Below, one piece after another: positions 1 through 64,000 of a stretch of DNA of 64,000 bases (the first letter of the stretch is position 1; every line of letters starts with the position of its first letter). Both the position numbers and the translations under genes were made by a program. The stretch lies in the NCBI GenBank assembly GCA_947176915.1, contig CAMWSM010000002.1:1-64000 (forward strand), in the 5' to 3' direction. Source of the DNA: an uncultured Porphyromonadaceae bacterium (GTDB taxonomy: Bacteria > Bacteroidota > Bacteroidia > Bacteroidales > Muribaculaceae). A model generated the notes under the pieces. That model saw only the letters and a list, made by a program, of their open reading frames with translations. It did no database searches and was not told where the DNA came from.

Positions 1-305
1 CCCAACTGGCGTGTGAACTTAGGGACATTAATGTCCCCAACAAAATGCAACTTTAATTCTTTTAGAGAGTTACCCTCACTTAAAAAATATCCGTTAGCAC
101 GAAGTTCATCTCCATATTCTTGCACATAGCGTTTTATAGTGCGCTCATCCACACCATAAAACTCAGCAACCATCTTGGTGGTAAAAAGCAGCTGATCATG
201 GAAACGCAGACCATTAACATCCAAGTTTTCTTGGATGGATTGAAGGGCATAATTGTTATTCAAAACGTTCTGCCGCTCGATATTTGATACTGTCAAGTCG
301 TTCAT
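1..305 (-). CDS. Partial DNA-binding protein, RhuM-like N-terminus
   Basis: The frame is open from an ATG at 305 to the window edge, giving 101 codons without a stop; the C-terminus lies outside the window. After a polar N-terminus, residues 35-65 read as a winged or helix-turn-helix-like segment, with LLFTTKMVAEFYGVDERTIK followed by a basic helix. This resembles the start of RhuM or phage-antirepressor-type DNA-binding proteins, which often sit beside restriction or mobile modules. The family call is inference from this short stretch. The ATG lies only four bases after a TAATTTTG -7 element, so the message may be leaderless. Confidence 0.6.
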   Translation of the reverse strand, partial: MNDLTVSNIERQNVLNNNYALQSIQENLDVNGLRFHDQLLFTTKMVAEFYGVDERTIKRYVQEYGDELRANGYFLSEGNSLKELKLHFVGDINVPKFTRQL

Positions 306-309
306 ATTA

Positions 310-317
310 CAAAATTA
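310..317 (-). promoter_or_regulatory. Bacteroidota -7 element, partial DNA-binding gene
   Basis: The minus strand reads TAATTTTG, a perfect TAnnTTTG match, followed by TAATATG with the ATG of the upstream-truncated gene. The transcription start would fall at or next to the ATG. Confidence 0.6.
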
Positions 318-492
318 CTAAATAATTCCTGAATGCCAGCTATCTACACACTGAAATTGTTAGAAGAATATCCGATTTTGACCATTTATAATATATACAT
401 GAACATAAGCTATCATTAGGGCATAAGTCAGGGCACAAGATATTCTGACGTGCATCATCTGCACGATGGTGGAGGTGTGGGTGAGTATATTA

Positions 493-1401
493 TCAATTTT
501 TTGATGATCGGCTTTCACAATATTCAGTAGGGGTTTGTCCGGTTATTCTCTTAAAAGTTCTGGCAAAGTGCTGGGGATAATCAAATCCTAACGAATATGC
601 CACTTCGGAGGAGTTCATTCCTGCCATGAGTCTGTTTTTTGCAAGCTGGATAACATAGTTCTTAATATGCTGGTTTGCCGTATCTCCTGTAGTGCGTTTT
701 ATCACGTCGCTGAGATAACTGGGCGACATGCAGAGTTTTTCCGCACAGTATGCTACGGTAGGCACCCCTCCTGTGAGTTGTTTTTCCTTCTCGAAATAGT
801 CTTTCAAATGAGTCTCGAAACGAGCCAGGATGTCGTTGTTCTGAACAGTGCGAGATATGAACTGGCGGTTGTAAAAACGTTGGGCATACCTGAGCAAAAT
901 ATTTATAAAACCTACGATAATCCTGTTTTGCACCAAATCCGGTTCAAACTTCAATTCATTTTCCAGCTGTTTCATTATGGTGATCATCACATCTCTCTCT
1001 TCAGAAGTCATGTGTAATGCCTCATTTATGCGATAGTCGAAGAAAGAGAAGTTTTTAATCTCCTTTTCAAGACCGGTGCCTTGCAATATATCAGGATGAA
1101 AAAGGACTGCCCACCCCGTAAGATTCACAAGATCGCCGTTATCCTCCTTTCCGCCTATCTGCCCGGGAGCCACACAGATAAGGGTTCCTTCCGAATAATC
1201 GTATTTGCCGGTTCCGTAAGTTAGATCCAGTTCTTTTTCCTCACCCTGAAGGAAGAGTCCGTAGACGCTATAGTGATTCAGGCTGGTGCGTACGGGTGAA
1301 AGCTCGCTATAGTTAATAACGGTTATCAATTCATTTGAATCGGTTTGCCCAACCCAGGAACTGTAGTCGGAAGGTTTTCTTACTTTCAGGATCTTGCTCA
1401 T
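493..1401 (-). CDS. AraC family transcriptional regulator
   Basis: About 302 residues. The N-terminal half is a cupin-like sensing domain (residues ~35-130) and the last ~100 residues hold the two AraC helix-turn-helix motifs, with CAEKLCMSPSYLSDVIKRTT and then SSEVAYSLGFDYPQHFARTF followed by TGQTPTEY. A longer reading frame begins at 1473, but its first 24 codons overlap the TAATTTTG promoter at 1432-1439, so the ATG at 1401 (MSKILKV) is preferred. It is transcribed away from the flavodoxin group and is the obvious candidate regulator for it. The ligand cannot be told from sequence. Confidence 0.9.
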   Translation of the reverse strand: MSKILKVRKPSDYSSWVGQTDSNELITVINYSELSPVRTSLNHYSVYGLFLQGEEKELDLTYGTGKYDYSEGTLICVAPGQIGGKEDNGDLVNLTGWAVLFHPDILQGTGLEKEIKNFSFFDYRINEALHMTSEERDVMITIMKQLENELKFEPDLVQNRIIVGFINILLRYAQRFYNRQFISRTVQNNDILARFETHLKDYFEKEKQLTGGVPTVAYCAEKLCMSPSYLSDVIKRTTGDTANQHIKNYVIQLAKNRLMAGMNSSEVAYSLGFDYPQHFARTFKRITGQTPTEYCESRSSKN

Positions 1402-1431
1402 AAGAGGGGGATGACGTATTACACTAAGATA

Positions 1432-1439
1432 CAAAATTA
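1432..1439 (-). promoter_or_regulatory. Bacteroidota -7 element, araC-type gene
   Basis: The minus strand reads TAATTTTG about 30 bases before the chosen ATG. It decides the start codon, because the longer frame would begin upstream of the promoter. Confidence 0.65.
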
Positions 1440-1534
1440 CAAAAAAATCGCGGAAAATGATAAGAAACCCCATTTATCTAAAAAAATGGTTCATTGACAG
1501 TGGATTTGTCTTTTTAACTTTCTTTTATATGACA

Positions 1535-1542
1535 TAAATTTG
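1535..1542 (+). promoter_or_regulatory. Bacteroidota -7 element, flavodoxin group
   Basis: TAAATTTG followed by CA, 22 bases before the ATG of the small protein. It is divergent from the araC-type promoter, leaving about 95 bases for a shared regulator site. Confidence 0.6.
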
Positions 1543-1564
1543 CAAAATAATTGAAGGAATTGAT

Positions 1565-1792
1565 ATGGAAACGAAAATCATATTGCCGAAAGAATTTTGC
1601 AAGATGGATGCAATCCGATATGTTGCCTCCCGCTATAACACTACTCCTGAAAAAGTGTTGGAGCATTATTTTATACAGACCGGTATAGTTAAACCGGGAG
1701 GCGCTACTGAAGATGATTATGAGCTGAAGCCCAATGAGGTGGCTTTGTTTCATGATCTTGGGGTCCAACCGTCGTTAATTGAGATTCAATAG
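1565..1792 (+). CDS. Small conserved hypothetical protein, 75 aa
   Basis: A 75-residue acidic protein with no signal peptide or membrane segment. It contains the helical stretch MDAIRYVASRYNTTPEKVLE and ends with a polar tail. Support as a real gene comes from a good promoter at 1535-1542, an AT-rich leader, and its place as first gene of the group divergent from the AraC regulator. A gap of 115 bases separates it from the flavodoxin gene, so co-transcription is likely but not certain. The fold looks like a small helical, possibly DNA- or partner-binding module; no function is assigned. Confidence 0.7.
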   Translation: METKIILPKEFCKMDAIRYVASRYNTTPEKVLEHYFIQTGIVKPGGATEDDYELKPNEVALFHDLGVQPSLIEIQ

Positions 1793-1907
1793 GAGCTTAC
1801 GCATCTGTTTGACGTTCTTTTCACCGAATGTGGCCTTATCCTCTATAGCTTTAAGTAGCTGATAGTTTGGAGAGAATTTAAAACAATACTTATAGTTATC
1901 TACAAAT

Positions 1908-2630
1908 ATGAAAAAATGTCTGATTATACTTGCCTTAGCCCTAATATCAATGGCAGCCCGGGAAAAGACGCTCATTGTTTATTACAGCTATACCAACAAT
2001 GTTCATAACATCATAACTGCATTGTCAGAACAGATAGACGGAGATATTGTACGTATAGAGCCGGCAGAAAAAGGACTTGATTACGCAGCCAACAATTATG
2101 CGATAGGGAGTCAGCAGATTTCAGCTATCCGCAGCAATCCTAATGATGCTGCTTCCTATCCTCCCATTGATCCGGTTAATGTCAACCTCGCGGATTATGA
2201 TTGCATTATAATAGGTGCTCCGCTCTGGTGGAGCAATATGGCAGCTCCCTTGCAAACTTTTCTTTTCCAAAACGGAGCAGCAATGGCGGGTAAGAAAATA
2301 GGGCTCATAGTGTCGAGTGCAAGCAGTGGAATCAGTGGGGTAGAGGGAGATGCCAAACGTCTCATTCCCGGCGGTGATTTTCTTACGCCGAGTCTTTGGA
2401 TTCGTTCCTCACAGACCTCCAATGCTCCATCTCTTATATCCGATTGGTTAAAGGCTATCAAATATGGCGAACTTTCCGGTATCCAATCTATCCTTACTGA
2501 TCAGAATCTTGCTAATTATACCATTTTCACCATAGGAGGAAAATTGATTGGCAGAAACCTATTGACATTGCAGAATCTTAAAAGAGGTTTGTATATAGTT
2601 AATGGTCAAAAGATTTATTTGAACAATTGA
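1908..2630 (+). CDS. Secreted flavodoxin with sorting-domain-like C-terminal tail
   Basis: 240 residues. A short hydrophobic N-terminus (KKCLIILALALISMA) is followed directly by a flavodoxin fold: LIVYYSYTNNVHNI forms the FMN phosphate loop and GAPLWWSNMAAPLQTF the flavin-flanking loop (residues ~100-118). It probably carries FMN and acts in electron transfer or quinone reduction outside the cytoplasm. Residues ~195-240 do not belong to flavodoxin: they read as a beta-rich tail with TIFTIGGKLIG and RGLYIVNGQKIYLNN, like the C-terminal sorting-type tails of other secreted Bacteroidota proteins. The next gene starts 16 bases downstream. Confidence 0.88.
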   Translation: MKKCLIILALALISMAAREKTLIVYYSYTNNVHNIITALSEQIDGDIVRIEPAEKGLDYAANNYAIGSQQISAIRSNPNDAASYPPIDPVNVNLADYDCIIIGAPLWWSNMAAPLQTFLFQNGAAMAGKKIGLIVSSASSGISGVEGDAKRLIPGGDFLTPSLWIRSSQTSNAPSLISDWLKAIKYGELSGIQSILTDQNLANYTIFTIGGKLIGRNLLTLQNLKRGLYIVNGQKIYLNN

Positions 2631-2646
2631 ATCCGGAAGATATATT

Positions 2647-3114
2647 ATGAGGCATTGGCTTAATATATTTTCGTCTATCTCCATAGCATTATTTCTGTTC
2701 AGTGGTTGTGGGGATGGTCATTCAATGTCGGCCAATAATGAGGATAAGGATATGAGCAAAATGTGTGAGAAACTGCCGATGCAGTCCGATGGTATTGTCC
2801 GGTTGTCAAAGATTCAGGTGAATCCGGACTATCTCGATGAATACAGGGAATATGCGATGGAAGTTGGCGCAATCTCTCTGGAGACAGAGCCGGGGGTACT
2901 GACTATGTATGCTGTGGCAGACAAAGATAATCCCTGCAACATTACTATACTGGAAACGTATGCAAGTCAGGAAGCATATAGGAGTCATATTGCTTCTGAG
3001 CATTTCCGGAAGTACAAACAGGGTACGCTCCACATGGTAGACTCTCTTCTGCTTGATGACGTTACTCCTCTCAATCCCGATAATAAAATAATTAATTTCA
3101 TAAACCGAGAATGA
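2647..3114 (+). CDS. Lipoprotein with antibiotic-biosynthesis-monooxygenase (ABM) domain
   Basis: 155 residues. The N-terminus is a lipoprotein signal (ALFLFSGCGDG), predicting acylation at Cys 21. Residues ~50-150 match the ABM dimeric ferredoxin-like fold, with VRLSKIQVNPDYLDEYREYA at its start and the YASQEAYRSHIASEHFRKY helix typical of quinol monooxygenases. Family members oxidise quinols or act on small aromatics without a metal cofactor. The stop overlaps the next start by four bases (ATGA), so it is translationally coupled to the carboxymuconolactone decarboxylase/cupin gene. The substrate is unknown. Confidence 0.85.
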   Translation: MRHWLNIFSSISIALFLFSGCGDGHSMSANNEDKDMSKMCEKLPMQSDGIVRLSKIQVNPDYLDEYREYAMEVGAISLETEPGVLTMYAVADKDNPCNITILETYASQEAYRSHIASEHFRKYKQGTLHMVDSLLLDDVTPLNPDNKIINFINRE

Positions 3115-3929
3115 ATAAAATAATAATTTCAATCCTATTGAGTTTAATCACAATACTACCCACCATGGCACAACAGAAAATAATACAGACCGCAGGACGT
3201 CAGCAACTCGGAGATTTTGCTCCTGAGTTCGCACGCCTTAATGACGATATACTTTTTGGAGAGGTATGGAGCCGCAACGACCTTCTTTCGCTGCGCGACC
3301 GAAGCCTCGTAACAATCACTTCCCTCATCTCTCAGGGCATTACCGACACATCGCTGATCTATCATCTGCAGGAAGCGAAGAAGAACGGCATCACCCGCAC
3401 TGAGATATCCGAGATTCTTACCCATATAGCCTTCTATGCAGGTTGGCCTAAAGCATGGGCGGCCTTCCGTCTGGCAACAGATGTATGGAAAGATGACATC
3501 AAGGGGGAAGATGCAAAAGCGGAATTTGCCCGCACAATGATTTTTCCGATAGGAGAACCCAACACAGCATACGCAAAATATTTTGTAGGGAACAGTTATC
3601 TGGCTCAGATTTCTAACGACCAGATACCTTTTGCCAACGTAACCTTTGAGCCTGGCTGCCGCAACAACTGGCATATCCACAAAGCCGGGAAAGGGGGAGG
3701 ACAGATGCTTGTCGGAGTGGCAGGTCGCGGGTGGTATCAGGAAGAGGGGAAAGAGCCTGTAGAGATTCTCCCCGGGACAGTCATCAACATACCCGCCAAC
3801 GTGAAGCACTGGCACGGCGCAGCTAAGGATTCCTGGTTTGCTCATCTTGCGTTTTCTGTTCCCGGCGAGGAAACCGACAATATATGGCTTGAGCCGGTAA
3901 CTGATAAAGAATACGCCAAACTCCCTTAA
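3111..3929 (+). CDS. Carboxymuconolactone decarboxylase-cupin fusion, secreted
   Basis: 272 residues. A signal peptide (ITILPTMAQQ) precedes a carboxymuconolactone decarboxylase/AhpD-like domain at ~25-125, including ITEILTH-type helices (EISEILTHIAFYAGWPKAW). A cupin barrel follows at ~150-255, with metal-binding His residues in NNWHIHKAG and HWHG. This CMD domain lacks the CxxC of AhpD, arguing against peroxidase chemistry. With the flavodoxin and ABM genes it suggests an envelope redox or quinone-detoxification unit under the divergent AraC regulator; that role is inference. Confidence 0.88.
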   Translation: MNKIIISILLSLITILPTMAQQKIIQTAGRQQLGDFAPEFARLNDDILFGEVWSRNDLLSLRDRSLVTITSLISQGITDTSLIYHLQEAKKNGITRTEISEILTHIAFYAGWPKAWAAFRLATDVWKDDIKGEDAKAEFARTMIFPIGEPNTAYAKYFVGNSYLAQISNDQIPFANVTFEPGCRNNWHIHKAGKGGGQMLVGVAGRGWYQEEGKEPVEILPGTVINIPANVKHWHGAAKDSWFAHLAFSVPGEETDNIWLEPVTDKEYAKLP

Positions 3930-3953
3930 TCAATTCCTCTGAAGGAATTAATC

Positions 3954-3985
3954 AAGCGGAATCTTTCAGGCGAGAGATTCCGCTT
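3954..3985 (+). terminator. Intrinsic terminator after CMD-cupin gene
   Basis: Eleven-base-pair stem AAGCGGAATCT / AGATTCCGCTT with a ten-base loop, followed by TT. It lies 25 bases after the stop codon. Confidence 0.75.
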
Positions 3986-3998
3986 TTATGACAGCAAT

Positions 3999-4039
3999 AA
4001 GAAAGGCTGCCGACTTTTGATTGTCAGCAGCCTTTTCTT
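3999..4039. terminator. Second hairpin, bidirectional terminator candidate
   Basis: AAAGGCTGCCGAC pairs with GTCAGCAGCCTTT (one mismatch) and is flanked by A- and T-rich ends on both sides. It sits between two convergent genes and could stop transcription from either side. Confidence 0.65.
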
Positions 4040-4069
4040 AAGTCGATAACTTCAAGATTCCGGAAGCCA

Positions 4070-4321
4070 TCACATGATGAGAACAAGATTGCCGTCGGCA
4101 TTGAAGCGGTATTTATGCGACACGAAGGTCTCTTGATTCGTTACTTCAAAAACACAGTCCTCCGGCTTTACGATAAGGGCTGCGTTGGTGAGGGCAATCT
4201 GTATTGCCTCCTCAATGGAATGATAGCCTTTATTGGTAGATTGATAAAGACGTGAGTCTTCCGGTCCCCATATTGTTACAGTTACTTCATCTTGCGGTTT
4301 CAGTGAATCAAATTTTTCCAT
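4070..4321 (-). CDS. Small hypothetical protein, 83 aa
   Basis: The preferred start is the ATG at 4321 (MEKFDSLKPQDEV), which has an A-rich leader; an upstream in-frame ATG at 4432 would add 37 residues of low conservation value. The protein is soluble, with a beta-rich core (VTVTIWGPEDSRLYQSTNKG), a helix (SIEEAIQIALTNA) and a terminal strand (YRFNADGNLVLIM). No catalytic motif is visible and the family is not recognised beyond a vague memory of similar Bacteroidales hypotheticals. It is downstream of tatC with a gap of ~165 bases and may be separately transcribed. Confidence 0.65.
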   Translation of the reverse strand: MEKFDSLKPQDEVTVTIWGPEDSRLYQSTNKGYHSIEEAIQIALTNAALIVKPEDCVFEVTNQETFVSHKYRFNADGNLVLIM

Positions 4322-4486
4322 AATCTTATTATTTTGATAACAGTGTTTTTCATTTCTCATTAATAAAACGCTTTCACTAAGATTAAGGTTGTCTGACACT
4401 CGCTTATTTCCGGAATCATAATAAAATTTCACGATTGCTTTTTGTAGGTGAGAGGGGAGTGAACGGGCCGTTATTTAATTATTTTT

Positions 4487-5278
4487 TTAGCGTGAAGGCT
4501 TTTGGGTTGAGGAAACAATCAGGACGCTCATCTCATATAGAATCCATATCGGAACTGAAACCATCAGGAGAGTGAATATATCCGAGGTAGGCGTTATAAC
4601 TGCCGCAACAATAAGGATAATGACAATGGCATGTTTGCGATAGCGGGTCATGACAGATGAATTGATCAACCCCATTTTTGCAAGCAGCCAGGCTAAAACC
4701 GGCAGTTCACAGACCACACCCATGCATAAAGACATTATGATCATTGTTGCCATATAGGAGTCAAGCGAGATAAGGTTCACCACATCATCCGCCACCTGAT
4801 ATGCCCCTAAAAACTGAAATGTCATGGGGAAGATAAGGAAATAACTCAGGTCTAATCCAATGAGAAACATAATGTAGCTGCTCACAATGATTCTCAATGT
4901 ATATCTTCTCTCCGAGCTATATAATCCGGGGGATATAAACTTAAAGATTTCATACAGAGCGTATGGTGCTGTCAGTATAAGCCCTACGCACATCGCTGTC
5001 TGTACATGTATGACAAACTGTTGTGCCAGCCCTGTGTTTATCAACTCTATATTTATAAGAGCAAGCGGATTGAACCCGAAACGGCTGCATATAGAGTCTA
5101 TTATACGATAGGTTATAAAGGAATCGGTTTTAGGCGCAAGAATAAAATCAAAAACTTCCTGCTTGAAGAGGAATGCAATAAGGCTTAAAATAACCCAGAC
5201 CGCAATTATCTTTATAATTGCGGTCCGGAGTATATCCAAATGGTCCCAGAAACTTCCTTCTGTTTTATCCCGGCTCAT
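4487..5278 (-). CDS. tatC: Sec-independent protein translocase TatC
   Basis: 263 residues with six predicted membrane segments. The N-terminal cytoplasmic motif [12 protein letters not shown], the [12 protein letters not shown] loop before the third segment and the later helices are diagnostic of TatC, the receptor for twin-arginine signal peptides. It overlaps the tatA stop by four bases (ATGA). There is no tatB, as usual in Bacteroidota. The two genes immediately upstream encode proteins with twin-arginine motifs, so the locus joins the exporter to its likely clients. Confidence 0.95.
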
Positions 5279-5463
5279 TTTTCGCCTGTCTCTTCCTCTT
5301 TTATTTCCTTCTCGACTTCGTTCATTCCATCTTTGAAGGAACGAACGCCTTTGCCCAGTCCTTTCATCAGCTCAGGAATTTTCTTTCCTCCGAAGAATAG
5401 AAGCACCACGAGGGCTATCAATAGTATTTCCGAGGCACCAAGACCTCCTATAAACATCATCAT
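5275..5463 (-). CDS. tatA: Twin-arginine translocase subunit TatA
   Basis: 62 residues: one N-terminal membrane helix ([16 protein letters not shown]), the hinge motif FGGKKIPEL, an amphipathic helix ([15 protein letters not shown]) and a charged acidic tail. This is the pore-forming Tat component. Three consecutive ATG codons start the frame, so the exact N-terminus is ambiguous by two residues. It lies 19 bases after the aldo/keto reductase gene and overlaps tatC. Confidence 0.93.
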
Positions 5464-5482
5464 ATTTTTTTCTTTTAATTAA

Positions 5483-6889
5483 TTATGAGAGAGTCCCCTG
5501 TTTAAGTTTTTCTACAAACCCGTCAATTTTATGAAGTTCGCCGGGAATATCAATCGATTGCGGGCAATGGGGGGCACACTGTCCGCATCCGATGCAATGG
5601 TTTGCCTGACGCAATTTAGGCACGCTCCGGTCATATCCTACAAGAAATGCCCGCCGGGCTTCGCGATAGTTCTCACTTTGAGAAGAAGCCGGTACATTCC
5701 CCTCGTTTATGCACTTGTTATAGTGGAGAAGAATTGTCGGAATATCTATTCCGTACGGGCAAGGCATACAGTATTTACAATCGTTGCAGGGAATAGTGGG
5801 ATACTGCATCATAAGGTCAGCCGTTTCGTACAGGAAAGCGAGTTCCTCATCGTCAAGTGGCTTAAGGGGGCTATATGAAGCGAGGTTATCCATAAGATGT
5901 TCCTTATATGTCATGCCGCTCAAGACGGTGAGCACATCCGGATGAGTGCCGGCATAACGGAACGCCCATGAAGCGACACTTCTCTCCGGCTCTCTCTGCT
6001 TGAGGCGAGCGACGATGTGGTCAGGCACATTGGAAAGTCTGCCTCCGAGCAACGGCTCCATAATGACAGCCGGTATGCCCCGTTTCGCAAGTTCTCCGTA
6101 AAGATACTCTGCATTAGTGTTGCGCTCGTTCACCTCCTTGGCATGTTTCCAGTCGACATAATTCAGCTGAATCTGCACGAAATCCCATTTATATTTGTCA
6201 TGTTGGGAAAGGAGATAGTCAAACACCTTCACATCGCCGTGGTAGGAGAAGCCGAGATTACGTATTCTTCCCTCCTCCCTCTCTTTGAGGAGGAAATCAA
6301 GCACTCCGTTGTCGATATATCTTTTATTGAAAGTGTCCATTCCATCCTCTCCCATGCCGATTCCATGGAGAAGCATATAGTCGATATAATCAGTCTGCAA
6401 CTCTTTAAGAGAATTGCGGTACATCGCCAAAGATGCCTCGCGGCTCCAGGTGGAAGGGGAGAAGTTTGATAATTTCGTAGCTATGTAGTAGCTTTCGCGC
6501 GGATGGCGGCTGAGTGCTATTCCGGTGGCGTGTTCCGAACGGCCTTTACAGTAAGCCGGCGACGTGTCGAAATAGTTCACGCCGTGTGCAATTGCCGTAT
6601 CGACAAGGTCATTGACTGTCTCCTGATCTATCTCATCCTCGTTATCGCGGGCACTGTCGCCTGATTTTGTGGGCCAGCGCATGCATCCGTAGCCGAGAAT
6701 GGAGACTTTATCCTTAGTCTTGGGATTTATGCGGTAAGTCATTTTCCCATCGCCTGCCGGCATGGATGAGTTTTGATTTCCTGACAATTTATTTCCTGCT
6801 GAATCGCAACCTGCGAGAGCGAGTCCGGTTAGGGAAGCTCCCAGTCCGAAGCGCTTCAGAAAATCTCTTCGAGTTATATTGCCTTTCAT
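5483..6889 (-). CDS. Tat-signal aldo/keto reductase with two [4Fe-4S] clusters
   Basis: 468 residues. A twin-arginine signal (ITRRDFLKRFGLGAS) ends in LALAGC, so export by Tat followed by lipid attachment is likely. The aldo/keto reductase barrel spans ~50-350 with the expected tetrad: Asp in NYFDTSPAY, Tyr in PAYCKG, Lys in IATKLS and His in MLLHGIG. The C-terminus carries two ferredoxin motifs, CNDCKYCMPCPYG and CIGCGQCAPHCPQ. NAD(P)-linked chemistry outside the cytoplasm would be odd, so the exported form may be wired to electrons from the neighbouring membrane ferredoxin protein. The substrate is unknown. Confidence 0.92.
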   Translation of the reverse strand: MKGNITRRDFLKRFGLGASLTGLALAGCDSAGNKLSGNQNSSMPAGDGKMTYRINPKTKDKVSILGYGCMRWPTKSGDSARDNEDEIDQETVNDLVDTAIAHGVNYFDTSPAYCKGRSEHATGIALSRHPRESYYIATKLSNFSPSTWSREASLAMYRNSLKELQTDYIDYMLLHGIGMGEDGMDTFNKRYIDNGVLDFLLKEREEGRIRNLGFSYHGDVKVFDYLLSQHDKYKWDFVQIQLNYVDWKHAKEVNERNTNAEYLYGELAKRGIPAVIMEPLLGGRLSNVPDHIVARLKQREPERSVASWAFRYAGTHPDVLTVLSGMTYKEHLMDNLASYSPLKPLDDEELAFLYETADLMMQYPTIPCNDCKYCMPCPYGIDIPTILLHYNKCINEGNVPASSQSENYREARRAFLVGYDRSVPKLRQANHCIGCGQCAPHCPQSIDIPGELHKIDGFVEKLKQGTLS

Positions 6890-6907
6890 TTCGTTTGCGT
6901 GTTGAGG

Positions 6908-8395
6908 TTAGATAATGCGGTGGCGTTCGTGCCCTTCGACATAAATCGCACTGAAAGGACGTGAGGGACACAGGTTCTCACATGCACCACAGCCTATGCA
7001 GCGTTCCGTGTTGACGACCGGTATCTTGACAGATCCCTCTGCGGAGGGATCGGAGGCAACCATGGAGATAGCGCCCGCAGGACAGTGGCGTGCGCAGTTG
7101 CCGCATTCCACACCGTCGGTAAGGGGAATGCAGTTCTCTTTTACCCACACGGCATGACCTATCTGTATGGAAGATTTGTCAGCTTTAGTGATCGGACGTA
7201 TTGCCCCGGCAGGACATACATGAGAGCATTTAGTACATTCCGGCCGACAATAACCGCGTTCGTAAGAAGATTCCGGTTGCATAAGGGAGTCAATATCCGT
7301 TGACGGGCGTAATACGCCATTAGGACATACCGCTACGCACAATTGACACGCTGTGCAGTGGGAGGTCAGGTTTTTGATGCTCTCGGCTCCCGGGGGAACT
7401 ATTTTGGTTTTTCTTGAAGGTTTCTTTTTGTCTGTTATGGCCGCTAATCCGCCATCAACTGTCTTATCCTGCGCCTTGACAGCTGCTGTGGCGGCAATAG
7501 TAGCTGTTACGCCGAGGAACTGACGGCGTGAAGTGTCCACTTCCTGTTCCCCCGATTGGTCGGATGAGGTAGAGGGCTGTCGTCTGAAAGTATATGAAAT
7601 CGCCCCTTTATGACACTTGCCTATACAATCAAAACAAAGCACGCAACGGGAATAATCTATTTTGTGATTTTTACTGTCGATACATGACGCTTTGCAATTT
7701 CTTGCACAAAGTCCGCAACTGTTACACTTTGAAGTGTCGATGACAGGGCGCAACCAGGAAACCCTGGCAAGTAAACCCAACACGCTTCCTACAGGACATA
7801 CGGTGTTGCAGTAGGTCCTTCCGTTTTTCCATGCCAGATAAGCCAGCACAATAATTGTTATCAATGCCACTATCAGAGTGACTCCACCTTTTAGCCAGAT
7901 ATCTACAGAATAGAAGGCATAGCTTTCATGCGCCTCCGCCCATTGGGCAAGCAGGTTGTTCCCCCATTGCCATATAGGAGACAGGAGACTTTGCACGATT
8001 CGCCCGTAAGCACTGTAAGGGGCTAATAGAGCCACAAACGAGCCGATCCCCGCGATGATTGCAGCAATCATTGCTGCCAGAAGGGTATACCGGAGAATAT
8101 TTATTGCCGGGGAGTAGGAATAGCGGTTTTTCTTCGCTTTCTTCCCCAACCAGGCAAAACCATCCTGCATTATGCCGAGCGGACAGACTACCGAACAGTA
8201 TATTCTGCCGAAGATAAGCGTAAGGACTATCAGCCCTATGATTACTCCTGCGTTAAGAGCCAGCACAGCGGGGAGGAACTGAATTTTTGCCATCCATCCG
8301 AACCATGCATGCACAGTGCCCGTGAAATCAAGAAACAGGAGCGTTACCATCAGGATGCTGATGATAGCCAGTATTTGTCTTGTCCGTTTCAACAT
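6908..8395 (-). CDS. Single-chain NapH-like membrane Fe-S protein with internal Tat motif and NapG-like ferredoxin domain
   Basis: 495 residues. Residues 1-210 have four membrane helices and two CxxxCP motifs (YCSVVCPLG at ~66-74, YCNTVCPVG at ~195-203), as in NapH/YccM quinol-oxidising proteins. Two [4Fe-4S] motifs follow at ~224-261. At ~289-308 an internal SRRQFLGVTATIAATAAVKA segment looks exactly like a Tat signal peptide. Four further cysteine clusters follow at ~347-476. Organisms usually encode these as separate NapH and NapG proteins. It likely moves electrons from menaquinol to a periplasmic acceptor, plausibly the adjacent aldo/keto reductase 18 bases downstream. Confidence 0.88.
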   Translation of the reverse strand: MLKRTRQILAIISILMVTLLFLDFTGTVHAWFGWMAKIQFLPAVLALNAGVIIGLIVLTLIFGRIYCSVVCPLGIMQDGFAWLGKKAKKNRYSYSPAINILRYTLLAAMIAAIIAGIGSFVALLAPYSAYGRIVQSLLSPIWQWGNNLLAQWAEAHESYAFYSVDIWLKGGVTLIVALITIIVLAYLAWKNGRTYCNTVCPVGSVLGLLARVSWLRPVIDTSKCNSCGLCARNCKASCIDSKNHKIDYSRCVLCFDCIGKCHKGAISYTFRRQPSTSSDQSGEQEVDTSRRQFLGVTATIAATAAVKAQDKTVDGGLAAITDKKKPSRKTKIVPPGAESIKNLTSHCTACQLCVAVCPNGVLRPSTDIDSLMQPESSYERGYCRPECTKCSHVCPAGAIRPITKADKSSIQIGHAVWVKENCIPLTDGVECGNCARHCPAGAISMVASDPSAEGSVKIPVVNTERCIGCGACENLCPSRPFSAIYVEGHERHRII

Positions 8396-8531
8396 TGTAG
8401 GTCGTTTTTTTGATGTTAAGTAAGTAAAATAACGGAAGACTCATCCTTCAGGTCGCACCGGGATGGGTCAAGGAATGCCTTAATTAATCTTCACTTATAC
8501 TTATATCGTAAAATTATAGGGATTTATTGTA

Positions 8532-9671
8532 TTAATCCAGCGTGATAAGTACAATCTGTGGATATGCCCCGAAACGAAAGGCTATGTTTTCTCCGATACC
8601 CGTGCTGACATACAGTTTCCGGTCCCCCTCATTGTAGAGCCCTCCCCATTCGGGATATGCCCAGGAGGATGGCGACCATTTCCCTATTTTAAATTGCATA
8701 GCGTGGGTATGGCCGGAGAGGGTAAGGTCAATACCAGAATGGGGGAGCACTTCGCGTCGCCAATGTGAAGGGTCGTGAGAAAGTAGAATTTTAAACTCAT
8801 CTTCGGGCAAACCTTTTATGGCTTTGGGGAGATCAGCCTGATTGGTAAATCTTTTTCCACCGGCGTTGTCCACTCCCGCTAAAGCTATGCTGTCGTTTCC
8901 CTGTTTGATCTGGACAGATTCATTGCGGAGCAGATGCCAGCCGATTTCAGATTCATTGGAGATAACTTTCGCAAGTTCTTTCTCCGGTGAGTCAGGCGCG
9001 GTGTATTCCCGATAGAGGCAATAGTCATGATTGCCCAACACGGAATAAATCCCATCTTTCGCCTTGAGTCGGGAGAGAATTTCCTTGAACTCGGTTATTT
9101 CTCCGGATGATGAATTTACGAGGTCGCCTGTGAAGACAATCAGATCGGGATTAAGAGAATTGACCTTCTCTACGATCCTGTCTACCGTAGCCGGTGAATC
9201 ATGGTATGTTCCTATATGAAAATCGGAGAGTTGCACAATCCTGTAACCTTTGAAAGATGGGGGGATTTTAGAGGATGGAATACTGACCTCATCAACAGTT
9301 ATCTTTTTCCATCCGAATATAATTCCATACAAAGAAATTCCGAGCCATCCCACCGCGCAAGCCAATCCGAGGATATTGAACAGACGGCTGCCCGGCTGCC
9401 AGAACAATCCCACACCTTTCCCTAACACTGAGAAGAGACAGAAAATCAGAGTGGTTAGAAAAACGCATAAAGTCAGCCAAAAGAGCCAGTTGAGCATACT
9501 CTGCCTTGTGTCGCCTCCTAAGAACATTCTCCCAAGCACCAACAGGTAGGCAATGCTTGGTAAAAGAAATAAGCCCTTGCCCCATAGCGGAGCAGCAGGA
9601 ATGATCCCGAAGATGACATAAGAGTCAAGAAGAATCAGAAGTATAACAAGAACACTAAATACAATTGACAT
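8532..9671 (-). CDS. Membrane-anchored calcineurin-like metallophosphoesterase
   Basis: 379 residues. About four hydrophobic segments occupy residues 1-130. The phosphoesterase domain spans ~145-375 with the full metal-binding set: QLSDFHIG, FTGDLVNS, LGNHDYC, LLSHDPSHW and SGHTHAMQ. This is the YkuE/YaeI-like arrangement; relatives hydrolyse phosphodiesters such as UDP-diacylglucosamine or other envelope lipids, but the substrate cannot be assigned here. It stands alone, with 136 bases before the Fe-S gene and its own likely promoter at 9776-9783. Confidence 0.92.
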   Translation of the reverse strand: MSIVFSVLVILLILLDSYVIFGIIPAAPLWGKGLFLLPSIAYLLVLGRMFLGGDTRQSMLNWLFWLTLCVFLTTLIFCLFSVLGKGVGLFWQPGSRLFNILGLACAVGWLGISLYGIIFGWKKITVDEVSIPSSKIPPSFKGYRIVQLSDFHIGTYHDSPATVDRIVEKVNSLNPDLIVFTGDLVNSSSGEITEFKEILSRLKAKDGIYSVLGNHDYCLYREYTAPDSPEKELAKVISNESEIGWHLLRNESVQIKQGNDSIALAGVDNAGGKRFTNQADLPKAIKGLPEDEFKILLSHDPSHWRREVLPHSGIDLTLSGHTHAMQFKIGKWSPSSWAYPEWGGLYNEGDRKLYVSTGIGENIAFRFGAYPQIVLITLD

Positions 9672-9775
9672 TTTAAAACTTTCTTAGTTGAGATATAACT
9701 ATAAAACATCAAAACCGCCGCATAAATTATCTGGGCAGTCAAAATATTTCGTAAACAAACGTCAATTAAATCATA

Positions 9776-9783
9776 CAAATGTA
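9776..9783 (-). promoter_or_regulatory. Possible -7 element, metallophosphoesterase gene
   Basis: The minus strand reads TACATTTG, a TAnnTTTG match ~105 bases before the ATG. No clear -33 motif accompanies it. Confidence 0.4.
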
Positions 9784-9923
9784 CGACAATAATATTTTAA
9801 AATTATAGTATCTGAATCCTCTTCATAGGATATCCACGGTCTTTTCTCGCACAAGGGATCCCACGTCGTGAAGCATCCTAACGCGGAGTTGTAACGCCGG
9901 GCGTTGAAGTCATATTGATTTTT

Positions 9924-12458
9924 TCAGAAGCGGAATTGGATGGAGGCGAGGATGGAGCGGGGGCGGAGACGGAAGGTGTGCTCGGAACGCGACAGTGTGC
10001 CGTAGTTGACATATTCATACCGGCGCTTGTTGAGGAGGTTATTGCCGGTCAGTGACAGTCTGATCCTGTTGTTGACTTTCCAGGTCGCAGATGCGTCAAG
10101 AAGGAGGAGATTGGCATTGTTTCCTTCCGGGAAATGAGTGAGATAGTGTTCTGCCCCTAATGTAAAATCTAAATAGTCGGCAGGCAGTATAGTGGCAAAG
10201 AGATTATGGTGGAAGGTATGATATGTGCTCTTTTCTTTCTCTATGTTGAGATTGGAAAAACCATATTCCGCCTCATAGTTGACCGATAGCCATTTCAGTA
10301 GACTTCCCTTGAAATAGGGTGAGATTCCGACGTTGACCTGACGATATGGAATCACATAATTGTCGCGCATGGAAGAGGCAGACGAAAGAGATGATTCTGC
10401 CTCCAATCCCACCACCATCCTACTATGTCCTAATCCCTTGCTGAAACTTCCCTTAATTTGCCACGTGGCGTTATGGAAAAGTCGGTCTGCATAAGAGGAT
10501 ATTATGAAATCCTCAATAAACTGCTGATTCCACATTATATGGCTTCTGTGATAGCTATATTGGGTAGAGAGGTTGAAGAACAGAGATTTCATAGGGTTAC
10601 GGTAGCGATAAGTAAGCGCTGCCGACACATTTTGATTATACTTATCCGGATTAGAGGCTATGAAGAGGTTGCGATAGTCAGCCAAAACCGGTATATTGAT
10701 ATTGAGATATGGCCGGGGAGAACCGAGCTTATATTTTGCATATCCTGATAACTCGGATTTGGAGGTAAGTTGTCTTCTCACACTGAACAGAGTTGCTAAA
10801 TTCAGATAGTCATGTTGCCCGGCTATGGAATAGTGATGCCATTTCAAGGGTAAGCTAAACGATATTCTCCAGCCATTTCTATTGTAATCCACCTGAGGAT
10901 AAGCATAAATATTTGAAAGGAATGCCTGATGGATGCCCTCATTGTCAAATTTTCCGAATCCGTCAAGCGTGCTGTTCATACGATGATAGTTCAGGTCGAG
11001 TCCGGCTGTGAGGTAATATTTCCAGAAACGCGTCAGTTTGCCGAAGCGAGTTTCCGTCGTGCTCCTGAAATCTGTTGAGCCAATACTTTGGGAAGCCTCT
11101 TCAGTGCCTGATACGAGAAGGATGTCGGGACTATGGCTGAAAGAATTTCGGGAAGTCAGTGTGAATAGTTTCTTATCATTACGTTTTACTAACTTAAGGT
11201 CATTCAGAGCGGAAAGATTCTTCCTGCTGACGAGTTCATTAATATCGAATGAGCCGGTAACGGAAGATTTTGACTTATTCAAGCTTCCGTTGACTGTAAG
11301 TTTATCCTTAAGATAATATCCGCGTTTGTTTGTCTCACTGTAAAACTGAGCAGCCAGGGCATGGCTATGGGTGCGCTGTTGATTATTCTGAACGAATGTC
11401 GGAATATGGTTTTCGAAATAGTCAGTAACCACTCCTGAATTATAGTCCAGCCTATCCCCTTTGTAGTCGAATTTCAACCTCATGGATGTGTCGCCGGTTT
11501 TCCATGCTGTAATGGCGTTGGCAAGCCACGACAGGTTGTCGCGAGTCCTTTTCTCCGATAGGGGACTTGATACTATGTCTGCGGAGATATACTCGCGCCA
11601 AAGAGATGAAGAATAGTCGGAAGAGAACATTATGTCGAAATCATGCTCACTGATCTCATGGGCAGGATTCCATCCGGTATTGTCTGCCTTAAAAGTGAAC
11701 ATATTCTGGATTTTGGCAGCCATGCGCATCGCAAAAAGAGAGCCGTTATAAAGAAATGGCTGCATTCCTGCGGCAGCCTGCGCCACGCCTACCCATCGGC
11801 TCTGGGCGTCATCCTTCAATTTGAGGTTGATACCCGCCTCTTCCGGAAACTCTATCCCCTCCAGCGCCTTTACAGGCTGATGATGCTCCATCACCTCCAC
11901 CGACTTCACATCTTTATGAGAGATATTGTTAGTGGCAAGACCATATTGGCCTCCGAGGACATCATTGCCGTCAAGATAGAATTTATTGATTGGTTTACCT
12001 TGATATTTTATCGTTCCATCCTTCTCCACCTTTATTCCGGGCAGTCGCTTTATGACATCGATGATTGCATTATCCTTGGCATTGGCATATTTCGCCACAT
12101 TGAACACAAGAGTATCCCCCTTGGCATAAATGTCGGGAGCCTCCACTATCACATCATTAAGCCGGGTGGCTTTATGATTCAGACACACTTTGGTGAAATC
12201 AGATGAAACAGGTAAGGTGAGGGTTTCATATCCCATCCTACGGAAAGATACGGAATCGGCTCCCTCCTTAGGCGACAACACAAACCGTCCCTCCTTATCA
12301 GTGGAGACGAACGCATCTTTCGCCTTTACAATCACTCCGACAATAGGTTCACCGGAAACGGCGTCCGTTACGATTCCGGAGAGTTTGCCCGGGACTGCTG
12401 CCGTTGAAGACAGCAACCCGAGCAATACAGAAAGTATGAAAAAATTGAGTCGGTTCAT
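9924..12458 (-). CDS. Outer-membrane beta-barrel protein with carboxypeptidase-like N-terminal domain (module 1)
   Basis: About 844 residues. The ATG at 12458 is chosen over an upstream TTG because it overlaps the preceding gene's stop (ATGA). A signal peptide is followed by a carboxypeptidase-regulatory-like domain (GKLSGIVTDAVSGEPIVG, ~22-100), a plug-like region (VIKRLPGIKVEKDG, FYLDGNDVLGGQYG, VEVMEHHQPVKAL) and a long C-terminal barrel ending RSILASIQFRF with terminal Phe. It is related to TonB-dependent receptors but has no visible SusD partner. It is translationally coupled to the GLPGLI gene and paralogous to the barrel at 22986-25328. Confidence 0.9.
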   Translation of the reverse strand: MNRLNFFILSVLLGLLSSTAAVPGKLSGIVTDAVSGEPIVGVIVKAKDAFVSTDKEGRFVLSPKEGADSVSFRRMGYETLTLPVSSDFTKVCLNHKATRLNDVIVEAPDIYAKGDTLVFNVAKYANAKDNAIIDVIKRLPGIKVEKDGTIKYQGKPINKFYLDGNDVLGGQYGLATNNISHKDVKSVEVMEHHQPVKALEGIEFPEEAGINLKLKDDAQSRWVGVAQAAAGMQPFLYNGSLFAMRMAAKIQNMFTFKADNTGWNPAHEISEHDFDIMFSSDYSSSLWREYISADIVSSPLSEKRTRDNLSWLANAITAWKTGDTSMRLKFDYKGDRLDYNSGVVTDYFENHIPTFVQNNQQRTHSHALAAQFYSETNKRGYYLKDKLTVNGSLNKSKSSVTGSFDINELVSRKNLSALNDLKLVKRNDKKLFTLTSRNSFSHSPDILLVSGTEEASQSIGSTDFRSTTETRFGKLTRFWKYYLTAGLDLNYHRMNSTLDGFGKFDNEGIHQAFLSNIYAYPQVDYNRNGWRISFSLPLKWHHYSIAGQHDYLNLATLFSVRRQLTSKSELSGYAKYKLGSPRPYLNINIPVLADYRNLFIASNPDKYNQNVSAALTYRYRNPMKSLFFNLSTQYSYHRSHIMWNQQFIEDFIISSYADRLFHNATWQIKGSFSKGLGHSRMVVGLEAESSLSSASSMRDNYVIPYRQVNVGISPYFKGSLLKWLSVNYEAEYGFSNLNIEKEKSTYHTFHHNLFATILPADYLDFTLGAEHYLTHFPEGNNANLLLLDASATWKVNNRIRLSLTGNNLLNKRRYEYVNYGTLSRSEHTFRLRPRSILASIQFRF

Positions 12459-13336
12459 TTCTTCCAATCGGTTTCAATGTAGTCATAGGTAAGGTCCATT
12501 GGATCGTAGGCATCCAATGCAGGATTGCCGGCGGTGTCTGAAACTGTGATGTGTCCTCCTGTTGTGGCTTCATAATATGCGTAAGGATTCACATCATAGC
12601 GATGTTTGGCATCGTAATAATCCTTGCGTTTCACATTATTGAAAGGCACTTTATAGATCGTTATGGGACGGTCTGCTTTCGACTTGATGCCGATACACTC
12701 AAAGGTGTAATATCCGTTTTCGTCAGAAGCTTTCATTATCAGTCCCGGCAATCCGTGAAGTTTCCAGGGTCCTTCCGGCAAGGGAATTTCTTCTGTGTAG
12801 AAGACGGTCCATTCCCTCCCCCGGAATTTACATCTCGCACTCTGACATTCGTAGCCGAGCACGGTGGCGACAGAATCTGTAAGTTCCCAATCGAGTTGCG
12901 GCATCTCCTCCTCATATTTAAACCAGTCCTGACAAATTTTCTCCGTGTGGGTGAGTTTCCCTTCCGGGTAGTTTTTAAAGATGGTCATAAACTCTCCGTT
13001 ACTAAGCTTTCCCTCTATTGCCGCGTCAGCAATCTGTTCCGGACTCGAATTCATAAGAAGAGAATCGACAGTCAGATTCTTATAGCTGGAAAACTTTGAC
13101 AGTCCGTCAGGCCCGATCTGGAGCAGCATATTGTCGCTCGATATATTCTCCTTAAGCTGCCCTGTGGTGTCTACGCAGATACTGTAGTCATAGACAAATT
13201 CCATTATTTCCGGAGCTAAAGTTTCTGTTTCCGGCACAGAAGCTGAAAAGATGTTGAGAGTCCTTCGGGTTGATTTGCCTGACACTATGGCAGACATTAT
13301 TGCACACACGCTAAGGAATAAAATAACTTTCTTCAT
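12455..13336 (-). CDS. GLPGLI family protein (module 1)
   Basis: 293 residues with an N-terminal signal peptide (FLSVCAIMSAIVSG). The family hallmark is present in PWKLHGLPGLIMKASDENG (~175-195), preceded by a paired-cysteine motif (ECQSARCKFRG) and YTEEIPLPEG. GLPGLI proteins are a Bacteroidota-specific exported family of unknown function, often beside TonB-like barrels. It is first in a two-gene operon; its stop overlaps the barrel start by four bases. A -7 element at 13370-13377 and the divergent histidine kinase suggest two-component control. Confidence 0.92.
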   Translation of the reverse strand: MKKVILFLSVCAIMSAIVSGKSTRRTLNIFSASVPETETLAPEIMEFVYDYSICVDTTGQLKENISSDNMLLQIGPDGLSKFSSYKNLTVDSLLMNSSPEQIADAAIEGKLSNGEFMTIFKNYPEGKLTHTEKICQDWFKYEEEMPQLDWELTDSVATVLGYECQSARCKFRGREWTVFYTEEIPLPEGPWKLHGLPGLIMKASDENGYYTFECIGIKSKADRPITIYKVPFNNVKRKDYYDAKHRYDVNPYAYYEATTGGHITVSDTAGNPALDAYDPMDLTYDYIETDWKK

Positions 13337-13369
13337 ATCTTTTTTATTTAGGTTGAAATTTTATTGCTG

Positions 13370-13377
13370 CAAAGTTA
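13370..13377 (-). promoter_or_regulatory. Bacteroidota -7 element, module 1
   Basis: The minus strand reads TAACTTTG followed by CAGCA, 34 bases before the GLPGLI ATG. Confidence 0.6.
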
Positions 13378-13473
13378 CTCCAACATCTGCCTGCAAGCCG
13401 AAAATAATCATTATTCAAACATTAAGGAATTATTACTAAATTATTACTGTCAGGGGAATAACTTGAGATAGAG

Positions 13474-13504
13474 TTAGGGTGAACAGATAGTTTTAGTAAT
13501 TTTG
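13474..13504 (+). promoter_or_regulatory. Promoter of the histidine kinase gene, near-leaderless
   Basis: TTAG (three of four bases of the -33 TTTG) is separated by exactly 19 bases from TAATTTTG at 13497-13504. The kinase ATG starts four bases after the -7 element, so transcription should begin at the ATG itself. Confidence 0.6.
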
Positions 13505-13508
13505 CAAT

Positions 13509-15002
13509 ATGGAAAAAAGGATCAAGACTCTTTATATTATCACCATCATAGCGATACTTGCATTCCTCGGAATGCAGATATATTGGCTACATACCCGTTA
13601 CGAGATTTCTCTTAAGGAGTATGAGCAGGAACTGGGCGAACGCATAGTGAAATGTGTGGATGACTATAATTCAATCCGGGAACATGCCAATGCTCATCCT
13701 AATGACACACTTAAACCTGATAAAAAAGACATTGTTTTTAATATACCGCGATTTCAGCTGCATCAAATATATGGTGATACAGTAGAGACAAAGCGAACAG
13801 CAACAATCACCACTTATCTTTTTTCAGCACACGAGCTCCTCGGGATAGAGCCGGGTTCCCCTCTTAGCGATGAACAGAAGATGAAAGCTGCGGAACTGGC
13901 TCAGGAGCGTATGATAGCGCCCGCTGATTCAGTTGTGTTTGACGCATCAGGGGCAAGAGATGAGAATGAGGCGTGGAGAGCTACCAGAAATGTTCAGATA
14001 GAGAGGGATTGTCCTTTTACAGAGGAGGGTATTGATTCGGTCCTAAATAAATCCGAAATAAAAACGAAAATCTCTTTGACATTGGCTGACAGCATGGTAT
14101 GGGAAACAAGTAAGGTGTATGATCTGTCGCTTTTCCGACCCGGGCTGTCTGTTGTGTTGCCTTACTCTCAGCTCGAAGGACGCATAGTAACCATTGATTC
14201 TGGTATAAATCCGTTTGAGGTGTTTCCGGGGATGTGGAAAACTTTTACTGCATCATTTATAGTGTCGGGGTTTCTTATTGTATGCCTTGTCCTGCAAATT
14301 TCCACTGTCAGGAAATTATCCCGTCTCGACAAAATGCGCAACAGTTTCATCACTACCATGATTCATGAGCTGAAACGACCCATCTCCACACTGAAAATGT
14401 GTGTGTCGGGCGTGGAGAATGAACAGATGATGGAGGATAGGGAGGTAAAGAAGGAGTTGATGACAGAGACTCGGAATGCCCTTGACAATCTGTCTGCCTA
14501 TTTTTCCAAACTGCGTGATATTACATTCAATAATGTGGAGCAGATTCCTTTGAATTTGCAAAACGTGAGTCTGAAGAAACTGTTTGACAGTGTAGTTTCG
14601 GCGACGATTGCTCCTGCCGGCAAGACGGTGATCATAAATAATAAAATTGATGAGGATATTGAGATTTCGGCAGATCGCTCGCATCTGCACAATATTCTGA
14701 ATAATCTTGTGGAGAACGCTGTGAAATATTCGGGAGATTCAGTTGAGATTAATGCTGCGGCAGAAGAGAGGGAAGGAGTGGTGGAGCTTAAGATAAGCGA
14801 TACAGGCAATGGTATTTCATCAGCGGATCTCAGGCATATTTTCAAAAGATTCTATCGTGGAAAAGCATCTTCAGAGGAACAACCGGGTATGGGATTAGGA
14901 TTGGCGTATGTGAAACTTCTGGTTGAGGCTCATGGGGGAGAGATAACCGTAGATAGCAATGAGGGGAAAGGGACGTGCTTTACAATAATATTACCGCAAT
15001 GA
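13509..15002 (+). CDS. Sensor histidine kinase
   Basis: 497 residues. Membrane helices at ~7-26 and ~246-266 bracket a periplasmic sensor domain of ~220 residues with no recognisable fold. The dimerisation/phosphoacceptor helix carries MIHELKRPISTLK (His ~283). The ATPase domain has NNLVENAVKYSG (N box), SDTGNGIS (G1) and GMGLGLAYV (G2). The unusual HELKRP box is the form common in Bacteroidota kinases. The stop overlaps the response-regulator start, and the gene is divergent from the GLPGLI/barrel operon, its likely target. A start at 13509 is required for the first membrane helix. Confidence 0.93.
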   Translation: MEKRIKTLYIITIIAILAFLGMQIYWLHTRYEISLKEYEQELGERIVKCVDDYNSIREHANAHPNDTLKPDKKDIVFNIPRFQLHQIYGDTVETKRTATITTYLFSAHELLGIEPGSPLSDEQKMKAAELAQERMIAPADSVVFDASGARDENEAWRATRNVQIERDCPFTEEGIDSVLNKSEIKTKISLTLADSMVWETSKVYDLSLFRPGLSVVLPYSQLEGRIVTIDSGINPFEVFPGMWKTFTASFIVSGFLIVCLVLQISTVRKLSRLDKMRNSFITTMIHELKRPISTLKMCVSGVENEQMMEDREVKKELMTETRNALDNLSAYFSKLRDITFNNVEQIPLNLQNVSLKKLFDSVVSATIAPAGKTVIINNKIDEDIEISADRSHLHNILNNLVENAVKYSGDSVEINAAAEEREGVVELKISDTGNGISSADLRHIFKRFYRGKASSEEQPGMGLGLAYVKLLVEAHGGEITVDSNEGKGTCFTIILPQ

Positions 15003-15682
15003 TGAAGATAATCAAGATACTTTTAGTGGATGATGACATTAAGAATTCGATGTTGCTCAAGCGTTTTATCGAGGCGGAGGGGTATGAAGTGATCTATGCC
15101 AATAACGGTAGAGTCGGACTGGAGATGTACAAGGAAACGCGGCCGGACATAATCTTGCTTGATATAAATATGCCGGAACTTGATGGATTTGAGATGGCGC
15201 GAATAATCCGGCAGAACGACAAGAGGGTGATTATCTTCTTTTTGACCGACCGCACTGATAAAGTAGACCGTCTGCATGGTTTCTCCCTAAAAGGTAACGA
15301 CTATATCCCTAAGCCATTTTATCCGGAGGAATTGATTGCAAAGATAAATGAGCGTTTTGAGAGTATGATTGTGAATCAGGATGTGGAGTATCAGTTGGGC
15401 GATACGGTGTTCTGTCCTAATCTTGCCTCAATCACTTATAAGGGGGAAACCCACTCCCTCTCTGTCCGTCAGACGGAAATCCTTCAGATGCTTGCCGAGA
15501 ATATTGGTCATCCTGTGGAACGTGAGGCGATACTTGACAAAATATGGGGAGATTCAAGCTATTCCAATTCCCTTGCCTTGAATGTTCAGATAACTTATAT
15601 CCGGAGACTGATCGCCGATCCGACGATAACAATCACCTCCATCAAGAAGAGGGGCTATATCCTGTCAGTAAACCATCCTTAG
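14999..15682 (+). CDS. OmpR-family response regulator
   Basis: About 228 residues. The receiver domain (~4-115) has the acidic pocket VDDD, phosphoacceptor Asp in ILLDINMPELDG and Lys in YIPKPF. The C-terminal winged helix (~135-225) includes LSVRQTEILQMLAENIG and RRLIADPTITITSIKKRGYI. The ATG at 14999 overlaps the kinase stop as ATGA; an in-frame GTG at 14975 is inside the kinase gene and less likely. It forms a cognate pair with the kinase. Confidence 0.94.
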   Translation: MMKIIKILLVDDDIKNSMLLKRFIEAEGYEVIYANNGRVGLEMYKETRPDIILLDINMPELDGFEMARIIRQNDKRVIIFFLTDRTDKVDRLHGFSLKGNDYIPKPFYPEELIAKINERFESMIVNQDVEYQLGDTVFCPNLASITYKGETHSLSVRQTEILQMLAENIGHPVEREAILDKIWGDSSYSNSLALNVQITYIRRLIADPTITITSIKKRGYILSVNHP

Positions 15683-15726
15683 CTGCAAGTGTTTTCTATA
15701 TTGAAGCAATAAATGATTAGTTTGAT

Positions 15727-16578
15727 ATGGGAAAGCTGTTAGAGCGTCGTAAGGCTGTGAGCCATTTTGGAACTCTCCCCGGGAGCGGTACAGTGGAGCA
15801 TTGTTCCATGAGCAGTGATGTGTTGGGAGTAACGAAAGATTTCTCAATTTATCTCCCCGCCGGTTATGAAGAAAGCGAATGTCGTTATCCGGTAGCTTAT
15901 CTGTTTCATCCTGCGGGAGGAAACCATGAGATGTGGATAAGCAAGGGGGATCTCCCTTTGATTGCAGATGATGCTGTCCGCTCCGGCATGGCGGTGCCGA
16001 TGATAGTGGTGTTGCCTGATGCGGCAGGGGAGGGGGATTTTCATTTAGGAAAACATTTGGGATATTTTTCCGTGCCGGGTTGGGATTATGAGAAATATTT
16101 TCATGAGGAACTCATACCTTTGATTGACTCTACATACCGCACTATATGTGATAAGAGACATCGCGCCATAATCGGAGCCTCAATGGGTGGAGAAGCTGCG
16201 ATTTCCTACGCTCAGAAATATCCGGAGTACTATGGAAGCGCATGTGCCTTGTGCGGCATTGTGGGGCATCCCGAGCAAAGCCAGATGGCAACCACCGATA
16301 AAGCCTATGCAGATTCCCTTATAGCAAATAATCCGACGGCATTTGTTGAAAATGCAGCTCCGGAGATAGTTGAAAAGCTGAAAGGAATAAGATGGTATGC
16401 CGACTGTGGCGACAACGATTATTTTTATGAAGGAAATATTGCCTTTTTCCTGGCGATGAAAAGAAAAGGAATTCCTATTGACTATAGGATGCGAAGCGGC
16501 ATACACGGATGGTATTACTGGGTTACCGGAATGGCTCCGATCCTGCAATTCCTTTCAATCGGTTTTATAGGAGTGTAG
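15727..16578 (+). CDS. Esterase family alpha/beta hydrolase (Fes/EstA-like)
   Basis: 283 residues. A serine hydrolase of the putative-esterase family: nucleophile Ser152 in GASMGGEAA, a likely acid at Asp229 or Asp231 in DCGDNDYFYEG, and His260 in SGIHGWYYW. The start of the domain reads DFSIYLPAGYEESECRYPVAYLFH. No signal peptide is visible, so it should be cytoplasmic, unlike many xylan or ferulate esterases of the family. It lies 44 bases after the response-regulator gene and may be co-transcribed. The substrate is unknown. Confidence 0.85.
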   Translation: MGKLLERRKAVSHFGTLPGSGTVEHCSMSSDVLGVTKDFSIYLPAGYEESECRYPVAYLFHPAGGNHEMWISKGDLPLIADDAVRSGMAVPMIVVLPDAAGEGDFHLGKHLGYFSVPGWDYEKYFHEELIPLIDSTYRTICDKRHRAIIGASMGGEAAISYAQKYPEYYGSACALCGIVGHPEQSQMATTDKAYADSLIANNPTAFVENAAPEIVEKLKGIRWYADCGDNDYFYEGNIAFFLAMKRKGIPIDYRMRSGIHGWYYWVTGMAPILQFLSIGFIGV

Positions 16579-16706
16579 AATAATAAATGGAGCAGGTAAT
16601 TATGGTATGAATATAGGAAAAAATGGTAGACCAAAATAGGGCATGAGTTTGTTATATAATAAAATCCTTTTGAAAAGTAAGTAAATTATATACCAAACAT
16701 AGAATA

Positions 16707-18464
16707 ATGGAATTATCGAAAATCACATCCCCTGCCGATATTAGAGGTCTCGGGATGGAGGAACTCAAAGAATTGTGCAACAGTCTCCGTGAGGTTTTTC
16801 TTGAGAAAGTGTCTGCCCACGGAGGCCATGTAGGTCCTAATCTTGGTCTTGTGGAGGCAACTGTGGCTCTGCATTATGTTTTTGACACCCCGAATGATAA
16901 AATCGTATTTGACGTCTCTCATCAGACTTACATACATAAGATGCTCACCGGGCGCGTAGAGGCATTTCTTGATCCTTCCAAGTATGACGATGTTACTGGA
17001 TATACAAATCCCAAGGAATCTAAATATGATCTCTTTACAATCGGACATACTTCCACAGCTGTCAGTCTTGCGGGAGGCATGGCAAAAGCCCGGGATCTGC
17101 AAGGACAGTCATATAATGTAGTAGCTCTTGTCGGCGACGGTTCACTGAGCGGAGGAGAGGCGTTCGAGGGTCTTGATGAGGGAGCTACCCTTAAATCAAA
17201 CTTTATCGTTGTCGTCAACGACAATAACATGTCGATAGCCGAGAATCATGGCGGCCTCTACTCCAATTTGGAGGAACTTCGCCGAACAAACGGGACTGCT
17301 TCAAATAATTATTTCAAGGCACTCGGTTATGATTACCTTTATGTTGATAAGGGGAACGATATAGAGGCGCTTGTAGAAGCTTTCAGGATGGTTAAGGATA
17401 TAAATCATCCCATTGTGGTTCATATCCATACGGACAAAGGGCATGGATATAAGCCTGCTGAAGAAAATAAGGAGGCTTTCCATTTCTCTGCTCCTTTCGA
17501 TCTTAAGAGTGGAAAACTCAAATCGGAAGATGATGATGAGAGTTATGATGAAATTTTTGCTCAAGAGATGATGTCAGAGATAAAATCCGATCCTAAAGTA
17601 TGCGTTCTGACAGCAGGCACCCCCGGGGTGATGGGTTTCACTCCTGAGCGTAGGCAGGAGGCAGGTCGGCAGTTTATTGATGTGGGCATTGCCGAGCAAG
17701 AGGCAGCAGCAATGGCTTCCGGTATTGCCAAAGCCGGATGCCGTCCTTGTTTAGGAGTGGTAAGTTCCTTTATCCAGAGAGCCTACGATCAGCTTTCTCA
17801 AGATATATCAATAAACGACACCCCTGTAGTGCTGAATATTTTCTACGGCACTATATTGGGAATGAACGATGTTACACATTTGGGATGGTTTGACATTGCT
17901 CTTATTTCCAATATACCGGGATGGATATTTCTGGCGCCTGCTACTGTAGAGGAATACCTCTCCATGCAGCGATGGGCAATGAAACAGACTCAATATCCTG
18001 TTGCTATAAGAATACCGGGAGGTAAAGTGCTTCATTCTGATGATAAGGTAGAGACAGATTGGTCAGATCTGAATAAATTCAAGATTGAGCACGAAGGAAG
18101 TAAGGTTGCCATAATCGGTGCAGGTGCATTTCTTTCTATTGCGAAAGAGACAGCCGAACTTTTAAAGAAAGAGGGTGTTGATGCCACAGTTATCAATCCA
18201 CGCTATTTGAGCGGTCTTGACACGGCTATACTTGAGGATCTTAAGAAGAATCATCGATTGGTCGTTACAATAGAGGATGGTGTTCTTGCCGGAGGCTTCG
18301 GTGAAAAAGTAAGCAGTTATTACGGCACAAGCGATATGAAGGTAGCCAACTACGGTTTGGAAAAGAAATTTGCCGATCGTTATAACTATCGTCAGATTCT
18401 TGAAGCGAACCGTCTGACTGCTCCACAGATAGCTGAAGATGTGGTGAATATTATAAAGAACTGA
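16707..18464 (+). CDS. DXS-family thiamine-diphosphate enzyme (1-deoxyxylulose-5-phosphate synthase-like)
   Basis: 585 residues, shorter than typical DXS (~620-640). It has the transketolase-type thiamine-diphosphate site (LVGDGSLSGGEAFEG, ~141-155, then VVVNDNNMSIAEN), the pyrimidine-domain glutamate in DVGIAEQEAAA and a C-terminal transketolase domain. The DXS N-terminus HVGPNLGLVEATVALHYVFD is clear. Several positions typical of DXS differ: WDVGHQ is FDVSHQ, IAEQHA is IAEQEA, and the RAGxVGxDGxTHQG segment is YGTILGMNDVTHLG, losing the substrate-phosphate arginine. It may be a paralogue with another ketose or acyloin reaction. It is a single-gene unit with a terminator. Confidence 0.85.
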   Translation: MELSKITSPADIRGLGMEELKELCNSLREVFLEKVSAHGGHVGPNLGLVEATVALHYVFDTPNDKIVFDVSHQTYIHKMLTGRVEAFLDPSKYDDVTGYTNPKESKYDLFTIGHTSTAVSLAGGMAKARDLQGQSYNVVALVGDGSLSGGEAFEGLDEGATLKSNFIVVVNDNNMSIAENHGGLYSNLEELRRTNGTASNNYFKALGYDYLYVDKGNDIEALVEAFRMVKDINHPIVVHIHTDKGHGYKPAEENKEAFHFSAPFDLKSGKLKSEDDDESYDEIFAQEMMSEIKSDPKVCVLTAGTPGVMGFTPERRQEAGRQFIDVGIAEQEAAAMASGIAKAGCRPCLGVVSSFIQRAYDQLSQDISINDTPVVLNIFYGTILGMNDVTHLGWFDIALISNIPGWIFLAPATVEEYLSMQRWAMKQTQYPVAIRIPGGKVLHSDDKVETDWSDLNKFKIEHEGSKVAIIGAGAFLSIAKETAELLKKEGVDATVINPRYLSGLDTAILEDLKKNHRLVVTIEDGVLAGGFGEKVSSYYGTSDMKVANYGLEKKFADRYNYRQILEANRLTAPQIAEDVVNIIKN

Positions 18465-18486
18465 TGAAGTATTAACAAAATAAATG

Positions 18487-18524
18487 AAAGGAGAGACAAT
18501 TGTGAAAACTGTTGTCTCTCCTTT
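18487..18524 (+). terminator. Intrinsic terminator after DXS-like gene
   Basis: Thirteen-base-pair stem AAAGGAGAGACAA / TTGTCTCTCCTTT followed by TT, ending 12 bases before the stop of the convergent ATPase gene; it could work in both directions. Confidence 0.85.
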
Positions 18525-18535
18525 TTATACCCGCT

Positions 18536-19744
18536 TTAATATCTATCCAACATAAATTGGCGAAGTGAAATCATGCTTATTCCATCAAGAGTATTTGGAG
18601 ATGAATCACGTAAAGTTACAACTATTTTCTTATAGTTATCAGGTATTTCAGATAAATTTCCAAATTCTCTTTTTGCTGTTGAAGGGTCATTGACATTTAA
18701 GGCAACCTGCACATAACATCTTTCACCATTTTTTTCGCCGATAAAGTCAATTTCCTTTCCGGATGAAAGCATACCGATTTTCACTTCATAACCATCATAT
18801 AACAATTTATTATATACTGCATTCTCCAATAACCCTCCGATATCCATGGGACGGTAGCCTATAATAGCATTTCGTATTCCTAAATCTTCATAATAATATT
18901 TTTCTCCTATTTCAAAATATTTTTTGCCTTCAATATCCCAGCGTCTTACCTTATTAGTCAGATATGCCTCACAGATATAATTGGTATATGTCAATACGGT
19001 GTTGACAGAGCTTGGAATCCTTTGTGATTTAAGATAGTCGGCAATACGCTTGGCAGTGAATAATTGTCCTATATTATCTGCTAAAAATAACATGAGCCTT
19101 TTAAGAAAATCGTTGTTGCGTATTGAATATCGGCTCACAATGTCTCGATAAACTAAAGCTTCTGAAATACCAACAAGATATTCATGCCAGGTTGATGTTG
19201 AGGGTAGATTTCTTAGATAAGGCATGCCTCCATAACGGAGATAGAGCTCAATACTATGATCAGAATCCTCCAAGGAATGAAAATCTAAAAATTCACTGTA
19301 AATCAAAGGATGTATTCTTATTTCAATGCTCCTGCCAGCCAGTCTGGAAGCCATTTCAGAGGAAAGCATCGCGGAATTACTTCCTGTGATGTAGACATCA
19401 TTCCGTTCATTAAGAATCAATGATCTAACCACTTTATCGAAACCTTCAACCTCTTGAATCTCATCAATGAATATGTAGTTTCGTTTCTCCCTTGCCAGTC
19501 TCTCGGTGATTTCTTTATGAAGAGTTTCAGCATCTGATATATGAGAAAAAGCGAAATCCTCAAGATTGATGCTTACGAAATTAGCATCGGGTGTAGTGGC
19601 ACGTATTTCTTCCTCAACTAATTTAAGGATATAACTTTTTCCAACTCTTCGTTGGCCTGTAAGGATTTTGATTATTCCCCGATTTATATAAGGAATAATC
19701 TTATTGAGATAATGAGGGCGCGGTAATATGGAGGGAGTTTTCAT
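18536..19744 (-). CDS. AAA ATPase with DUF4143 C-terminal domain
   Basis: About 402 residues. Walker A is LTGQRRVGKSYIL and Walker B YIFIDEIQEVEG; sensor-like ITGSNSAML follows. The C-terminal DUF4143 domain (~190-390) contains YLRYGGMPYL and a nuclease-like EIDFIGEKNGERCYVQVALN. Such ATPases are widespread in Bacteroidota with no settled role; suggestions include mobile or defence functions. The ATG at 19744 (MKTPSILPRPHYL) is preferred over an upstream start at 19765, which lies inside the -7 element. Two near-identical palindromes flank the promoter and point to autoregulation. Confidence 0.9.
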   Translation of the reverse strand: MKTPSILPRPHYLNKIIPYINRGIIKILTGQRRVGKSYILKLVEEEIRATTPDANFVSINLEDFAFSHISDAETLHKEITERLAREKRNYIFIDEIQEVEGFDKVVRSLILNERNDVYITGSNSAMLSSEMASRLAGRSIEIRIHPLIYSEFLDFHSLEDSDHSIELYLRYGGMPYLRNLPSTSTWHEYLVGISEALVYRDIVSRYSIRNNDFLKRLMLFLADNIGQLFTAKRIADYLKSQRIPSSVNTVLTYTNYICEAYLTNKVRRWDIEGKKYFEIGEKYYYEDLGIRNAIIGYRPMDIGGLLENAVYNKLLYDGYEVKIGMLSSGKEIDFIGEKNGERCYVQVALNVNDPSTAKREFGNLSEIPDNYKKIVVTLRDSSPNTLDGISMISLRQFMLDRY

Positions 19745-19759
19745 TATAATTAAAACTTT
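19736..19759. promoter_or_regulatory. Palindromic operator, proximal copy over the start codon
   Basis: The 24-base site AGTTTTCATTATAATTAAAA plus CTTT is nearly identical to the distal copy at 19776-19799, differing at two positions. It spans the ATG at 19744, so a bound protein would block both transcription start and translation. Confidence 0.6.
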
Positions 19760-19762
19760 CTG

Positions 19763-19770
19763 CAAAGATA
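19763..19770 (-). promoter_or_regulatory. Bacteroidota -7 element, ATPase gene
   Basis: The minus strand reads TATCTTTG followed by CAG, located between the two palindromes. The expected transcription start gives a leader of only ~13 bases. Confidence 0.65.
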
Positions 19771-19773
19771 GTA

Positions 19774-19799
19774 AAAGTTTTCATTATAGTGAAAACTTT
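19774..19799. promoter_or_regulatory. Palindromic operator, distal copy
   Basis: Perfect ten-base arms AAAGTTTTCA / TGAAAACTTT around a six-base spacer TTATAG, just upstream of the -7 element where it would cover the -33 region. Centre-to-centre distance to the proximal copy is ~40 bases. Confidence 0.65.
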
Positions 19800-19830
19800 A
19801 TGGAGTCAAATCTGGAAACGTTTCCGGATT

Positions 19831-20232
19831 TCATAGAATGAGGCGGTTGAAGAGAGCGGTGAATTTTTCGTCCAGGGAATCCGTCGCCTCTTTGCGGGAT
19901 ATAGGGGAGGGAAGAAGCAGGATGCCGGGATGCGAGGGTGAGGTCTGGATTATGGCACTTTTTATGGCAGCCAGCCAGCGATAGCGTTCCTCCACTGTAA
20001 GATCCGGAAATGGAACGTCATTACGTGTGAAGAGTGATAATTGAATGCGAAGACGCTCAATGTCGGGATGGCTGAAAAGGGAGGATATTCGCTTCTCATC
20101 GATGTGTAGTTCACACCGCATCCAACGATAGCGTTTCGACATCATCATCAATCCTACATTAATAAATTCCTCACGTTCTATATCTGCCACATATCGGAGC
20201 AGACAGTATTCATAAATAATCTTCTCCTCCAT
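19831..20232 (-). CDS. DUF3037 family protein
   Basis: 133 residues, no signal or membrane segment. The N-terminus (YEYCLLRYVADIEREEFINV) and following GLMM segment are characteristic of DUF3037. It starts one base after the stop of the HipA-like kinase gene, so the pair is certainly one operon. DUF3037 genes commonly accompany HipA-like kinases; the biochemical role is not established. It could be a partner or regulator of the kinase. Confidence 0.85.
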   Translation of the reverse strand: MEEKIIYEYCLLRYVADIEREEFINVGLMMMSKRYRWMRCELHIDEKRISSLFSHPDIERLRIQLSLFTRNDVPFPDLTVEERYRWLAAIKSAIIQTSPSHPGILLLPSPISRKEATDSLDEKFTALFNRLIL

Positions 20233-20233
20233 A

Positions 20234-21016
20234 CTATTTCAGCATATTGCGTTGTCGAATCGCCTCTTGAGTGAAGACGTGGCTTTCTGCAAGGCGTTTT
20301 GTGAGGAATGTGCGGTAGCCCTCGCGTCGGTCTCCGGGGGAGATTTCACTTCCTTCCTCCTCAAGCCATTCCTCGGGAATAAGATCGACAATCTTGTTGA
20401 GGGTACGAGGAGTTATTGCCTGACGCATTAGAGCGTCTGCCTCCTCAAGGCGTGTGGCGTAGGGGAGGAGCGCATGGCGGCTGATGTAAGGGAACGGGTC
20501 AAGGGCGGCTGTCTTCGGATCTTTCCATGAGTGATGGAAATAGATGGAAGCACCGTGGTCGATCAGCCATAGCTCGTTGTGCCATATCATCATGTTCGGG
20601 TTGAGGCGTGTACGGTCAACATTGGTCAGGAAAGCATCGAGCCACACTATTTTTGATGCGGTAAGTTCATCAACCTTGTTGACGGAAGGATCGAATGTAG
20701 CAGCCCCGTCAAGGAAGTGCATACCGAGATTAAGACCCTCCGATTTACGGAGCAGTTCCTGCACCTCCTCGTCAGGTTCGGTTATTCCGAAAACTGAATC
20801 CAGATTAAGCAATACCAGTTCCGGCGTCTTAAACTTGAATGCTTTTGCCACCATTCCCCCTATCAGTTCTGAAATCAATGCCTTTTTGCCATGTCCCGCT
20901 CCCCGCATCTTTATGACGTAGCGGAAACCGTCTGCCGCTTCACCCAGCAACGGCAGCGATCCCCCTTCGCGCATGGGGAGTATATAACGTGTGAGTTCCT
21001 CTTTTCGTAATTCCAT
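20234..21016 (-). CDS. HipA-like kinase domain protein
   Basis: 260 residues of the HipA-like kinase family, smaller than classical HipA (~440). Visible pieces include the nucleotide-binding-type YVIKMRGAGHGKKALISELI (Lys and Glu), WLDAFLTNVDRTRLNPNMM (catalytic-loop-like D-x-x-x-x-N) and LWLIDHGASIYFHH (metal-binding Asp). There is no HipB-type DNA-binding gene next to it; the partner is DUF3037 instead. It may phosphorylate a translation or other factor, but no substrate can be inferred. It is divergent from the BlaI-type repressor gene. Confidence 0.85.
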   Translation of the reverse strand: MELRKEELTRYILPMREGGSLPLLGEAADGFRYVIKMRGAGHGKKALISELIGGMVAKAFKFKTPELVLLNLDSVFGITEPDEEVQELLRKSEGLNLGMHFLDGAATFDPSVNKVDELTASKIVWLDAFLTNVDRTRLNPNMMIWHNELWLIDHGASIYFHHSWKDPKTAALDPFPYISRHALLPYATRLEEADALMRQAITPRTLNKIVDLIPEEWLEEEGSEISPGDRREGYRTFLTKRLAESHVFTQEAIRQRNMLK

Positions 21017-21147
21017 AACTACTGTTGATCCTTATAATAAATATCGTCTTAAATATATAACGTTTAAATGACCTGCATGATTAAATAAAGAGGATTTTCA
21101 ACATTTGCTTATTGCAGGAGGAGATTATTTGCCTATTAACAATTATT

Positions 21148-21189
21148 AACTATATAATATAGTTATAACTATGAAATTTAGTTGTAACT
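21148..21189. promoter_or_regulatory. Operator array for the BlaI-like repressor
   Basis: Three consecutive dyads: AACTATAT-A-ATATAGTT at 21148-21164, AGTTATAACT at 21161-21170 and AGTTGTAACT (one mismatch) at 21180-21189. They share the half-site AGTTATA/AACT, and the last one overlaps the -7 element. This is the layout expected for autorepression by the BlaI-type protein encoded just downstream. Confidence 0.6.
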
Positions 21190-21192
21190 TTG
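21185..21192 (+). promoter_or_regulatory. Bacteroidota -7 element, blaI-type operon
   Basis: TAACTTTG, 50 bases before the repressor ATG, embedded in the operator array. Confidence 0.65.
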
Positions 21193-21242
21193 TAATGCAT
21201 TTAAATATGATTCCAAAATTTCAATAACTCAAAATCAATGAT

Positions 21243-21623
21243 ATGGAAAAACTGACAGCAAAAGAGGAGGAGATAATGAATCTTTTTTGGCAACATGGAG
21301 CCTTGTGCGTGCGAGAGATAGTAGATATGTATGATGAGCCCAAACCTCATTTCAATACTATTTCCACCATGGTGCGAGCCTTGGAGGAGAAGGGGTATGT
21401 GGGACACAGGCAGCAGGGAAAATCCTATCAATATTATCCCCTTATCGCGGAGGAGGAGATGGGGAAACAATCCTTGTCGTCAATTATAGGGAGATATTTT
21501 AAAAATTCATATCTCAAGGTAGTCTCTGCTTTTGTAGAGGATGGCAATATTCCGGTGGAGGAACTCCGCTCTCTACTGGATGAGGTCGAGAAACAGAATA
21601 AGAATAAAAGTAAAAAGAATTAA
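21243..21623 (+). CDS. BlaI/MecI/CopY-family transcriptional repressor
   Basis: 126 residues. The winged helix covers residues ~1-75 with LTAKEEEIMNLFWQHGALCV and KPHFNTISTMVRALEEKGYV, both diagnostic of the BlaI family; the remainder is the dimerisation helix region with a cleavage-type hinge. Partner proteases of the BlaR1 type inactivate such repressors. Here the protease gene starts two bases after the stop. The array at 21148-21189 is its likely operator. The presence of a barrel and a GLPGLI gene downstream, rather than a beta-lactamase, suggests envelope stress control. Confidence 0.93.
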   Translation: MEKLTAKEEEIMNLFWQHGALCVREIVDMYDEPKPHFNTISTMVRALEEKGYVGHRQQGKSYQYYPLIAEEEMGKQSLSSIIGRYFKNSYLKVVSAFVEDGNIPVEELRSLLDEVEKQNKNKSKKN

Positions 21624-21625
21624 GT

Positions 21626-22924
21626 ATGGGCGCATTATTGTCTTTTTCATTGGTGGCATCTATATTTTTGCTGCTATTCTATCCTGTAATGAGTCTGGTT
21701 GTTACGCGCAGCACAAACTTCAGGTTTAACCGTATATTCCTTCTTGCGGGTATGGGGTTGTGTTTGCTGCTTCCGTTTTTCGGAAGTATATTCGGGAATT
21801 TGGGAAATTCAATTATCCCATCCGTCACTACCGGTCTGATTTCCTGGTCAGAGTCTGAAATTTTTCCGGGAAAAGCAGAAAATAATGCTCCGGCATGGAT
21901 TAACTATATGGTTATCGTGATTGGGATATATATCCTGGGGATCTTGACACTGACACTACGCGAGATATATTCTTTCATACGGCTGCAACTAATCATTTCA
22001 CGTGGAGAGAAAGTGAATGAGGGAAAATATATCATCTGTGTTTTGGAAGATCTGCGTATAGCGCCATTCAGCTGGAGAAAATATATATTCTTTAATAAAA
22101 CTGACATCCGGAAAAATGAGGATTGCATATTGCTGCATGAGAAGTCTCACATAGATCACTGTCATTGGATAGACCTGTTGCTTTCAGATGTATTCAGCCT
22201 TTTGTTGTGGTATAATCCGTTCGCGTGGAGAGCGCGGCGTCTTGTGAAACTCAACCATGAATTTCAGGCTGACAGCGATGTGATAGCATCGGGGATAGAA
22301 CCGTATACTTATCAGCGTCTGATTCTTGAAACTGCCATGAACAGAACCGTAATGGGAGTTGCAAATTGCTTCGGCTCCAATAAAAAGGGATTCAGAAAAC
22401 GGGTTCTGGCAATAGGGCGAACCCGTTCATCACGTAAAACATTGCTCTTATCTTTATGCCTGCTGCCGGCAATGGTGATGGGTATTATGCTTACGTCTTT
22501 TACCGTGTCCTCTGACATATTGAATGAGATGGCAGTTACTGAAGTAATCTCCTTGTCAACTTCCTCTGAAAATAATGATGAACCCAGTGCCTCCTCTTTC
22601 TTAAATGATGACAGAGAGATGCCTGAGTTTGAGGGGGGAATGAAGAATTTGTATAAGTTCCTTATAGAGAATATGAAATATCCTGAGATTCCTGAGGATG
22701 AAGAGGGGAAGGTGCAGAGGGTATATGTCAAATTTGATATAGATGTGCATGGAAATGTGAAGAACATTCGTGTTAAGAAGAATCCTGACAGTGAGTATGC
22801 GCAAGAGGCGATGCGGATGATAAAACAAACAAGCGGCAAATGGAAGCCTGCCATAAAGAATGGTAAACCTATTGAAGCCAGTCTTTCCCTTCCTTTTTAT
22901 TTCACTACGGTAGAAGGGAATTGA
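21626..22924 (+). CDS. BlaR1-like M56 metalloprotease with TonB-like C-terminus
   Basis: 432 residues. Membrane helices at ~5-25, ~35-55, ~93-113 and ~275-295 surround an M56 zinc site (HEKSH, His171/Glu172/His175) and a downstream NHEFQADSDVIA. Instead of the penicillin-binding sensor of BlaR1, the periplasmic C-terminus (~325-430) is a TonB-like energy-transducer domain: MPEFEGGMKNLYKFLIENMK, KYPEIPEDEEGKV and VYVKFDIDVHGNVKNI. This combination is common in Bacteroidota. A TonB-like domain next to an outer-membrane barrel gene suggests it senses or contacts that barrel. Confidence 0.92.
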   Translation: MGALLSFSLVASIFLLLFYPVMSLVVTRSTNFRFNRIFLLAGMGLCLLLPFFGSIFGNLGNSIIPSVTTGLISWSESEIFPGKAENNAPAWINYMVIVIGIYILGILTLTLREIYSFIRLQLIISRGEKVNEGKYIICVLEDLRIAPFSWRKYIFFNKTDIRKNEDCILLHEKSHIDHCHWIDLLLSDVFSLLLWYNPFAWRARRLVKLNHEFQADSDVIASGIEPYTYQRLILETAMNRTVMGVANCFGSNKKGFRKRVLAIGRTRSSRKTLLLSLCLLPAMVMGIMLTSFTVSSDILNEMAVTEVISLSTSSENNDEPSASSFLNDDREMPEFEGGMKNLYKFLIENMKYPEIPEDEEGKVQRVYVKFDIDVHGNVKNIRVKKNPDSEYAQEAMRMIKQTSGKWKPAIKNGKPIEASLSLPFYFTTVEGN

Positions 22925-22985
22925 TTAGCAGCCGGTTCTATTTTTTTGGATCATACTTCTCATCTATCTATACATCCCTTTAATC

Positions 22986-25328
22986 ATGAAATTAGCTTAT
23001 TTATTATCAATCATACTCATTATTACATTTTCTGCAACAGCTCAGGACAGAAAAAAGGGGCTTGATACGATTGTGAGAAATCTGAAGTTAAAGGAGGTGA
23101 TGGTTACTGCCAAAAAAATAAAGCAACATGGCGATACTATATCTTATTCTGCAGCCTCTTATCGCTCCGCTGACGACAAAACCCTCCGCGATCTTCTCCG
23201 CAAGATGCCGGGCATAGAGGTCAAGGAGGATGGACAGGTGATGTATAACGGTCAATGGATAAAGGAATTTTATATAGAGGGTATGAATATGTTGGGGGAT
23301 AACTACGGAGTTGCTACCAACAATATAGATGCAAAATCAATAGGCTCCGTGGAGGTGATTGAGAATCATCAGGATGTGAAAATGCTTAGGGGTATTGAGA
23401 AAGGGAAAGCGCCTGCCATGAACATAAGGCTTAAAGAGAATGCCAAAGGTGCATGGACTTCCACAGCAAGTATGGCATTGGGTTGCCAGCCCAAGTTCTC
23501 CCGTGATATGGAGGCAAACATGATGACATTCAGGAAACGCTCGCAGAATATATCAGTATTCAAGACCGACAACGTAGGAGTGGATCTACGCCAGGATATA
23601 AAAGCCACTCCCACTTTCAACTCCTCACTGGGAGGGATGCTTCTGACCCCGGGTAAACCCACATTGGACAATAGGTTTTCCTATCTTAATGATTCCTATA
23701 GCCTTACGGTTAATCAGCTTTTTCGGATTAAGGAGAATAATTTTCTTACTTTCAATATCAATTATTTATACGACAAGGAAAAACGATTCACAGATAATAT
23801 CACCACCTATCTCATTTCCGACAGCACCAGCCATCTCTTCAAAGATAGTAACAGGGCTGCCATGCACCAGCACTTCGCCGGAGTGAACGCTGTCTATAAG
23901 GTGAATGGAGATGATGCATATTTAAAGAATACACTATCTGTAAACTTCTCCATCCCGTCAGGGGATGGAAAAGTTGGAGACAATATTACGCAGAATCTGT
24001 CGGGGCACTCAATCTCCCTTAATGACGTGTTTGAGTTTAAACATAGGAAGATAGGGGGCGGTTTCGGAGATAGTAAGTTAAGTTTGATGTATGTCGGTAG
24101 AAGAGGAGAGCTGGATGTGAGGGAAACAAGTCTTTTCCAAAGACTTGATCAGCACAGATTTCGGTTTAGAGGGACCACTTCGGTAGTGGCGTTCGTTATT
24201 CCTTACATGATGTTTAACCTTAATTGTGGCGTTTCGGTTGAAAGGCAAGGTGTAAGTGTTTTCCGCAAAGAGGGTATCCTCAAAGATGGCAGTATTGATG
24301 TGTGGACTGCAATAGCAGATCTGACTCCGGACATACTTCTCTATCGGGGTAGGAAGATACAATGTAATATACGCCTCCCTATCGGAGTACTGTATTACAG
24401 CTCATCGGAAACCCATCATGATTATCATAAGCCTTATCTTTCGATAAGACCTTCCGTCTACTTATCATATTCTATTACGGATAGATGGAGCTTTATGCTC
24501 AATGCCTCGGGAGAGGAAACTGTGCCTGCTGCGCTCTCCATGATGGCGGAGGAATATTATTCCAACTATCGCACTACTTTCTCTAATCGCAATTACGTGG
24601 AGATGAGGCCGGACCGAACATTCTCCTTCTTATTCAATGTGGCATATAAGAGTGTGCTGGACATGTTGTTTGCAGATTTTTCCCTATCTTCCAATATGAT
24701 ACGCTACGGAATAAGTTCAGGATACGAGATAAAAGATGGTGAGATTCATTATACGCGCATAGCCAAATCCACCGATCAAAGAAAAATTCAATTCGACCAG
24801 AATTTTTCAAAAGGTTTTTTTCGAGGAAATTCAAAAGTGAGTGAAAAGATTGTCGCAGGCACTGTCTGGGGTGATTATTTTATTGGAGATACTTCCCATA
24901 GAGGACGTAATCTTTATTTCAAGGGGGGTATTTCCTATAGGAACTCCTTGGCCCGATGGTTAACTTTTAACACAGACAATGAAATAAACCTTACGAAGAC
25001 GTATACGGACGGAAAGAGCGACGGGAAGATACTCAACGCCTTTTCAAGTGTCTGCTCTTTGTCCATTTCCCCTTTGAAGAGGCTTTCTTTAATTCCTGCT
25101 GTGATGTTTTATCACAATAATTATTCCAATGACTATCGAAACAATCTCTTTCTGAACTGCGATGTAGAGTATAGGATAGGGGAGGTAGTGCTGTCTGTAA
25201 AGGGAACAAATCTTCTAAACAGTACTGTGTTCAGGCGTTTTTCAGACAATGGCATAGTAAGCCGTTCCAATGAATATCATCTTCGTGGAAGAACTTTAAT
25301 GTTTGGAATCCGTATAAGGCTCTTTTAA
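22986..25328 (+). CDS. Outer-membrane beta-barrel protein, TonB-receptor-like (module 2)
   Basis: 780 residues. The signal peptide (IITFSATAQD) leads straight into a plug-like region (LKEVMVTAKKIK, LLRKMPGIEVKEDG, FYIEGMNMLGDNYG, VEVIENHQDVKML), without the carboxypeptidase-like domain of module 1. The rest is a beta-barrel ending in LMFGIRIRLF with terminal Phe. The plug region aligns closely with the module 1 barrel, including the NNI-DAKSIGSVEV step. It lies 61 bases after the BlaR1-like gene and 48 bases before the GLPGLI gene, so one operon is likely. Confidence 0.9.
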   Translation: MKLAYLLSIILIITFSATAQDRKKGLDTIVRNLKLKEVMVTAKKIKQHGDTISYSAASYRSADDKTLRDLLRKMPGIEVKEDGQVMYNGQWIKEFYIEGMNMLGDNYGVATNNIDAKSIGSVEVIENHQDVKMLRGIEKGKAPAMNIRLKENAKGAWTSTASMALGCQPKFSRDMEANMMTFRKRSQNISVFKTDNVGVDLRQDIKATPTFNSSLGGMLLTPGKPTLDNRFSYLNDSYSLTVNQLFRIKENNFLTFNINYLYDKEKRFTDNITTYLISDSTSHLFKDSNRAAMHQHFAGVNAVYKVNGDDAYLKNTLSVNFSIPSGDGKVGDNITQNLSGHSISLNDVFEFKHRKIGGGFGDSKLSLMYVGRRGELDVRETSLFQRLDQHRFRFRGTTSVVAFVIPYMMFNLNCGVSVERQGVSVFRKEGILKDGSIDVWTAIADLTPDILLYRGRKIQCNIRLPIGVLYYSSSETHHDYHKPYLSIRPSVYLSYSITDRWSFMLNASGEETVPAALSMMAEEYYSNYRTTFSNRNYVEMRPDRTFSFLFNVAYKSVLDMLFADFSLSSNMIRYGISSGYEIKDGEIHYTRIAKSTDQRKIQFDQNFSKGFFRGNSKVSEKIVAGTVWGDYFIGDTSHRGRNLYFKGGISYRNSLARWLTFNTDNEINLTKTYTDGKSDGKILNAFSSVCSLSISPLKRLSLIPAVMFYHNNYSNDYRNNLFLNCDVEYRIGEVVLSVKGTNLLNSTVFRRFSDNGIVSRSNEYHLRGRTLMFGIRIRLF

Positions 25329-25376
25329 TACTTCAAAGTAACCGATATATTAAAACATAATAAATTGATAGTGTCT

Positions 25377-26252
25377 ATGAGATGTTTAATTTTTTCTATT
25401 CTTTCCATGGCGTTGCTGGCAGTATGCGGAATGACTGCGCAGATAAGGATAGCCTACGGACTGGAAAGTCCTAATTTCCTGTTAGCCCCTGTCCCAACGG
25501 ACAAATCGGAAACTCAGGATACGGCATACCTTACCATCACCTATAGCTATCGCTACCGTGCGTCGGAAAAGGATGATTCTTTGAGCAACGAAGATCTCCT
25601 TGATCTGCTTATAGGGGAAAATTATAATGCTTTCTACAGCCGTAATCTTCGTGAGCTTGACATAGCGAATACAGAGGAAATTAAGAAGACTATGCTGTTC
25701 AAAGTGCCGGAACCTTATTATGTAGGCTGGGATATTCTTAGGAATAATTCCAATAATGAGGAGATAGTCACTAACCGTCTCCCTTTTTCCGAGCAAGTAA
25801 TAGAGTATGAGGATTCGATGCCAAACCTTATCTTTGCTCCGCTTGAGGAAACAGATAGTGTCATGGGCTATCTTTGTAAGACTGCCATGTGTGATTTTGG
25901 TGGTAGACGATGGAAAGTATATTATACGGAAGAGATACCTCTTCCCTACGGACCTTGGAAACTGAATGGTGCGGAAGGACTTATACTAAAAGCACTTGAC
26001 ACTGAAAATAATTTTATTTTTGAGGCAGCCGGACTTACACAGGCTCCTCGTCCGATTCTTCGTTACCAATGGAACAGAAAGCGCATGAGTGTAAGGGAAT
26101 GGAAGGAATTTGAAAAGGAAATGTATAGGAATGCCGGTATGTTCGTACGCAGTACCGGTGCTCGGGTTCTGATTATGGATAACAGCGAGCGCGGTCATCA
26201 CCGCTTGAAAGAGGATTGGTCGCAGTATTACAATCCTCTTGAAAGAGATTGA
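25377..26252 (+). CDS. GLPGLI family protein (module 2, divergent motif)
   Basis: About 291 residues; the ATG at 25377 is preferred to an upstream TTG at 25365. A signal peptide (LLAVCGMTAQ) is followed by a domain with the paired-cysteine motif LCKTAMCDFGG, YTEEIPLPYG and PWKLNGAEGLILKALD. The eponymous GLPGLI is GAEGLI here, but the surrounding pattern matches the module 1 protein throughout. It follows its barrel gene, the reverse of module 1 order. Function unknown. Confidence 0.88.
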   Translation: MRCLIFSILSMALLAVCGMTAQIRIAYGLESPNFLLAPVPTDKSETQDTAYLTITYSYRYRASEKDDSLSNEDLLDLLIGENYNAFYSRNLRELDIANTEEIKKTMLFKVPEPYYVGWDILRNNSNNEEIVTNRLPFSEQVIEYEDSMPNLIFAPLEETDSVMGYLCKTAMCDFGGRRWKVYYTEEIPLPYGPWKLNGAEGLILKALDTENNFIFEAAGLTQAPRPILRYQWNRKRMSVREWKEFEKEMYRNAGMFVRSTGARVLIMDNSERGHHRLKEDWSQYYNPLERD

Positions 26253-26357
26253 TAAATCATTCCGGGACGGCGACTTTTTTATTTGTGTATTTCGGGAAGA
26301 TTGGCTATTTTTGGAGGCGAAAGCAAGATGAGTAATCCAATTAACAGCTATTTGACC

Positions 26358-27623
26358 ATGAAAAACAGAGTGCTTTTCTTATTATTTTTAATGTGTGGGA
26401 TTATTTCCGTGGAGTCTATGCGTGCATTGGCAGGCAATAAACGCTATGTGGGAGGAGATATTTCTCTCTTGCCGGTTTATGAGGATGCAGGCGCGAAGTA
26501 TATTGATCATGACGGAAAACCTATTGCAGATTTAATTCCTTTTTTGAAAAATGAGGGGATGAATGCAATGCGCGTGAGGGTGTTTGTGAATCCTTCCGAT
26601 TATGCCGAAGAGGATGCAGATCCGAATGCCTGTCAGACTATTGAGAGCGTGATTCCCTTATGTAAAAGAATCAAGCAGGCAGGAATGGCTTTGCTGCTTG
26701 ATTTTCATTATTCCGACACATGGGCTGACCCTGCTCAGCAGTTTACTCCTAAAGAATGGGCAGACCTGACTGATAAGGAACTGTGTGATGAAATCTATAG
26801 ATACACACGCGGATCTCTTATGAAACTTAAAGAGGAGGGGATTATGCCGGATTTCATACAGCCTGGAAATGAAATCAGTTACGGGATGTTGTGGGGACCC
26901 GTCGGCACTCCCGAGTCAGAGCAGAAAAAGACTTTTCTTGGAAGTGATGCAAATTGGGACAGGCTTGGAAACTTGTTGCGTAATGCTGTAAAGGGATGTC
27001 GGGAAGTATGTCCGAATGCTGGAATCGTGCTTCATACGGAGCGAACCGCAGATGTGGAAGTGCAGGATAATTTTTATTCAAGAATGGGAGAGATGAATAT
27101 TGATTATGATATCATAGGTCTGAGTTATTATCCATATTTTCATGGACCTCTCACATCTTTGGAGAATGCAATATTATCTCTTGAATCAAAATTCAAGGAT
27201 AAGGAAATAATGGTTGTGGAGACGGGATATTCGTATAAGTGGGAAGTGCCGGGCACGAGCCAGCAGGTAAACTACCCCTATTCGGAGGATGGGCAGAATC
27301 AGTTTACCGAAGAGCTTGTTGATATGCTCCGTAAGCATGAAAGGGTAGAGGGGCTTTTCTGGTGGTGGCTTGAATATAATGCCTACGGCACCGCCTTGTC
27401 CGGATGGTATAACGCTCCGCTTTTTGATTCTACCAACGGCAAAGCGTTGTTGGCGTTAAAGACCCTTTGCAGTTTTGCTTCCGATGGCACCGGAGTGGTT
27501 GCAATTTCTCCGGATAATGCCGACGGGGATATTCTTTATGACTTAACCGGAAGGATGATTAATAGTCCGTCAAAGGGAGTCTATCTATCTCTCAAAAAGA
27601 GAAAAGGAGTGGTGATAAAATAA
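26358..27623 (+). CDS. Glycoside hydrolase family 53 endo-beta-1,4-galactanase
   Basis: About 421 residues. The start at ATG 26358 places a signal peptide (VLFLLFLMCGIISVES) at the N-terminus; upstream starts at 26283 (TTG) and 26328 add no signal logic. GH53 motifs are clear: LDFHYSDTWADPAQQ, catalytic acid Glu in IQPGNEISYGM and nucleophile Glu in IMVVETGYSYKW. The enzyme cuts beta-1,4-galactan side chains of pectin. The last ~35 residues (DILYDLTGRMINS to KKRKGVVIK) look like a sorting-type tail. No Sus-like transport genes are next to it. Confidence 0.92.
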   Translation: MKNRVLFLLFLMCGIISVESMRALAGNKRYVGGDISLLPVYEDAGAKYIDHDGKPIADLIPFLKNEGMNAMRVRVFVNPSDYAEEDADPNACQTIESVIPLCKRIKQAGMALLLDFHYSDTWADPAQQFTPKEWADLTDKELCDEIYRYTRGSLMKLKEEGIMPDFIQPGNEISYGMLWGPVGTPESEQKKTFLGSDANWDRLGNLLRNAVKGCREVCPNAGIVLHTERTADVEVQDNFYSRMGEMNIDYDIIGLSYYPYFHGPLTSLENAILSLESKFKDKEIMVVETGYSYKWEVPGTSQQVNYPYSEDGQNQFTEELVDMLRKHERVEGLFWWWLEYNAYGTALSGWYNAPLFDSTNGKALLALKTLCSFASDGTGVVAISPDNADGDILYDLTGRMINSPSKGVYLSLKKRKGVVIK

Positions 27624-27667
27624 AAAGCAAGATAAAGATTGGAAAAACAATCTTTATCTTGCTTTTT
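27622..27667. terminator. Bidirectional intrinsic terminator
   Basis: Perfect 20-base-pair stem with a six-base GAAAAA loop; arms begin AAAAAGCAAG and end CTTGCTTTTT. It separates the convergent galactanase and galE genes. Confidence 0.9.
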
Positions 27668-27682
27668 ATTCCATAATAGAGG

Positions 27683-28711
27683 TTAGAGATTGCGGAGGTG
27701 TTTTTCCCAGCGCCAGGCTGATTCGAGAGTCTCGTCGAGTGTGCGCTCTGCTTTCCAGCCAAGTTTTTCGTTAGCGAGCGATGTGTCAGCCCAGACAGCA
27801 GTAACATCTCCGGCACGGCGTGGCGCAATGCGATAGTTGAGCTTCAGGTTGTTCACTTTTTCGAAAGTGGTGAGAAGTTCAAGCACGGAAACGGGACGTC
27901 CTGTTCCTATATTGAAGATCTCATACTTTTCCTCCATCTTATCCTCCGTCATACGGTTGACGGCTGCCACGTGTGCTTTGGCAAGATCTACTACGTCAAT
28001 GTAGTCGCGCAGGCAAGTGCCGTCAGGAGTTGGATAATCATTTCCGAATACGCTGAGGCATTCCCTGATGCCGGCGGCGGTCTGAGTTACAAACGGCACA
28101 AGATTATTAGGAACCCCTCTTGGCAACTCTCCTATCAGAGCGGAGGGATGTGCGCCGACGGGATTAAAGTAGCGCAGAGCAATCCCATACATACCTTCGT
28201 AGGCATAGCAGCAGTCGTGGAGAATATCTTCGGCAATCTGCTTTGTATTGCCGTAGGGGGAGGTTGCCGGTTTGCGGAGAGTCTTTTCCGTAACCGGAAG
28301 TTCTTCTGCCTCTCCGTAAACAGTTGCTGAAGATGAGAAGAGAATATTCGGACGTCCGAATTCCTTCATCATCTCAAGGATATTCATAAACGAACCCAGA
28401 TTATTCTGATAATACATCAGCGGTTTCTCCACCGATTCCCCTACCGCCTTGAATGCAGCAAAATGTATGACGGAATCAAACTGATATTTTTCAAAGACAG
28501 AGCGGAGAGCATTTTTATCGCAAGTGTCTACAATTTCGAAGGGAATTTTTTTCCCGGTGATTTTCTCCACCCCCTCTACGGCATTACGGTCAGAGTTGGA
28601 GAGATTGTCAATGATGATTACATCATAGCCGGCATTTATGAGCTCTACGGCGGTATGTGAGCCTATATAACCGGCACCACCGGAGATAAGGACAGTTTTT
28701 TTTGCAGACAT
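27683..28711 (-). CDS. galE: UDP-glucose 4-epimerase
   Basis: 342 residues. An extended SDR with the NAD site SGGAGYIGSHTAVEL, the SSSATVYG strand and the catalytic YGNTK (Tyr-x-x-x-Lys) at ~150. The C-terminal substrate domain includes NIGTGRPVSVLE and PRRAGDVTAVWAD. It interconverts UDP-glucose and UDP-galactose, so next to a galactanase it could feed released galactose into metabolism, although the convergent orientation means they are not co-transcribed. It lies 32 bases downstream of rnhB. Confidence 0.95.
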   Translation of the reverse strand: MSAKKTVLISGGAGYIGSHTAVELINAGYDVIIIDNLSNSDRNAVEGVEKITGKKIPFEIVDTCDKNALRSVFEKYQFDSVIHFAAFKAVGESVEKPLMYYQNNLGSFMNILEMMKEFGRPNILFSSSATVYGEAEELPVTEKTLRKPATSPYGNTKQIAEDILHDCCYAYEGMYGIALRYFNPVGAHPSALIGELPRGVPNNLVPFVTQTAAGIRECLSVFGNDYPTPDGTCLRDYIDVVDLAKAHVAAVNRMTEDKMEEKYEIFNIGTGRPVSVLELLTTFEKVNNLKLNYRIAPRRAGDVTAVWADTSLANEKLGWKAERTLDETLESAWRWEKHLRNL

Positions 28712-28743
28712 GGGGTATGAATAAAAATTAAGAAATCAATGAA

Positions 28744-29325
28744 TTAAGATGGGAGGAGACGAAAAGTGCGCCTATGGTGAGGCGTTGCTCCCAACCGCGC
28801 GATAGCTTCCCGATGTGCTTTGGTCGGATAACCTTTGTTGACTTTCCAGTCATAACCGGGGAAATCTTCAGCAAGTTTATCCATAAGTTCGTCGCGGTGG
28901 GTCTTGGCAAGGATGGAGGCTGCTGCAATCGACATATATTTGGCATCACCTTTCACTACAGTAGTGTGAGGGATGTCATTATACGGCTTGAAGCGGTTGC
29001 CATCCACTATTATATGCTCCGGACGCAATGAGAGCATATCGAGCGCCCTATGCATTCCTTCAATGGAAGCATTCAGGATATTAATCTCGTCTATTTCCTC
29101 CGGCGACACCATTGCCACTCCCCATGCCAGAGCATTTTTCTCAATGACAGGGCGCAGGGCAGCGCGTTTTTTCTCCGAAAGCTTCTTGCTGTCGTTGAGT
29201 TCCGGACAAACGAATCCGGGGGGAAGGATAACAGCCGCACAACAGACAGGACCGCACAGACACCCTCTGCCGGCTTCATCGCAACCGGCTTCCACAACAT
29301 TTGGAGCGAGGAAAGGAAGAAGCAT
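28744..29325 (-). CDS. rnhB: Ribonuclease HII
   Basis: 193 residues, the normal family length. The N-terminal [13 protein letters not shown] holds the catalytic Asp-Glu pair; [12 protein letters not shown] and the [20 protein letters not shown] segment supply the other active-site acids; [13 protein letters not shown] closes the domain. It removes ribonucleotides from DNA. It starts nine bases after the ispB stop and continues towards galE. Confidence 0.95.
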
Positions 29326-29334
29326 GGCGGGAGA

Positions 29335-30312
29335 TTATTTATGACGGGAGATGATGTAGGAGAACAGGTCAAGGAACGACTGTCTCCATTCGTTGTCCGG
29401 ATAAACTGAAATAATTTTTGCAGCTTCAGCTTCCATTTCACGCATCCTTGAATAAGCGTATTCAATGCCTCCTTTCTCTTTTGCAAATTGAATAAGGGTG
29501 GCAATCTCTTCATTTGTAAGATTCCCTCGTCTTAGAATTTCTTTCATTTCCTCCGAAGAACTGTCGGGAGCAGTTTGAAGGGCATAAAGAAGAGGGAGTG
29601 TTACCTTGCCTTCCCGAAGGTCATTGCCCGTCGGTTTCCCGATTGATGAATCATCCGAGAAATAATCAAAAATATCATCCTTTATCTGGAAGCAAAGCCC
29701 GAGCAATTCAGCGAAAGCCACAAGAGGCGCATACTGTTCGGGAGTGGCTCCGGCAGCCTCAGCCCCCATCTTGACACAGTTCATAAAGAGCGACGCCGTC
29801 TTTTTACGAATCATCGTGAGATAGCTTTCTTCATCGAAAAGATGATCGCGGACATTGCAAATCTGGTGGATCTCTCCTAAAGAAAGTTCTTTCCCGAGGT
29901 CGGACAGAGCAGAGATTATTTCGATATTATGAGTGCGTATGCCGGCAGAGAGAGCGTTCGATACGAAATAATCACCCACGAGAACAGCGATATGATTCCC
30001 CCAAATGGAATTTACAGTGGCCTTCCCACGACGTAAAGATGTTTCATCCACCACATCGTCATGAATAAGGGAGGCATTGTGAAGCATTTCGAGAGCAGCC
30101 CCCGCGTGGAGCACATGTTCATTTACATTGCCGAAAAGAGCCGCTGCAAGAATAACCATAATGGGTCTTATCTGTTTTCCCTTAACCTGAAGATAATTGG
30201 TCACGACCTGATTCATCAGGTCGTTTTCTGTAAAAAGCGACTGATGTATTATGGCGTTCATTTCCTGAAGTTCACGCCTGAGTCTGGATTGAATGAGGTT
30301 AAGATGATCCAT
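29335..30312 (-). CDS. ispB: Polyprenyl diphosphate synthase (octaprenyl-type)
   Basis: 325 residues of the trans-prenyltransferase family. The first aspartate-rich motif is LIHDDVVDETSLRRGK and the second FQIKDDIFDYF; GKQIRPIMVILAAALF is the family N-terminal signature. It likely builds the menaquinone side chain; the chain length cannot be read with certainty. The residues before the first motif are small (MLHNAS), consistent with a long-chain product. It is first gene of the ispB-rnhB-galE run with a promoter at 30322-30329, divergent from polA. Confidence 0.9.
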   Translation of the reverse strand: MDHLNLIQSRLRRELQEMNAIIHQSLFTENDLMNQVVTNYLQVKGKQIRPIMVILAAALFGNVNEHVLHAGAALEMLHNASLIHDDVVDETSLRRGKATVNSIWGNHIAVLVGDYFVSNALSAGIRTHNIEIISALSDLGKELSLGEIHQICNVRDHLFDEESYLTMIRKKTASLFMNCVKMGAEAAGATPEQYAPLVAFAELLGLCFQIKDDIFDYFSDDSSIGKPTGNDLREGKVTLPLLYALQTAPDSSSEEMKEILRRGNLTNEEIATLIQFAKEKGGIEYAYSRMREMEAEAAKIISVYPDNEWRQSFLDLFSYIISRHK

Positions 30313-30321
30313 ATTTCAGTG

Positions 30322-30329
30322 CAAAATTA
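30322..30329 (-). promoter_or_regulatory. Bacteroidota -7 element, ispB
   Basis: The minus strand reads TAATTTTG followed by CACTG, ten bases before the ATG, giving a very short leader. Confidence 0.6.
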
Positions 30330-30390
30330 ATAAAAACTCTGCAACTGCGATATTAAATAAGGATTAATTTGTTAATTTAGCGGAAAAATT

Positions 30391-33174
30391 ATGACCATGA
30401 AGGAAAAACGACTGTTTCTTTTAGACGCATACGCGCTGATTTTTCGTGCTTACTATGCCTTGATAAAGATGCCTCGCCTTACTCAGGGGGGATTCAATAC
30501 ATCTGCCATATTCGGTTTTGTCAACACTCTTGAGGAGGTGCTTCGTAAGGAACACCCCACACATCTTGCCGTGTGTTTCGATCCTCACGGACCCACATTC
30601 CGCAGTGAAGCCGATGCAAGCTATAAGGCACAGAGGGAGGCGATGCCGGAAGATATCCGACTGTCAGTGCCTATCATCAAAGAGATAATCAAGGCGTATA
30701 ACATTCCAATTCTTGAAGTAGAGGGATTTGAAGCCGATGATGTCATAGGAACAATGGCGAAAAGGGCGGAAAAAAGAGACTTTACCACCTATATGATGAC
30801 TCCCGATAAGGATTTCGGTCAATTGGTGAGTCCGGGGGTACTTCAATACAAACCCGCTTATAGAGGACAGGATTTTGAACTCAGAGGCGAGGAGGAGGTG
30901 TGTGCCCGTTATGGAATCAGCCGGACGGAGCAGGTGATTGATCTTCTTGCCTTGATGGGGGATAAGGTAGACAATATCCCGGGATGTCCGGGTGTGGGTG
31001 AGAAAACGGCGATTAAGCTCATTCAGGATTTCGACAGTGTGGAAAATCTGCTTGCCAATACTTCCAGTCTGAAAGGGGCTTTGAAGAAAAAGATAGAGGA
31101 GAACACACAGCAAATAAAAGACTCTTATTTCCTTGCCACCATCCGCACCGATGTGCCCATTGATGCCGAGCCGGAGGAACTGTTGGTTCGTCAGCCCGAT
31201 AAGGAGAAACTGTTTGCAATCTTCAAGGAACTTGAATTTAAAACCTTGCGTGAGCGGGTTGAGAAAAGGTTACGCGAGGAGAGAGGAGATAGTTTAAGCA
31301 AAGCCGTACAGCCGGGTACAGGTCAGCATTTTCCGACCTCATTGTTTGACATGGAGGAGAATGAAGGGGAGGGCGGAGAACAGGTAGCGCCTGTTGCTGA
31401 GATGAAATGGGAGATCATAGAGAATATGGAGTCTCTTGACAGGGTATCCGGAAAATTTATTGCTGCCGAAAGATGCGGCGTGGCTTTTGTGGCAGAGGGG
31501 GAAAACGACATGGAGGCGGAGATAAAGGGGGGCGCGTTGGCATTGAGCGGTTCAGAGGCATATTTCATCCCGGCTGCCTTCACGGAGGGGATGGGATTTA
31601 TTCTCGACATTATGGCAAAAGAGGATATTAAGAAGATTACGGCACAGGCAAAACGCGATTATGTTCTTGCCCACCGTATGCGAAATGATGATGTGGAACC
31701 GCTTGTGAATTATTTCGACATAACGCTTGCTCATTATCTCCTTCAGCCGGAAATGCGCCACGCTACTGATATCCTTGCCACCCAATATCTCAACATTACC
31801 CTCCCGCCGGAGCCTGTGTTTAGTGTAAAGAGAGGGGGAAAGGCAGTTGCTTCCACTCGGGAGGCGATTGCGGAATGGGCAGCTTCATACGCTTGCGCGG
31901 CAATGCGACTGGAGGCTCCTTTAAAGAGAGATCTTGAGCAGGAGGGGATGACCTCGCTCCTTTATGATGTAGAACTCCCTCTGGCTGCAGTCCTTGCCAG
32001 AATGGAGATAACGGGAGTCAGAATTGATGTCAAGGCGTTGAATGAGGCGGCGGATAATCTTGAACAGCGTCTTCATACTCTTGAAGAGGAGATTTATGAA
32101 ATCGCAGGCGAGGAATTTAATGTCGGTTCGCCTGCAAAAGTCGGTGAGGTGCTCTTCGACAAGCTCGATCTTGAACCCAAGCCTAAGAAGACGAAGACGG
32201 GACAGTATTCTACGAGTGAGGATATGCTTGAAAAAGTGGCTGGAAAGAATCCGATTGTTGGAAAGATTCTTGAATACCGTCAGTTGAAGAAACTCCTCAC
32301 AACTTACCTCACCGCACTCCCGGCAGCAATCAATCCGTCGACAGGCAAGGTTCATACCGTCTACAATCAATCCGTAACCGCTACGGGGCGCATATCCTCC
32401 TCCTCGCCTAATCTTCAGAATATCCCTGTAAGGGAGGATCAGGGGAGAGAGATCAGACGAGCATTTATTCCGGATAAGGGAGACCTGTTTCTTTCGGCGG
32501 ATTACTCACAGATTGAACTTCGCCTTGTGGCTGATTTCGCCGATGATGAGACAATGCTTGAGGCGTTCCGCAACGGCGATGATATTCATGCCATAACAGC
32601 CGCAAAAATATATCATAAGGACAAGGAAGAGGTTTCTGCCGATGAGCGACGTCATGCAAAGACTGCGAATTTCGGAATCCTTTACGGAATTTCTGCTTTC
32701 GGACTCGCTTCCCGTCTCGGCATACCTCGAGGAGAGGCGAAAGAATTGATAGATAATTATTTTGCCACCTTCCCTACCATCCATAGATATATGCACGATT
32801 CGGTGGAAAATGCGCGTGAACATGGTTTCGTCTCCACTCCTATGGGGAGAAAGCGCCGCTTGCCTGACATCAACAGCAAGAACCCGGTAGTAAGGGGTTA
32901 TGCCGAGCGAAATGCTGTCAATGCACCTATACAAGGAGCTGCTGCTGACATAATAAAGGTAGCGATGGTGGATATAGATAGGAAAATGCGGGAGAAGGGG
33001 ATGAAATCTAGAATGATCATGCAGGTGCATGATGAACTGAATTTTAATGTAGTTCCCGAGGAGTTGCCCGAACTTCAGAAAATAGTGGTGGAAGGTATGG
33101 AGCACGCCTACACGGGTAGAGTGGTGCTTACCGCCTCCTGCGGCGTGGCGACAAACTGGCTGGACGCCCACTAA
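30391..33174 (+). CDS. polA: DNA polymerase I
   Basis: 927 residues. The 5'-3' exonuclease domain (~1-300) has FLLDAYALIFRAYYA, FEADDVIGTMA and LLALMGDKVDNIPG. The middle region (~335-510) corresponds to the proofreading domain, but its three exonuclease motifs have lost the expected acidic residues. For example RCGVAFVAEG replaces the DxE strand and YACAAMRLE the YxxxD motif, so proofreading is probably absent. The polymerase domain (~520-927) is intact: SADYSQIELR, RRHAKTANFGILYG and MQVHDELNF. It converges with the glycosyltransferase gene with only seven bases between stops. Confidence 0.95.
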   Translation: MTMKEKRLFLLDAYALIFRAYYALIKMPRLTQGGFNTSAIFGFVNTLEEVLRKEHPTHLAVCFDPHGPTFRSEADASYKAQREAMPEDIRLSVPIIKEIIKAYNIPILEVEGFEADDVIGTMAKRAEKRDFTTYMMTPDKDFGQLVSPGVLQYKPAYRGQDFELRGEEEVCARYGISRTEQVIDLLALMGDKVDNIPGCPGVGEKTAIKLIQDFDSVENLLANTSSLKGALKKKIEENTQQIKDSYFLATIRTDVPIDAEPEELLVRQPDKEKLFAIFKELEFKTLRERVEKRLREERGDSLSKAVQPGTGQHFPTSLFDMEENEGEGGEQVAPVAEMKWEIIENMESLDRVSGKFIAAERCGVAFVAEGENDMEAEIKGGALALSGSEAYFIPAAFTEGMGFILDIMAKEDIKKITAQAKRDYVLAHRMRNDDVEPLVNYFDITLAHYLLQPEMRHATDILATQYLNITLPPEPVFSVKRGGKAVASTREAIAEWAASYACAAMRLEAPLKRDLEQEGMTSLLYDVELPLAAVLARMEITGVRIDVKALNEAADNLEQRLHTLEEEIYEIAGEEFNVGSPAKVGEVLFDKLDLEPKPKKTKTGQYSTSEDMLEKVAGKNPIVGKILEYRQLKKLLTTYLTALPAAINPSTGKVHTVYNQSVTATGRISSSSPNLQNIPVREDQGREIRRAFIPDKGDLFLSADYSQIELRLVADFADDETMLEAFRNGDDIHAITAAKIYHKDKEEVSADERRHAKTANFGILYGISAFGLASRLGIPRGEAKELIDNYFATFPTIHRYMHDSVENAREHGFVSTPMGRKRRLPDINSKNPVVRGYAERNAVNAPIQGAAADIIKVAMVDIDRKMREKGMKSRMIMQVHDELNFNVVPEELPELQKIVVEGMEHAYTGRVVLTASCGVATNWLDAH

Positions 33175-33181
33175 GATGTCG

Positions 33182-34279
33182 TCAGGAGGGGAGATAAAGG
33201 GAGGCAAGTTTTTCTATGAAATTTTGCCACGTTAGGGATTGGTTAAAGGTGTCGAGAGCATGTTGACCCATTCTTTCGCGTAGTTCAGGGTCGTTTGCAA
33301 GCTTGCGCATTGATTCGGCAAGAAGATTGACGTTGGCGGGAGGGATAAGGAAGCCTTCCCGCCCGTCTGTTATATATTCCGGTTGAGCGCCGTTTGATGA
33401 GCATATTTGGGGCTTCCCACACGCCATGTATTCAATATTGGAAAGACCGAATGCCTCTTCAGCCAGAGAGGGTAGCACTCCGAAATCCGCTTCCTGAATC
33501 AATTGCAGGGGATTGGGAGTATATTTATACCAGTCTATTTTGTCCATTACCCCTCTTGTAATGGCACGTCGTCGCAGGCGGTCAACATAGTCCGGGGTGC
33601 CGCTGCCGACTATTCTGAGTCTCATCCTCTCATTCTTCAGCATTGCCATGGCATCAATAAGAGATTCCAAACCCTTCCCTTGGAGAATAGGTCCGTGGAA
33701 CATGGCTGTAACCGGTCCTTTGGTTTCATTCTTAAGCGGGAGTCCGTCGGGAAGATAGATGCTGTTGTGCAGGATGTGCAGTCTTTCCGGAGGGAAGGGG
33801 AGCTGACGATTATGCCATGCCGAAATGAAGCGATCGGCAGCAAGTTTAGACACGCAGATAATCGCATCAAGATTTCTGTAAATTCGGCGGAAAAGGGCAC
33901 TGTCAAGCCCTTTCTTCACCTTATGGCGCGTAGCCACTATTCTAACGTCTTTTCTTCCGGCGAGTTTTCGCGCCACAAGAGCGGTGAAGGCATTACGGAA
34001 ACCGTGGGCATGAATAATGACTTTTTCTCCGCGACTTTTCTTTAATGCACCTGTCAGGCAGCGAATGCTTGCAAAATCAAGCATTCCGGCGAAAGGGGCG
34101 TGCAAAAGCTCTACACCCTCCTTTTCGAAAAGTGCGTCTACAGCCTTGGCACCGCGTGTTACGGCGGCAACCCTCCATCCGGAGTTGACGAAATGGCGAC
34201 AAATATCAAGCGCATAACGTTCTACTCCTCCCCAGCGATTGGCTGTCAGGATATGAATAAGGGTCGTAGTGGAAGGCAT
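33182..34279 (-). CDS. Glycosyltransferase family 4 (GT-B)
   Basis: 365 residues. The N-terminal half includes ILTANRWGGVERYALDICRH (the donor-side glycine loop) and the C-terminal half has HGPILQGKGLESLIDAMA and the retaining GT4 signature PSLAEEAFGLSNIEYMACGK, with the EAFG-x7-E acid pair. No membrane segment, so it is probably peripheral and cytoplasmic, acting on a lipid-linked or LPS core sugar. The start follows the stop of the upstream alanine-dehydrogenase-like gene by one base, making it the last gene of a long minus-strand run. Confidence 0.9.
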   Translation of the reverse strand: MPSTTTLIHILTANRWGGVERYALDICRHFVNSGWRVAAVTRGAKAVDALFEKEGVELLHAPFAGMLDFASIRCLTGALKKSRGEKVIIHAHGFRNAFTALVARKLAGRKDVRIVATRHKVKKGLDSALFRRIYRNLDAIICVSKLAADRFISAWHNRQLPFPPERLHILHNSIYLPDGLPLKNETKGPVTAMFHGPILQGKGLESLIDAMAMLKNERMRLRIVGSGTPDYVDRLRRRAITRGVMDKIDWYKYTPNPLQLIQEADFGVLPSLAEEAFGLSNIEYMACGKPQICSSNGAQPEYITDGREGFLIPPANVNLLAESMRKLANDPELRERMGQHALDTFNQSLTWQNFIEKLASLYLPS

Positions 34280-34280
34280 T

Positions 34281-35390
34281 TCAATTTGTGGCAGTCAGCA
34301 TCACCTTTATGTTGACACTTGGCAGATGGAGATAAGAGCCGATGAGTTTGTCAACGAGTTTCCCCTTGTAAGTGATAATTCCTGCCTGGACGCCCGGTGT
34401 TGAGGCAAGCATTGAGTCCATTCCTCCCTTTATGATTGTCTCATCAAAGAAATTGACGAGAACATTGGAGAGCGCCATGGCAACCGTTCTCGGAACTGAG
34501 ATTGACGGGTGGGTCTCCTCGAAGTTAAGGACGTAGACCGAATCTTTAAGGGCTACAGAGAGTTTTTTGGGAAATTCAAAGGCTCGCGTGCAGTTCCCGA
34601 TAAGAATTACATCCGCACTCTTCACTTTATTGAAGAGCACCTTCGGATGAATTGCAATAGTGTTGAGCTTGTCTCCGCACAATTGCCTTGCTACCTGAAG
34701 GGCGGAGATATCATTATTCATAAGGGTTACGTATGCCCCGCTTGCCATAGCAGCCTTGGCAGCTGAATAAACCACTGTTCCATCTCCTATTATGAGCACT
34801 TCGCAGGGATTGATTCCGGCAACTCCGGCAAGGAGCACCCCTTTGCCTCCTCCGACGTATGATAAAAATTCCTGAGCATAAATCACTGCAGCCCTGCCGT
34901 CGATTTCATCAACAATATTTGCAAACACAGGCTCGTCGTTGTAGCTGAGCATATTATCCAGACAGCCTATGGTGAGCCTGAGTTCAAGGGCAGTCTTGAT
35001 GACTTCCCTGTCAAACAGTTCACGGGAAGTCATTGTCAGCAGGGTCGCCCCCTTTCTCATTTTCTTCAAGTCAGCTGTTCTCAGCGGCTGATAGGAAAGC
35101 ACAATATCAGCCTTGAGAGCCTCCTCACGTGAGACTGTCTCCACACCATATTCCTCGTATGCCGAATCCGGGAAGCTTATGTCTGTGGCAGCGCCCGATT
35201 CCATAAGCACCCTGATGTTGGATGATGTCAGTAATCCGGAGCCTTCCGGGGTTAGAAGGAATCGGGTTTCATCCGTATCTGCGTAATTGGCAACCAGGCC
35301 AACTGTCATTGATGCCTTTTTCTCCTCTATCACAACAGGGTCGAGTTGTGGATTCAGGTGGAGATGGTCGTTATTGAGGTGATCGTTCAT
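34281..35390 (-). CDS. Alanine dehydrogenase/transhydrogenase-like protein
   Basis: 369 residues. The arrangement follows the AlaDH/PNT family: an N-terminal domain beginning TVGLVANYADTDETRFLLTP and a Rossmann domain with EVLIIGDGTVVYSAAKAAMA at ~199-218, then VTLMNNDISAL. In family members the loop is usually GxGxxGxxAA; here the third glycine is Tyr, and PSISVPRTVAMALSNVLVNF replaces the usual HSVPR... segment loosely. It may bind NAD(H) with a different substrate or act as a scaffold. It is separated from aroK by 65 bases and from the glycosyltransferase by one. Confidence 0.8.
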   Translation of the reverse strand: MNDHLNNDHLHLNPQLDPVVIEEKKASMTVGLVANYADTDETRFLLTPEGSGLLTSSNIRVLMESGAATDISFPDSAYEEYGVETVSREEALKADIVLSYQPLRTADLKKMRKGATLLTMTSRELFDREVIKTALELRLTIGCLDNMLSYNDEPVFANIVDEIDGRAAVIYAQEFLSYVGGGKGVLLAGVAGINPCEVLIIGDGTVVYSAAKAAMASGAYVTLMNNDISALQVARQLCGDKLNTIAIHPKVLFNKVKSADVILIGNCTRAFEFPKKLSVALKDSVYVLNFEETHPSISVPRTVAMALSNVLVNFFDETIIKGGMDSMLASTPGVQAGIITYKGKLVDKLIGSYLHLPSVNIKVMLTATN

Positions 35391-35455
35391 TTGGAGTTAA
35401 TTTGAGAAGTGTTTCACAAAATTAATACAAAGGATTTGTATTCGCAACTTCAAAA

Positions 35456-35992
35456 TCAAAAAACTAAGAAATCAGACTGTGCGAGAAAGTCTTCAATATT
35501 TGAATCAATCTGTCGGCGGTCTTCAAGCGAATCGCTTTGCCAGGAATGTTTCGCCTTGGAATAAAACGGTTCTCGGGCTTTAAGCTGGGAGTCAATAATC
35601 TCACGTATCTCCTCATCAGTGTGGCCCGCCAGAAGGGGTCTTTTCTCACGTTTCCTTATCAGACGGCTGAAAAGAGATTCTTTAGATGCACAGAGCCAGA
35701 GGGTGTTGCCATGCTCATTCATAAAGTCCATATTGTCGAAGAAACATGGAGTGCCTCCTCCGCATGATACTATCACATCGTCGATCTCTGCTACTTCCCT
35801 GAGCATGTCTCTTTCAATCTTTCTGAATCCTTCCTCCCCGTGCTGTGCGAAAATCTCGCGCACTGTTGCATGGAAGCGTTGTTCGATATAGAAGTCAAGA
35901 TCAATGAACTGCAACCCTGTGGCTGCAGAAAGGGCTTTCCCGAAAGTAGTTTTGCCGGAGCCCATGTATCCTATGATGAAGAGTGGTTTCAT
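35456..35992 (-). CDS. aroK: Shikimate kinase
   Basis: 178 residues, family length. Walker A GYMGSGKTTFGKAL, the shikimate-binding FIDLDFYIEQR, SCGGGTPCFF and the lid arginine in KREKRPLLAG are all present. It phosphorylates shikimate in chorismate synthesis. It begins eight bases after the stop of the large DUF2723 gene and is probably co-transcribed with it. No other aro genes are in the window. Confidence 0.95.
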   Translation of the reverse strand: MKPLFIIGYMGSGKTTFGKALSAATGLQFIDLDFYIEQRFHATVREIFAQHGEEGFRKIERDMLREVAEIDDVIVSCGGGTPCFFDNMDFMNEHGNTLWLCASKESLFSRLIRKREKRPLLAGHTDEEIREIIDSQLKAREPFYSKAKHSWQSDSLEDRRQIDSNIEDFLAQSDFLVF

Positions 35993-36000
35993 AAATTTTT

Positions 36001-39000
36001 TTACCGAAGTGAATCGTCCGTAGCCGGACTGTTTGTTTCTATGGAATCATTATAAGCAGGAGAGGCCTTCAGACTCCTCAGTCGGGAAAGACGGGATGCT
36101 TTAAGCCGTGAAGAGTTTGATACAGTGTTCCTGCGCGATGGCGGGAGAGAAGTTATGAATCTGTTCCAGCTTTCCGCCTCTGAGATGAGCATGGAGAGGA
36201 TGAGGTCTGCACGCTGCCGCAGGTCCTGCCGGCGGTTTTTAGCCGCGAGTGTGTATAGGAGGGTTGCCATTCGTTCTCCCTCATGAAAAATTGAATCACC
36301 AATTGAGGCATCTCCGGGAGGATAAAATTCAAGCGGGTAGGCATTCTCTATGTCATCAAGAAGTGCAGCTGCCCGGACAGCATCGGAAGAGGCGATACGC
36401 TCTGCCGTTGCCACTAGTTCCCCTCTGCGCTGTCTGACCATCTCATGAAGCAGAGGATCGGCATAACGGGGATGAGAGGGTGTGGGGCGCCCCGGATTGT
36501 CAAGGGCGCTCGGATGAGTGTAGGGTGAATATACGAAAGAATAGGAGTCCTTGCGGACAGCAGGGAGAATAGGGCGATATATATCCGAACGACAGCGATT
36601 GATGAATCTGAGGGGAATAGGATCGGGCATCTGAAGAGAAGATGCAAGAATGTCAAGAATCATCAGTTTTCGGAAAGGTATGTATCTGCCCCCTCCGGCA
36701 AACTCATTCAGATTCAGCAGGAGGGTATCGGCGGCAGTAGCCCCCGGAATAACCACGCGTGAATGTCGGAATGTCGGGGCTCCATCCTTGTCTGCATATA
36801 AGGCATGGAGAGCGTCAATAAGAGGGATGGGGACAGTGTCGGCATCCTCGGCAATACGAGTGAATGCGAATGCCCCGTATGCAATGTCTTCAGGTCGTGC
36901 GGTAATCGGAAGATTTCCCTGACGCATCAGGTTGACAACATAGTCAGGGAGTGAAAGATAGGTAAGATCAATGACACAATGCTTTTTTCCTATTCCCATG
37001 GTTTCTTGTGTAAACCAAAGGGGGAAGGTGTAATTATCGCCTTGAGAGAAGATCACGGAAGCGGGCATTGCCTCCAACATGTCTGAAGTGAGATGCAATG
37101 GTTCGCCTCTTTCGCGACGATCGTGATCGTCAAAATTTTCTACAAAGAGAAGAGCAGGAGAGAGGGTTGCCAAGATAATGCCCGGCAACGCTTTCCCTAT
37201 CGGGAAAAGCTTCACAAAAATCAATGACCCTTTTGCCACACCACACCCTATCCAGAATGCAAACACAGCGTATGAGACAAGGAATGAGTAGTCGCGCTCA
37301 CGCGGTTCGTCGGGAGTCTGATTCAGATAGACAACAATGGCGAGGCCGGTCATCAGGAAAAGCAGAGATGAGAGAAGTGCCCAGCGTTTACCGGCTTTAC
37401 CTTTCCTGCAAAGAGCCACAATTCCGAAAATGCCGATTATAAAGGGAATGGCGTAATAGACATTGCGTCCCTTGTTCATCATTCCCTGCTCGGGCGGAAG
37501 GAAATTTTGATTTCCAAGCATGGCATTGTCTATGAATGAAAATCCGGTGATGACATTGCCATGTTCAATCTCGCCTGTGGAGGGGATATCATTCTGACGC
37601 CCTATGAAATTCCATCCAAGATAGCGCAGATACATGTATCCCACCTGATAGGCGAGAAAGTAACGAAGATTCTGAAGATATGTGGGACGATATGCCACGC
37701 TCTTTACCCTTTTGCCATCATTCCCGATTTTGCCGACAGGGTGTCCGAGGGAATCGAGAGTAGCGGATACCTCCACTTTGGTCATTGTTTCTTCCGTCAT
37801 TCCTGCCCAATCGCCATAACTTTCGATATGAGAGGGAAGGGAGGAGGTGATTCTCGGAAGCCACATGTTTAGTTCGGGAGTTGTAACTGACCGATAAGAA
37901 TAGTCTGCAAGAACATATCCCGGCTTCCCGGAGGAAAGCAATTTGTAATTTTCGGCGTCTTCCTTATTTGAAATGAATCCGCTTCGGTAGCCTAATCGTC
38001 CTTCCGGATGGGCAAGGACATAGCGGGGTTTCCTTTTGTCAAGCACTATTCTGCTATAGACGGGCGTATCCCTTCCTTCCTGATAATCCTCTTTCAGCAA
38101 CGCCTTGCTGAAAGGTGTGGGTCCGTAAAGGAGTGGAGTTGAACCGTACTGATCTCTTGCCAAGTAGGAGGAGAGGGCGAAAATATCAGTGGGGGCACCT
38201 TCATTCATGGGGGGAGCGGCATATCCCCTGATGAGGATAAGAGCGAAAGATGAGAATCCGAGCAGGATGAATGCTACGCACCATCCGGCGGTTGCGACCA
38301 TGCGCCGCGAGAACAGAGGATAAGCCAAAGCAGAGGCAGAAATCACTGAAAGGATTATGGCTATGATGGTATGGTCGCTAAACAGAAATATTCCGGAGAG
38401 AAAGATGAGCAGAAAGTAAAGGAGGGATGCGATGTTTCGATGCTTGTAGATATAGGTAATGTTAGGAAGTGTGAGGCAGAAAAGAATAATTATAAGTGTG
38501 GCGTAAATCAATACTCCGGAAAATAGAGGCATACCTAACTGATTTACAGAGATAATCTCAAATCTCCCGGCTAAATAGAGCGTGCCGTTCATCATTCCGA
38601 AAAGAATGAGAGCCACTCCGCCGCAACCTCCGATAAAGGCGAGGGAAGCGCCTGTGAAGTTTCCTCCCTGTGGGTGAAACCGAAAATAGATGACGAGAGA
38701 AATTACAGGTATTATAAGGAGGTTGAGCTGATGTACGCCTAATGACAGCCCCATAATATAGGCAATGAGGATGAGCAGACGGCTTCGTGCACCGGCAGTA
38801 GGGGCAACCCACCATCTTACAAGGAGCCATAGCGATAGAAGGGATAAGAATGCCGACATGGCATATACTTCGGCTTCTACTGCAGAAAACCATACGGAAT
38901 CGCAGAAGGCAAAGGAAAGGCCGCCTGCCAAAGCAGAAAGAACCGGAATGAACCGATGCCTTTTCCCGGCAATCACAGCCCCTCCCAACCATGACAGCCT

Positions 39001-39321
39001 GGAAAGAAAAAATGCTGCCAGTGCGGTCATCAATCCGCTTGCCAGATTAATTGCAAATGGGTGAGTCGCCTGAGGAAGAGGAGAGGTGATCACGCGCATC
39101 GCCAGCATCCATATCGGATTGCCGGGGGGATGGCCTACTTCAAGTCGGGAGGCACAGGTTATATATTCCGGGCAGTCCCAAAAGGAGGCGCTTCGGTCGG
39201 CAGTCAGGATATAAATCAGCAATGAGATAGCGAATACGGCAAAAGATGACCATTGCCGGGAGCGTGCGCCGGAGGCAATGATTTCGGAGAGGTAGTTATA
39301 TGTATGTTGTTCACCATTCAT
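36001..39321 (-). CDS. DUF2723 membrane protein, GT-C protein-mannosyltransferase-like
   Basis: 1106 residues. About ten to thirteen membrane helices fill residues ~25-390 and ~620-720, and a soluble region covers the C-terminal third. The first periplasmic loop has the GT-C signature SFWDCPEYITCASRLEVGHP (acidic loop after helix 1), followed by PPGNPIWML. DUF2723 proteins are thought to transfer mannose or another sugar from a polyprenyl carrier to exported proteins or glycans. Its ATG overlaps the SDR stop by one base (TAATG), tying it to the steroid-type genes. Confidence 0.9.
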   Translation of the reverse strand: MNGEQHTYNYLSEIIASGARSRQWSSFAVFAISLLIYILTADRSASFWDCPEYITCASRLEVGHPPGNPIWMLAMRVITSPLPQATHPFAINLASGLMTALAAFFLSRLSWLGGAVIAGKRHRFIPVLSALAGGLSFAFCDSVWFSAVEAEVYAMSAFLSLLSLWLLVRWWVAPTAGARSRLLILIAYIMGLSLGVHQLNLLIIPVISLVIYFRFHPQGGNFTGASLAFIGGCGGVALILFGMMNGTLYLAGRFEIISVNQLGMPLFSGVLIYATLIIILFCLTLPNITYIYKHRNIASLLYFLLIFLSGIFLFSDHTIIAIILSVISASALAYPLFSRRMVATAGWCVAFILLGFSSFALILIRGYAAPPMNEGAPTDIFALSSYLARDQYGSTPLLYGPTPFSKALLKEDYQEGRDTPVYSRIVLDKRKPRYVLAHPEGRLGYRSGFISNKEDAENYKLLSSGKPGYVLADYSYRSVTTPELNMWLPRITSSLPSHIESYGDWAGMTEETMTKVEVSATLDSLGHPVGKIGNDGKRVKSVAYRPTYLQNLRYFLAYQVGYMYLRYLGWNFIGRQNDIPSTGEIEHGNVITGFSFIDNAMLGNQNFLPPEQGMMNKGRNVYYAIPFIIGIFGIVALCRKGKAGKRWALLSSLLFLMTGLAIVVYLNQTPDEPRERDYSFLVSYAVFAFWIGCGVAKGSLIFVKLFPIGKALPGIILATLSPALLFVENFDDHDRRERGEPLHLTSDMLEAMPASVIFSQGDNYTFPLWFTQETMGIGKKHCVIDLTYLSLPDYVVNLMRQGNLPITARPEDIAYGAFAFTRIAEDADTVPIPLIDALHALYADKDGAPTFRHSRVVIPGATAADTLLLNLNEFAGGGRYIPFRKLMILDILASSLQMPDPIPLRFINRCRSDIYRPILPAVRKDSYSFVYSPYTHPSALDNPGRPTPSHPRYADPLLHEMVRQRRGELVATAERIASSDAVRAAALLDDIENAYPLEFYPPGDASIGDSIFHEGERMATLLYTLAAKNRRQDLRQRADLILSMLISEAESWNRFITSLPPSRRNTVSNSSRLKASRLSRLRSLKASPAYNDSIETNSPATDDSLR

Positions 39322-40124
39322 TATCTCCGGATAGCTTTATCAAGCATTTTATGTTTCACCATCATCCTCATCCATGTGGGAGCCATCCCTACAAAGAGAA
39401 TTGAGATACGGTTGATGAATCCGTTTATATATTGCATCTTTCCTCTTAAAAGACGGTCGATTGCTTTATGAGCGAATTTCTCCGGACGCGCCACTGCCCC
39501 GAGAAGCAGGGCAATACGCATGAGGTGAGGAGGCAATCCGAAAAGGTCGGTAGCTATTCCTCCCGGACAAGCAACCATCACCTTCACCCCCGTATCACGC
39601 AATTCATAGTGTAAGGCTCTTGTGAAGACCCTTATGTAGGCTTTTGAAGCTGCGTATAGTGCAATGCCGGGCATTGGCATCCAGCACGACATGGACGACA
39701 TGTTCAGCAGGTAGCCTCTTCCGATAGCCCCTCGTCTGCGCACAAACTCCCTTGACAGGAGGGTAACAGTCCGTATATGAAGCTCTGTAAAGGTATCAAT
39801 CTTTTCGGGAGCCGTCTCAGCCACGGGGCGGAAAGAGAAAATTCCTGCATTGTTTATCAGAATCTCCGGCACGAGGGAATGAGAGTCGCAAAAGCGGAAC
39901 ACTCTTTCGGCGGCATCTTCACGCGTAAGGTCGTATTGGAGCCGGAAAACCTCTATGTCCGCCGGGAGAGAGTCTGCCAGCATGTCAAGCGCCTTGGCAT
40001 TAAGGTCTACAAGCAGCAGGGAGCAGCCGCGAGAGGCGAGTTCACGGGCAAATGCTTTCCCTATTCCTCCGCACGCTCCCGTGATAATGGCAAGGCGGCC
40101 GGAAATGTCGTATCTTCCACTCAT
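39321..40124 (-). CDS. SDR dehydrogenase, candidate 3-beta-hydroxysteroid dehydrogenase
   Basis: 267 residues. Classical SDR features: cofactor loop TGACGGIGKAF (~15-25), acidic Asp40 after strand 2 (VDLNAK) favouring NAD(H), NNAG at ~91-94 and catalytic Ser143/144-Tyr157-Lys161 (SSMSCWMP then YAASKAY). The C-terminus carries a hydrophobic/basic tail typical of membrane-associated SDRs. It lies between a flavin reductase gene (five bases away) and the DUF2723 gene (one-base overlap). In gut Bacteroidota that make isoallolithocholic acid, a 3-beta-HSDH sits with a 5-alpha-reductase; a steroid substrate is inferred from this context. Confidence 0.88.
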   Translation of the reverse strand: MSGRYDISGRLAIITGACGGIGKAFARELASRGCSLLLVDLNAKALDMLADSLPADIEVFRLQYDLTREDAAERVFRFCDSHSLVPEILINNAGIFSFRPVAETAPEKIDTFTELHIRTVTLLSREFVRRRGAIGRGYLLNMSSMSCWMPMPGIALYAASKAYIRVFTRALHYELRDTGVKVMVACPGGIATDLFGLPPHLMRIALLLGAVARPEKFAHKAIDRLLRGKMQYINGFINRISILFVGMAPTWMRMMVKHKMLDKAIRR

Positions 40125-40129
40125 TGCGC

Positions 40130-41341
40130 TTAACGATTCTTAATGCGTTCAATCTCCTTTCTAATGCGTGGAGGGAGATCGTCAAGATGCTTATGACAAG
40201 CCATCTCCCGGGAATACATCCTCGCTATGCAGTAGTTGACATGGTCGCATCCGCAGCGATGATGCTCCTCCTCCTTCATGCGGTTGACGAAGTCCGGCTC
40301 ATTAAGGAGAGCGCGTCCCATCTGAATAAAGTCGAATCCTTCGTCAAGCACTTTCTCTGCCCCGTCACGACTTACCACTCCTCCGACATAAACCAAAGGA
40401 AGTGACAGCCGCTCGCGGAAAAGCTTTGCCATCCGGAGGAAATATAATTCTTCAAAGGGTACTTTAGGAATCATATACTTTCCAACCATCCTGACTCCAT
40501 ATTTAAGCCATAGCTGCTTCATATAGTAGGTCATGGAATAGATTGGCATCTCGCCACGCATAACATACATGGGGGCTTTGCTCACGAATCCTCCCGACAG
40601 GACAAGAGCGTGAACTCCGAGGCGCTGAAGTTCCTCACCTACAAGCAGGCATTCATCAGTCTGCATCCCTCCCTTGAAGCCGTCGTTCATGTTCATCTTC
40701 ACGAGGACGCCCATATCCGATCCGGCGGCTTTCATAACCTCCTCGATACATTCCTGCATGAAGCGCATTCTGTTTTCAAGGCTCCCACCGTATTCGTCTT
40801 TTCGCCGGTTGGTATAGGGAGAGAGGAATTGTGAAATAAGGTAGCCGTGCCCGGCATGGACCTCCACACAATCGAATCCGGCATCACGGGCTGTGCGTAC
40901 GGCATCTCCGAAACAGAGCGCCATCTCCTTAAGCTCATCTTTCCTCAGGCCTCTGCAGAAGGTTGGAGAATATAGGTTGAATCCTGTGGAGGCGCCGACC
41001 GGAGTTCCGCCGGCAGTAGAACGGTGGGTCATGTTGCCGCAATGTCCGATCTGAATGGAGGCCTTGGCTCCCCGGGAGTGAATGCCGTCGGTTATTTCAC
41101 GAAGGTCGGTAACAATTTCAGGTCGGAGCCACAATTGTGTTTCGAAAGAGAGAGCGCTTCGGCATATTCCGGCGTAGGCGAGGGTAGTCATTCCGACCCC
41201 CCCCTCTGCTACGCTCCAATGATAGTCGCGCAGTTGTGCCGTTGGGTTATTGTCTTTACCCATGCCTTCGAAGGCTGCCGAACGGATGGTGCGGTTGCGA
41301 AGTTCTACCGGTCCGATATAAGCGGGGGTGAATAGTTTCAT
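40130..41341 (-). CDS. Old-yellow-enzyme family NADH:flavin oxidoreductase, 5-beta-reductase-like
   Basis: 403 residues: an FMN-binding TIM barrel without the C-terminal FAD/NAD domain of BaiCD or dienoyl-CoA reductase. Motifs include LRNRTIRSAAFEGMG, the substrate/flavin HAGHGYLISQFLSPYTNRR, and GGVVSRDGAEKVLDEGFDFI. Near the end, a cysteine set (RCGCDHVNYC, then a Cys ten residues on) could bind a [4Fe-4S] cluster, with spacing unlike the usual family pattern. It is between the SDR gene and the 5-alpha-reductase-like gene (36 bases), the same company kept by delta-4-3-ketosteroid 5-beta-reductases in bile-acid loci. Confidence 0.87.
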   Translation of the reverse strand: MKLFTPAYIGPVELRNRTIRSAAFEGMGKDNNPTAQLRDYHWSVAEGGVGMTTLAYAGICRSALSFETQLWLRPEIVTDLREITDGIHSRGAKASIQIGHCGNMTHRSTAGGTPVGASTGFNLYSPTFCRGLRKDELKEMALCFGDAVRTARDAGFDCVEVHAGHGYLISQFLSPYTNRRKDEYGGSLENRMRFMQECIEEVMKAAGSDMGVLVKMNMNDGFKGGMQTDECLLVGEELQRLGVHALVLSGGFVSKAPMYVMRGEMPIYSMTYYMKQLWLKYGVRMVGKYMIPKVPFEELYFLRMAKLFRERLSLPLVYVGGVVSRDGAEKVLDEGFDFIQMGRALLNEPDFVNRMKEEEHHRCGCDHVNYCIARMYSREMACHKHLDDLPPRIRKEIERIKNR

Positions 41342-41377
41342 TATTCAGTCAGGTGGAAATGGTTATGTGAATTATAA

Positions 41378-42157
41378 TCAATAGATGAATGGCAGGATAT
41401 ATTTCCTTCCAAGAGATGAGTATGTCTCCCCGAATTCATCGACATATCGGGAATGAAGCGTGCGGGCGCGTGGAGCAAGATTAGCAAAAGTCCACAATAC
41501 GAATACCACACCGGGGAGCGACCAGGTGAGGATTGCAAAGCCTGTCCATTCCGTCAGTTCACCGAAATAGTTGGCGCCTGTTACATAGCGGTACATCCCC
41601 TTACGTGGAATATAATGTCGGGTATCACCCGGTTTCCTTAGATTCCTTACCACATGGTCAGAGTGGATATTTATCGCCATTCCCAGAAAAAAGATGACGC
41701 TTCCAAGTATGAAGAGGGGCGACATGAGCCAGTCAGCCGGATAGCGGTCAGGGGGAGCTACAAAGAAGAGCCAGCCTCCGATCATGTAAGCATTAATTGT
41801 GTTGAAAATTATTCCCATGCCGGCAATTGCCCAGGGCATACGGCTTTTCCCTCTCATCAACAGCGGGAAGATAAACGACCGTTGGAAATAATGGAGCAGG
41901 AACAGCGAAGCCATCACAGCAGGAGCAATCTCCCCTTTGCGCGGAGAGAAAGCCCATATCAGCGCCATGCAAATAAAAGCGGGCGTTTCCATGCATATCC
42001 ATCCGATTTTGTTATTTACGGAGGGTCCCCACTTTCGGGAATAGGTCATGCCGTAGGCGGCTTCTACTTTGTGGAGGGCGATAAAGACTATGACGGCAAG
42101 GAAAGCCATGACTCCGACCACTGTATAGTAGAGCTCTAAATTAAAAATCTGTCTCAT
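41378..42157 (-). CDS. Steroid 5-alpha-reductase-like membrane protein (3-oxo-5-alpha-steroid 4-dehydrogenase family)
   Basis: 259 residues with six to seven membrane helices. The N-terminal third has YSRKWGPSVNNKIGW and METPAF, and the C-terminal third has KGMYRYVTGANYFGELTEWTGFA followed by YSSLGRKYILPFIY, the signature regions of 5-alpha-reductases that bind NADPH and ketosteroid. Such proteins reduce the delta-4 double bond of 3-oxosteroids to the 5-alpha (allo) form. With the adjacent flavin reductase and SDR it forms a complete candidate route from 3-oxo bile acids to iso/allo products. The actual substrate is unproven. Confidence 0.9.
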   Translation of the reverse strand: MRQIFNLELYYTVVGVMAFLAVIVFIALHKVEAAYGMTYSRKWGPSVNNKIGWICMETPAFICMALIWAFSPRKGEIAPAVMASLFLLHYFQRSFIFPLLMRGKSRMPWAIAGMGIIFNTINAYMIGGWLFFVAPPDRYPADWLMSPLFILGSVIFFLGMAINIHSDHVVRNLRKPGDTRHYIPRKGMYRYVTGANYFGELTEWTGFAILTWSLPGVVFVLWTFANLAPRARTLHSRYVDEFGETYSSLGRKYILPFIY

Positions 42158-42190
42158 AATCTTACCACAGATTTATGACGGTGAGGGCTT

Positions 42191-42991
42191 TCAATTTATA
42201 AGGGCAATTGGAAGATAAAGAGTTGAGGAAAGGACTCCTAATACAAAGGAGACGATTATCCATATCTGGGCATTCTCAGAAGAACGCTTTGCCCCCTCTA
42301 TGTCTCCGGAATAATATTTGGTGGACACCTGTGAGGAATAGATTATAGCAACGATTCCCGGAATCATGCAGCAAAGCACCGTTATTACAACCGACCAGAC
42401 CAAATAGGATGGCGGCATCTTCTCCTGATTTTTCTCTGCAGCCTGAGGATTGTTGGGAGTGGGAGTCGTAGGTTGAGCATATACGGGAGCGGAAGAAGAG
42501 GACTGAGTCCCTGGAATAGGAGGGGGAACCTCGCGAAGATTGTTTTCATTATAATCTATCTTGAGAGTCCTTGCCCATTCCTCATCTATTGAGACAGGTT
42601 CTTTTGGAGTAGGGATTGCAGGATGTGATTCCTCTTTAAAAACAGCCACAACTTCACGCGGAGCCTCCTCCTCAGAGGAGATATTAAACGAGTCTAAATT
42701 GCCGAATGAGTTCTCATCCGTCTCTTCAGATTCGGGCTCGACCCAATTTTCAAGAGCAATTTTATCCACTCCTTTTTCAATTAAAGAATTCAGCACGCCC
42801 TCTTTCCCCTCCTTCCATTCCTCCTTGGAGAAGAGCATGACAGAGGAGTCTATTTTACTGATCTCTTCAAGTGTGGCAGGAGAATCCGCTATAACCGCTT
42901 CCACTCTGATTCGGTTTCCCTCATTGAAAAGGGAGATTACACGCCGGGTTGCAGCAGGATCGCCGGAAACGAATATCGCTATTTTTTTCAT
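42191..42991 (-). CDS. PurN-like N-terminal fragment fused to CD225/dispanin membrane domain
   Basis: About 266 residues from the ATG at 42991; the upstream TTG at 43018 overlaps the -7 element. Residues 1-85 resemble the start of phosphoribosylglycinamide formyltransferase: KKIAIFVSGDPAATRRVISL, then VEAVIADSPA and VMLFSKEEWKEG. The catalytic second half is missing. An acidic then Pro/Ser-rich linker (~90-200) leads to a CD225-type pair of membrane helices (~205-228, ~245-265) with CCMIPGIVAIIYSSQVSTKY between. It is probably a membrane protein with a cytoplasmic non-enzymatic domain; no function is known. Confidence 0.8.
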   Translation of the reverse strand: MKKIAIFVSGDPAATRRVISLFNEGNRIRVEAVIADSPATLEEISKIDSSVMLFSKEEWKEGKEGVLNSLIEKGVDKIALENWVEPESEETDENSFGNLDSFNISSEEEAPREVVAVFKEESHPAIPTPKEPVSIDEEWARTLKIDYNENNLREVPPPIPGTQSSSSAPVYAQPTTPTPNNPQAAEKNQEKMPPSYLVWSVVITVLCCMIPGIVAIIYSSQVSTKYYSGDIEGAKRSSENAQIWIIVSFVLGVLSSTLYLPIALIN

Positions 42992-43015
42992 TTGCTCATT
43001 TTTATATATATTCCA

Positions 43016-43023
43016 CAAAATTA
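43016..43023 (-). promoter_or_regulatory. Bacteroidota -7 element, CD225 fusion gene
   Basis: The minus strand reads TAATTTTG, 24 bases before the ATG at 42991, which supports that start. Confidence 0.6.
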
Positions 43024-43163
43024 GATATTTTTTTGGAATTTTTCATTAATATATGGTTTAAAGTTTTTATGTTGACGCATAATTTTATGATTTTATTAAA
43101 AACAGAATCCCTTGAATAAGTGGAAATCCGGACGGCTGAAAGGATTAATAATATTTTTCAGGT

Positions 43164-43194
43164 TTTGATAATCAATCGGAAATTAGTAATTTTG
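43164..43194 (+). promoter_or_regulatory. Promoter of the ABC exporter gene
   Basis: TTTG at 43164-43167, exactly 19 bases, then TAATTTTG at 43187-43194: an ideal Bacteroidota -33/-7 promoter. The leader is ~65 bases. Confidence 0.8.
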
Positions 43195-43266
43195 CAATAT
43201 CATCATTGAGAGCATAATGTCTGTTTTCAACAAAAAGGAAACGATTAATCTCTATATCCATATTGA

Positions 43267-45105
43267 ATGAAAGATCTCTTTTTGTTTATCCGGCGCTTTG
43301 CCGGTCCGTATAAATGGAATATTGTCTGGAGTGTGATATTCAATTTCCTGACAATGTTCTTCACCATCTTCTCATTTGCTTTTATCATGCCGATTCTCAA
43401 GATTCTTTTTAATCTTGACGACACTCGTTATGAATTCATGCATTGGGGGGAAAAAGCGTTTCATGAGGTATTGATAAACAACTTCTATTGGTATGTCTCA
43501 GGTCTGATTGAGCGTATAGGTGCTTCTCCGACACTTGCACTCATGGCGCTGGCTCTGGTTGTGGCAACTTTCATAAAAGTCATTACCGCCTATTTCAGCG
43601 AATATTTCACCATTCCATTGAGAAACGGAGTTGTCAGGGACATTCGCAATAAAATGTATGCAAAAATAGTCTCTCTTCCGATCGGTTTCTATACCCATGA
43701 GCGAAAGGGCGACATAATGTCAAGAATATCAGGAGATGTTACTGAAATAGAGGTCTCTGTGGCATCCTCCCTTGCAGCCTTGGTAAAGAATCCTATTCAG
43801 GTGATCGGCTATCTCGCCGTGATGCTTATAATGAGCTGGAAACTCACATTGTTTGTCTTTGTTCTTCTCCCGATTGCCGGTGGAGTAATGGGTGCCGTAG
43901 GAAAGAAACTGAAAGCCACCTCCCTGAAAGCCCAGGAGATGCTCGGCACTATTCTCTCCACCACCGAGGAGACTATCGGTGGCTTAAGAGTCATAAAGGC
44001 TTTCAATGCCGAGAAACAGATGGAGAAACTTTTCGATAAAGAGACCGACACCTATCGGCGCCTTAACAATTCATTTCAGCGGCGTTATTCTTTGGCGCAT
44101 CCTATGAGTGAATTTTTAGGCACTCTTGCGGTGGCTATAGTCCTGTGGTATGGAGGTACGTTGATACTTGCCGGGGACGCCTCGATTGATGCTCCCGGCT
44201 TTATATACTATATGGTGATCTTCTACAGCATCATCAATCCGGCAAAAGAATTGTCGAAAGTGTCATATACTCTGCAGAAAGGTATGGCATCCCTACAGAG
44301 AATAGACAAGATTCTTGCAGCCGATAATCCAATTAAAGATGCCGCGAATCCTGTCGAAATCAATCGCAAAGAGACGCAGAGCAGCCATATCCGCCTGAAG
44401 GATGTAACATTCAGTTATGACGGGGAGAGAGATGTGTTGAAAGATATAAATCTTGATGTAAAGCCGGGAATGACCGTAGCGCTTGTCGGACAGTCCGGGT
44501 CGGGAAAATCCACTCTTGTTGACCTTATCCCCCGGTTTTGGGATGTAGATAAAGGAGAGGTTTCAGTGGATGGTCATAATGTCAGGGATTATCGTGTGGC
44601 GGATCTCCGTTCTCTGATGGGGAATGTCAACCAGGAAGCAATTCTTTTCAATGATACTTTCTATAATAATATTTCCTTCGGCGATCCCGATGTTACAAAA
44701 GAGGAGGTTGTGGCTGCCGCTAAGATTGCGAACGCCTACGATTTCATTATGGAGACCGAGGATGGCTTCGACACTATGGTAGGCGATCGCGGGTGCAGAT
44801 TGTCGGGGGGTCAGAGGCAAAGGATCAGCATTGCAAGGGCAGTATTGAAAAATCCTCCTGTCCTTATTCTTGATGAAGCTACCTCAGCCCTTGACACGGA
44901 GAGCGAACGCCTTGTTCAGGAGGCTCTGGAAAGATTGATGAAAGACCGCACGACATTGGTCGTAGCGCATCGCCTCAGCACTATAGCCAATGCCGACATG
45001 ATATGCGTTCTCAATGAGGGTGAGATAGTGGAACGTGGCACCCATGATGAGCTGATTGCCCTTAACGGTCATTACCGCCGTCTGGTAGATCTTCAGCAAG
45101 TGTGA
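43267..45105 (+). CDS. ABC transporter, fused permease/ATPase (MsbA-like)
   Basis: 612 residues. Six membrane helices in ~15-320 form the type IV exporter half; the nucleotide-binding domain (~360-605) has Walker A GQSGSGKSTLVDLI, signature LSGGQRQRISIARA, Walker B VLILDEATSALD and the H-loop VVAHRLST. It functions as a homodimer, most plausibly as the lipid A/lipid flippase MsbA or a general drug/lipid exporter; sequence alone does not separate these. It is a single-gene unit with a strong promoter. Confidence 0.93.
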   Translation: MKDLFLFIRRFAGPYKWNIVWSVIFNFLTMFFTIFSFAFIMPILKILFNLDDTRYEFMHWGEKAFHEVLINNFYWYVSGLIERIGASPTLALMALALVVATFIKVITAYFSEYFTIPLRNGVVRDIRNKMYAKIVSLPIGFYTHERKGDIMSRISGDVTEIEVSVASSLAALVKNPIQVIGYLAVMLIMSWKLTLFVFVLLPIAGGVMGAVGKKLKATSLKAQEMLGTILSTTEETIGGLRVIKAFNAEKQMEKLFDKETDTYRRLNNSFQRRYSLAHPMSEFLGTLAVAIVLWYGGTLILAGDASIDAPGFIYYMVIFYSIINPAKELSKVSYTLQKGMASLQRIDKILAADNPIKDAANPVEINRKETQSSHIRLKDVTFSYDGERDVLKDINLDVKPGMTVALVGQSGSGKSTLVDLIPRFWDVDKGEVSVDGHNVRDYRVADLRSLMGNVNQEAILFNDTFYNNISFGDPDVTKEEVVAAAKIANAYDFIMETEDGFDTMVGDRGCRLSGGQRQRISIARAVLKNPPVLILDEATSALDTESERLVQEALERLMKDRTTLVVAHRLSTIANADMICVLNEGEIVERGTHDELIALNGHYRRLVDLQQV

Positions 45106-45110
45106 GGGGG

Positions 45111-45166
45111 ATTAAGGATTAAGAATTAAGAATTAAGGATTAAGAATTAAGGATTAAGGATTAAGG
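45111..45166. repeat. Heptanucleotide tandem repeat, eight copies
   Basis: Eight consecutive ATTAAGG or ATTAAGA units lie just after the ABC transporter stop and 49 bases before the next ATG. The two unit types are interleaved (G,A,A,G,A,G,G,G), indicating slippage or homogenisation. It may change in copy number between strains. Confidence 0.9.
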
Positions 45167-45214
45167 GGAGTGGGGATAGAGTAAAATAAATAACTTAATA
45201 TAAACATTTAAGAG

Positions 45215-45712
45215 ATGAGAAAATTATCAGTTTTAGGACTATTGTCGCTATTCCTATGCCTTTGCGCATGCGGAGGAAAGCAGAGTGAGAAAACCGAGAC
45301 AGCAGGAGTGGATGATGCGGAATTTTATGCTACTCAGCCGATAAAAAGCGGTGAATATTATGCCGTAAGGTATGACATTGAGGGTGAGAATGCCCGTAAA
45401 GGCGCTTTTGATGGAAGAATTATGGCGTCTTTATCTCCCGAATTGTCCGCACTGTATGTGTATGAGAATGGCAACCGCACCAAAATCGATTATAAAGTGA
45501 TTTTAGACAAGCCTTTCGAGAAGGGAGATAGCGGCATATATCGTTCGGTGGATAAGAAAGGACTGCCCGTAACCATCTCAACCGACAGCATCTATATCTT
45601 GACCTTTGAAAAGGGCAAGGAGAAAATTTCGATAGGCTTCGAATCAAAGGCAAAGAATGAGGCGACTGCATTCGAGATGCAGCAAAGGATAAATGAGAAA
45701 GTAAAGGGATAA
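45215..45712 (+). CDS. Hypothetical lipoprotein, 165 aa
   Basis: The N-terminus LSLFLCLCACGGKQ is a lipoprotein signal (acylation at the Cys before GGK). The mature part is a beta-rich domain of ~130 residues with no recognised family: it includes SGEYYAVRYDIEGENARKG and FDGRIMASLSPELSALYVYE. It may be a small outer-membrane-facing lipoprotein. The heptamer repeat lies in its upstream region, and no TAnnTTTG element is evident close by, so read-through from the ABC gene is possible. Confidence 0.75.
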   Translation: MRKLSVLGLLSLFLCLCACGGKQSEKTETAGVDDAEFYATQPIKSGEYYAVRYDIEGENARKGAFDGRIMASLSPELSALYVYENGNRTKIDYKVILDKPFEKGDSGIYRSVDKKGLPVTISTDSIYILTFEKGKEKISIGFESKAKNEATAFEMQQRINEKVKG

Positions 45713-45725
45713 CCCTCATATATCT

Positions 45726-45781
45726 ATAAACAGGACACCGGATTCAATCCTTGCAAGGATTGAATCCGGTGTCCTGTTTAT
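45726..45781. terminator. Bidirectional terminator, perfect 56-base palindrome
   Basis: Two 28-base arms without a loop, meeting at TCCTTG|CAAGGA, ends ATAAACAGG and CCTGTTTAT. It separates the lipoprotein gene from the convergent caspase-fold/HEAT gene. Confidence 0.85.
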
Positions 45782-45798
45782 TACAAATTCAGCCTATC

Positions 45799-47994
45799 TT
45801 ATTTCTGAGTGCCTTTTCTGCCGTTTTCAAGGCGATTGTATGTGCGGAGAGCTTCATTCCTTACACTCTTGGAGCGTTTTTTATCCTTGCTCATTTTCAG
45901 AGCCACCTCGCTTATGTCAGGGCGACGGAAGGAATTTCTGAACCATCCCAAAGCCTCAAGCAGATCAACTGTTACCTCATCGTTTTTAGTGTTCTGAACC
46001 GCTTCAAGGAGTTCGTCGACATTCCAGTGCATTGTTGAATTACGGAATGTACGGATTGCCGATTTCTTTTGTTTTACAGTAGCGGAATCGTTTTTGCATA
46101 CTGTCTGAACATCCTTAAGACGATATGAGTTGGCATATTTGTCAAGAGCGTGGGCAACATAACCTTTTACTTTTTCTCCTTCTGCATAGTCAAGGGGATC
46201 AAACTGACGGTCGAGTTCAGCGATGAGGGAGTCGGCAGGATAGTAGGAAGCTGCCTGGCTTATGCCAAATTCAATTCTCTTGCCGGTATTATTTTTCTTT
46301 GCCAACTTGACCAGAGCCGGAATAAGTTCCTTATCACCGCGTTTGGCTATATAATTGAGTCCATAACGCTGAATCATTTCGTAGCTGTCGTCAGGAATCA
46401 TCTCCAGACACTTCACAAAATTCTCATCATCATAGAGGGAAAGAAGAGTCATGGCTTCCATACGCACAACTTCCGAAGGATCGTTTGTATAGATTTCAAG
46501 CAGACGGTCGGAGTCAATCATGTCATTATCAACAAGCTGGCGCATAGCCATAACTCTTATTGAAGGATATTCCGAATTGAGTTGACCTTTCCACCATTCC
46601 GCAGGCTGATTTAACATTTCGTTTGCATCCAAACCCTCTACGGCTGATTTGAAATGGAAAGCGGGGTCGCCTATGCAGTGGCTCTCAAGGTAAGTGTTGT
46701 ATTTCGGGAGATTGCCCACACGCATCCCAAGACCGACAAGTCCGAGATAACGGTCAGACCACTTGTCCTGAAGCACATTCACGCTATTTGCTATTGTGGC
46801 TGCCGTCTTTCCATCATCGAAGATATAGGATCCTGCGATATATTTGGGGAGATGGTAGGATCCGTTGAAGCAAGCATCCAGAATGACAAGGCGGCAATTA
46901 GGGGTGAAGTCTTCAAAATCTTCTACATAGAGATTAAGATTTCGCTCCATAATGGAATCATGCTTGCGGTGCTCTTCACTCTCTTCATCCTCAAACCATT
47001 CTACAGGGAGACCTCCGAGATTGCGGGCGACATTACGCTTAATGCTGTCGTCGGGAGTGCCTTTGCCGCGATGACGGCGATAGACGTAGTTTGCATAGTC
47101 TTTGATGGTATGAACCATCTCGGTGGGAGTCTCGGGATCCGGCTCGTTATTGAGATATTCCGTCTCAGGCATTCCGTGGTGATGAAGGAGGGCTACATCA
47201 AGATCCCTACGCTGAAGTTCAGTCATGAGTCGGTTTTTAACAAACTTGTCGCGCTTATGGTCGATGTATTCGATGCCGTTTTTGCGTGTATGCATCCAAG
47301 GGAAATTCTGCAGATAAGCCCCTTTCTCATCGATGCGCGCAACAATTGATTCCGAAACGAAGCCGTGTCCGGCAAAGAATAGAAGCTGATCAAGCACATT
47401 GTTTTCATTACGAAGCTCAACAATTTTTGTCAGGTAGTCGCGCAGGAGTTTGTAGCGGTCATCTTTCCCATTGTCAATAGGGCGAATACGTCCTGAGTAG
47501 ATATCAGGCTGAAGATACTGAGGAGAGTCTGAGCGGAGAGAATAGTAATAATAGAGAGGCTCGTCGGCATCCTGCTTGATATAGTCAAACTGCAGATCGA
47601 AATCATCGTAATATCTGTCAGAAGGAACAGAAGACTCATTCCATGGATATTCTGTCTGATTCATCTTGAAAGCTGAGGTCAGATGCTGCGCGTCTCTCAC
47701 CATTGGGATTGGAATATCTCCTATGAACACAACTCCTTCGAGGGGATTTGTCTTGTCGTTGTAGAGATCAAGAAGTTGTTTGCGTATCTTCTCAGGTGTG
47801 TCTACATTATCCTTTATTATTACAGGTTTGAGCCCATCTTGAGCTATTGATTTGGCGTAAGCTTCCACTTCTTTTGAAGCCTGCGAATAGCTTTGAGGAT
47901 CGATAACGATTGCAAATCCTCTTTCAAGGGCGGCGGCAGGGAGGAAAGCGGCCAACGCCATAGTCCCTGCCATTATATATCTTTGGATTTTCAT
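45799..47994 (-). CDS. Secreted C25-like (gingipain-type) caspase-fold protein with HEAT-like repeats
   Basis: 731 residues. A signal peptide (MALAAFLPAAALE) is followed by a peptidase C25-like core: GVVFIGDIPIPMV (~87-99), SDRYYDDFD, PDIYSGRI, a His in LLHHHGMPE (His273), a Cys in LVILDACFNGS (Cys375) and IGDPAF near ~441. The His-Gly/Asp-Ala-Cys dyad is the clan CD signature. Residues ~470-725 form alpha-helical HEAT-like repeats, where C25 relatives usually have Ig-like or sorting domains. It is the last gene of a TonB receptor/DUF4876/DUF6850 run. It may process or scaffold an exported substrate; targets are unknown. Confidence 0.82.
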   Translation of the reverse strand: MKIQRYIMAGTMALAAFLPAAALERGFAIVIDPQSYSQASKEVEAYAKSIAQDGLKPVIIKDNVDTPEKIRKQLLDLYNDKTNPLEGVVFIGDIPIPMVRDAQHLTSAFKMNQTEYPWNESSVPSDRYYDDFDLQFDYIKQDADEPLYYYYSLRSDSPQYLQPDIYSGRIRPIDNGKDDRYKLLRDYLTKIVELRNENNVLDQLLFFAGHGFVSESIVARIDEKGAYLQNFPWMHTRKNGIEYIDHKRDKFVKNRLMTELQRRDLDVALLHHHGMPETEYLNNEPDPETPTEMVHTIKDYANYVYRRHRGKGTPDDSIKRNVARNLGGLPVEWFEDEESEEHRKHDSIMERNLNLYVEDFEDFTPNCRLVILDACFNGSYHLPKYIAGSYIFDDGKTAATIANSVNVLQDKWSDRYLGLVGLGMRVGNLPKYNTYLESHCIGDPAFHFKSAVEGLDANEMLNQPAEWWKGQLNSEYPSIRVMAMRQLVDNDMIDSDRLLEIYTNDPSEVVRMEAMTLLSLYDDENFVKCLEMIPDDSYEMIQRYGLNYIAKRGDKELIPALVKLAKKNNTGKRIEFGISQAASYYPADSLIAELDRQFDPLDYAEGEKVKGYVAHALDKYANSYRLKDVQTVCKNDSATVKQKKSAIRTFRNSTMHWNVDELLEAVQNTKNDEVTVDLLEALGWFRNSFRRPDISEVALKMSKDKKRSKSVRNEALRTYNRLENGRKGTQK

Positions 47995-48015
47995 GTTTAG
48001 CAGTTTAATTTGATT

Positions 48016-49581
48016 TTAGAAGACAAATCCGAATCTGCCTCCTATGTTGAGACGGTCAGAGCCAACATACCGGTCTTCGTTTATGCGTCCGCGGTATCCC
48101 CCATCTACACCCACTTCCATAACTGAAGAATAACCTAATATTCTTACCGGCAGTGAATATGTCAATGATGCGCCGGCCTGCCAGAAATCAGCAATCTCGG
48201 CATGAAAGGCGGGACGGGTGTAAAGTTGCATGATACGGTCGTAAGTATCTGGCATACCACTTAGGTTTATAGAACTTTGGAGTTTCATCCTGCAGCCTGC
48301 GTTAAGCCCGGCGGCAAGGATGCCTTTCTTAATCTTAAATCTCCTTGTGGCCGAGAGATTCAGCCAAACGTTAGAATAAGATTCCTTCGCCCCATATACC
48401 TTGTTTTTGGTTTCTGAGTTTTCAATTCCCAAGGTTGCCTCTCCTTGGAAAAGAGGAAGACCTGATGAAGAGAGGCGGTCGAAACGGTATCCGAGCTGTG
48501 CCTCCATATCGGTAGCTTCGAGGTTGTCGCTGGCATTGATTGTCTCGTAGATAATGTTGCCGTTCTCATCAGTACTTGTACGCTGGGTATACCATTTCCC
48601 TTTACTTGAGGCCATTGAACCGGAAAGGGTGAAATTATGCGCTGTCCGTTTGCTTGGACGTAAGCAGAATCTTTCAGAAGCCCGGAAACCGGTGGCGGAA
48701 TAACGACCACCTTTATATCGTTGGGCGTTTTTGCCGTCGGTAGCGTCTTCAAACTCACTGAAGAATCCACCTTCAAGGAAATTTGAGATTCTTGCATCCC
48801 CGGAATTGTTGAAAACATACTGTGCCTGCACACCCCAGTGGGTTCCGTTGTATTTCCTGCGGTAGCCGATAGCTTCCTTAGTTTCAAAGATGCCTAGTCC
48901 TTGAAACAGGAGAAGATATTGCGGAGTGGTGGTTTTGACGACAGTATGGGTGACCTCTTCCGACAGCCATTCCACTTCACCTGACAATCCGACTGCATGC
49001 CTTCCGAAAGAATATTCCACACCGGGAGTAAGGCGGAAACGCATCCCTTTGATTTCAGGCCGTGGGTCTTTCTGAGTGGCAGAGCTACCGACAAGATAGG
49101 TCGCCGCAAGGCCTAACAGAAGATTATCCGAAGGCTTATAAGCAGCTCCCCCATGGAGATGGAAAGTCTCGGGGTGGAAAGTGCTTTTCAACGAGTCGGC
49201 GATGATAAATGGGTTGCGGTCAGAGATAAACAGGGTGTTGTTCCAGCGACGCTCGCGAAGGGAGGAATTGTTATAGACAAGGAAACCATTGAACGTTACC
49301 TTCCCCACACGTTTCATGCCGGAAAAAGAGGCTTCCCAGGCAGAAGAGATGTTGGCTCCGTCGATAAGATGGAGGTTGCCATTCTCATATCTGTAGCCAA
49401 GGTGGAGATCCGCTAAATCCGATATAGGCATATAGTGGACAGCCACCGGATTGGAACTTTCGGCTGCCACATTGCCTAAGTATTGGCGGTCGGCATAGTC
49501 CACCTTTAGGTCGGTCTGAGCAAAAGCACATGCCGAAGAAAGGAGCACTGCGGAAATCAGCGATGAAAGGTGTTGGTTCAT
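48016..49581 (-). CDS. DUF6850 family outer-membrane beta-barrel protein
   Basis: 521 residues with a signal peptide (SAVLLSSACAFAQ). The rest is a series of amphipathic strands with aromatic-rich turns ending in LNIGGRFGFVF (terminal Phe), the layout of a ~16-strand outer-membrane barrel. I recall this family as DUF6850 next to DUF4876 genes; the assignment rests on that pattern and gene order. It lies 21 bases before the C25-like gene in the transcriptional direction and 77 bases after the DUF4876 gene. Confidence 0.78.
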   Translation of the reverse strand: MNQHLSSLISAVLLSSACAFAQTDLKVDYADRQYLGNVAAESSNPVAVHYMPISDLADLHLGYRYENGNLHLIDGANISSAWEASFSGMKRVGKVTFNGFLVYNNSSLRERRWNNTLFISDRNPFIIADSLKSTFHPETFHLHGGAAYKPSDNLLLGLAATYLVGSSATQKDPRPEIKGMRFRLTPGVEYSFGRHAVGLSGEVEWLSEEVTHTVVKTTTPQYLLLFQGLGIFETKEAIGYRRKYNGTHWGVQAQYVFNNSGDARISNFLEGGFFSEFEDATDGKNAQRYKGGRYSATGFRASERFCLRPSKRTAHNFTLSGSMASSKGKWYTQRTSTDENGNIIYETINASDNLEATDMEAQLGYRFDRLSSSGLPLFQGEATLGIENSETKNKVYGAKESYSNVWLNLSATRRFKIKKGILAAGLNAGCRMKLQSSINLSGMPDTYDRIMQLYTRPAFHAEIADFWQAGASLTYSLPVRILGYSSVMEVGVDGGYRGRINEDRYVGSDRLNIGGRFGFVF

Positions 49582-49658
49582 GTCTTGAAAAGTTGTCGGT
49601 TAAGGTAATTAATAGAAGCGGAGACCCATCGGCCTCCGCTTCGGGATGAGGTTTTGAC

Positions 49659-50906
49659 TTAGTCAACTGTAGTGGGAATCACCCCAGGTGTGGGAGTAGA
49701 ACCGCCAGTCACGAAGTCATTTGTAGAATTGTTAGTGTCTTTGAGGATAGCTTTGCCATCGATAGTGAAACCAGCCACTTTACGACGGAGGCTCTTACCG
49801 GTGTAAGAACCAGAACCACCGTTTGCTCCAGATACCCAAGTCATGCCAGCGTCATCCTTTGCTTCGATACGCTTGACGTGGTCGGCAGGATCCGCGTTGA
49901 CGATATCAATAGCATCCAGGACGCAGTCAACAGGAATCATGAAACAATTGTTAGTGCCACCAGGAACAGGGGCTACAGAAGAAGCGTCAGCTGCATATGC
50001 CACGGGATCAACTCCAGCAGGAAGTTTAGCAAGGATAATAGGTTGACCATCAGTAGCAGGCATCATTTCACGCCCCCAAGTCTTCCAGATGTTTGTCATG
50101 TTTGGAACGCCTTCAAACTTAGTGTCAGTGATAAAGCCTGTCAAATCCACATAGAGTTGCCAATCTGCATTTGTAAGGTCAACGGGAGAAGGATCGTCAC
50201 CTTCTGCGAGCACGCGAGCGGTGTGGTTCATTGGGTTGGCAGCTACTACGATGCTGGTTCGTGGCTGTATAGGATATTCCTGACCTGAACCGGGGAAGCA
50301 CTGCACGTGGCTTGTCAGAGGATATTTTCCATCAATGTATTTGCCATCAGCCATCCAAACAGAATTGAGGCTCTTGTCGGAAGAGCTTGGAGCAAATCCG
50401 AAATCTACGATACCCATGATAACACCGTCAAGATATTGCACTTCATCAGTGTTATTGTAGATTTCATAGAAAGCGTCTTGGAAGTAGTAGGCATTCACAC
50501 CAGAGAAATAGACCTCTTTGAAGACAAGAGTACTGGGTACAGTAGCTATGAGGTCGATTGTCACACTCTTGTTAGAGAATACGTCGACGCCGGTTTTTAC
50601 ACCGTTGATGTTATAAGATTCGAGTTCACCGGAAACGGTAATGTTATAAGTACCGGGGATAAGCTCAAGAGCAGCTGAATTGCCATTGACGGGAGCTACT
50701 GAACTCTGGGAAGTTGATGTGTTGAAGGCAGTCACATAAAGAGATGCCGGTTGTGTCTCAGAAGCTTTTGTCTGAAGCTCAGAGGGGAGTTGTACGTTTA
50801 CCGTCAAAGTGTGACGGATCACTTCATCATCGCTGCTGCACGACGCGAAGCCGAGGAACATAGCAACGATAGGGAGAATGTAAAGAAATTTTCTCATTGT
50901 TGTCAT
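49659..50906 (-). CDS. DUF4876 lipoprotein
   Basis: 415 residues. The start is at 50906 (MTTMRKF) or the internal Met at 50897. A lipoprotein signal (FLGFASCSSDD) is followed by an N-terminal beta-sandwich (RHTLTVNVQLPSELQTK) and a domain with PSTLVFKEVYFSGVNAYYFQ and DAFYEIYNNTDEVQYLDG, seen in lamin-tail-like DUF4876 proteins. It is probably a surface- or periplasm-facing lipoprotein that partners the TonB-dependent receptor, as SusD-like proteins do for SusC, but it shows no SusD features. Confidence 0.82.
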   Translation of the reverse strand: MTTMRKFLYILPIVAMFLGFASCSSDDEVIRHTLTVNVQLPSELQTKASETQPASLYVTAFNTSTSQSSVAPVNGNSAALELIPGTYNITVSGELESYNINGVKTGVDVFSNKSVTIDLIATVPSTLVFKEVYFSGVNAYYFQDAFYEIYNNTDEVQYLDGVIMGIVDFGFAPSSSDKSLNSVWMADGKYIDGKYPLTSHVQCFPGSGQEYPIQPRTSIVVAANPMNHTARVLAEGDDPSPVDLTNADWQLYVDLTGFITDTKFEGVPNMTNIWKTWGREMMPATDGQPIILAKLPAGVDPVAYAADASSVAPVPGGTNNCFMIPVDCVLDAIDIVNADPADHVKRIEAKDDAGMTWVSGANGGSGSYTGKSLRRKVAGFTIDGKAILKDTNNSTNDFVTGGSTPTPGVIPTTVD

Positions 50907-50998
50907 TGTTAGTTAAAAATGTATATTACGTTTTGTTATATCTTTTCTTTTTAGGCTCGAGGTTCAAGTTTCAAGATTTTAGGAAAAATTCCCTAACA

Positions 50999-51030
50999 CC
51001 CAATAACCCAATAACCCAATAACCTAATGC
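50999..51030. repeat. Octanucleotide tandem repeat CCCAATAA, three copies plus a degenerate one
   Basis: CCCAATAA repeats at 50999-51006, 51007-51014 and 51015-51022, followed by CCTAATGC. It fills the short gap just after the TonB-dependent receptor stop and before the DUF4876 gene. Confidence 0.85.
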
Positions 51031-51031
51031 T

Positions 51032-53902
51032 TTAGAATTTAAGTTTCACTTCCGCACCGAAATACATCGGTATGGTAACATCTTTCCAGCCCACGGCAGT
51101 CTCAAGTTTATGGGTCTTCATAAGCTTGAGGAAGTTATTGGCCATAAAGGATATCTCCACAATCTTGCCGAACTCTTTGGTGAGACGGAAGTTAAGAATC
51201 GCACTTGTGGGCAGTTTTTCTGTATCGAAAGCACGCGGGTGAACGTATGTAGCCACCATATAACGGTAGACGGGATCGTTGATGAAGCTCTGCTCCCAAG
51301 GTGTAAACGCCCCTTTGTCATTTACGAACCCCACGGGATTTACGGCATATACCTCACGATTTGGAGAGAAAGGATCTTGAGTTTTATAGACAAGGCTTTT
51401 CCCCGCGTTATTCTCATAAATAGCCTGATAAGATTCACGCCAGATCATCTGCAATGTTGTAGTGAAGATGAGCTGGAGTTTAGGTATGTGGGTGATGAAA
51501 CGGAAATTCGTGTTGAAACGTGAGGAGATGGTTCCACTTCCACCCGGCATAAGTGCAATGTATGGATAAGTATCACCGTTCACAGTTGCTGACACAGGAG
51601 AATAGTAGTCGGCTGTAGAGCGACGTTTTATCCAAAGATAAGCTCCATCCACCGATATTGAAGTCTTTATAGCCGGAATGGCTGCAAGATTAATCTGATA
51701 CTCAATACCCCATTTCTTTGTGGAGACACTGTTGGAGGGCATAAGGTAGGAGAAATAGTAGGTGTGGGGAGTTGCGGTTGCATCATGCCATTCTCCGTTT
51801 GATTCATATTGCACCTTCCCATCCTCATATTTGACAGCATCAATACCTGTCGGAGTAGAGTAGCGGTTGGCCTCCATTATTACAGGCTGAGCCACATATC
51901 CGAACTCGTTTTTATGACGCTCGTTGAAGTAGTTGACCATACCTGACACCTTGTTCTTGCGGAATGTGAACCCACCTTCTGCCTTGTAGCTGAATGCCGG
52001 TTTGAGGTTGGGATTGGCAGTATTGTCAATCACCTTTGTTGTCATAACTGCGAGGGATTTCCCTTTCTCTCCTGTTATATCGTCTTGGAATAGCAAAGCG
52101 AATGATGTCACATCAAAATATGCCATGTCAGGATAGAACTGCAGAAGAGTAGGGGTCTTCATCGCCACACCATAGCCGCCGGCGATACTGAAATCCTGAA
52201 GAAAGGAGTTGTTGTCGGCGTTGAGGATGTTATAGTCAATGTTAAGACGAGGCTCAACAGTTGTCATATCGCCACGCTTTGCCTGTTCATCGTCAAGGAA
52301 GATATGGGAGAGACGGGCTCCTGCCTGTGCGGTCAGGGAAGTTGTTCCGATAGGTGTCGTCACCTTGTCTTCCAGGAAAGCAGAGATGACGTTCATTGCC
52401 GGTATGGAGTTGAACGGGCGGGGACGGATAGACTGATTGTTTGTGATCTGCGGGGGGTGTTTCTCATCGAAAGTCATGCCGACACCGTAGTTTTTATTAA
52501 ATCTCCATTCGGCACCAAGCTTCACGTTCATGAACGCACCATTCTGGAAGTTGAAAAGGCGTTCAGCTTTCAGCTGGGCGTAGAGGTCAAGGGGTTTGCC
52601 GACAATCTTGCTCCAAGCATAGTAAGTGGAGGAGAGATAGAATGTCTGATATTCTTTGTCAGAGGTGGCGTTGCCAACCGGTGTAATGCCTGACTGGAGA
52701 ATGACCTGACGGTTGGAGTAATCGGAATCATAACGGAAATTGGCGGAGGCAGCGAATGTCAGGGTAGAGATCCAAGGGAGTTGGAGACTCCAGTTACCGT
52801 CCACGGAGAGACGTCCTCCTATTGTCTTGTTGTTTACCCTTTCATTATAGACCAGTTCAGGGTCGCTCTTCTCATTATTAATGCTTGAGAAGAATGCAAA
52901 ACGAGCATTGAAGGAGAGAGGGCGGCTGTCTTTCATAAACACATTGCCATAGCCTGTGCTGAAAGTAATACGGTCGTAACCAATATATTTCTGACGGATG
53001 TCACTGTAAGACTGAGAGTAATCGGCTGTAACGCTAATTGCTCCACCCTTTGACAGTCCGAACCCTTTTCCTGCGTATGCCATTTTTGAATAGGGATCCG
53101 CCTTAAGCTTTATTTCCCAAGGAGTGGCGCCGGTTCGTGATTTCACGATAACCGCCCCGGAGGTAAGGTTTCCGTATTCAACAGATGGAATACCTCTTAC
53201 AACTTCTATAGATTCTATGTTGTCGGGCGAGATAAGGCGGAGATCAACACCTTTCCCTGCCGTGGACTGTGAAGGAGTAGACCCCCCTCTGCTCGTTGTG
53301 AAAGTCTGCATATTAGCGTCATTAGACATCGGAGCACCATCTACAACGACGAGCGTGCCGGCTGCATTATTCGCGTTATTGTCTATTTCGCGAATCTGAG
53401 CTTGCCCGATGCTGTTAAGGTCGGGATTTTTGGTAACATTACCCGGCACGAGTTGCATCATATCTTCCAGACTTTTTGGTTGTATATGTTGCACAGCCTC
53501 ACGTCCGATCTGTGAAGTAGAGCCCATTCTCTTCGCATTGGCGGTAACTGTAACTTCATTCAAAGCAAGACTGAGGGGACTCATTTTTATCTCCACGCCT
53601 TCAACGGATTTCTTGAGATTGATGGATTGACTATAGGGCTTATATCCGGTGGATTGCACTACCAGCTCGTAAGAACCCGGGGTAAGGTTGCGTATCGTGA
53701 AAAGCCCTTTATCGTTTGTCTCCGCCCAGATGTTACGCTCAGCGAGCTGCACAATGACGAATTCAAGGGGTTCGCCTGTATCAGCATCCGATACTTTTCC
53801 GGAAATGGAAAGCGTACCTTTCTGAGCCAATGCTTCCATAGGGATTAAGAGTGCCAATAAAGAAAGCACTGCTAAAAACAGAAGGTTAGTTTGTTTCGTC
53901 AT
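51032..53902 (-). CDS. TonB-dependent receptor with carboxypeptidase-like N-terminal domain
   Basis: About 956 residues from the ATG at 53902, chosen because it begins the signal peptide (LLALLIPMEALAQ); the longer frame to 53992 reaches the promoter. Residues ~28-105 form the carboxypeptidase-like domain (LSISGKVSDADTGEPLEF), ~120-290 the plug (VTVTANAKRMGSTS, LVVVDGAPMSNDAN, IESIEVVRGIPSVEYGNLTS) and the remainder the barrel. No SusD homologue follows; a DUF4876 lipoprotein does. It probably takes up a substrate processed or bound by the C25-like and DUF4876 proteins. Confidence 0.93.
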   Translation of the reverse strand: MTKQTNLLFLAVLSLLALLIPMEALAQKGTLSISGKVSDADTGEPLEFVIVQLAERNIWAETNDKGLFTIRNLTPGSYELVVQSTGYKPYSQSINLKKSVEGVEIKMSPLSLALNEVTVTANAKRMGSTSQIGREAVQHIQPKSLEDMMQLVPGNVTKNPDLNSIGQAQIREIDNNANNAAGTLVVVDGAPMSNDANMQTFTTSRGGSTPSQSTAGKGVDLRLISPDNIESIEVVRGIPSVEYGNLTSGAVIVKSRTGATPWEIKLKADPYSKMAYAGKGFGLSKGGAISVTADYSQSYSDIRQKYIGYDRITFSTGYGNVFMKDSRPLSFNARFAFFSSINNEKSDPELVYNERVNNKTIGGRLSVDGNWSLQLPWISTLTFAASANFRYDSDYSNRQVILQSGITPVGNATSDKEYQTFYLSSTYYAWSKIVGKPLDLYAQLKAERLFNFQNGAFMNVKLGAEWRFNKNYGVGMTFDEKHPPQITNNQSIRPRPFNSIPAMNVISAFLEDKVTTPIGTTSLTAQAGARLSHIFLDDEQAKRGDMTTVEPRLNIDYNILNADNNSFLQDFSIAGGYGVAMKTPTLLQFYPDMAYFDVTSFALLFQDDITGEKGKSLAVMTTKVIDNTANPNLKPAFSYKAEGGFTFRKNKVSGMVNYFNERHKNEFGYVAQPVIMEANRYSTPTGIDAVKYEDGKVQYESNGEWHDATATPHTYYFSYLMPSNSVSTKKWGIEYQINLAAIPAIKTSISVDGAYLWIKRRSTADYYSPVSATVNGDTYPYIALMPGGSGTISSRFNTNFRFITHIPKLQLIFTTTLQMIWRESYQAIYENNAGKSLVYKTQDPFSPNREVYAVNPVGFVNDKGAFTPWEQSFINDPVYRYMVATYVHPRAFDTEKLPTSAILNFRLTKEFGKIVEISFMANNFLKLMKTHKLETAVGWKDVTIPMYFGAEVKLKF

Positions 53903-53989
53903 GTCGTTGTTAATTTTCACCGGACGGGGGGCCCGATCAAGGGTGCCCGAGAGGGAACGGGATTGGTTATGTGTTGTTTCTTTCGATTG

Positions 53990-53997
53990 CAAAATTA
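53990..53997 (-). promoter_or_regulatory. Bacteroidota -7 element, TonB receptor cluster
   Basis: The minus strand reads TAATTTTG followed by CAATC, with ATTG about 20 bases further upstream as a -33 candidate. The leader is ~80 bases. Confidence 0.65.
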
Positions 53998-54211
53998 TTT
54001 AATTTTTTTAAGTTCTACAATCCCTACTTTATGGTATATTGCTATATTTAACTATTCTTCCATATTTTAACAAAACGTGTAATTTTAATTATAAATTTAG
54101 TTTATAGGAAGATATGGAGATGAAATGAATAATTATTCGATTTTATTTAACTAAAAAATAATAAACTGAAATATAAATTTTTTCTGAAATTGATAAAATT
54201 GAAAATAAAAA

Positions 54212-54248
54212 AACGACTATCTGACGGTATTCTTATCAGATAGTCGTT
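54212..54248 (-). terminator. Intrinsic terminator of the LRR gene
   Basis: Thirteen-base-pair stem AACGACTATCTGA / TCAGATAGTCGTT with an eleven-base loop; on the minus strand it is followed by a T-run. It lies 20 bases after the LRR stop. Confidence 0.8.
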
Positions 54249-54268
54249 GAAAATTTTATTGGAATGGA

Positions 54269-56479
54269 TTATTTCACTACAATTTTTTCGCGTTTTTCAC
54301 CTTTGACAAGAATATAGACGCCGGGTGATAGATTATCAACGGACGGTTCGCCGAAACCCTTGGATGCTATGCTTCCGGCAAGGGAATATATGACGTAAGG
54401 CACAGTTTTAATTTCTTCAATTTCCTCAACTCCGGTGAATTCATCATTGCTTGAGCCTAATCCATTGCCAAGAGAGTTGGAGGAGGTCCAGAATTCTTTG
54501 GGATACAGAGTCTGCATCTGCATGCCATTCACTTTATATTTGAGGAGAAGACTTTTCACGTCCTTATAGGGCACCGGCATATCGTATTCCCCTTTCAGAC
54601 CCATCGAAACCTCATAGCTGTCGTTGACGACCATCACGAGGTTTGTCACTTCGCTTTCTCCGGTCCAGGTCTTTACAAACATCCGGGAGCCCTCCTTGTT
54701 GATTGAAAGTTTGAACATCTGTTTCACCTGACGTCCCGATTCCTTCACTTTGGCATAGTTTTCAGCACACCCGCCTGGAACATAGTAGATACCCCGAGAG
54801 GCGATATACTCGTTTTCGCCATTACCGTTAGCATCTGAAGCGGGATCATATTGATCATTCCCGTAATCATAAATGGTGGGGTCGAAAAGGTCACAGTAGA
54901 AATTTGGGGTGACTTTCGCTCCGTTCTTACCTTCAAAGAGATTACGCAGAGGCATAGAAGCATATTTCTTTGATTTGTCTTTATTGCGGGTCAAAGCGAG
55001 ATAAACAGATGGGGTAAACTCAGTCTGGTCGCCGATAGGTTTATATCTGAACTGAGGTGTGTAGGTTTTATTGCAGAATGTGCCTAAATATATTTCAGAC
55101 AGATTAGTGGCATTGAAAGCGGGATCCATATCTTGTGTAGCTACAAACCAAAGGAAGTCGGGAGCAATGAATGTCCTTAGATTATGGCAGTTTTTCCCAT
55201 AGCCCATTCCAACGGTCATATATTCATTACCGGTCTTTATGGCAGACATATCGATTTTTTCCAAGTCCGGGCTATTCGTAAACATATAATTGCCATTTGA
55301 GAATATATCCTCGCAAACTGTCCCTTTGAACACAGCCTTTTTGATGCCGGATTTGTAGAGGATTGAATCACCCTCCCAACTTGTGCCGGCATCGAATGGA
55401 AAGTCAAGAAGAGAAGGACAATTCATGAAGGCTTTCTGGTTAATCTCTTTGATAGTATATTTAGAGGTTACACCGGAAAGCAGAGGACAGTTGTGGGCGA
55501 AGTCGTCTCTACAGATAAAGTCTTTAGCCTCAATGGTAATTTCCTTTAGGTTGGGAGAATTGGTAAACAGCTCTTTTTCGGCGTATTTTACTGTCTTGGG
55601 GATTGTGACATGTTCAACGCTTGAACGATGTGTCAGACGAGTGCCTAACTCTACAGCGCTTCCGAGATCGACAGCGATCAAGTTTTTGGTGTTAGCGAAG
55701 GCAAAAGGTCCCACTTCATACACTCCCGAAGGGACGAGACAGGATGTGGCTTTTGAGGCGCAGGGAAAACTGATAAAAGCCGGTTTCCCCTCATAGCTGC
55801 CCTTTTTGTCTATGAGACAGCCATCAACCAAATAGAGATTATTGCCTGATTTGACTGTAGCGATTTTATATGTGGCGATGTTTTTTGCTTTATTGAGTCC
55901 ACCATTATACCCTATTGACAAACTGGAGGGGAGAGTGAGTTCTTTGACTGTGGAGTTGTTGGTGAAAGCATCCTTGGTGAGGCTCCAGCATTGATCAGGG
56001 ATACGGTATTTCCCGTTTTCGACCGCCATTTTAGCCGGGACTTTATAGAGGATGTTTAGGTTTTTATAGTAAAGTGCACCATATTCGTCAGTAGTGAAGA
56101 ATGGGTTGCCATCTTCAACAATAAACTTGACAAGGCTCGTACATCCAATAAAGTTATTAAATTCGGTGCTGTTCCAACCGGCTTCAGAGAGCTTGGCATC
56201 TCCGATACCTACTATGGTTTTCGGGATGGTGATTTCAGTGACGTCTGTGAGGTCATTTAGGGCATCCTTTCTAACAGCATTGACGGTATATGTTTTACCG
56301 TTGGCATTGGTATAGGAAGAAGGGAGTTTGAGTTTGCCGGAAGATGGTTGGGACCCGGACCAGCCATTTATGCGACATGTCATTTTGTCGGAATTGAAAT
56401 TGTCGCAATGCCAGATGATGGCATTTGCCTGAAGAGCCATCACCACGATGGCGGAGAGAGTAAAAAATTTACGCAACAT
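54269..56479 (-). CDS. BspA-like leucine-rich repeat surface protein
   Basis: About 736 residues from ATG 56479 (MLRKFFTLSAIVVMALQANA signal peptide); the longer frame overlaps the promoter. Treponema/BspA-type LRR_5 repeats run from ~85 to ~450, as in VTEITIPKTIVGIGDAKLSE, VKELTLPSS and EHVTIPKT. The C-terminus ends in a sorting-type tail (VPYVIYSLAGSIASKGFG, GVYILVKGEKREKIVVK). BspA-like proteins mediate adhesion or protein-protein contacts at the cell surface. It has its own promoter and terminator and is not part of the receptor cluster. Confidence 0.87.
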   Translation of the reverse strand: MLRKFFTLSAIVVMALQANAIIWHCDNFNSDKMTCRINGWSGSQPSSGKLKLPSSYTNANGKTYTVNAVRKDALNDLTDVTEITIPKTIVGIGDAKLSEAGWNSTEFNNFIGCTSLVKFIVEDGNPFFTTDEYGALYYKNLNILYKVPAKMAVENGKYRIPDQCWSLTKDAFTNNSTVKELTLPSSLSIGYNGGLNKAKNIATYKIATVKSGNNLYLVDGCLIDKKGSYEGKPAFISFPCASKATSCLVPSGVYEVGPFAFANTKNLIAVDLGSAVELGTRLTHRSSVEHVTIPKTVKYAEKELFTNSPNLKEITIEAKDFICRDDFAHNCPLLSGVTSKYTIKEINQKAFMNCPSLLDFPFDAGTSWEGDSILYKSGIKKAVFKGTVCEDIFSNGNYMFTNSPDLEKIDMSAIKTGNEYMTVGMGYGKNCHNLRTFIAPDFLWFVATQDMDPAFNATNLSEIYLGTFCNKTYTPQFRYKPIGDQTEFTPSVYLALTRNKDKSKKYASMPLRNLFEGKNGAKVTPNFYCDLFDPTIYDYGNDQYDPASDANGNGENEYIASRGIYYVPGGCAENYAKVKESGRQVKQMFKLSINKEGSRMFVKTWTGESEVTNLVMVVNDSYEVSMGLKGEYDMPVPYKDVKSLLLKYKVNGMQMQTLYPKEFWTSSNSLGNGLGSSNDEFTGVEEIEEIKTVPYVIYSLAGSIASKGFGEPSVDNLSPGVYILVKGEKREKIVVK

Positions 56480-56518
56480 GTAAGAATTAGTTAAGATAAT
56501 ATTCGGTGTTTTCGCCTG

Positions 56519-56526
56519 CAAAGTTA
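56519..56526 (-). promoter_or_regulatory. Bacteroidota -7 element, LRR gene
   Basis: The minus strand reads TAACTTTG followed by CAGG, 39 bases before the ATG at 56479. Confidence 0.6.
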
Positions 56527-56654
56527 TCTCACAAATTTAAAATGAATGATTATTAGGAGGTAAATATATATTGGATAGACTCTAAATAGACAATAGATAG
56601 TTAATTCTATAGCCCTTGTAGACCTTTGTATACTCATATTCTTCTAAAAAAGAA

Positions 56655-56680
56655 ATGCTCCGACTGCATGGCCGGAGCAT
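56655..56680 (-). terminator. Intrinsic terminator of the fructan operon
   Basis: ATGCTCCG pairs with CGGAGCAT around a ten-base loop; on the minus strand the stem is followed by a T-rich run (TTTCTTTTTTAG). It lies 21 bases after the fructokinase stop. Confidence 0.75.
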
Positions 56681-56701
56681 CCTTTAACGGAATATATTGA
56701 A

Positions 56702-57580
56702 TCAATCTGTGAGGTCTTTAGGGAGAATCGGCATGGCGCCTTTCTGAGTGCATACGAATGCTGAAGTGCGCACTGCCTTTGAGTGAGCTTCTTCCACACT
56801 GTCGCCTTTGAGGATGCTGGCGATGAAAGCAGCCGTGAAGGAGTCGCCTGCACCTACTGTGTCTGCAACCTCAACCTTGGGAGTAGGCTGGAATGAAACA
56901 TGGCCGGGAGTGAAGACATAACTTCCGTTCACTCCGCAGGTGAGGATAAGCATCTTCAGATTATACTTGCCCAGAAGAATCCAGCATTTGTCCTGAAGGT
57001 CAATGCCGGGATAACCGAACATCCGGCTTACAGTAACCAACTCCTCATCATTTATCTTGAGGATGTTGCAACGCTCCATTGATTCGCAGAGAATTTCCTT
57101 GTTGTAGAAACCTTGACGAAGATTGACGTCAAACACCACAAGCGTGTCATCATTCTTGGGCATTGCGTCGAGGAATTTTTCTATTGTCTGGCGGGAAACA
57201 ACGTTGCGTTGGGCAAGAGAGCCGAAGCAGACAGCTTTCGCATTTTTAGCTATCTCCTCAAGTTCGGGAGTGAAGGGAATGTTATCCCAAGCTACGTTTT
57301 CCTTTATATCATACATCGGAATTCCTTCCTGATCGAGTTCCACCTGGACGGTGCCGGTAGGATAAGGCACTTTATCCACGAGGTGTGTAAGACCTTTGGA
57401 TGTGAAGTTCTGGAGGATTTCATCTCCGAGAGGATCATCACCCACAGCACTGACTACGATACTTGGAAGTCCGAACTGCGAAACGTGATAAGCGAAATTG
57501 GCAGGAGCACCGCCGATTTTTCTACCTTCGGGAAGCACATCCCAGAGTGCTTCACCCATACCTACTACTAATTCTTTCAT
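56702..57580 (-). CDS. PfkB-family sugar kinase, probable fructokinase
   Basis: 292 residues. The N-terminal PfkB motif is KIGGAPANFAYHVSQFG and the C-terminal ATP/anion-hole motif is VADTVGAGDSFTAAFIA, with the catalytic Asp in AGDSF. In a locus with a GH32 fructanase and a fructose-responsive-type regulator, phosphorylation of imported fructose to fructose 6-phosphate is the expected job. It begins 11 bases after the permease stop and is last in the operon. Confidence 0.92.
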   Translation of the reverse strand: MKELVVGMGEALWDVLPEGRKIGGAPANFAYHVSQFGLPSIVVSAVGDDPLGDEILQNFTSKGLTHLVDKVPYPTGTVQVELDQEGIPMYDIKENVAWDNIPFTPELEEIAKNAKAVCFGSLAQRNVVSRQTIEKFLDAMPKNDDTLVVFDVNLRQGFYNKEILCESMERCNILKINDEELVTVSRMFGYPGIDLQDKCWILLGKYNLKMLILTCGVNGSYVFTPGHVSFQPTPKVEVADTVGAGDSFTAAFIASILKGDSVEEAHSKAVRTSAFVCTQKGAMPILPKDLTD

Positions 57581-57591
57581 GGCTTATAGTC

Positions 57592-58782
57592 TTATTTATT
57601 TGTTTTTAATTTGAGAGTGAGGAGAATGAGATACAGCACGCCTACCGTCATTACGGCGATTGCACCTGACTGACCGCCTGTCATGTCAGAGGCGTAACCC
57701 ATGGCGAGGGGGAAGATTGTGCCTCCGAAAAGACCCATGATCATAAGGCCTGACACTTCATTCTGTTCTTTCGGAGTGTGGTTAAGGGCCTGGGCAAAGA
57801 TGATTGAGAACACGTTGGAGTTGCCGAATCCGATTAGCGAAACGCCTACATAAATAGCGGCGAGAGAATTTGAGCAGAACAGCACCACCATGCCTGCAAG
57901 CATGAGGATTACGCTCACTGCGAAGAAAATCTTTGGCTGCATAACGCGCAGTATGAAAGCTCCGAGCAAACACCCTATCGTACGGAAAATGAAGTAAAGA
58001 CCTGTGGCAAATCCCGCATCTTCCAAAGGAAGGTTCATGCGCTCGATGACAATCTTTGGAGCGGTAGTGTTTGTGCCTACATCTATGCCCACATGACACA
58101 TTATGCCGAGGAAGCAGAGGAGGATGAAAGGTTTGCCGAGAAGCTTCACACATTCCATGAATCCGGAAGCCTTGTCAGGCTGCTCCTCCTGAATTGGGGT
58201 GGCGGAGAGGAGAAGGATGGAGAGAATGCAGAACACTGCATAAATCGGGAAGAGAACTTTCCAGCCCAGTCCGAACGTCATCATTACCGAGGTAGCACCC
58301 CAGGCTGCGAGTATAGGAGCAAGGAAAGAGGCGATTGCCTTAACAAACTGACCGAAGGTAAGGGTAGAGGCGAGTTTGTCGGGAGAGATGAGGTTGCTCA
58401 CCAACGGGTTAAGGGAGGTCTGCATAAGGGCATTGCCGATTCCGAGGAGGGAGAAAGCCACGAGCATTGTGGTGTAGCCGCTGCCGAAGATTGGGATAAA
58501 GAGAGAGAAGGCAGTCACGATAAGGCTTATGAGTACTGTGTTCTTGCGCCCGATGCGGTTCATCAGCATTCCGGTCGGCACTGAAAAAATCAGAAACCAG
58601 AAGAATACGAGGGAAGGGAAGAGGTTGGCTTCAGCATCAGAGAGCTGCAGATCTTTCTGCACATAGTTTGAAGCAGTGCCGACAAGGTCGACGAAACCCA
58701 TTGCGAAGAAGCAGAGCATCACGGGGATGATCTGGAGCAGGGTGGTCCTGCGCACGGGCATTGCGGTTGCTGTATCAGACAT
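57592..58782 (-). CDS. MFS sugar permease (fucose/glucose permease type)
   Basis: 396 residues, twelve membrane helices. The segment FMGFVDLVGTASNYVQ and the inter-helix MNRIGRKNTVL are typical of the FHS (FucP-like) family. It should move fructose across the inner membrane. It lies between the GH32 gene (6-base gap) and the fructokinase gene (11-base gap), so the three form one operon. Confidence 0.92.
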   Translation of the reverse strand: MSDTATAMPVRRTTLLQIIPVMLCFFAMGFVDLVGTASNYVQKDLQLSDAEANLFPSLVFFWFLIFSVPTGMLMNRIGRKNTVLISLIVTAFSLFIPIFGSGYTTMLVAFSLLGIGNALMQTSLNPLVSNLISPDKLASTLTFGQFVKAIASFLAPILAAWGATSVMMTFGLGWKVLFPIYAVFCILSILLLSATPIQEEQPDKASGFMECVKLLGKPFILLCFLGIMCHVGIDVGTNTTAPKIVIERMNLPLEDAGFATGLYFIFRTIGCLLGAFILRVMQPKIFFAVSVILMLAGMVVLFCSNSLAAIYVGVSLIGFGNSNVFSIIFAQALNHTPKEQNEVSGLMIMGLFGGTIFPLAMGYASDMTGGQSGAIAVMTVGVLYLILLTLKLKTNK

Positions 58783-58788
58783 GACAGG

Positions 58789-60627
58789 TTAGTTGTTTGA
58801 AGTTTTGATGTTATATATTTCCATTGAATTCAAGCGAGCTTTTCCACCTTTTGATGAGAGGGAGATCTGTGAATAAGGCTCGTTAGGGAAGACGAGGTTG
58901 GTGAGGACAAAATGGCCTTCGCTGTCAAACACCTCGATGCTTGATGTGTCGATGAAGATGCGGAGGTTCTGTTCTTTGGAATCTCGCAGGGTCGGAGCCC
59001 ATACAACGGCGGGGAAATCTTTGCTGAAATCGGTGATTCCGCTTTGGGTACGGTCGAATGAGAATTTGCTTTCAGAAGGATTGAAGGTCATGACCACTTT
59101 CTCACCCTTAGCGTTGGAGAGAGTTATGAGCACGTCTTTGGCTGTCTCTGCATTCAGGCTGAGGTCTATTTCGCAGATACCGTTATTTTCCACCGGAAGT
59201 TTGAAGTTGGATGCCTTGGTTCCGATTCCTTTCCCTTTTACGTTGAGGAATTTCTTACCTCTGAGAGCGTCTACTTCAGGAGAGGGGAGAGTCTTGAGAT
59301 AATATTGGCCGTCATTAGCGAGGAAAAGGGAAAGATCTCGCGGGAGGGTATTTGCGCTGCGGAACTGTTTTGTAGGCACTTCGGCGGCATACTGCCAGTT
59401 GCTCATCCAGCCGATTACAACCTTACGTCCGTCGGGAGCACCGCTCCAGGAAACGGTAGCATAGTGGTCTTTGCCATGATCCATCCACTTTGTGGGAACT
59501 GTGCCGTCAGCAAGTGTGTCAACCTTAAAGGTCTTCCCGTCGAAGTCCCCTACGAAATATTGAGTTGCGCTTCCACCGAAAATACCTCCGGGGTTAAGGT
59601 TGCAGACAAGCACCCATTTCTTTTTGTCAGTGCCGGGAATATTTATTTCCAAAAGATCCGGACATTCCCAAACGCCATCCTGTGCGCCGAGTCCTTTTCC
59701 GAAAGCGCTTTGCAGTGTCCAGGTCTTAAGGTCTGGAGATGTGAATATAAGCATTTCGTGATCCAAGGCATGAGCCAGAAGAAGATTCCATTCTTTGGTT
59801 TCCTCATTCCAGAACATATTGGGGTCGCGAGCCTCGCTGTCAAGGGTAAGGATAGGATTGCCGGGATAGATGGAGAAAGTCTCGCCGTTGTCGGAACTGT
59901 GTCCGAGGCTCTGCATCTGGTTTACCCCTGCCGAAGTATAGAGGGCAATTACTTCATCTTCCCCGAATCCGGCTGAATTATTGGTGTCGACCACGCAGCT
60001 TCCGCTGAATATTGAGCCGAGTCCGTCAGGTTCTATGGCATTAGGATGATGTTCCCAGTTGATAAGGTCTTTGGATGTAGAATGTCCCCATGTCATGTTC
60101 TGCCATTTAGAACCGTAGGGGTTATACTGATAGTAAAGATGCCAGACGCCATCCTTATAGAACATGCCGTTGGGATCGTTCATCCAGCCGTAAAGGGGTG
60201 TGTGATGATATGACGGCCGGAATTTCTCAGTATTGGTGGTGTCGAAGGAGTCGGTCAGAGATATGTTCTCCCAGCAGGCATCCTCACTTGCCTCACGCAC
60301 TGAAGAGCGATTGTGGGCAGTTACTACATTCAGGAGAATATCTTTTCCTTTATATCCGGAAATATCTACGGGCACATAATAATCCACTTTATTGCGTGCG
60401 AGACGCACATAGAAAGTTTTTTCCGGTTTACCATCAAGAAGAAGGTTAACTGTAGCATCATCGATGCTTTCCTCCACGGGAAGGAGAATATAGCGGGCAT
60501 CAGGCTTCACACGCACAAGGGTGTTGTTCGTTCCGAGATGTTCCACTTTGACTCCGTCTGCTGCCGACCCTTGAAAAGAGGCGGCAAGAGCGAGAAGTCC
60601 GGTTGCGATTGGTGTCAGGTATTTCAT
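58789..60627 (-). CDS. Glycoside hydrolase family 32 fructanase
   Basis: About 612 residues from ATG 60627, where a signal peptide (LLALAASFQGSAADG) begins; a longer frame to 60744 extends past the -7 element. An extra N-terminal beta domain (~25-125) precedes the five-bladed propeller: nucleophile Asp151 in GWMNDPNGMF, the RDP motif at 267-269 and acid/base Glu321 in WECPDLLEI. The C-terminal beta-sandwich follows. The signal is not of lipoprotein type, so it is probably periplasmic and releases fructose from levan or inulin oligomers. Confidence 0.95.
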   Translation of the reverse strand: MKYLTPIATGLLALAASFQGSAADGVKVEHLGTNNTLVRVKPDARYILLPVEESIDDATVNLLLDGKPEKTFYVRLARNKVDYYVPVDISGYKGKDILLNVVTAHNRSSVREASEDACWENISLTDSFDTTNTEKFRPSYHHTPLYGWMNDPNGMFYKDGVWHLYYQYNPYGSKWQNMTWGHSTSKDLINWEHHPNAIEPDGLGSIFSGSCVVDTNNSAGFGEDEVIALYTSAGVNQMQSLGHSSDNGETFSIYPGNPILTLDSEARDPNMFWNEETKEWNLLLAHALDHEMLIFTSPDLKTWTLQSAFGKGLGAQDGVWECPDLLEINIPGTDKKKWVLVCNLNPGGIFGGSATQYFVGDFDGKTFKVDTLADGTVPTKWMDHGKDHYATVSWSGAPDGRKVVIGWMSNWQYAAEVPTKQFRSANTLPRDLSLFLANDGQYYLKTLPSPEVDALRGKKFLNVKGKGIGTKASNFKLPVENNGICEIDLSLNAETAKDVLITLSNAKGEKVVMTFNPSESKFSFDRTQSGITDFSKDFPAVVWAPTLRDSKEQNLRIFIDTSSIEVFDSEGHFVLTNLVFPNEPYSQISLSSKGGKARLNSMEIYNIKTSNN

Positions 60628-60697
60628 GTATTGTCTGTTTGATTTGTTCTTAAATAAAAATTGATTCGGTTTGCGGCGGTCTGTAAAAATGACAGTG

Positions 60698-60705
60698 CAA
60701 AAATA
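60698..60705 (-). promoter_or_regulatory. Bacteroidota -7 element, fructan operon
   Basis: The minus strand reads TATTTTTG followed by CACTG, ~70 bases before the GH32 ATG. It is divergent from the hybrid-sensor promoter. Confidence 0.65.
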
Positions 60706-60811
60706 CAAATTAATGGAATAAAGGATATACAATATATGTTGCATAGAATATAAAAAATGTTGGAATTAATATTTTTTTATTCATTTTGCAACTTATTTGA
60801 TTGAAAAGGAT

Positions 60812-60819
60812 TATATTTG
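60812..60819 (+). promoter_or_regulatory. Bacteroidota -7 element, hybrid sensor gene
   Basis: TATATTTG followed by CACAT, 18 bases before the ATG at 60837. Confidence 0.65.
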
Positions 60820-60836
60820 CACATATTTACTAACCT

Positions 60837-63680
60837 ATGAAAGAAACATCAGCCTTAAAAAAGAGTATGAGACTTGAAAGACTCGCATGTCGGTTCCGGT
60901 TTCTATTGTCGATTCTTTTACTCCTTATAATCTCATCCGGTTGCGGAGACAAGAAGGTCTATCGCATCGGTGTGTCGCAATGTTCGGATGATGACTGGCG
61001 CAATAAAATGAACGAGGAAATCAAACGTGAAATGATGCTCCACGACGATGCAATAGTTGAAATCCGTTCAGCTGATGACAACAGCGCCAAGCAGATTGAA
61101 GACATAAGATATTTTGTCGATAATAAATTCGACATAATTATAGCTGCGCCTAATGAGGCGGAAGCACTTACGCCTGTTATTAAAGAGGTATATGAGAAAG
61201 GGATTCCTGTCCTTCTTTTTGACCGCAACATCAACGGGAACACATATACCGCCTTTCAGGGAGCCGACAATCAGGAGATAGGGAAATATGCCGCTTTGAA
61301 TGCGAGTCGGCTTACTGACGGGAATGCACGTGTTTTGGAAATCAGGGGTCTTAAAGGATCAACCCCGGCTGATCAACGCCACAGCGGTTTCTTTCTTACA
61401 GCTGACTCTCTCGGAACAGTAAAAATCATCGGAGAAGGCTACGGCAATTGGAATGAACAGTTGGCAGCAAAAATTGCCGATTCTCTCCTTCGGGTTCATC
61501 CTGATGCCAACCTTATTTATGCGCATAACGACCGCATGGCGATAGAAGCGGCAAAAGTGGCGGAAAGATTAGGGAGGGGGGATATAAAGATAATAGGTGT
61601 GGATGCAGCTCCTGAGATTGGCGTGCGGGCTGTTGATGAAGGGGTGATAGATGCTTCTTTTACATATCCTACCGACGGATACAGGCTCATACAGACCGCC
61701 TTGAAAATATTGAAGGGGGAGCAATATGACCGGGAGCTGCTTCTCCCGGGTTCAATGGTGGATTATTCAAATGCCTCGTCTCTTCTTCTTCAATATAATG
61801 AACTTGTGGCGGAGACCGAGAAAATCTATAGTCTCAAAGAGATGGTTGATGACTATTGGCATCGTCATTCCATACAGACCATGTTCCTGTATGCAGTGAT
61901 AACTATGCTGGTTCTTCTTTTTGTGCTGTTATTCTTCATGTTGAAAATGTATTGGGCGAAAAAGAAACAACAGGAGCAGCTCGCAGCCCAGAATCAGCTT
62001 CTTGAGGAACAGCGTGATCTGCTTGCCGACCAACGCGACCGTCTTTCAGAACAGCGCGATCTTCTTGAGGACCAAAGAGATAGGGAAGTGGCTCTGAACG
62101 AAAAGCTTACGGAGGCAACCAACTCCAAGCTCGCCTTCTTCACAAATGTCTCACATGATTTGCGCACTCCGTTGACTCTCATAGCCGAGCCTGTGTCGCA
62201 GATGATTGAGTCAAAAAATCTGACACCCCGGCAACAGCATCTCATGCATCTCGCTGATAAAAATGTCAAAATTCTCGGACGTCTTATCAATCAGATTCTT
62301 GATTTCAGGAAATATGAAAATGACAAACTAAATCTACATCTGACAGAGGTGGATTTCCGGAAATGTGTCGACGACTGGATGGAGTCGTTCTACGGAATAG
62401 CGAGGAAACGGGATATAACTCTGACGCTTAACGATTCATCCCGACCATTGCCGATAGCAATTGATGTTGAAAAGATAGAGAGGGTTTTCTTCAATCTCCT
62501 TTCCAATGCCCTTAAATATACACCCGCCAACGGCAAGATAGAAGTGGGGTATGGAGAAAAGGATGGAATGCTCACATTCTATGTGGCTGACAACGGAAAT
62601 GGAATCAGCAAAGATGATCTCGGAATGATTTTCGATCGTTTTTTCCAGGTAGACAGAGTTCATCCGAAAGGATCCGGCATAGGGCTGTCGCTTGCCAAAG
62701 CGTTCGTGGAACTGCATGGAGGAAGCATATCTGTGGAAAGTGAATTGAAAAAGGGGGCGAGATTTACGGTTGAACTTCCCGTCAAGCATATTTCCGAAAT
62801 AGTTGAGGAGGTGGAGAAGAATATTGATTCGCACACTGTCGCCTCCGAATTGGAGACTGTAGAAGGGGAGATTGTCTTTGAAAATGATCGTCCGTTGGTA
62901 TTGATTATTGATGATAACCGCGACATCCGTGAACTTGTAAGCACGATTCTTAACGATGAATATAACATAATCACCGCTTCTAATGGAGCGGAAGGTATAA
63001 AGAAGGCAGTGAAATATGTGCCCGACGTAGTGGTGTGTGATGTAATGATGCCGGGTATGAACGGAATGGAATGTTGTCGTAAGCTTAAAGAGGAGGTTTC
63101 AACATCCCATATTCCTGTCTTATTGCTGACCGCATGTATTCAGGATGAGCAGCGCATAGAGGGGTATAATTGCGGTGCGGACGGCTATCTGTCTAAACCC
63201 TTCTCAGGAGCCGTTCTGAAATCGCGCATAGCGAGCCTTATTGCCAATCGCTATCGCATTCGCCGTCTGTGGCAGAATCCTGCCGAAGTTGTCAAAGAGA
63301 GGAAGGAGAAGCCGGTGGCACAACGGAAAGGTGAGCTTAAGGATATCGACAGCAGCTTCTACCAGCGATTCCTTGAATATTTCTCTCAGGAGATAGGAAA
63401 TCCGGATCTTACTGTAGACAGCATAGCCGCCAAGATGGGACTTGAGCGCACGCAATTCTATAGAAAGATAAAGTCGCTGACGAATTATTCTCCCGTTGAG
63501 CTTATACGCACTCTGCGTCTGAAGCAGGCTCGCATAATCGTCACTTCGACCGACAAGTCAATAAGTGAGGTCGCATACGAAATTGGATTCTCCAATCCTG
63601 CGTATTTTACTAAATGTTATCGCGAGGTATATGGAGAGACACCTACGGAGACACGCCAGAAACTTTCCGAAAAGGGCTGA
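60837..63680 (+). CDS. Hybrid two-component sensor/regulator with periplasmic sugar-binding domain (fructan type)
   Basis: 947 residues in the order: signal with a Cys (IISSGCGDKK), type I periplasmic binding protein domain (~41-325, VYRIGVSQCSDDDW to DASFTYPTDGYRL), membrane helix ~347-370, a coiled coil ~375-430 with seven-residue EQRDLLxDQRDRL units, kinase (FFTNVSHDLRTPLTLIAEP; NLLSNALKYTP; DNGNGIS; GIGLSLA), receiver (LIIDDNRDIRE, phospho-Asp in VVCDVMMPGMNG) and a C-terminal AraC helix-turn-helix (ISEVAYEIGFSNPAYFTKCY). It matches the fructose-sensing HTCS of Bacteroides fructan loci and should control both divergent arms of this locus. Confidence 0.94.
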   Translation: MKETSALKKSMRLERLACRFRFLLSILLLLIISSGCGDKKVYRIGVSQCSDDDWRNKMNEEIKREMMLHDDAIVEIRSADDNSAKQIEDIRYFVDNKFDIIIAAPNEAEALTPVIKEVYEKGIPVLLFDRNINGNTYTAFQGADNQEIGKYAALNASRLTDGNARVLEIRGLKGSTPADQRHSGFFLTADSLGTVKIIGEGYGNWNEQLAAKIADSLLRVHPDANLIYAHNDRMAIEAAKVAERLGRGDIKIIGVDAAPEIGVRAVDEGVIDASFTYPTDGYRLIQTALKILKGEQYDRELLLPGSMVDYSNASSLLLQYNELVAETEKIYSLKEMVDDYWHRHSIQTMFLYAVITMLVLLFVLLFFMLKMYWAKKKQQEQLAAQNQLLEEQRDLLADQRDRLSEQRDLLEDQRDREVALNEKLTEATNSKLAFFTNVSHDLRTPLTLIAEPVSQMIESKNLTPRQQHLMHLADKNVKILGRLINQILDFRKYENDKLNLHLTEVDFRKCVDDWMESFYGIARKRDITLTLNDSSRPLPIAIDVEKIERVFFNLLSNALKYTPANGKIEVGYGEKDGMLTFYVADNGNGISKDDLGMIFDRFFQVDRVHPKGSGIGLSLAKAFVELHGGSISVESELKKGARFTVELPVKHISEIVEEVEKNIDSHTVASELETVEGEIVFENDRPLVLIIDDNRDIRELVSTILNDEYNIITASNGAEGIKKAVKYVPDVVVCDVMMPGMNGMECCRKLKEEVSTSHIPVLLLTACIQDEQRIEGYNCGADGYLSKPFSGAVLKSRIASLIANRYRIRRLWQNPAEVVKERKEKPVAQRKGELKDIDSSFYQRFLEYFSQEIGNPDLTVDSIAAKMGLERTQFYRKIKSLTNYSPVELIRTLRLKQARIIVTSTDKSISEVAYEIGFSNPAYFTKCYREVYGETPTETRQKLSEKG

Positions 63681-63822
63681 GGATTTAGAAAAAATCGTCA
63701 AAAGCTTGTAAAAAATAGATGCTCGTAATAACAGATGTTGCGATGTGTATTAAAAAACGTGCATTTTACAAATATTAATACAAACCTCAACAAATGTTAT
63801 AGTTGATGGTGAGAAGGTTGTC

Positions 63823-63830
63823 TAATTTTG
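63823..63830 (+). promoter_or_regulatory. Bacteroidota -7 element, susC-like gene
   Basis: TAATTTTG followed by CAGCAG, 31 bases before the ATG at 63862. A TTG at 63803-63805 is a -33 candidate with slightly short spacing. Confidence 0.65.
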
Positions 63831-63861
63831 CAGCAGAAATTTTCACCAAAACTAACATAGC

Positions 63862-64000
63862 ATGAAAAAAGTAATCTTAAGCGCATTGCTCATGTTGATC
63901 ATGGCATTCGCTGCCCAAGCCCAGGAAATAACGGTGCAAGGCACGGTTCTTTCCCGCTTAGATGACGAGCCCCTAATCGGCGCCACCGTCATGTGTGAGG
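63862..64000 (+). CDS. SusC-like TonB-dependent receptor, N-terminal fragment
   Basis: 46 codons are in the window: a signal peptide (LLMLIMAFAAQAQ) and then the start of a carboxypeptidase-like domain (EITVQGTVLSRLDDEPLIGA), the standard beginning of SusC proteins. It follows the fructan HTCS by 181 bases and has its own promoter, so it should encode the fructan importer of the locus, with susD and surface GH genes expected beyond the window. Confidence 0.85.
   Translation, partial: MKKVILSALLMLIMAFAAQAQEITVQGTVLSRLDDEPLIGATVMCE

Follow-up and report, generated by a model that had tools for sequence, protein, structure and literature searches.

Results

A unit of four genes for predicted exported proteins

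The window, i.e. the whole stretch of 64,000 nucleotides from a Muribaculaceae genome analysed here, has four consecutive genes on its minus strand (Table 1), in agreement with the sequence-only reading from which we started. They encode a TonB-dependent receptor, a DUF4876 protein, a DUF6850 protein and a protein in which a C25-like domain is joined to HEAT repeats (C25/HEAT), and they are separated, in this order, by gaps of 125, 77 and 21 bp. A BspA-type LRR gene (54269-56521) lies upstream, beyond the predicted promoter, and was left out of the unit. A scan for terminator-like sites gave 10 in total, equal to the shuffle mean of 10.0, and the hairpin at the downstream end of the unit is outstanding among them by its stem length. 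A GC-rich hairpin of 12 pairs (49615-49642, minus strand) is present inside the unit between the DUF4876 and DUF6850 genes and may cause the receptor/lipoprotein half to be expressed differently from the barrel/peptidase half. Elsewhere in the window, a 265-aa protein (42191-42988, minus strand) contains a CD225 (interferon-induced transmembrane) domain (E 1.1e-23).

Table 1. Features of the four-gene unit and its flanks, in window positions
Feature	Position	Strand	Basis or remark
TonB-dependent receptor with CarboxypepD_reg-like N-terminal domain, 956 aa	51032..53902	-	first gene of unit
DUF4876 lipoprotein, 415 aa, predicted surface-exposed	49659..50906	-	Pfam, lipobox
DUF6850 outer-membrane beta-barrel, 521 aa	48016..49581	-	Pfam
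C25/HEAT peptidase (predicted), 731 aa: signal peptide, gingipain-like catalytic domain (residues 23-453), HEAT repeats (463-727)	45799..47994	-	Pfam, AF2 model
Codon of predicted catalytic His273 (HHHG)	47176..47178	-	invariant 143/143
Codon of predicted catalytic Cys375 (DACFNGS)	46870..46872	-	invariant 143/143
Operator and -7 box, predicted promoter of unit	53990..54037	-	upstream alignment, pattern scans
20-pair hairpin between convergent genes, probable terminator of unit	45731..45776		terminator scan

The receptor has Pfam matches to CarbopepD_reg_2 (4e-18), Plug (1.7e-13) and the TonB barrel (8.1e-14), and its pN/pS is 0.12 against the near relative L022. A SusD/RagB gene next to the receptor, the membership feature of SusCD/RagAB systems, is absent from the unit and, as had been read from the sequence, the DUF4876 gene is in its place. 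The DUF4876 protein (Pfam, 5.7e-30) is related to PDB 4q1z (E 2.1e-29). Acidic residues behind the lipobox cysteine are typical of surface lipoproteins of the Bacteroidota phylum; the protein in the window has CSSDDE at this position, and among 64 relatives a lipobox is present in 60, with at least two acidic residues after it in 49 of these 60. The DUF6850 protein (Pfam, 2.6e-83) is modelled as a barrel of about 18 strands by manual count. Comparisons with FadL/PorV and TonB barrels made no family stand out, and a literature search gave no paper on the DUF6850 family.

C25/HEAT is probably an active gingipain-like peptidase

The motifs HHHG, DACFNGS and IGDPAF, on which the initial assignment of a C25 core was based, are all present in the 731-aa protein, and the HEAT-like repeats joined to this core match Pfam HEAT_2 (7.4e-8). 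The match to Pfam C25 (PF01364) is confined to residues 29-209 and scores 19.9 bits with a cut-off of 23; we regard it as genuine although it is below the threshold, and the protein represents a divergent branch that we term C25-like. An AF2 model (pLDDT 94.5, pTM 0.92) bears out the assignment: it has the gingipain-type (caspase-type) catalytic fold and structurally matches gingipains, which are well ahead of other folds in Z. In the model, strand 267-271 is located right before His273 and strand 369-373 right before Cys375, and the two residues follow each other in the His-then-Cys order of the C25 family. The propeptide and the C-terminal sorting domain of gingipains are missing. Instead, the catalytic domain begins at residue 23, the C-terminus consists of HEAT repeats, and NCBIfam at E 0.01 gave neither a match nor a sorting domain. 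Searching PDB sequences by means of the C25/HEAT profile returned HEAT-type chains and one weak unrelated match, and no gingipain; a literature search for peptidase C25 joined to HEAT repeats in Bacteroides found nothing.

The His273/Cys375 dyad is invariant in 143/143 aligned C25/HEAT sequences, a set that includes a few cases of one gene fetched twice and in which one of the two retrieval patterns contains the Cys motif, while the other pattern and the tandem neighbours are independent of it. Because the dyad is unchanged throughout, we rejected a pseudoenzyme or a pure scaffold, and C25/HEAT is probably, by prediction, a gingipain-like active peptidase. The two residues are 101 residues apart in the window protein and 35-47 residues apart in 16 of the 143 sequences; we take the shorter spacing to be close to that of the gingipain RgpB. 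Copies with the short spacing have about 650-666 aa (L035, L039, L042-L046, L048, L051, L054, L072, L087, L088), are mostly arranged in tandem with longer copies and perhaps have another specificity.

The sequence-only reading had C25/HEAT as a secreted protein. Export is supported by a plain signal peptide, while a surface location is not favoured. About 43 of the 143 C25/HEAT sequences (44 matches, one spurious) have a lipobox cysteine 5-8 residues before the catalytic domain, among them L039, L043, L045, L046, L051, L054, L087 and L088, and the residues behind this cysteine are basic or polar rather than acidic. Chance matches were rejected by placing them against the start of the catalytic domain. 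The lipobox arrangement points to a membrane anchor on the periplasmic side. Because the window protein combines a plain signal peptide with the lack of a sorting domain, and because the lipoprotein forms lack the acidic surface signal, we favour the periplasm as the predicted compartment.

The gene order recurs across the Bacteroidales

In a draw of 198 genomes from the order, nine matched the peptidase, i.e. the genome of the window, G047 (HEAT similarity only) and seven others. All seven others have the order receptor-DUF4876-DUF6850-C25/HEAT with one to three C25/HEAT copies, although the DUF6850 gene of G165 was recognised by Pfam only, the C25/HEAT gene of G142 is about 3.3 kb apart from the rest and the receptor frame of G166 is split. 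A receptor frame broken into two ORFs of 664 and 275 aa is also present in Coprobacter secundus (L015/L036). One scan of one genome collection gave 551 stretches encoding a C25/HEAT relative, and the best 80 of these yielded 79 loci. Among the 54 C25/HEAT runs with at least 6.2 kb of upstream sequence, 49 have the full core order within 5.5 kb upstream, two (L058, L099) have DUF4876-DUF6850 within this distance and three (L053, L056, L059) have no core genes upstream. The copies at a locus number one to five, in tandem and diverged. Thus, the gene order does recur, and the four-gene operon is real, widespread and conserved. The orphan C25/HEAT genes at L053, L056 and L059, and also those at L018 and L062, adjoin a gene of about 480 aa and one of 392 aa; L018 and L062 have little upstream sequence, and the genome of L018 has a second C25/HEAT copy in a full operon.

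The core is far commoner than the peptidase. In the same 198 genomes, DUF4876 was found in 34, DUF6850 above the cut-off in 32 and C25/HEAT in eight, the last count omitting the HEAT-only match. The core, therefore, does not need C25/HEAT. At 32 core loci (L139-L170), picked because they have no detected C25/HEAT (0 of 32), DUF4876 is present in 32, the receptor in 31 and DUF6850 in 28, and they are accompanied by an ABC ATPase (23), a permease (23), DUF4857 (21), a small lipoprotein (16) and PepSY (11). The ABC/permease/DUF4857 set is also present at five C25/HEAT loci (L070, L083, L092, L094, L100). These hybrids rule out mutual exclusion of the C25/HEAT and ABC/PepSY versions, and we conclude from them that both outfits serve one kind of core.

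A candidate operator in front of the receptor gene

Alignment of the upstream regions gave an inverted repeat, refined to ATACC-N8-GGTATT followed after 21 bp by TAnnTTTG, which we take to be the Bacteroidota -7 box. In the window, the operator is at 54019-54037 (minus strand) with one mismatch and the -7 box, TAATTTTG, at 53990-53997. With up to two mismatches and a spacer of 20 or 21, the operator precedes the receptor at 21/47 C25/HEAT loci, the window included, and at 5/30 core-only loci, and is absent at 26/47 and 25/30, respectively; order-1 Markov copies give an expectation of 0.0 matches. As the pattern was derived from the same upstream regions, the 21/47 is not an independent test. 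A genome-wide comparison is the better test: in 20 genomes scanned with up to one mismatch, we counted 69 operator sites compared to four for the reversed pattern; 17/20 genomes have at least one site and, by position, 9/69 sites lie before a core receptor.

A downstream gene was present at 28 of 32 examined site loci and none at the remaining four. The genes behind the operator are core receptors (5), other TonB receptors (6), FeoA-FeoB (L250), PepSY (L252), an ABC transporter (L263), hemerythrin (L251 with no mismatch; L226, in the window's genome, with three) and cysK (L220, L256). The ten other loci have genes that are porin-like by eye or without a visible iron link. The operator is also present before SusC/SusD-like genes and several genes without identity. 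With cysK, porin-like and SusC/SusD-like genes behind it, the regulon is broader than iron uptake. At G259, where an operator next to C25/HEAT was considered as driving the papain-like/HmuY gene described below, a SusC/SusD-like pair follows instead, by eye.

The best sites in the window's own genome precede cysK, which is followed by a LuxR-type response regulator gene (L220/L231, C5:35900-35947, no mismatches), the window operon (one) and a Pfam-less gene (two). The cysK site of L256 has one mismatch. Of eight sites with three mismatches in this genome, the two that were examined lead to hemerythrin plus a LuxR-type regulator, i.e. the CdhR arrangement, and to a GerE-containing protein. The operator is not enriched there at three mismatches (11 sites compared to 12 for the control), and the CdhR-type site of this genome is therefore weak. 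The half-sites, in our judgement, resemble NarL heptamers in a 7-2-7 layout, and the operator would sit near -42. We infer that it is a candidate site of a hemerythrin-linked CdhR-type regulator, and it thus supplies a candidate operator for an iron/hemin regulon.

Relatives add a papain-like peptidase and an HmuY-like lipoprotein

At 42 of 90 loci (43 ORFs), the operon continues into a papain-like protein of about 510 aa; loci cut off at a contig end are among the misses, and a few loci represent the same contig retrieved twice. In the 40 of 43 proteins that were aligned, three fragments being omitted, Gln79, Cys84, His243 and Asn276, presumably the papain catalytic set, are invariant (40/40), and 17/40 match Peptidase_C1. 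In 31 cases, the gene is followed by one for a lipoprotein of about 130 aa. All 31 match HmuY, the first member at positions 2-72 of the 157 of the profile, and the small-lipoprotein profile finds PDB 8b61 (E 1.1e-19) and HmuY 3h8t (1.8e-11); by sequence, this lipoprotein clearly resembles the N-terminal half of HmuY. Weak HmuY matches were obtained for the papain-like C-terminus in 11/40, in the first member to HmuY 110-157. This C-terminus aligns with residues 147-196 of 8b6a at E 0.14, and the lipoprotein profile covers 8b6a 10-129. A frameshift does not account for the two halves because they are on separate genes and in the reverse order. A profile comparison between the papain-like and the HmuY-half alignments gave no mutual similarity, which is expected of different halves and is not proof of them.

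The HmuY-half proteins have a lipobox in 30/31, with at least two acidic residues behind it in 19/30. The signal peptides of the papain-like proteins are plain; lipobox matches in these proteins number 17, of which 15 are the catalytic cysteine. We favour the periplasm for both peptidases and predict the HmuY-half at the surface, which would put the HmuY-half and the papain-like protein in different compartments.

Near relatives of the window locus (L022, L024-L027) have the papain-like gene. The query, for which G060 and G298 were the positive controls, had matches in 2/9 searched genomes, and the gene was found neither at the window locus nor elsewhere in its genome. An HmuY partner was not found in this genome either, in a family search that matched no control and by itself shows little. 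We therefore rejected these genes as part of the window's own system.

Published loci with the same core respond to iron

Loci with the receptor-DUF4876 core of the window have been reported as induced by iron depletion, in species other than that of the window: 20.8-214.5-fold for PG1019-22 (DUF4876, TonB receptor), 36.7-128-fold for BT3625-33 (DUF4857, ABC, PepSY, DUF4876, TonB receptor) and a modest 3.5-7.4-fold for BT1933-39 (IS256, hypothetical proteins, HEAT repeat protein, DUF4876, TonB receptor) (PMC10434189, available sections). BT3625-33 has ABC/DUF4857/PepSY in place of the window's peptidase. Those sections name neither a peptidase nor a mechanism for these loci; they state that CdhR regulates hmuYR and that the mechanism remains unclear. 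In an extract, lacking its column headings, from a hemin comparison, a DUF4876 gene near HmuY has the value -5.42 (PMC10470040).

BT1933-39 is most likely the gene set described here with three C25/HEAT copies, matched by gene order, names and neighbours. L210, in the Bacteroides-genus genome G354, has an IS256-type transposase (PF00872), three C25/HEAT genes, DUF6850, DUF4876 and the receptor, and beside this set are a ParA-type gene and a B12-type locus (DUF4465, DUF5074, TonB receptor, Peripla_BP_2, FecCD, ABC). In B. thetaiotaomicron, BT1944-45 include a ParA gene (PMC10434189, available sections), BT1954 is BtuG2 and BT1957 is the first gene of B12 locus 2 (PMC6143338, available sections). 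Over 12 kb, the set at L210 shares 99.97% identity with the one in another Bacteroides-genus species (G228). It is flanked by an integrase and, on the opposite side, by a broken frame with integrase domains; because of this identity between species and the flanking integrase domains, it is probably a mobile nutrient-uptake island. The near-identical 12-kb set near a B12-type locus, integrase domains and an IS256-type transposase is present at L210, L211 and L214-L216.

Discussion

Based on these data, we suggest with moderate confidence that the four genes form an operon in which TonB-dependent uptake of iron or heme is linked with proteolysis by a probably active peptidase of the gingipain-like kind. 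We are more confident of iron control of the core alone, and less so of any named substrate. The operon is tied to iron by the induction of sister operons upon iron depletion and by the operator-promoter. Altogether, three links point to iron or heme: the iron-induced loci with the same core, both those with ABC/DUF4857/PepSY and, as matched by gene order, the one with the peptidase, the operator and the papain-like/HmuY-half extension in relatives. The more general proposal of the sequence-only reading, namely a system for uptake or surface processing that has a peptidase-like effector, is favoured by the gingipain fold, the invariant dyad and the recurring gene order.

In this model, iron shortage would cause a LuxR/NarL-type regulator, most likely a hemerythrin-linked CdhR-type protein, to act at the operator, centred some 42 bp upstream of the start site, and switch on the four genes. 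On the cell surface, the DUF4876 lipoprotein would catch a protein or peptide that carries iron or heme and hand it to the TonB receptor, with help from the DUF6850 barrel. Then, most likely in the periplasm, C25/HEAT would hold this client by its HEAT repeats and cut it by the gingipain-like dyad to release the iron or heme. In relatives, the operon is extended by more C25/HEAT copies, by a papain-like peptidase and by parts resembling HmuY. The genes, the fold, the invariant dyad, the conserved order and the shared operator come from our computations, and the iron induction of relatives from published measurements; we infer the peptidase activity, its substrate, its compartment and the regulator that binds.

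C25/HEAT could alternatively be a maturase or sortase-like enzyme that trims or anchors proteins of its own operon, for instance the DUF4876 lipoprotein or the receptor, and digests no nutrient. The type IX system has an enzyme of this kind in PorU, which is of the C25 type, and the C25 fold, the strict operon linkage (49/54 runs) and HEAT repeats suited to a single protein client would all fit such a role. However, DUF4876 in 34/198 genomes compared to C25/HEAT in 8/198 argues that the core is independent of the enzyme, one to five diverged tandem copies are better suited to digestion with a set of specificities than to a single maturation cut, and a papain-like peptidase is often added. We therefore consider a maturase unlikely. 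In a different alternative, the operon imports peptides as nutrients in the manner of SusCD/RagAB, with DUF4876 for SusD and a digestive peptidase, and its iron control is incidental. A receptor with a CarboxypepD_reg domain, a peptidase within the operon and an operator that is also found before cysK and SusC/SusD-like genes would be expected in such a system, whereas the 37-128-fold induction by iron depletion of the same core with ABC/DUF4857/PepSY genes, in the published sections cited above, the HmuY-half lipoprotein in 31 relatives, the operator before feoAB and hemerythrin genes and the lack of SusD in the unit argue against it. We regard this alternative as quite improbable.

The caspase-type fold could also belong to a signalling or defence protein of the CHAT, TPR-CHAT or separase-like kind with the HEAT repeats as the sensor, and this we judge to be very improbable given the N-terminal signal peptide or lipobox, the linkage to outer-membrane genes and gingipain far ahead in Z.

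For the relatives, the iron/heme uptake reading can be extended: commensal Bacteroidales would encode C25/HEAT and papain-like peptidases together with a split hemophore that has the HmuY fold, all within one operon controlled from a CdhR-type iron operator. In this arrangement, the N-terminal HmuY half would be the lipoprotein and the C-terminal half would be fused to the papain-like peptidase. We put this forward as a tentative and rather doubtful proposal. If true, heme-protein cutting and heme capture would be combined in one complex feeding a dedicated TonB receptor, and the window would represent a reduced form with the C25/HEAT peptidase alone.

With the iron/heme uptake reading, DUF4876 and DUF6850, both families of unknown function, and a large gingipain-fold family gain a testable role that covers gut and environmental Bacteroidales. 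If this reading is true, gingipain-like heme foraging is placed in commensals, and commensal relatives may obtain iron or heme via protein breakdown.

The operon is like the gingipain/HmuY and Fus systems in outline and is a member of neither. Compared to RgpB/Kgp, which act with HmuY/HmuR in Porphyromonas gingivalis, the window protein lacks the propeptide and the Ig, hemagglutinin and type IX sorting domains, adds C-terminal HEAT repeats and has its gene within the operon of a TonB receptor, where relatives often have tandem copies. XusABC and BtuBG of Bacteroides also have a TonB receptor capped by a surface lipoprotein, but these lipoproteins are of other families and the systems have no peptidase. 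FusABC takes up ferredoxin by the TonB receptor FusA and the M16 metallopeptidase FusC. It lacks DUF4876, DUF6850 and C25, the window peptidase is C25-like and not M16, and we claim no homology; the proposed logic, in which an iron protein is imported by a TonB-dependent route and proteolysis then frees the iron, is nevertheless common to both.
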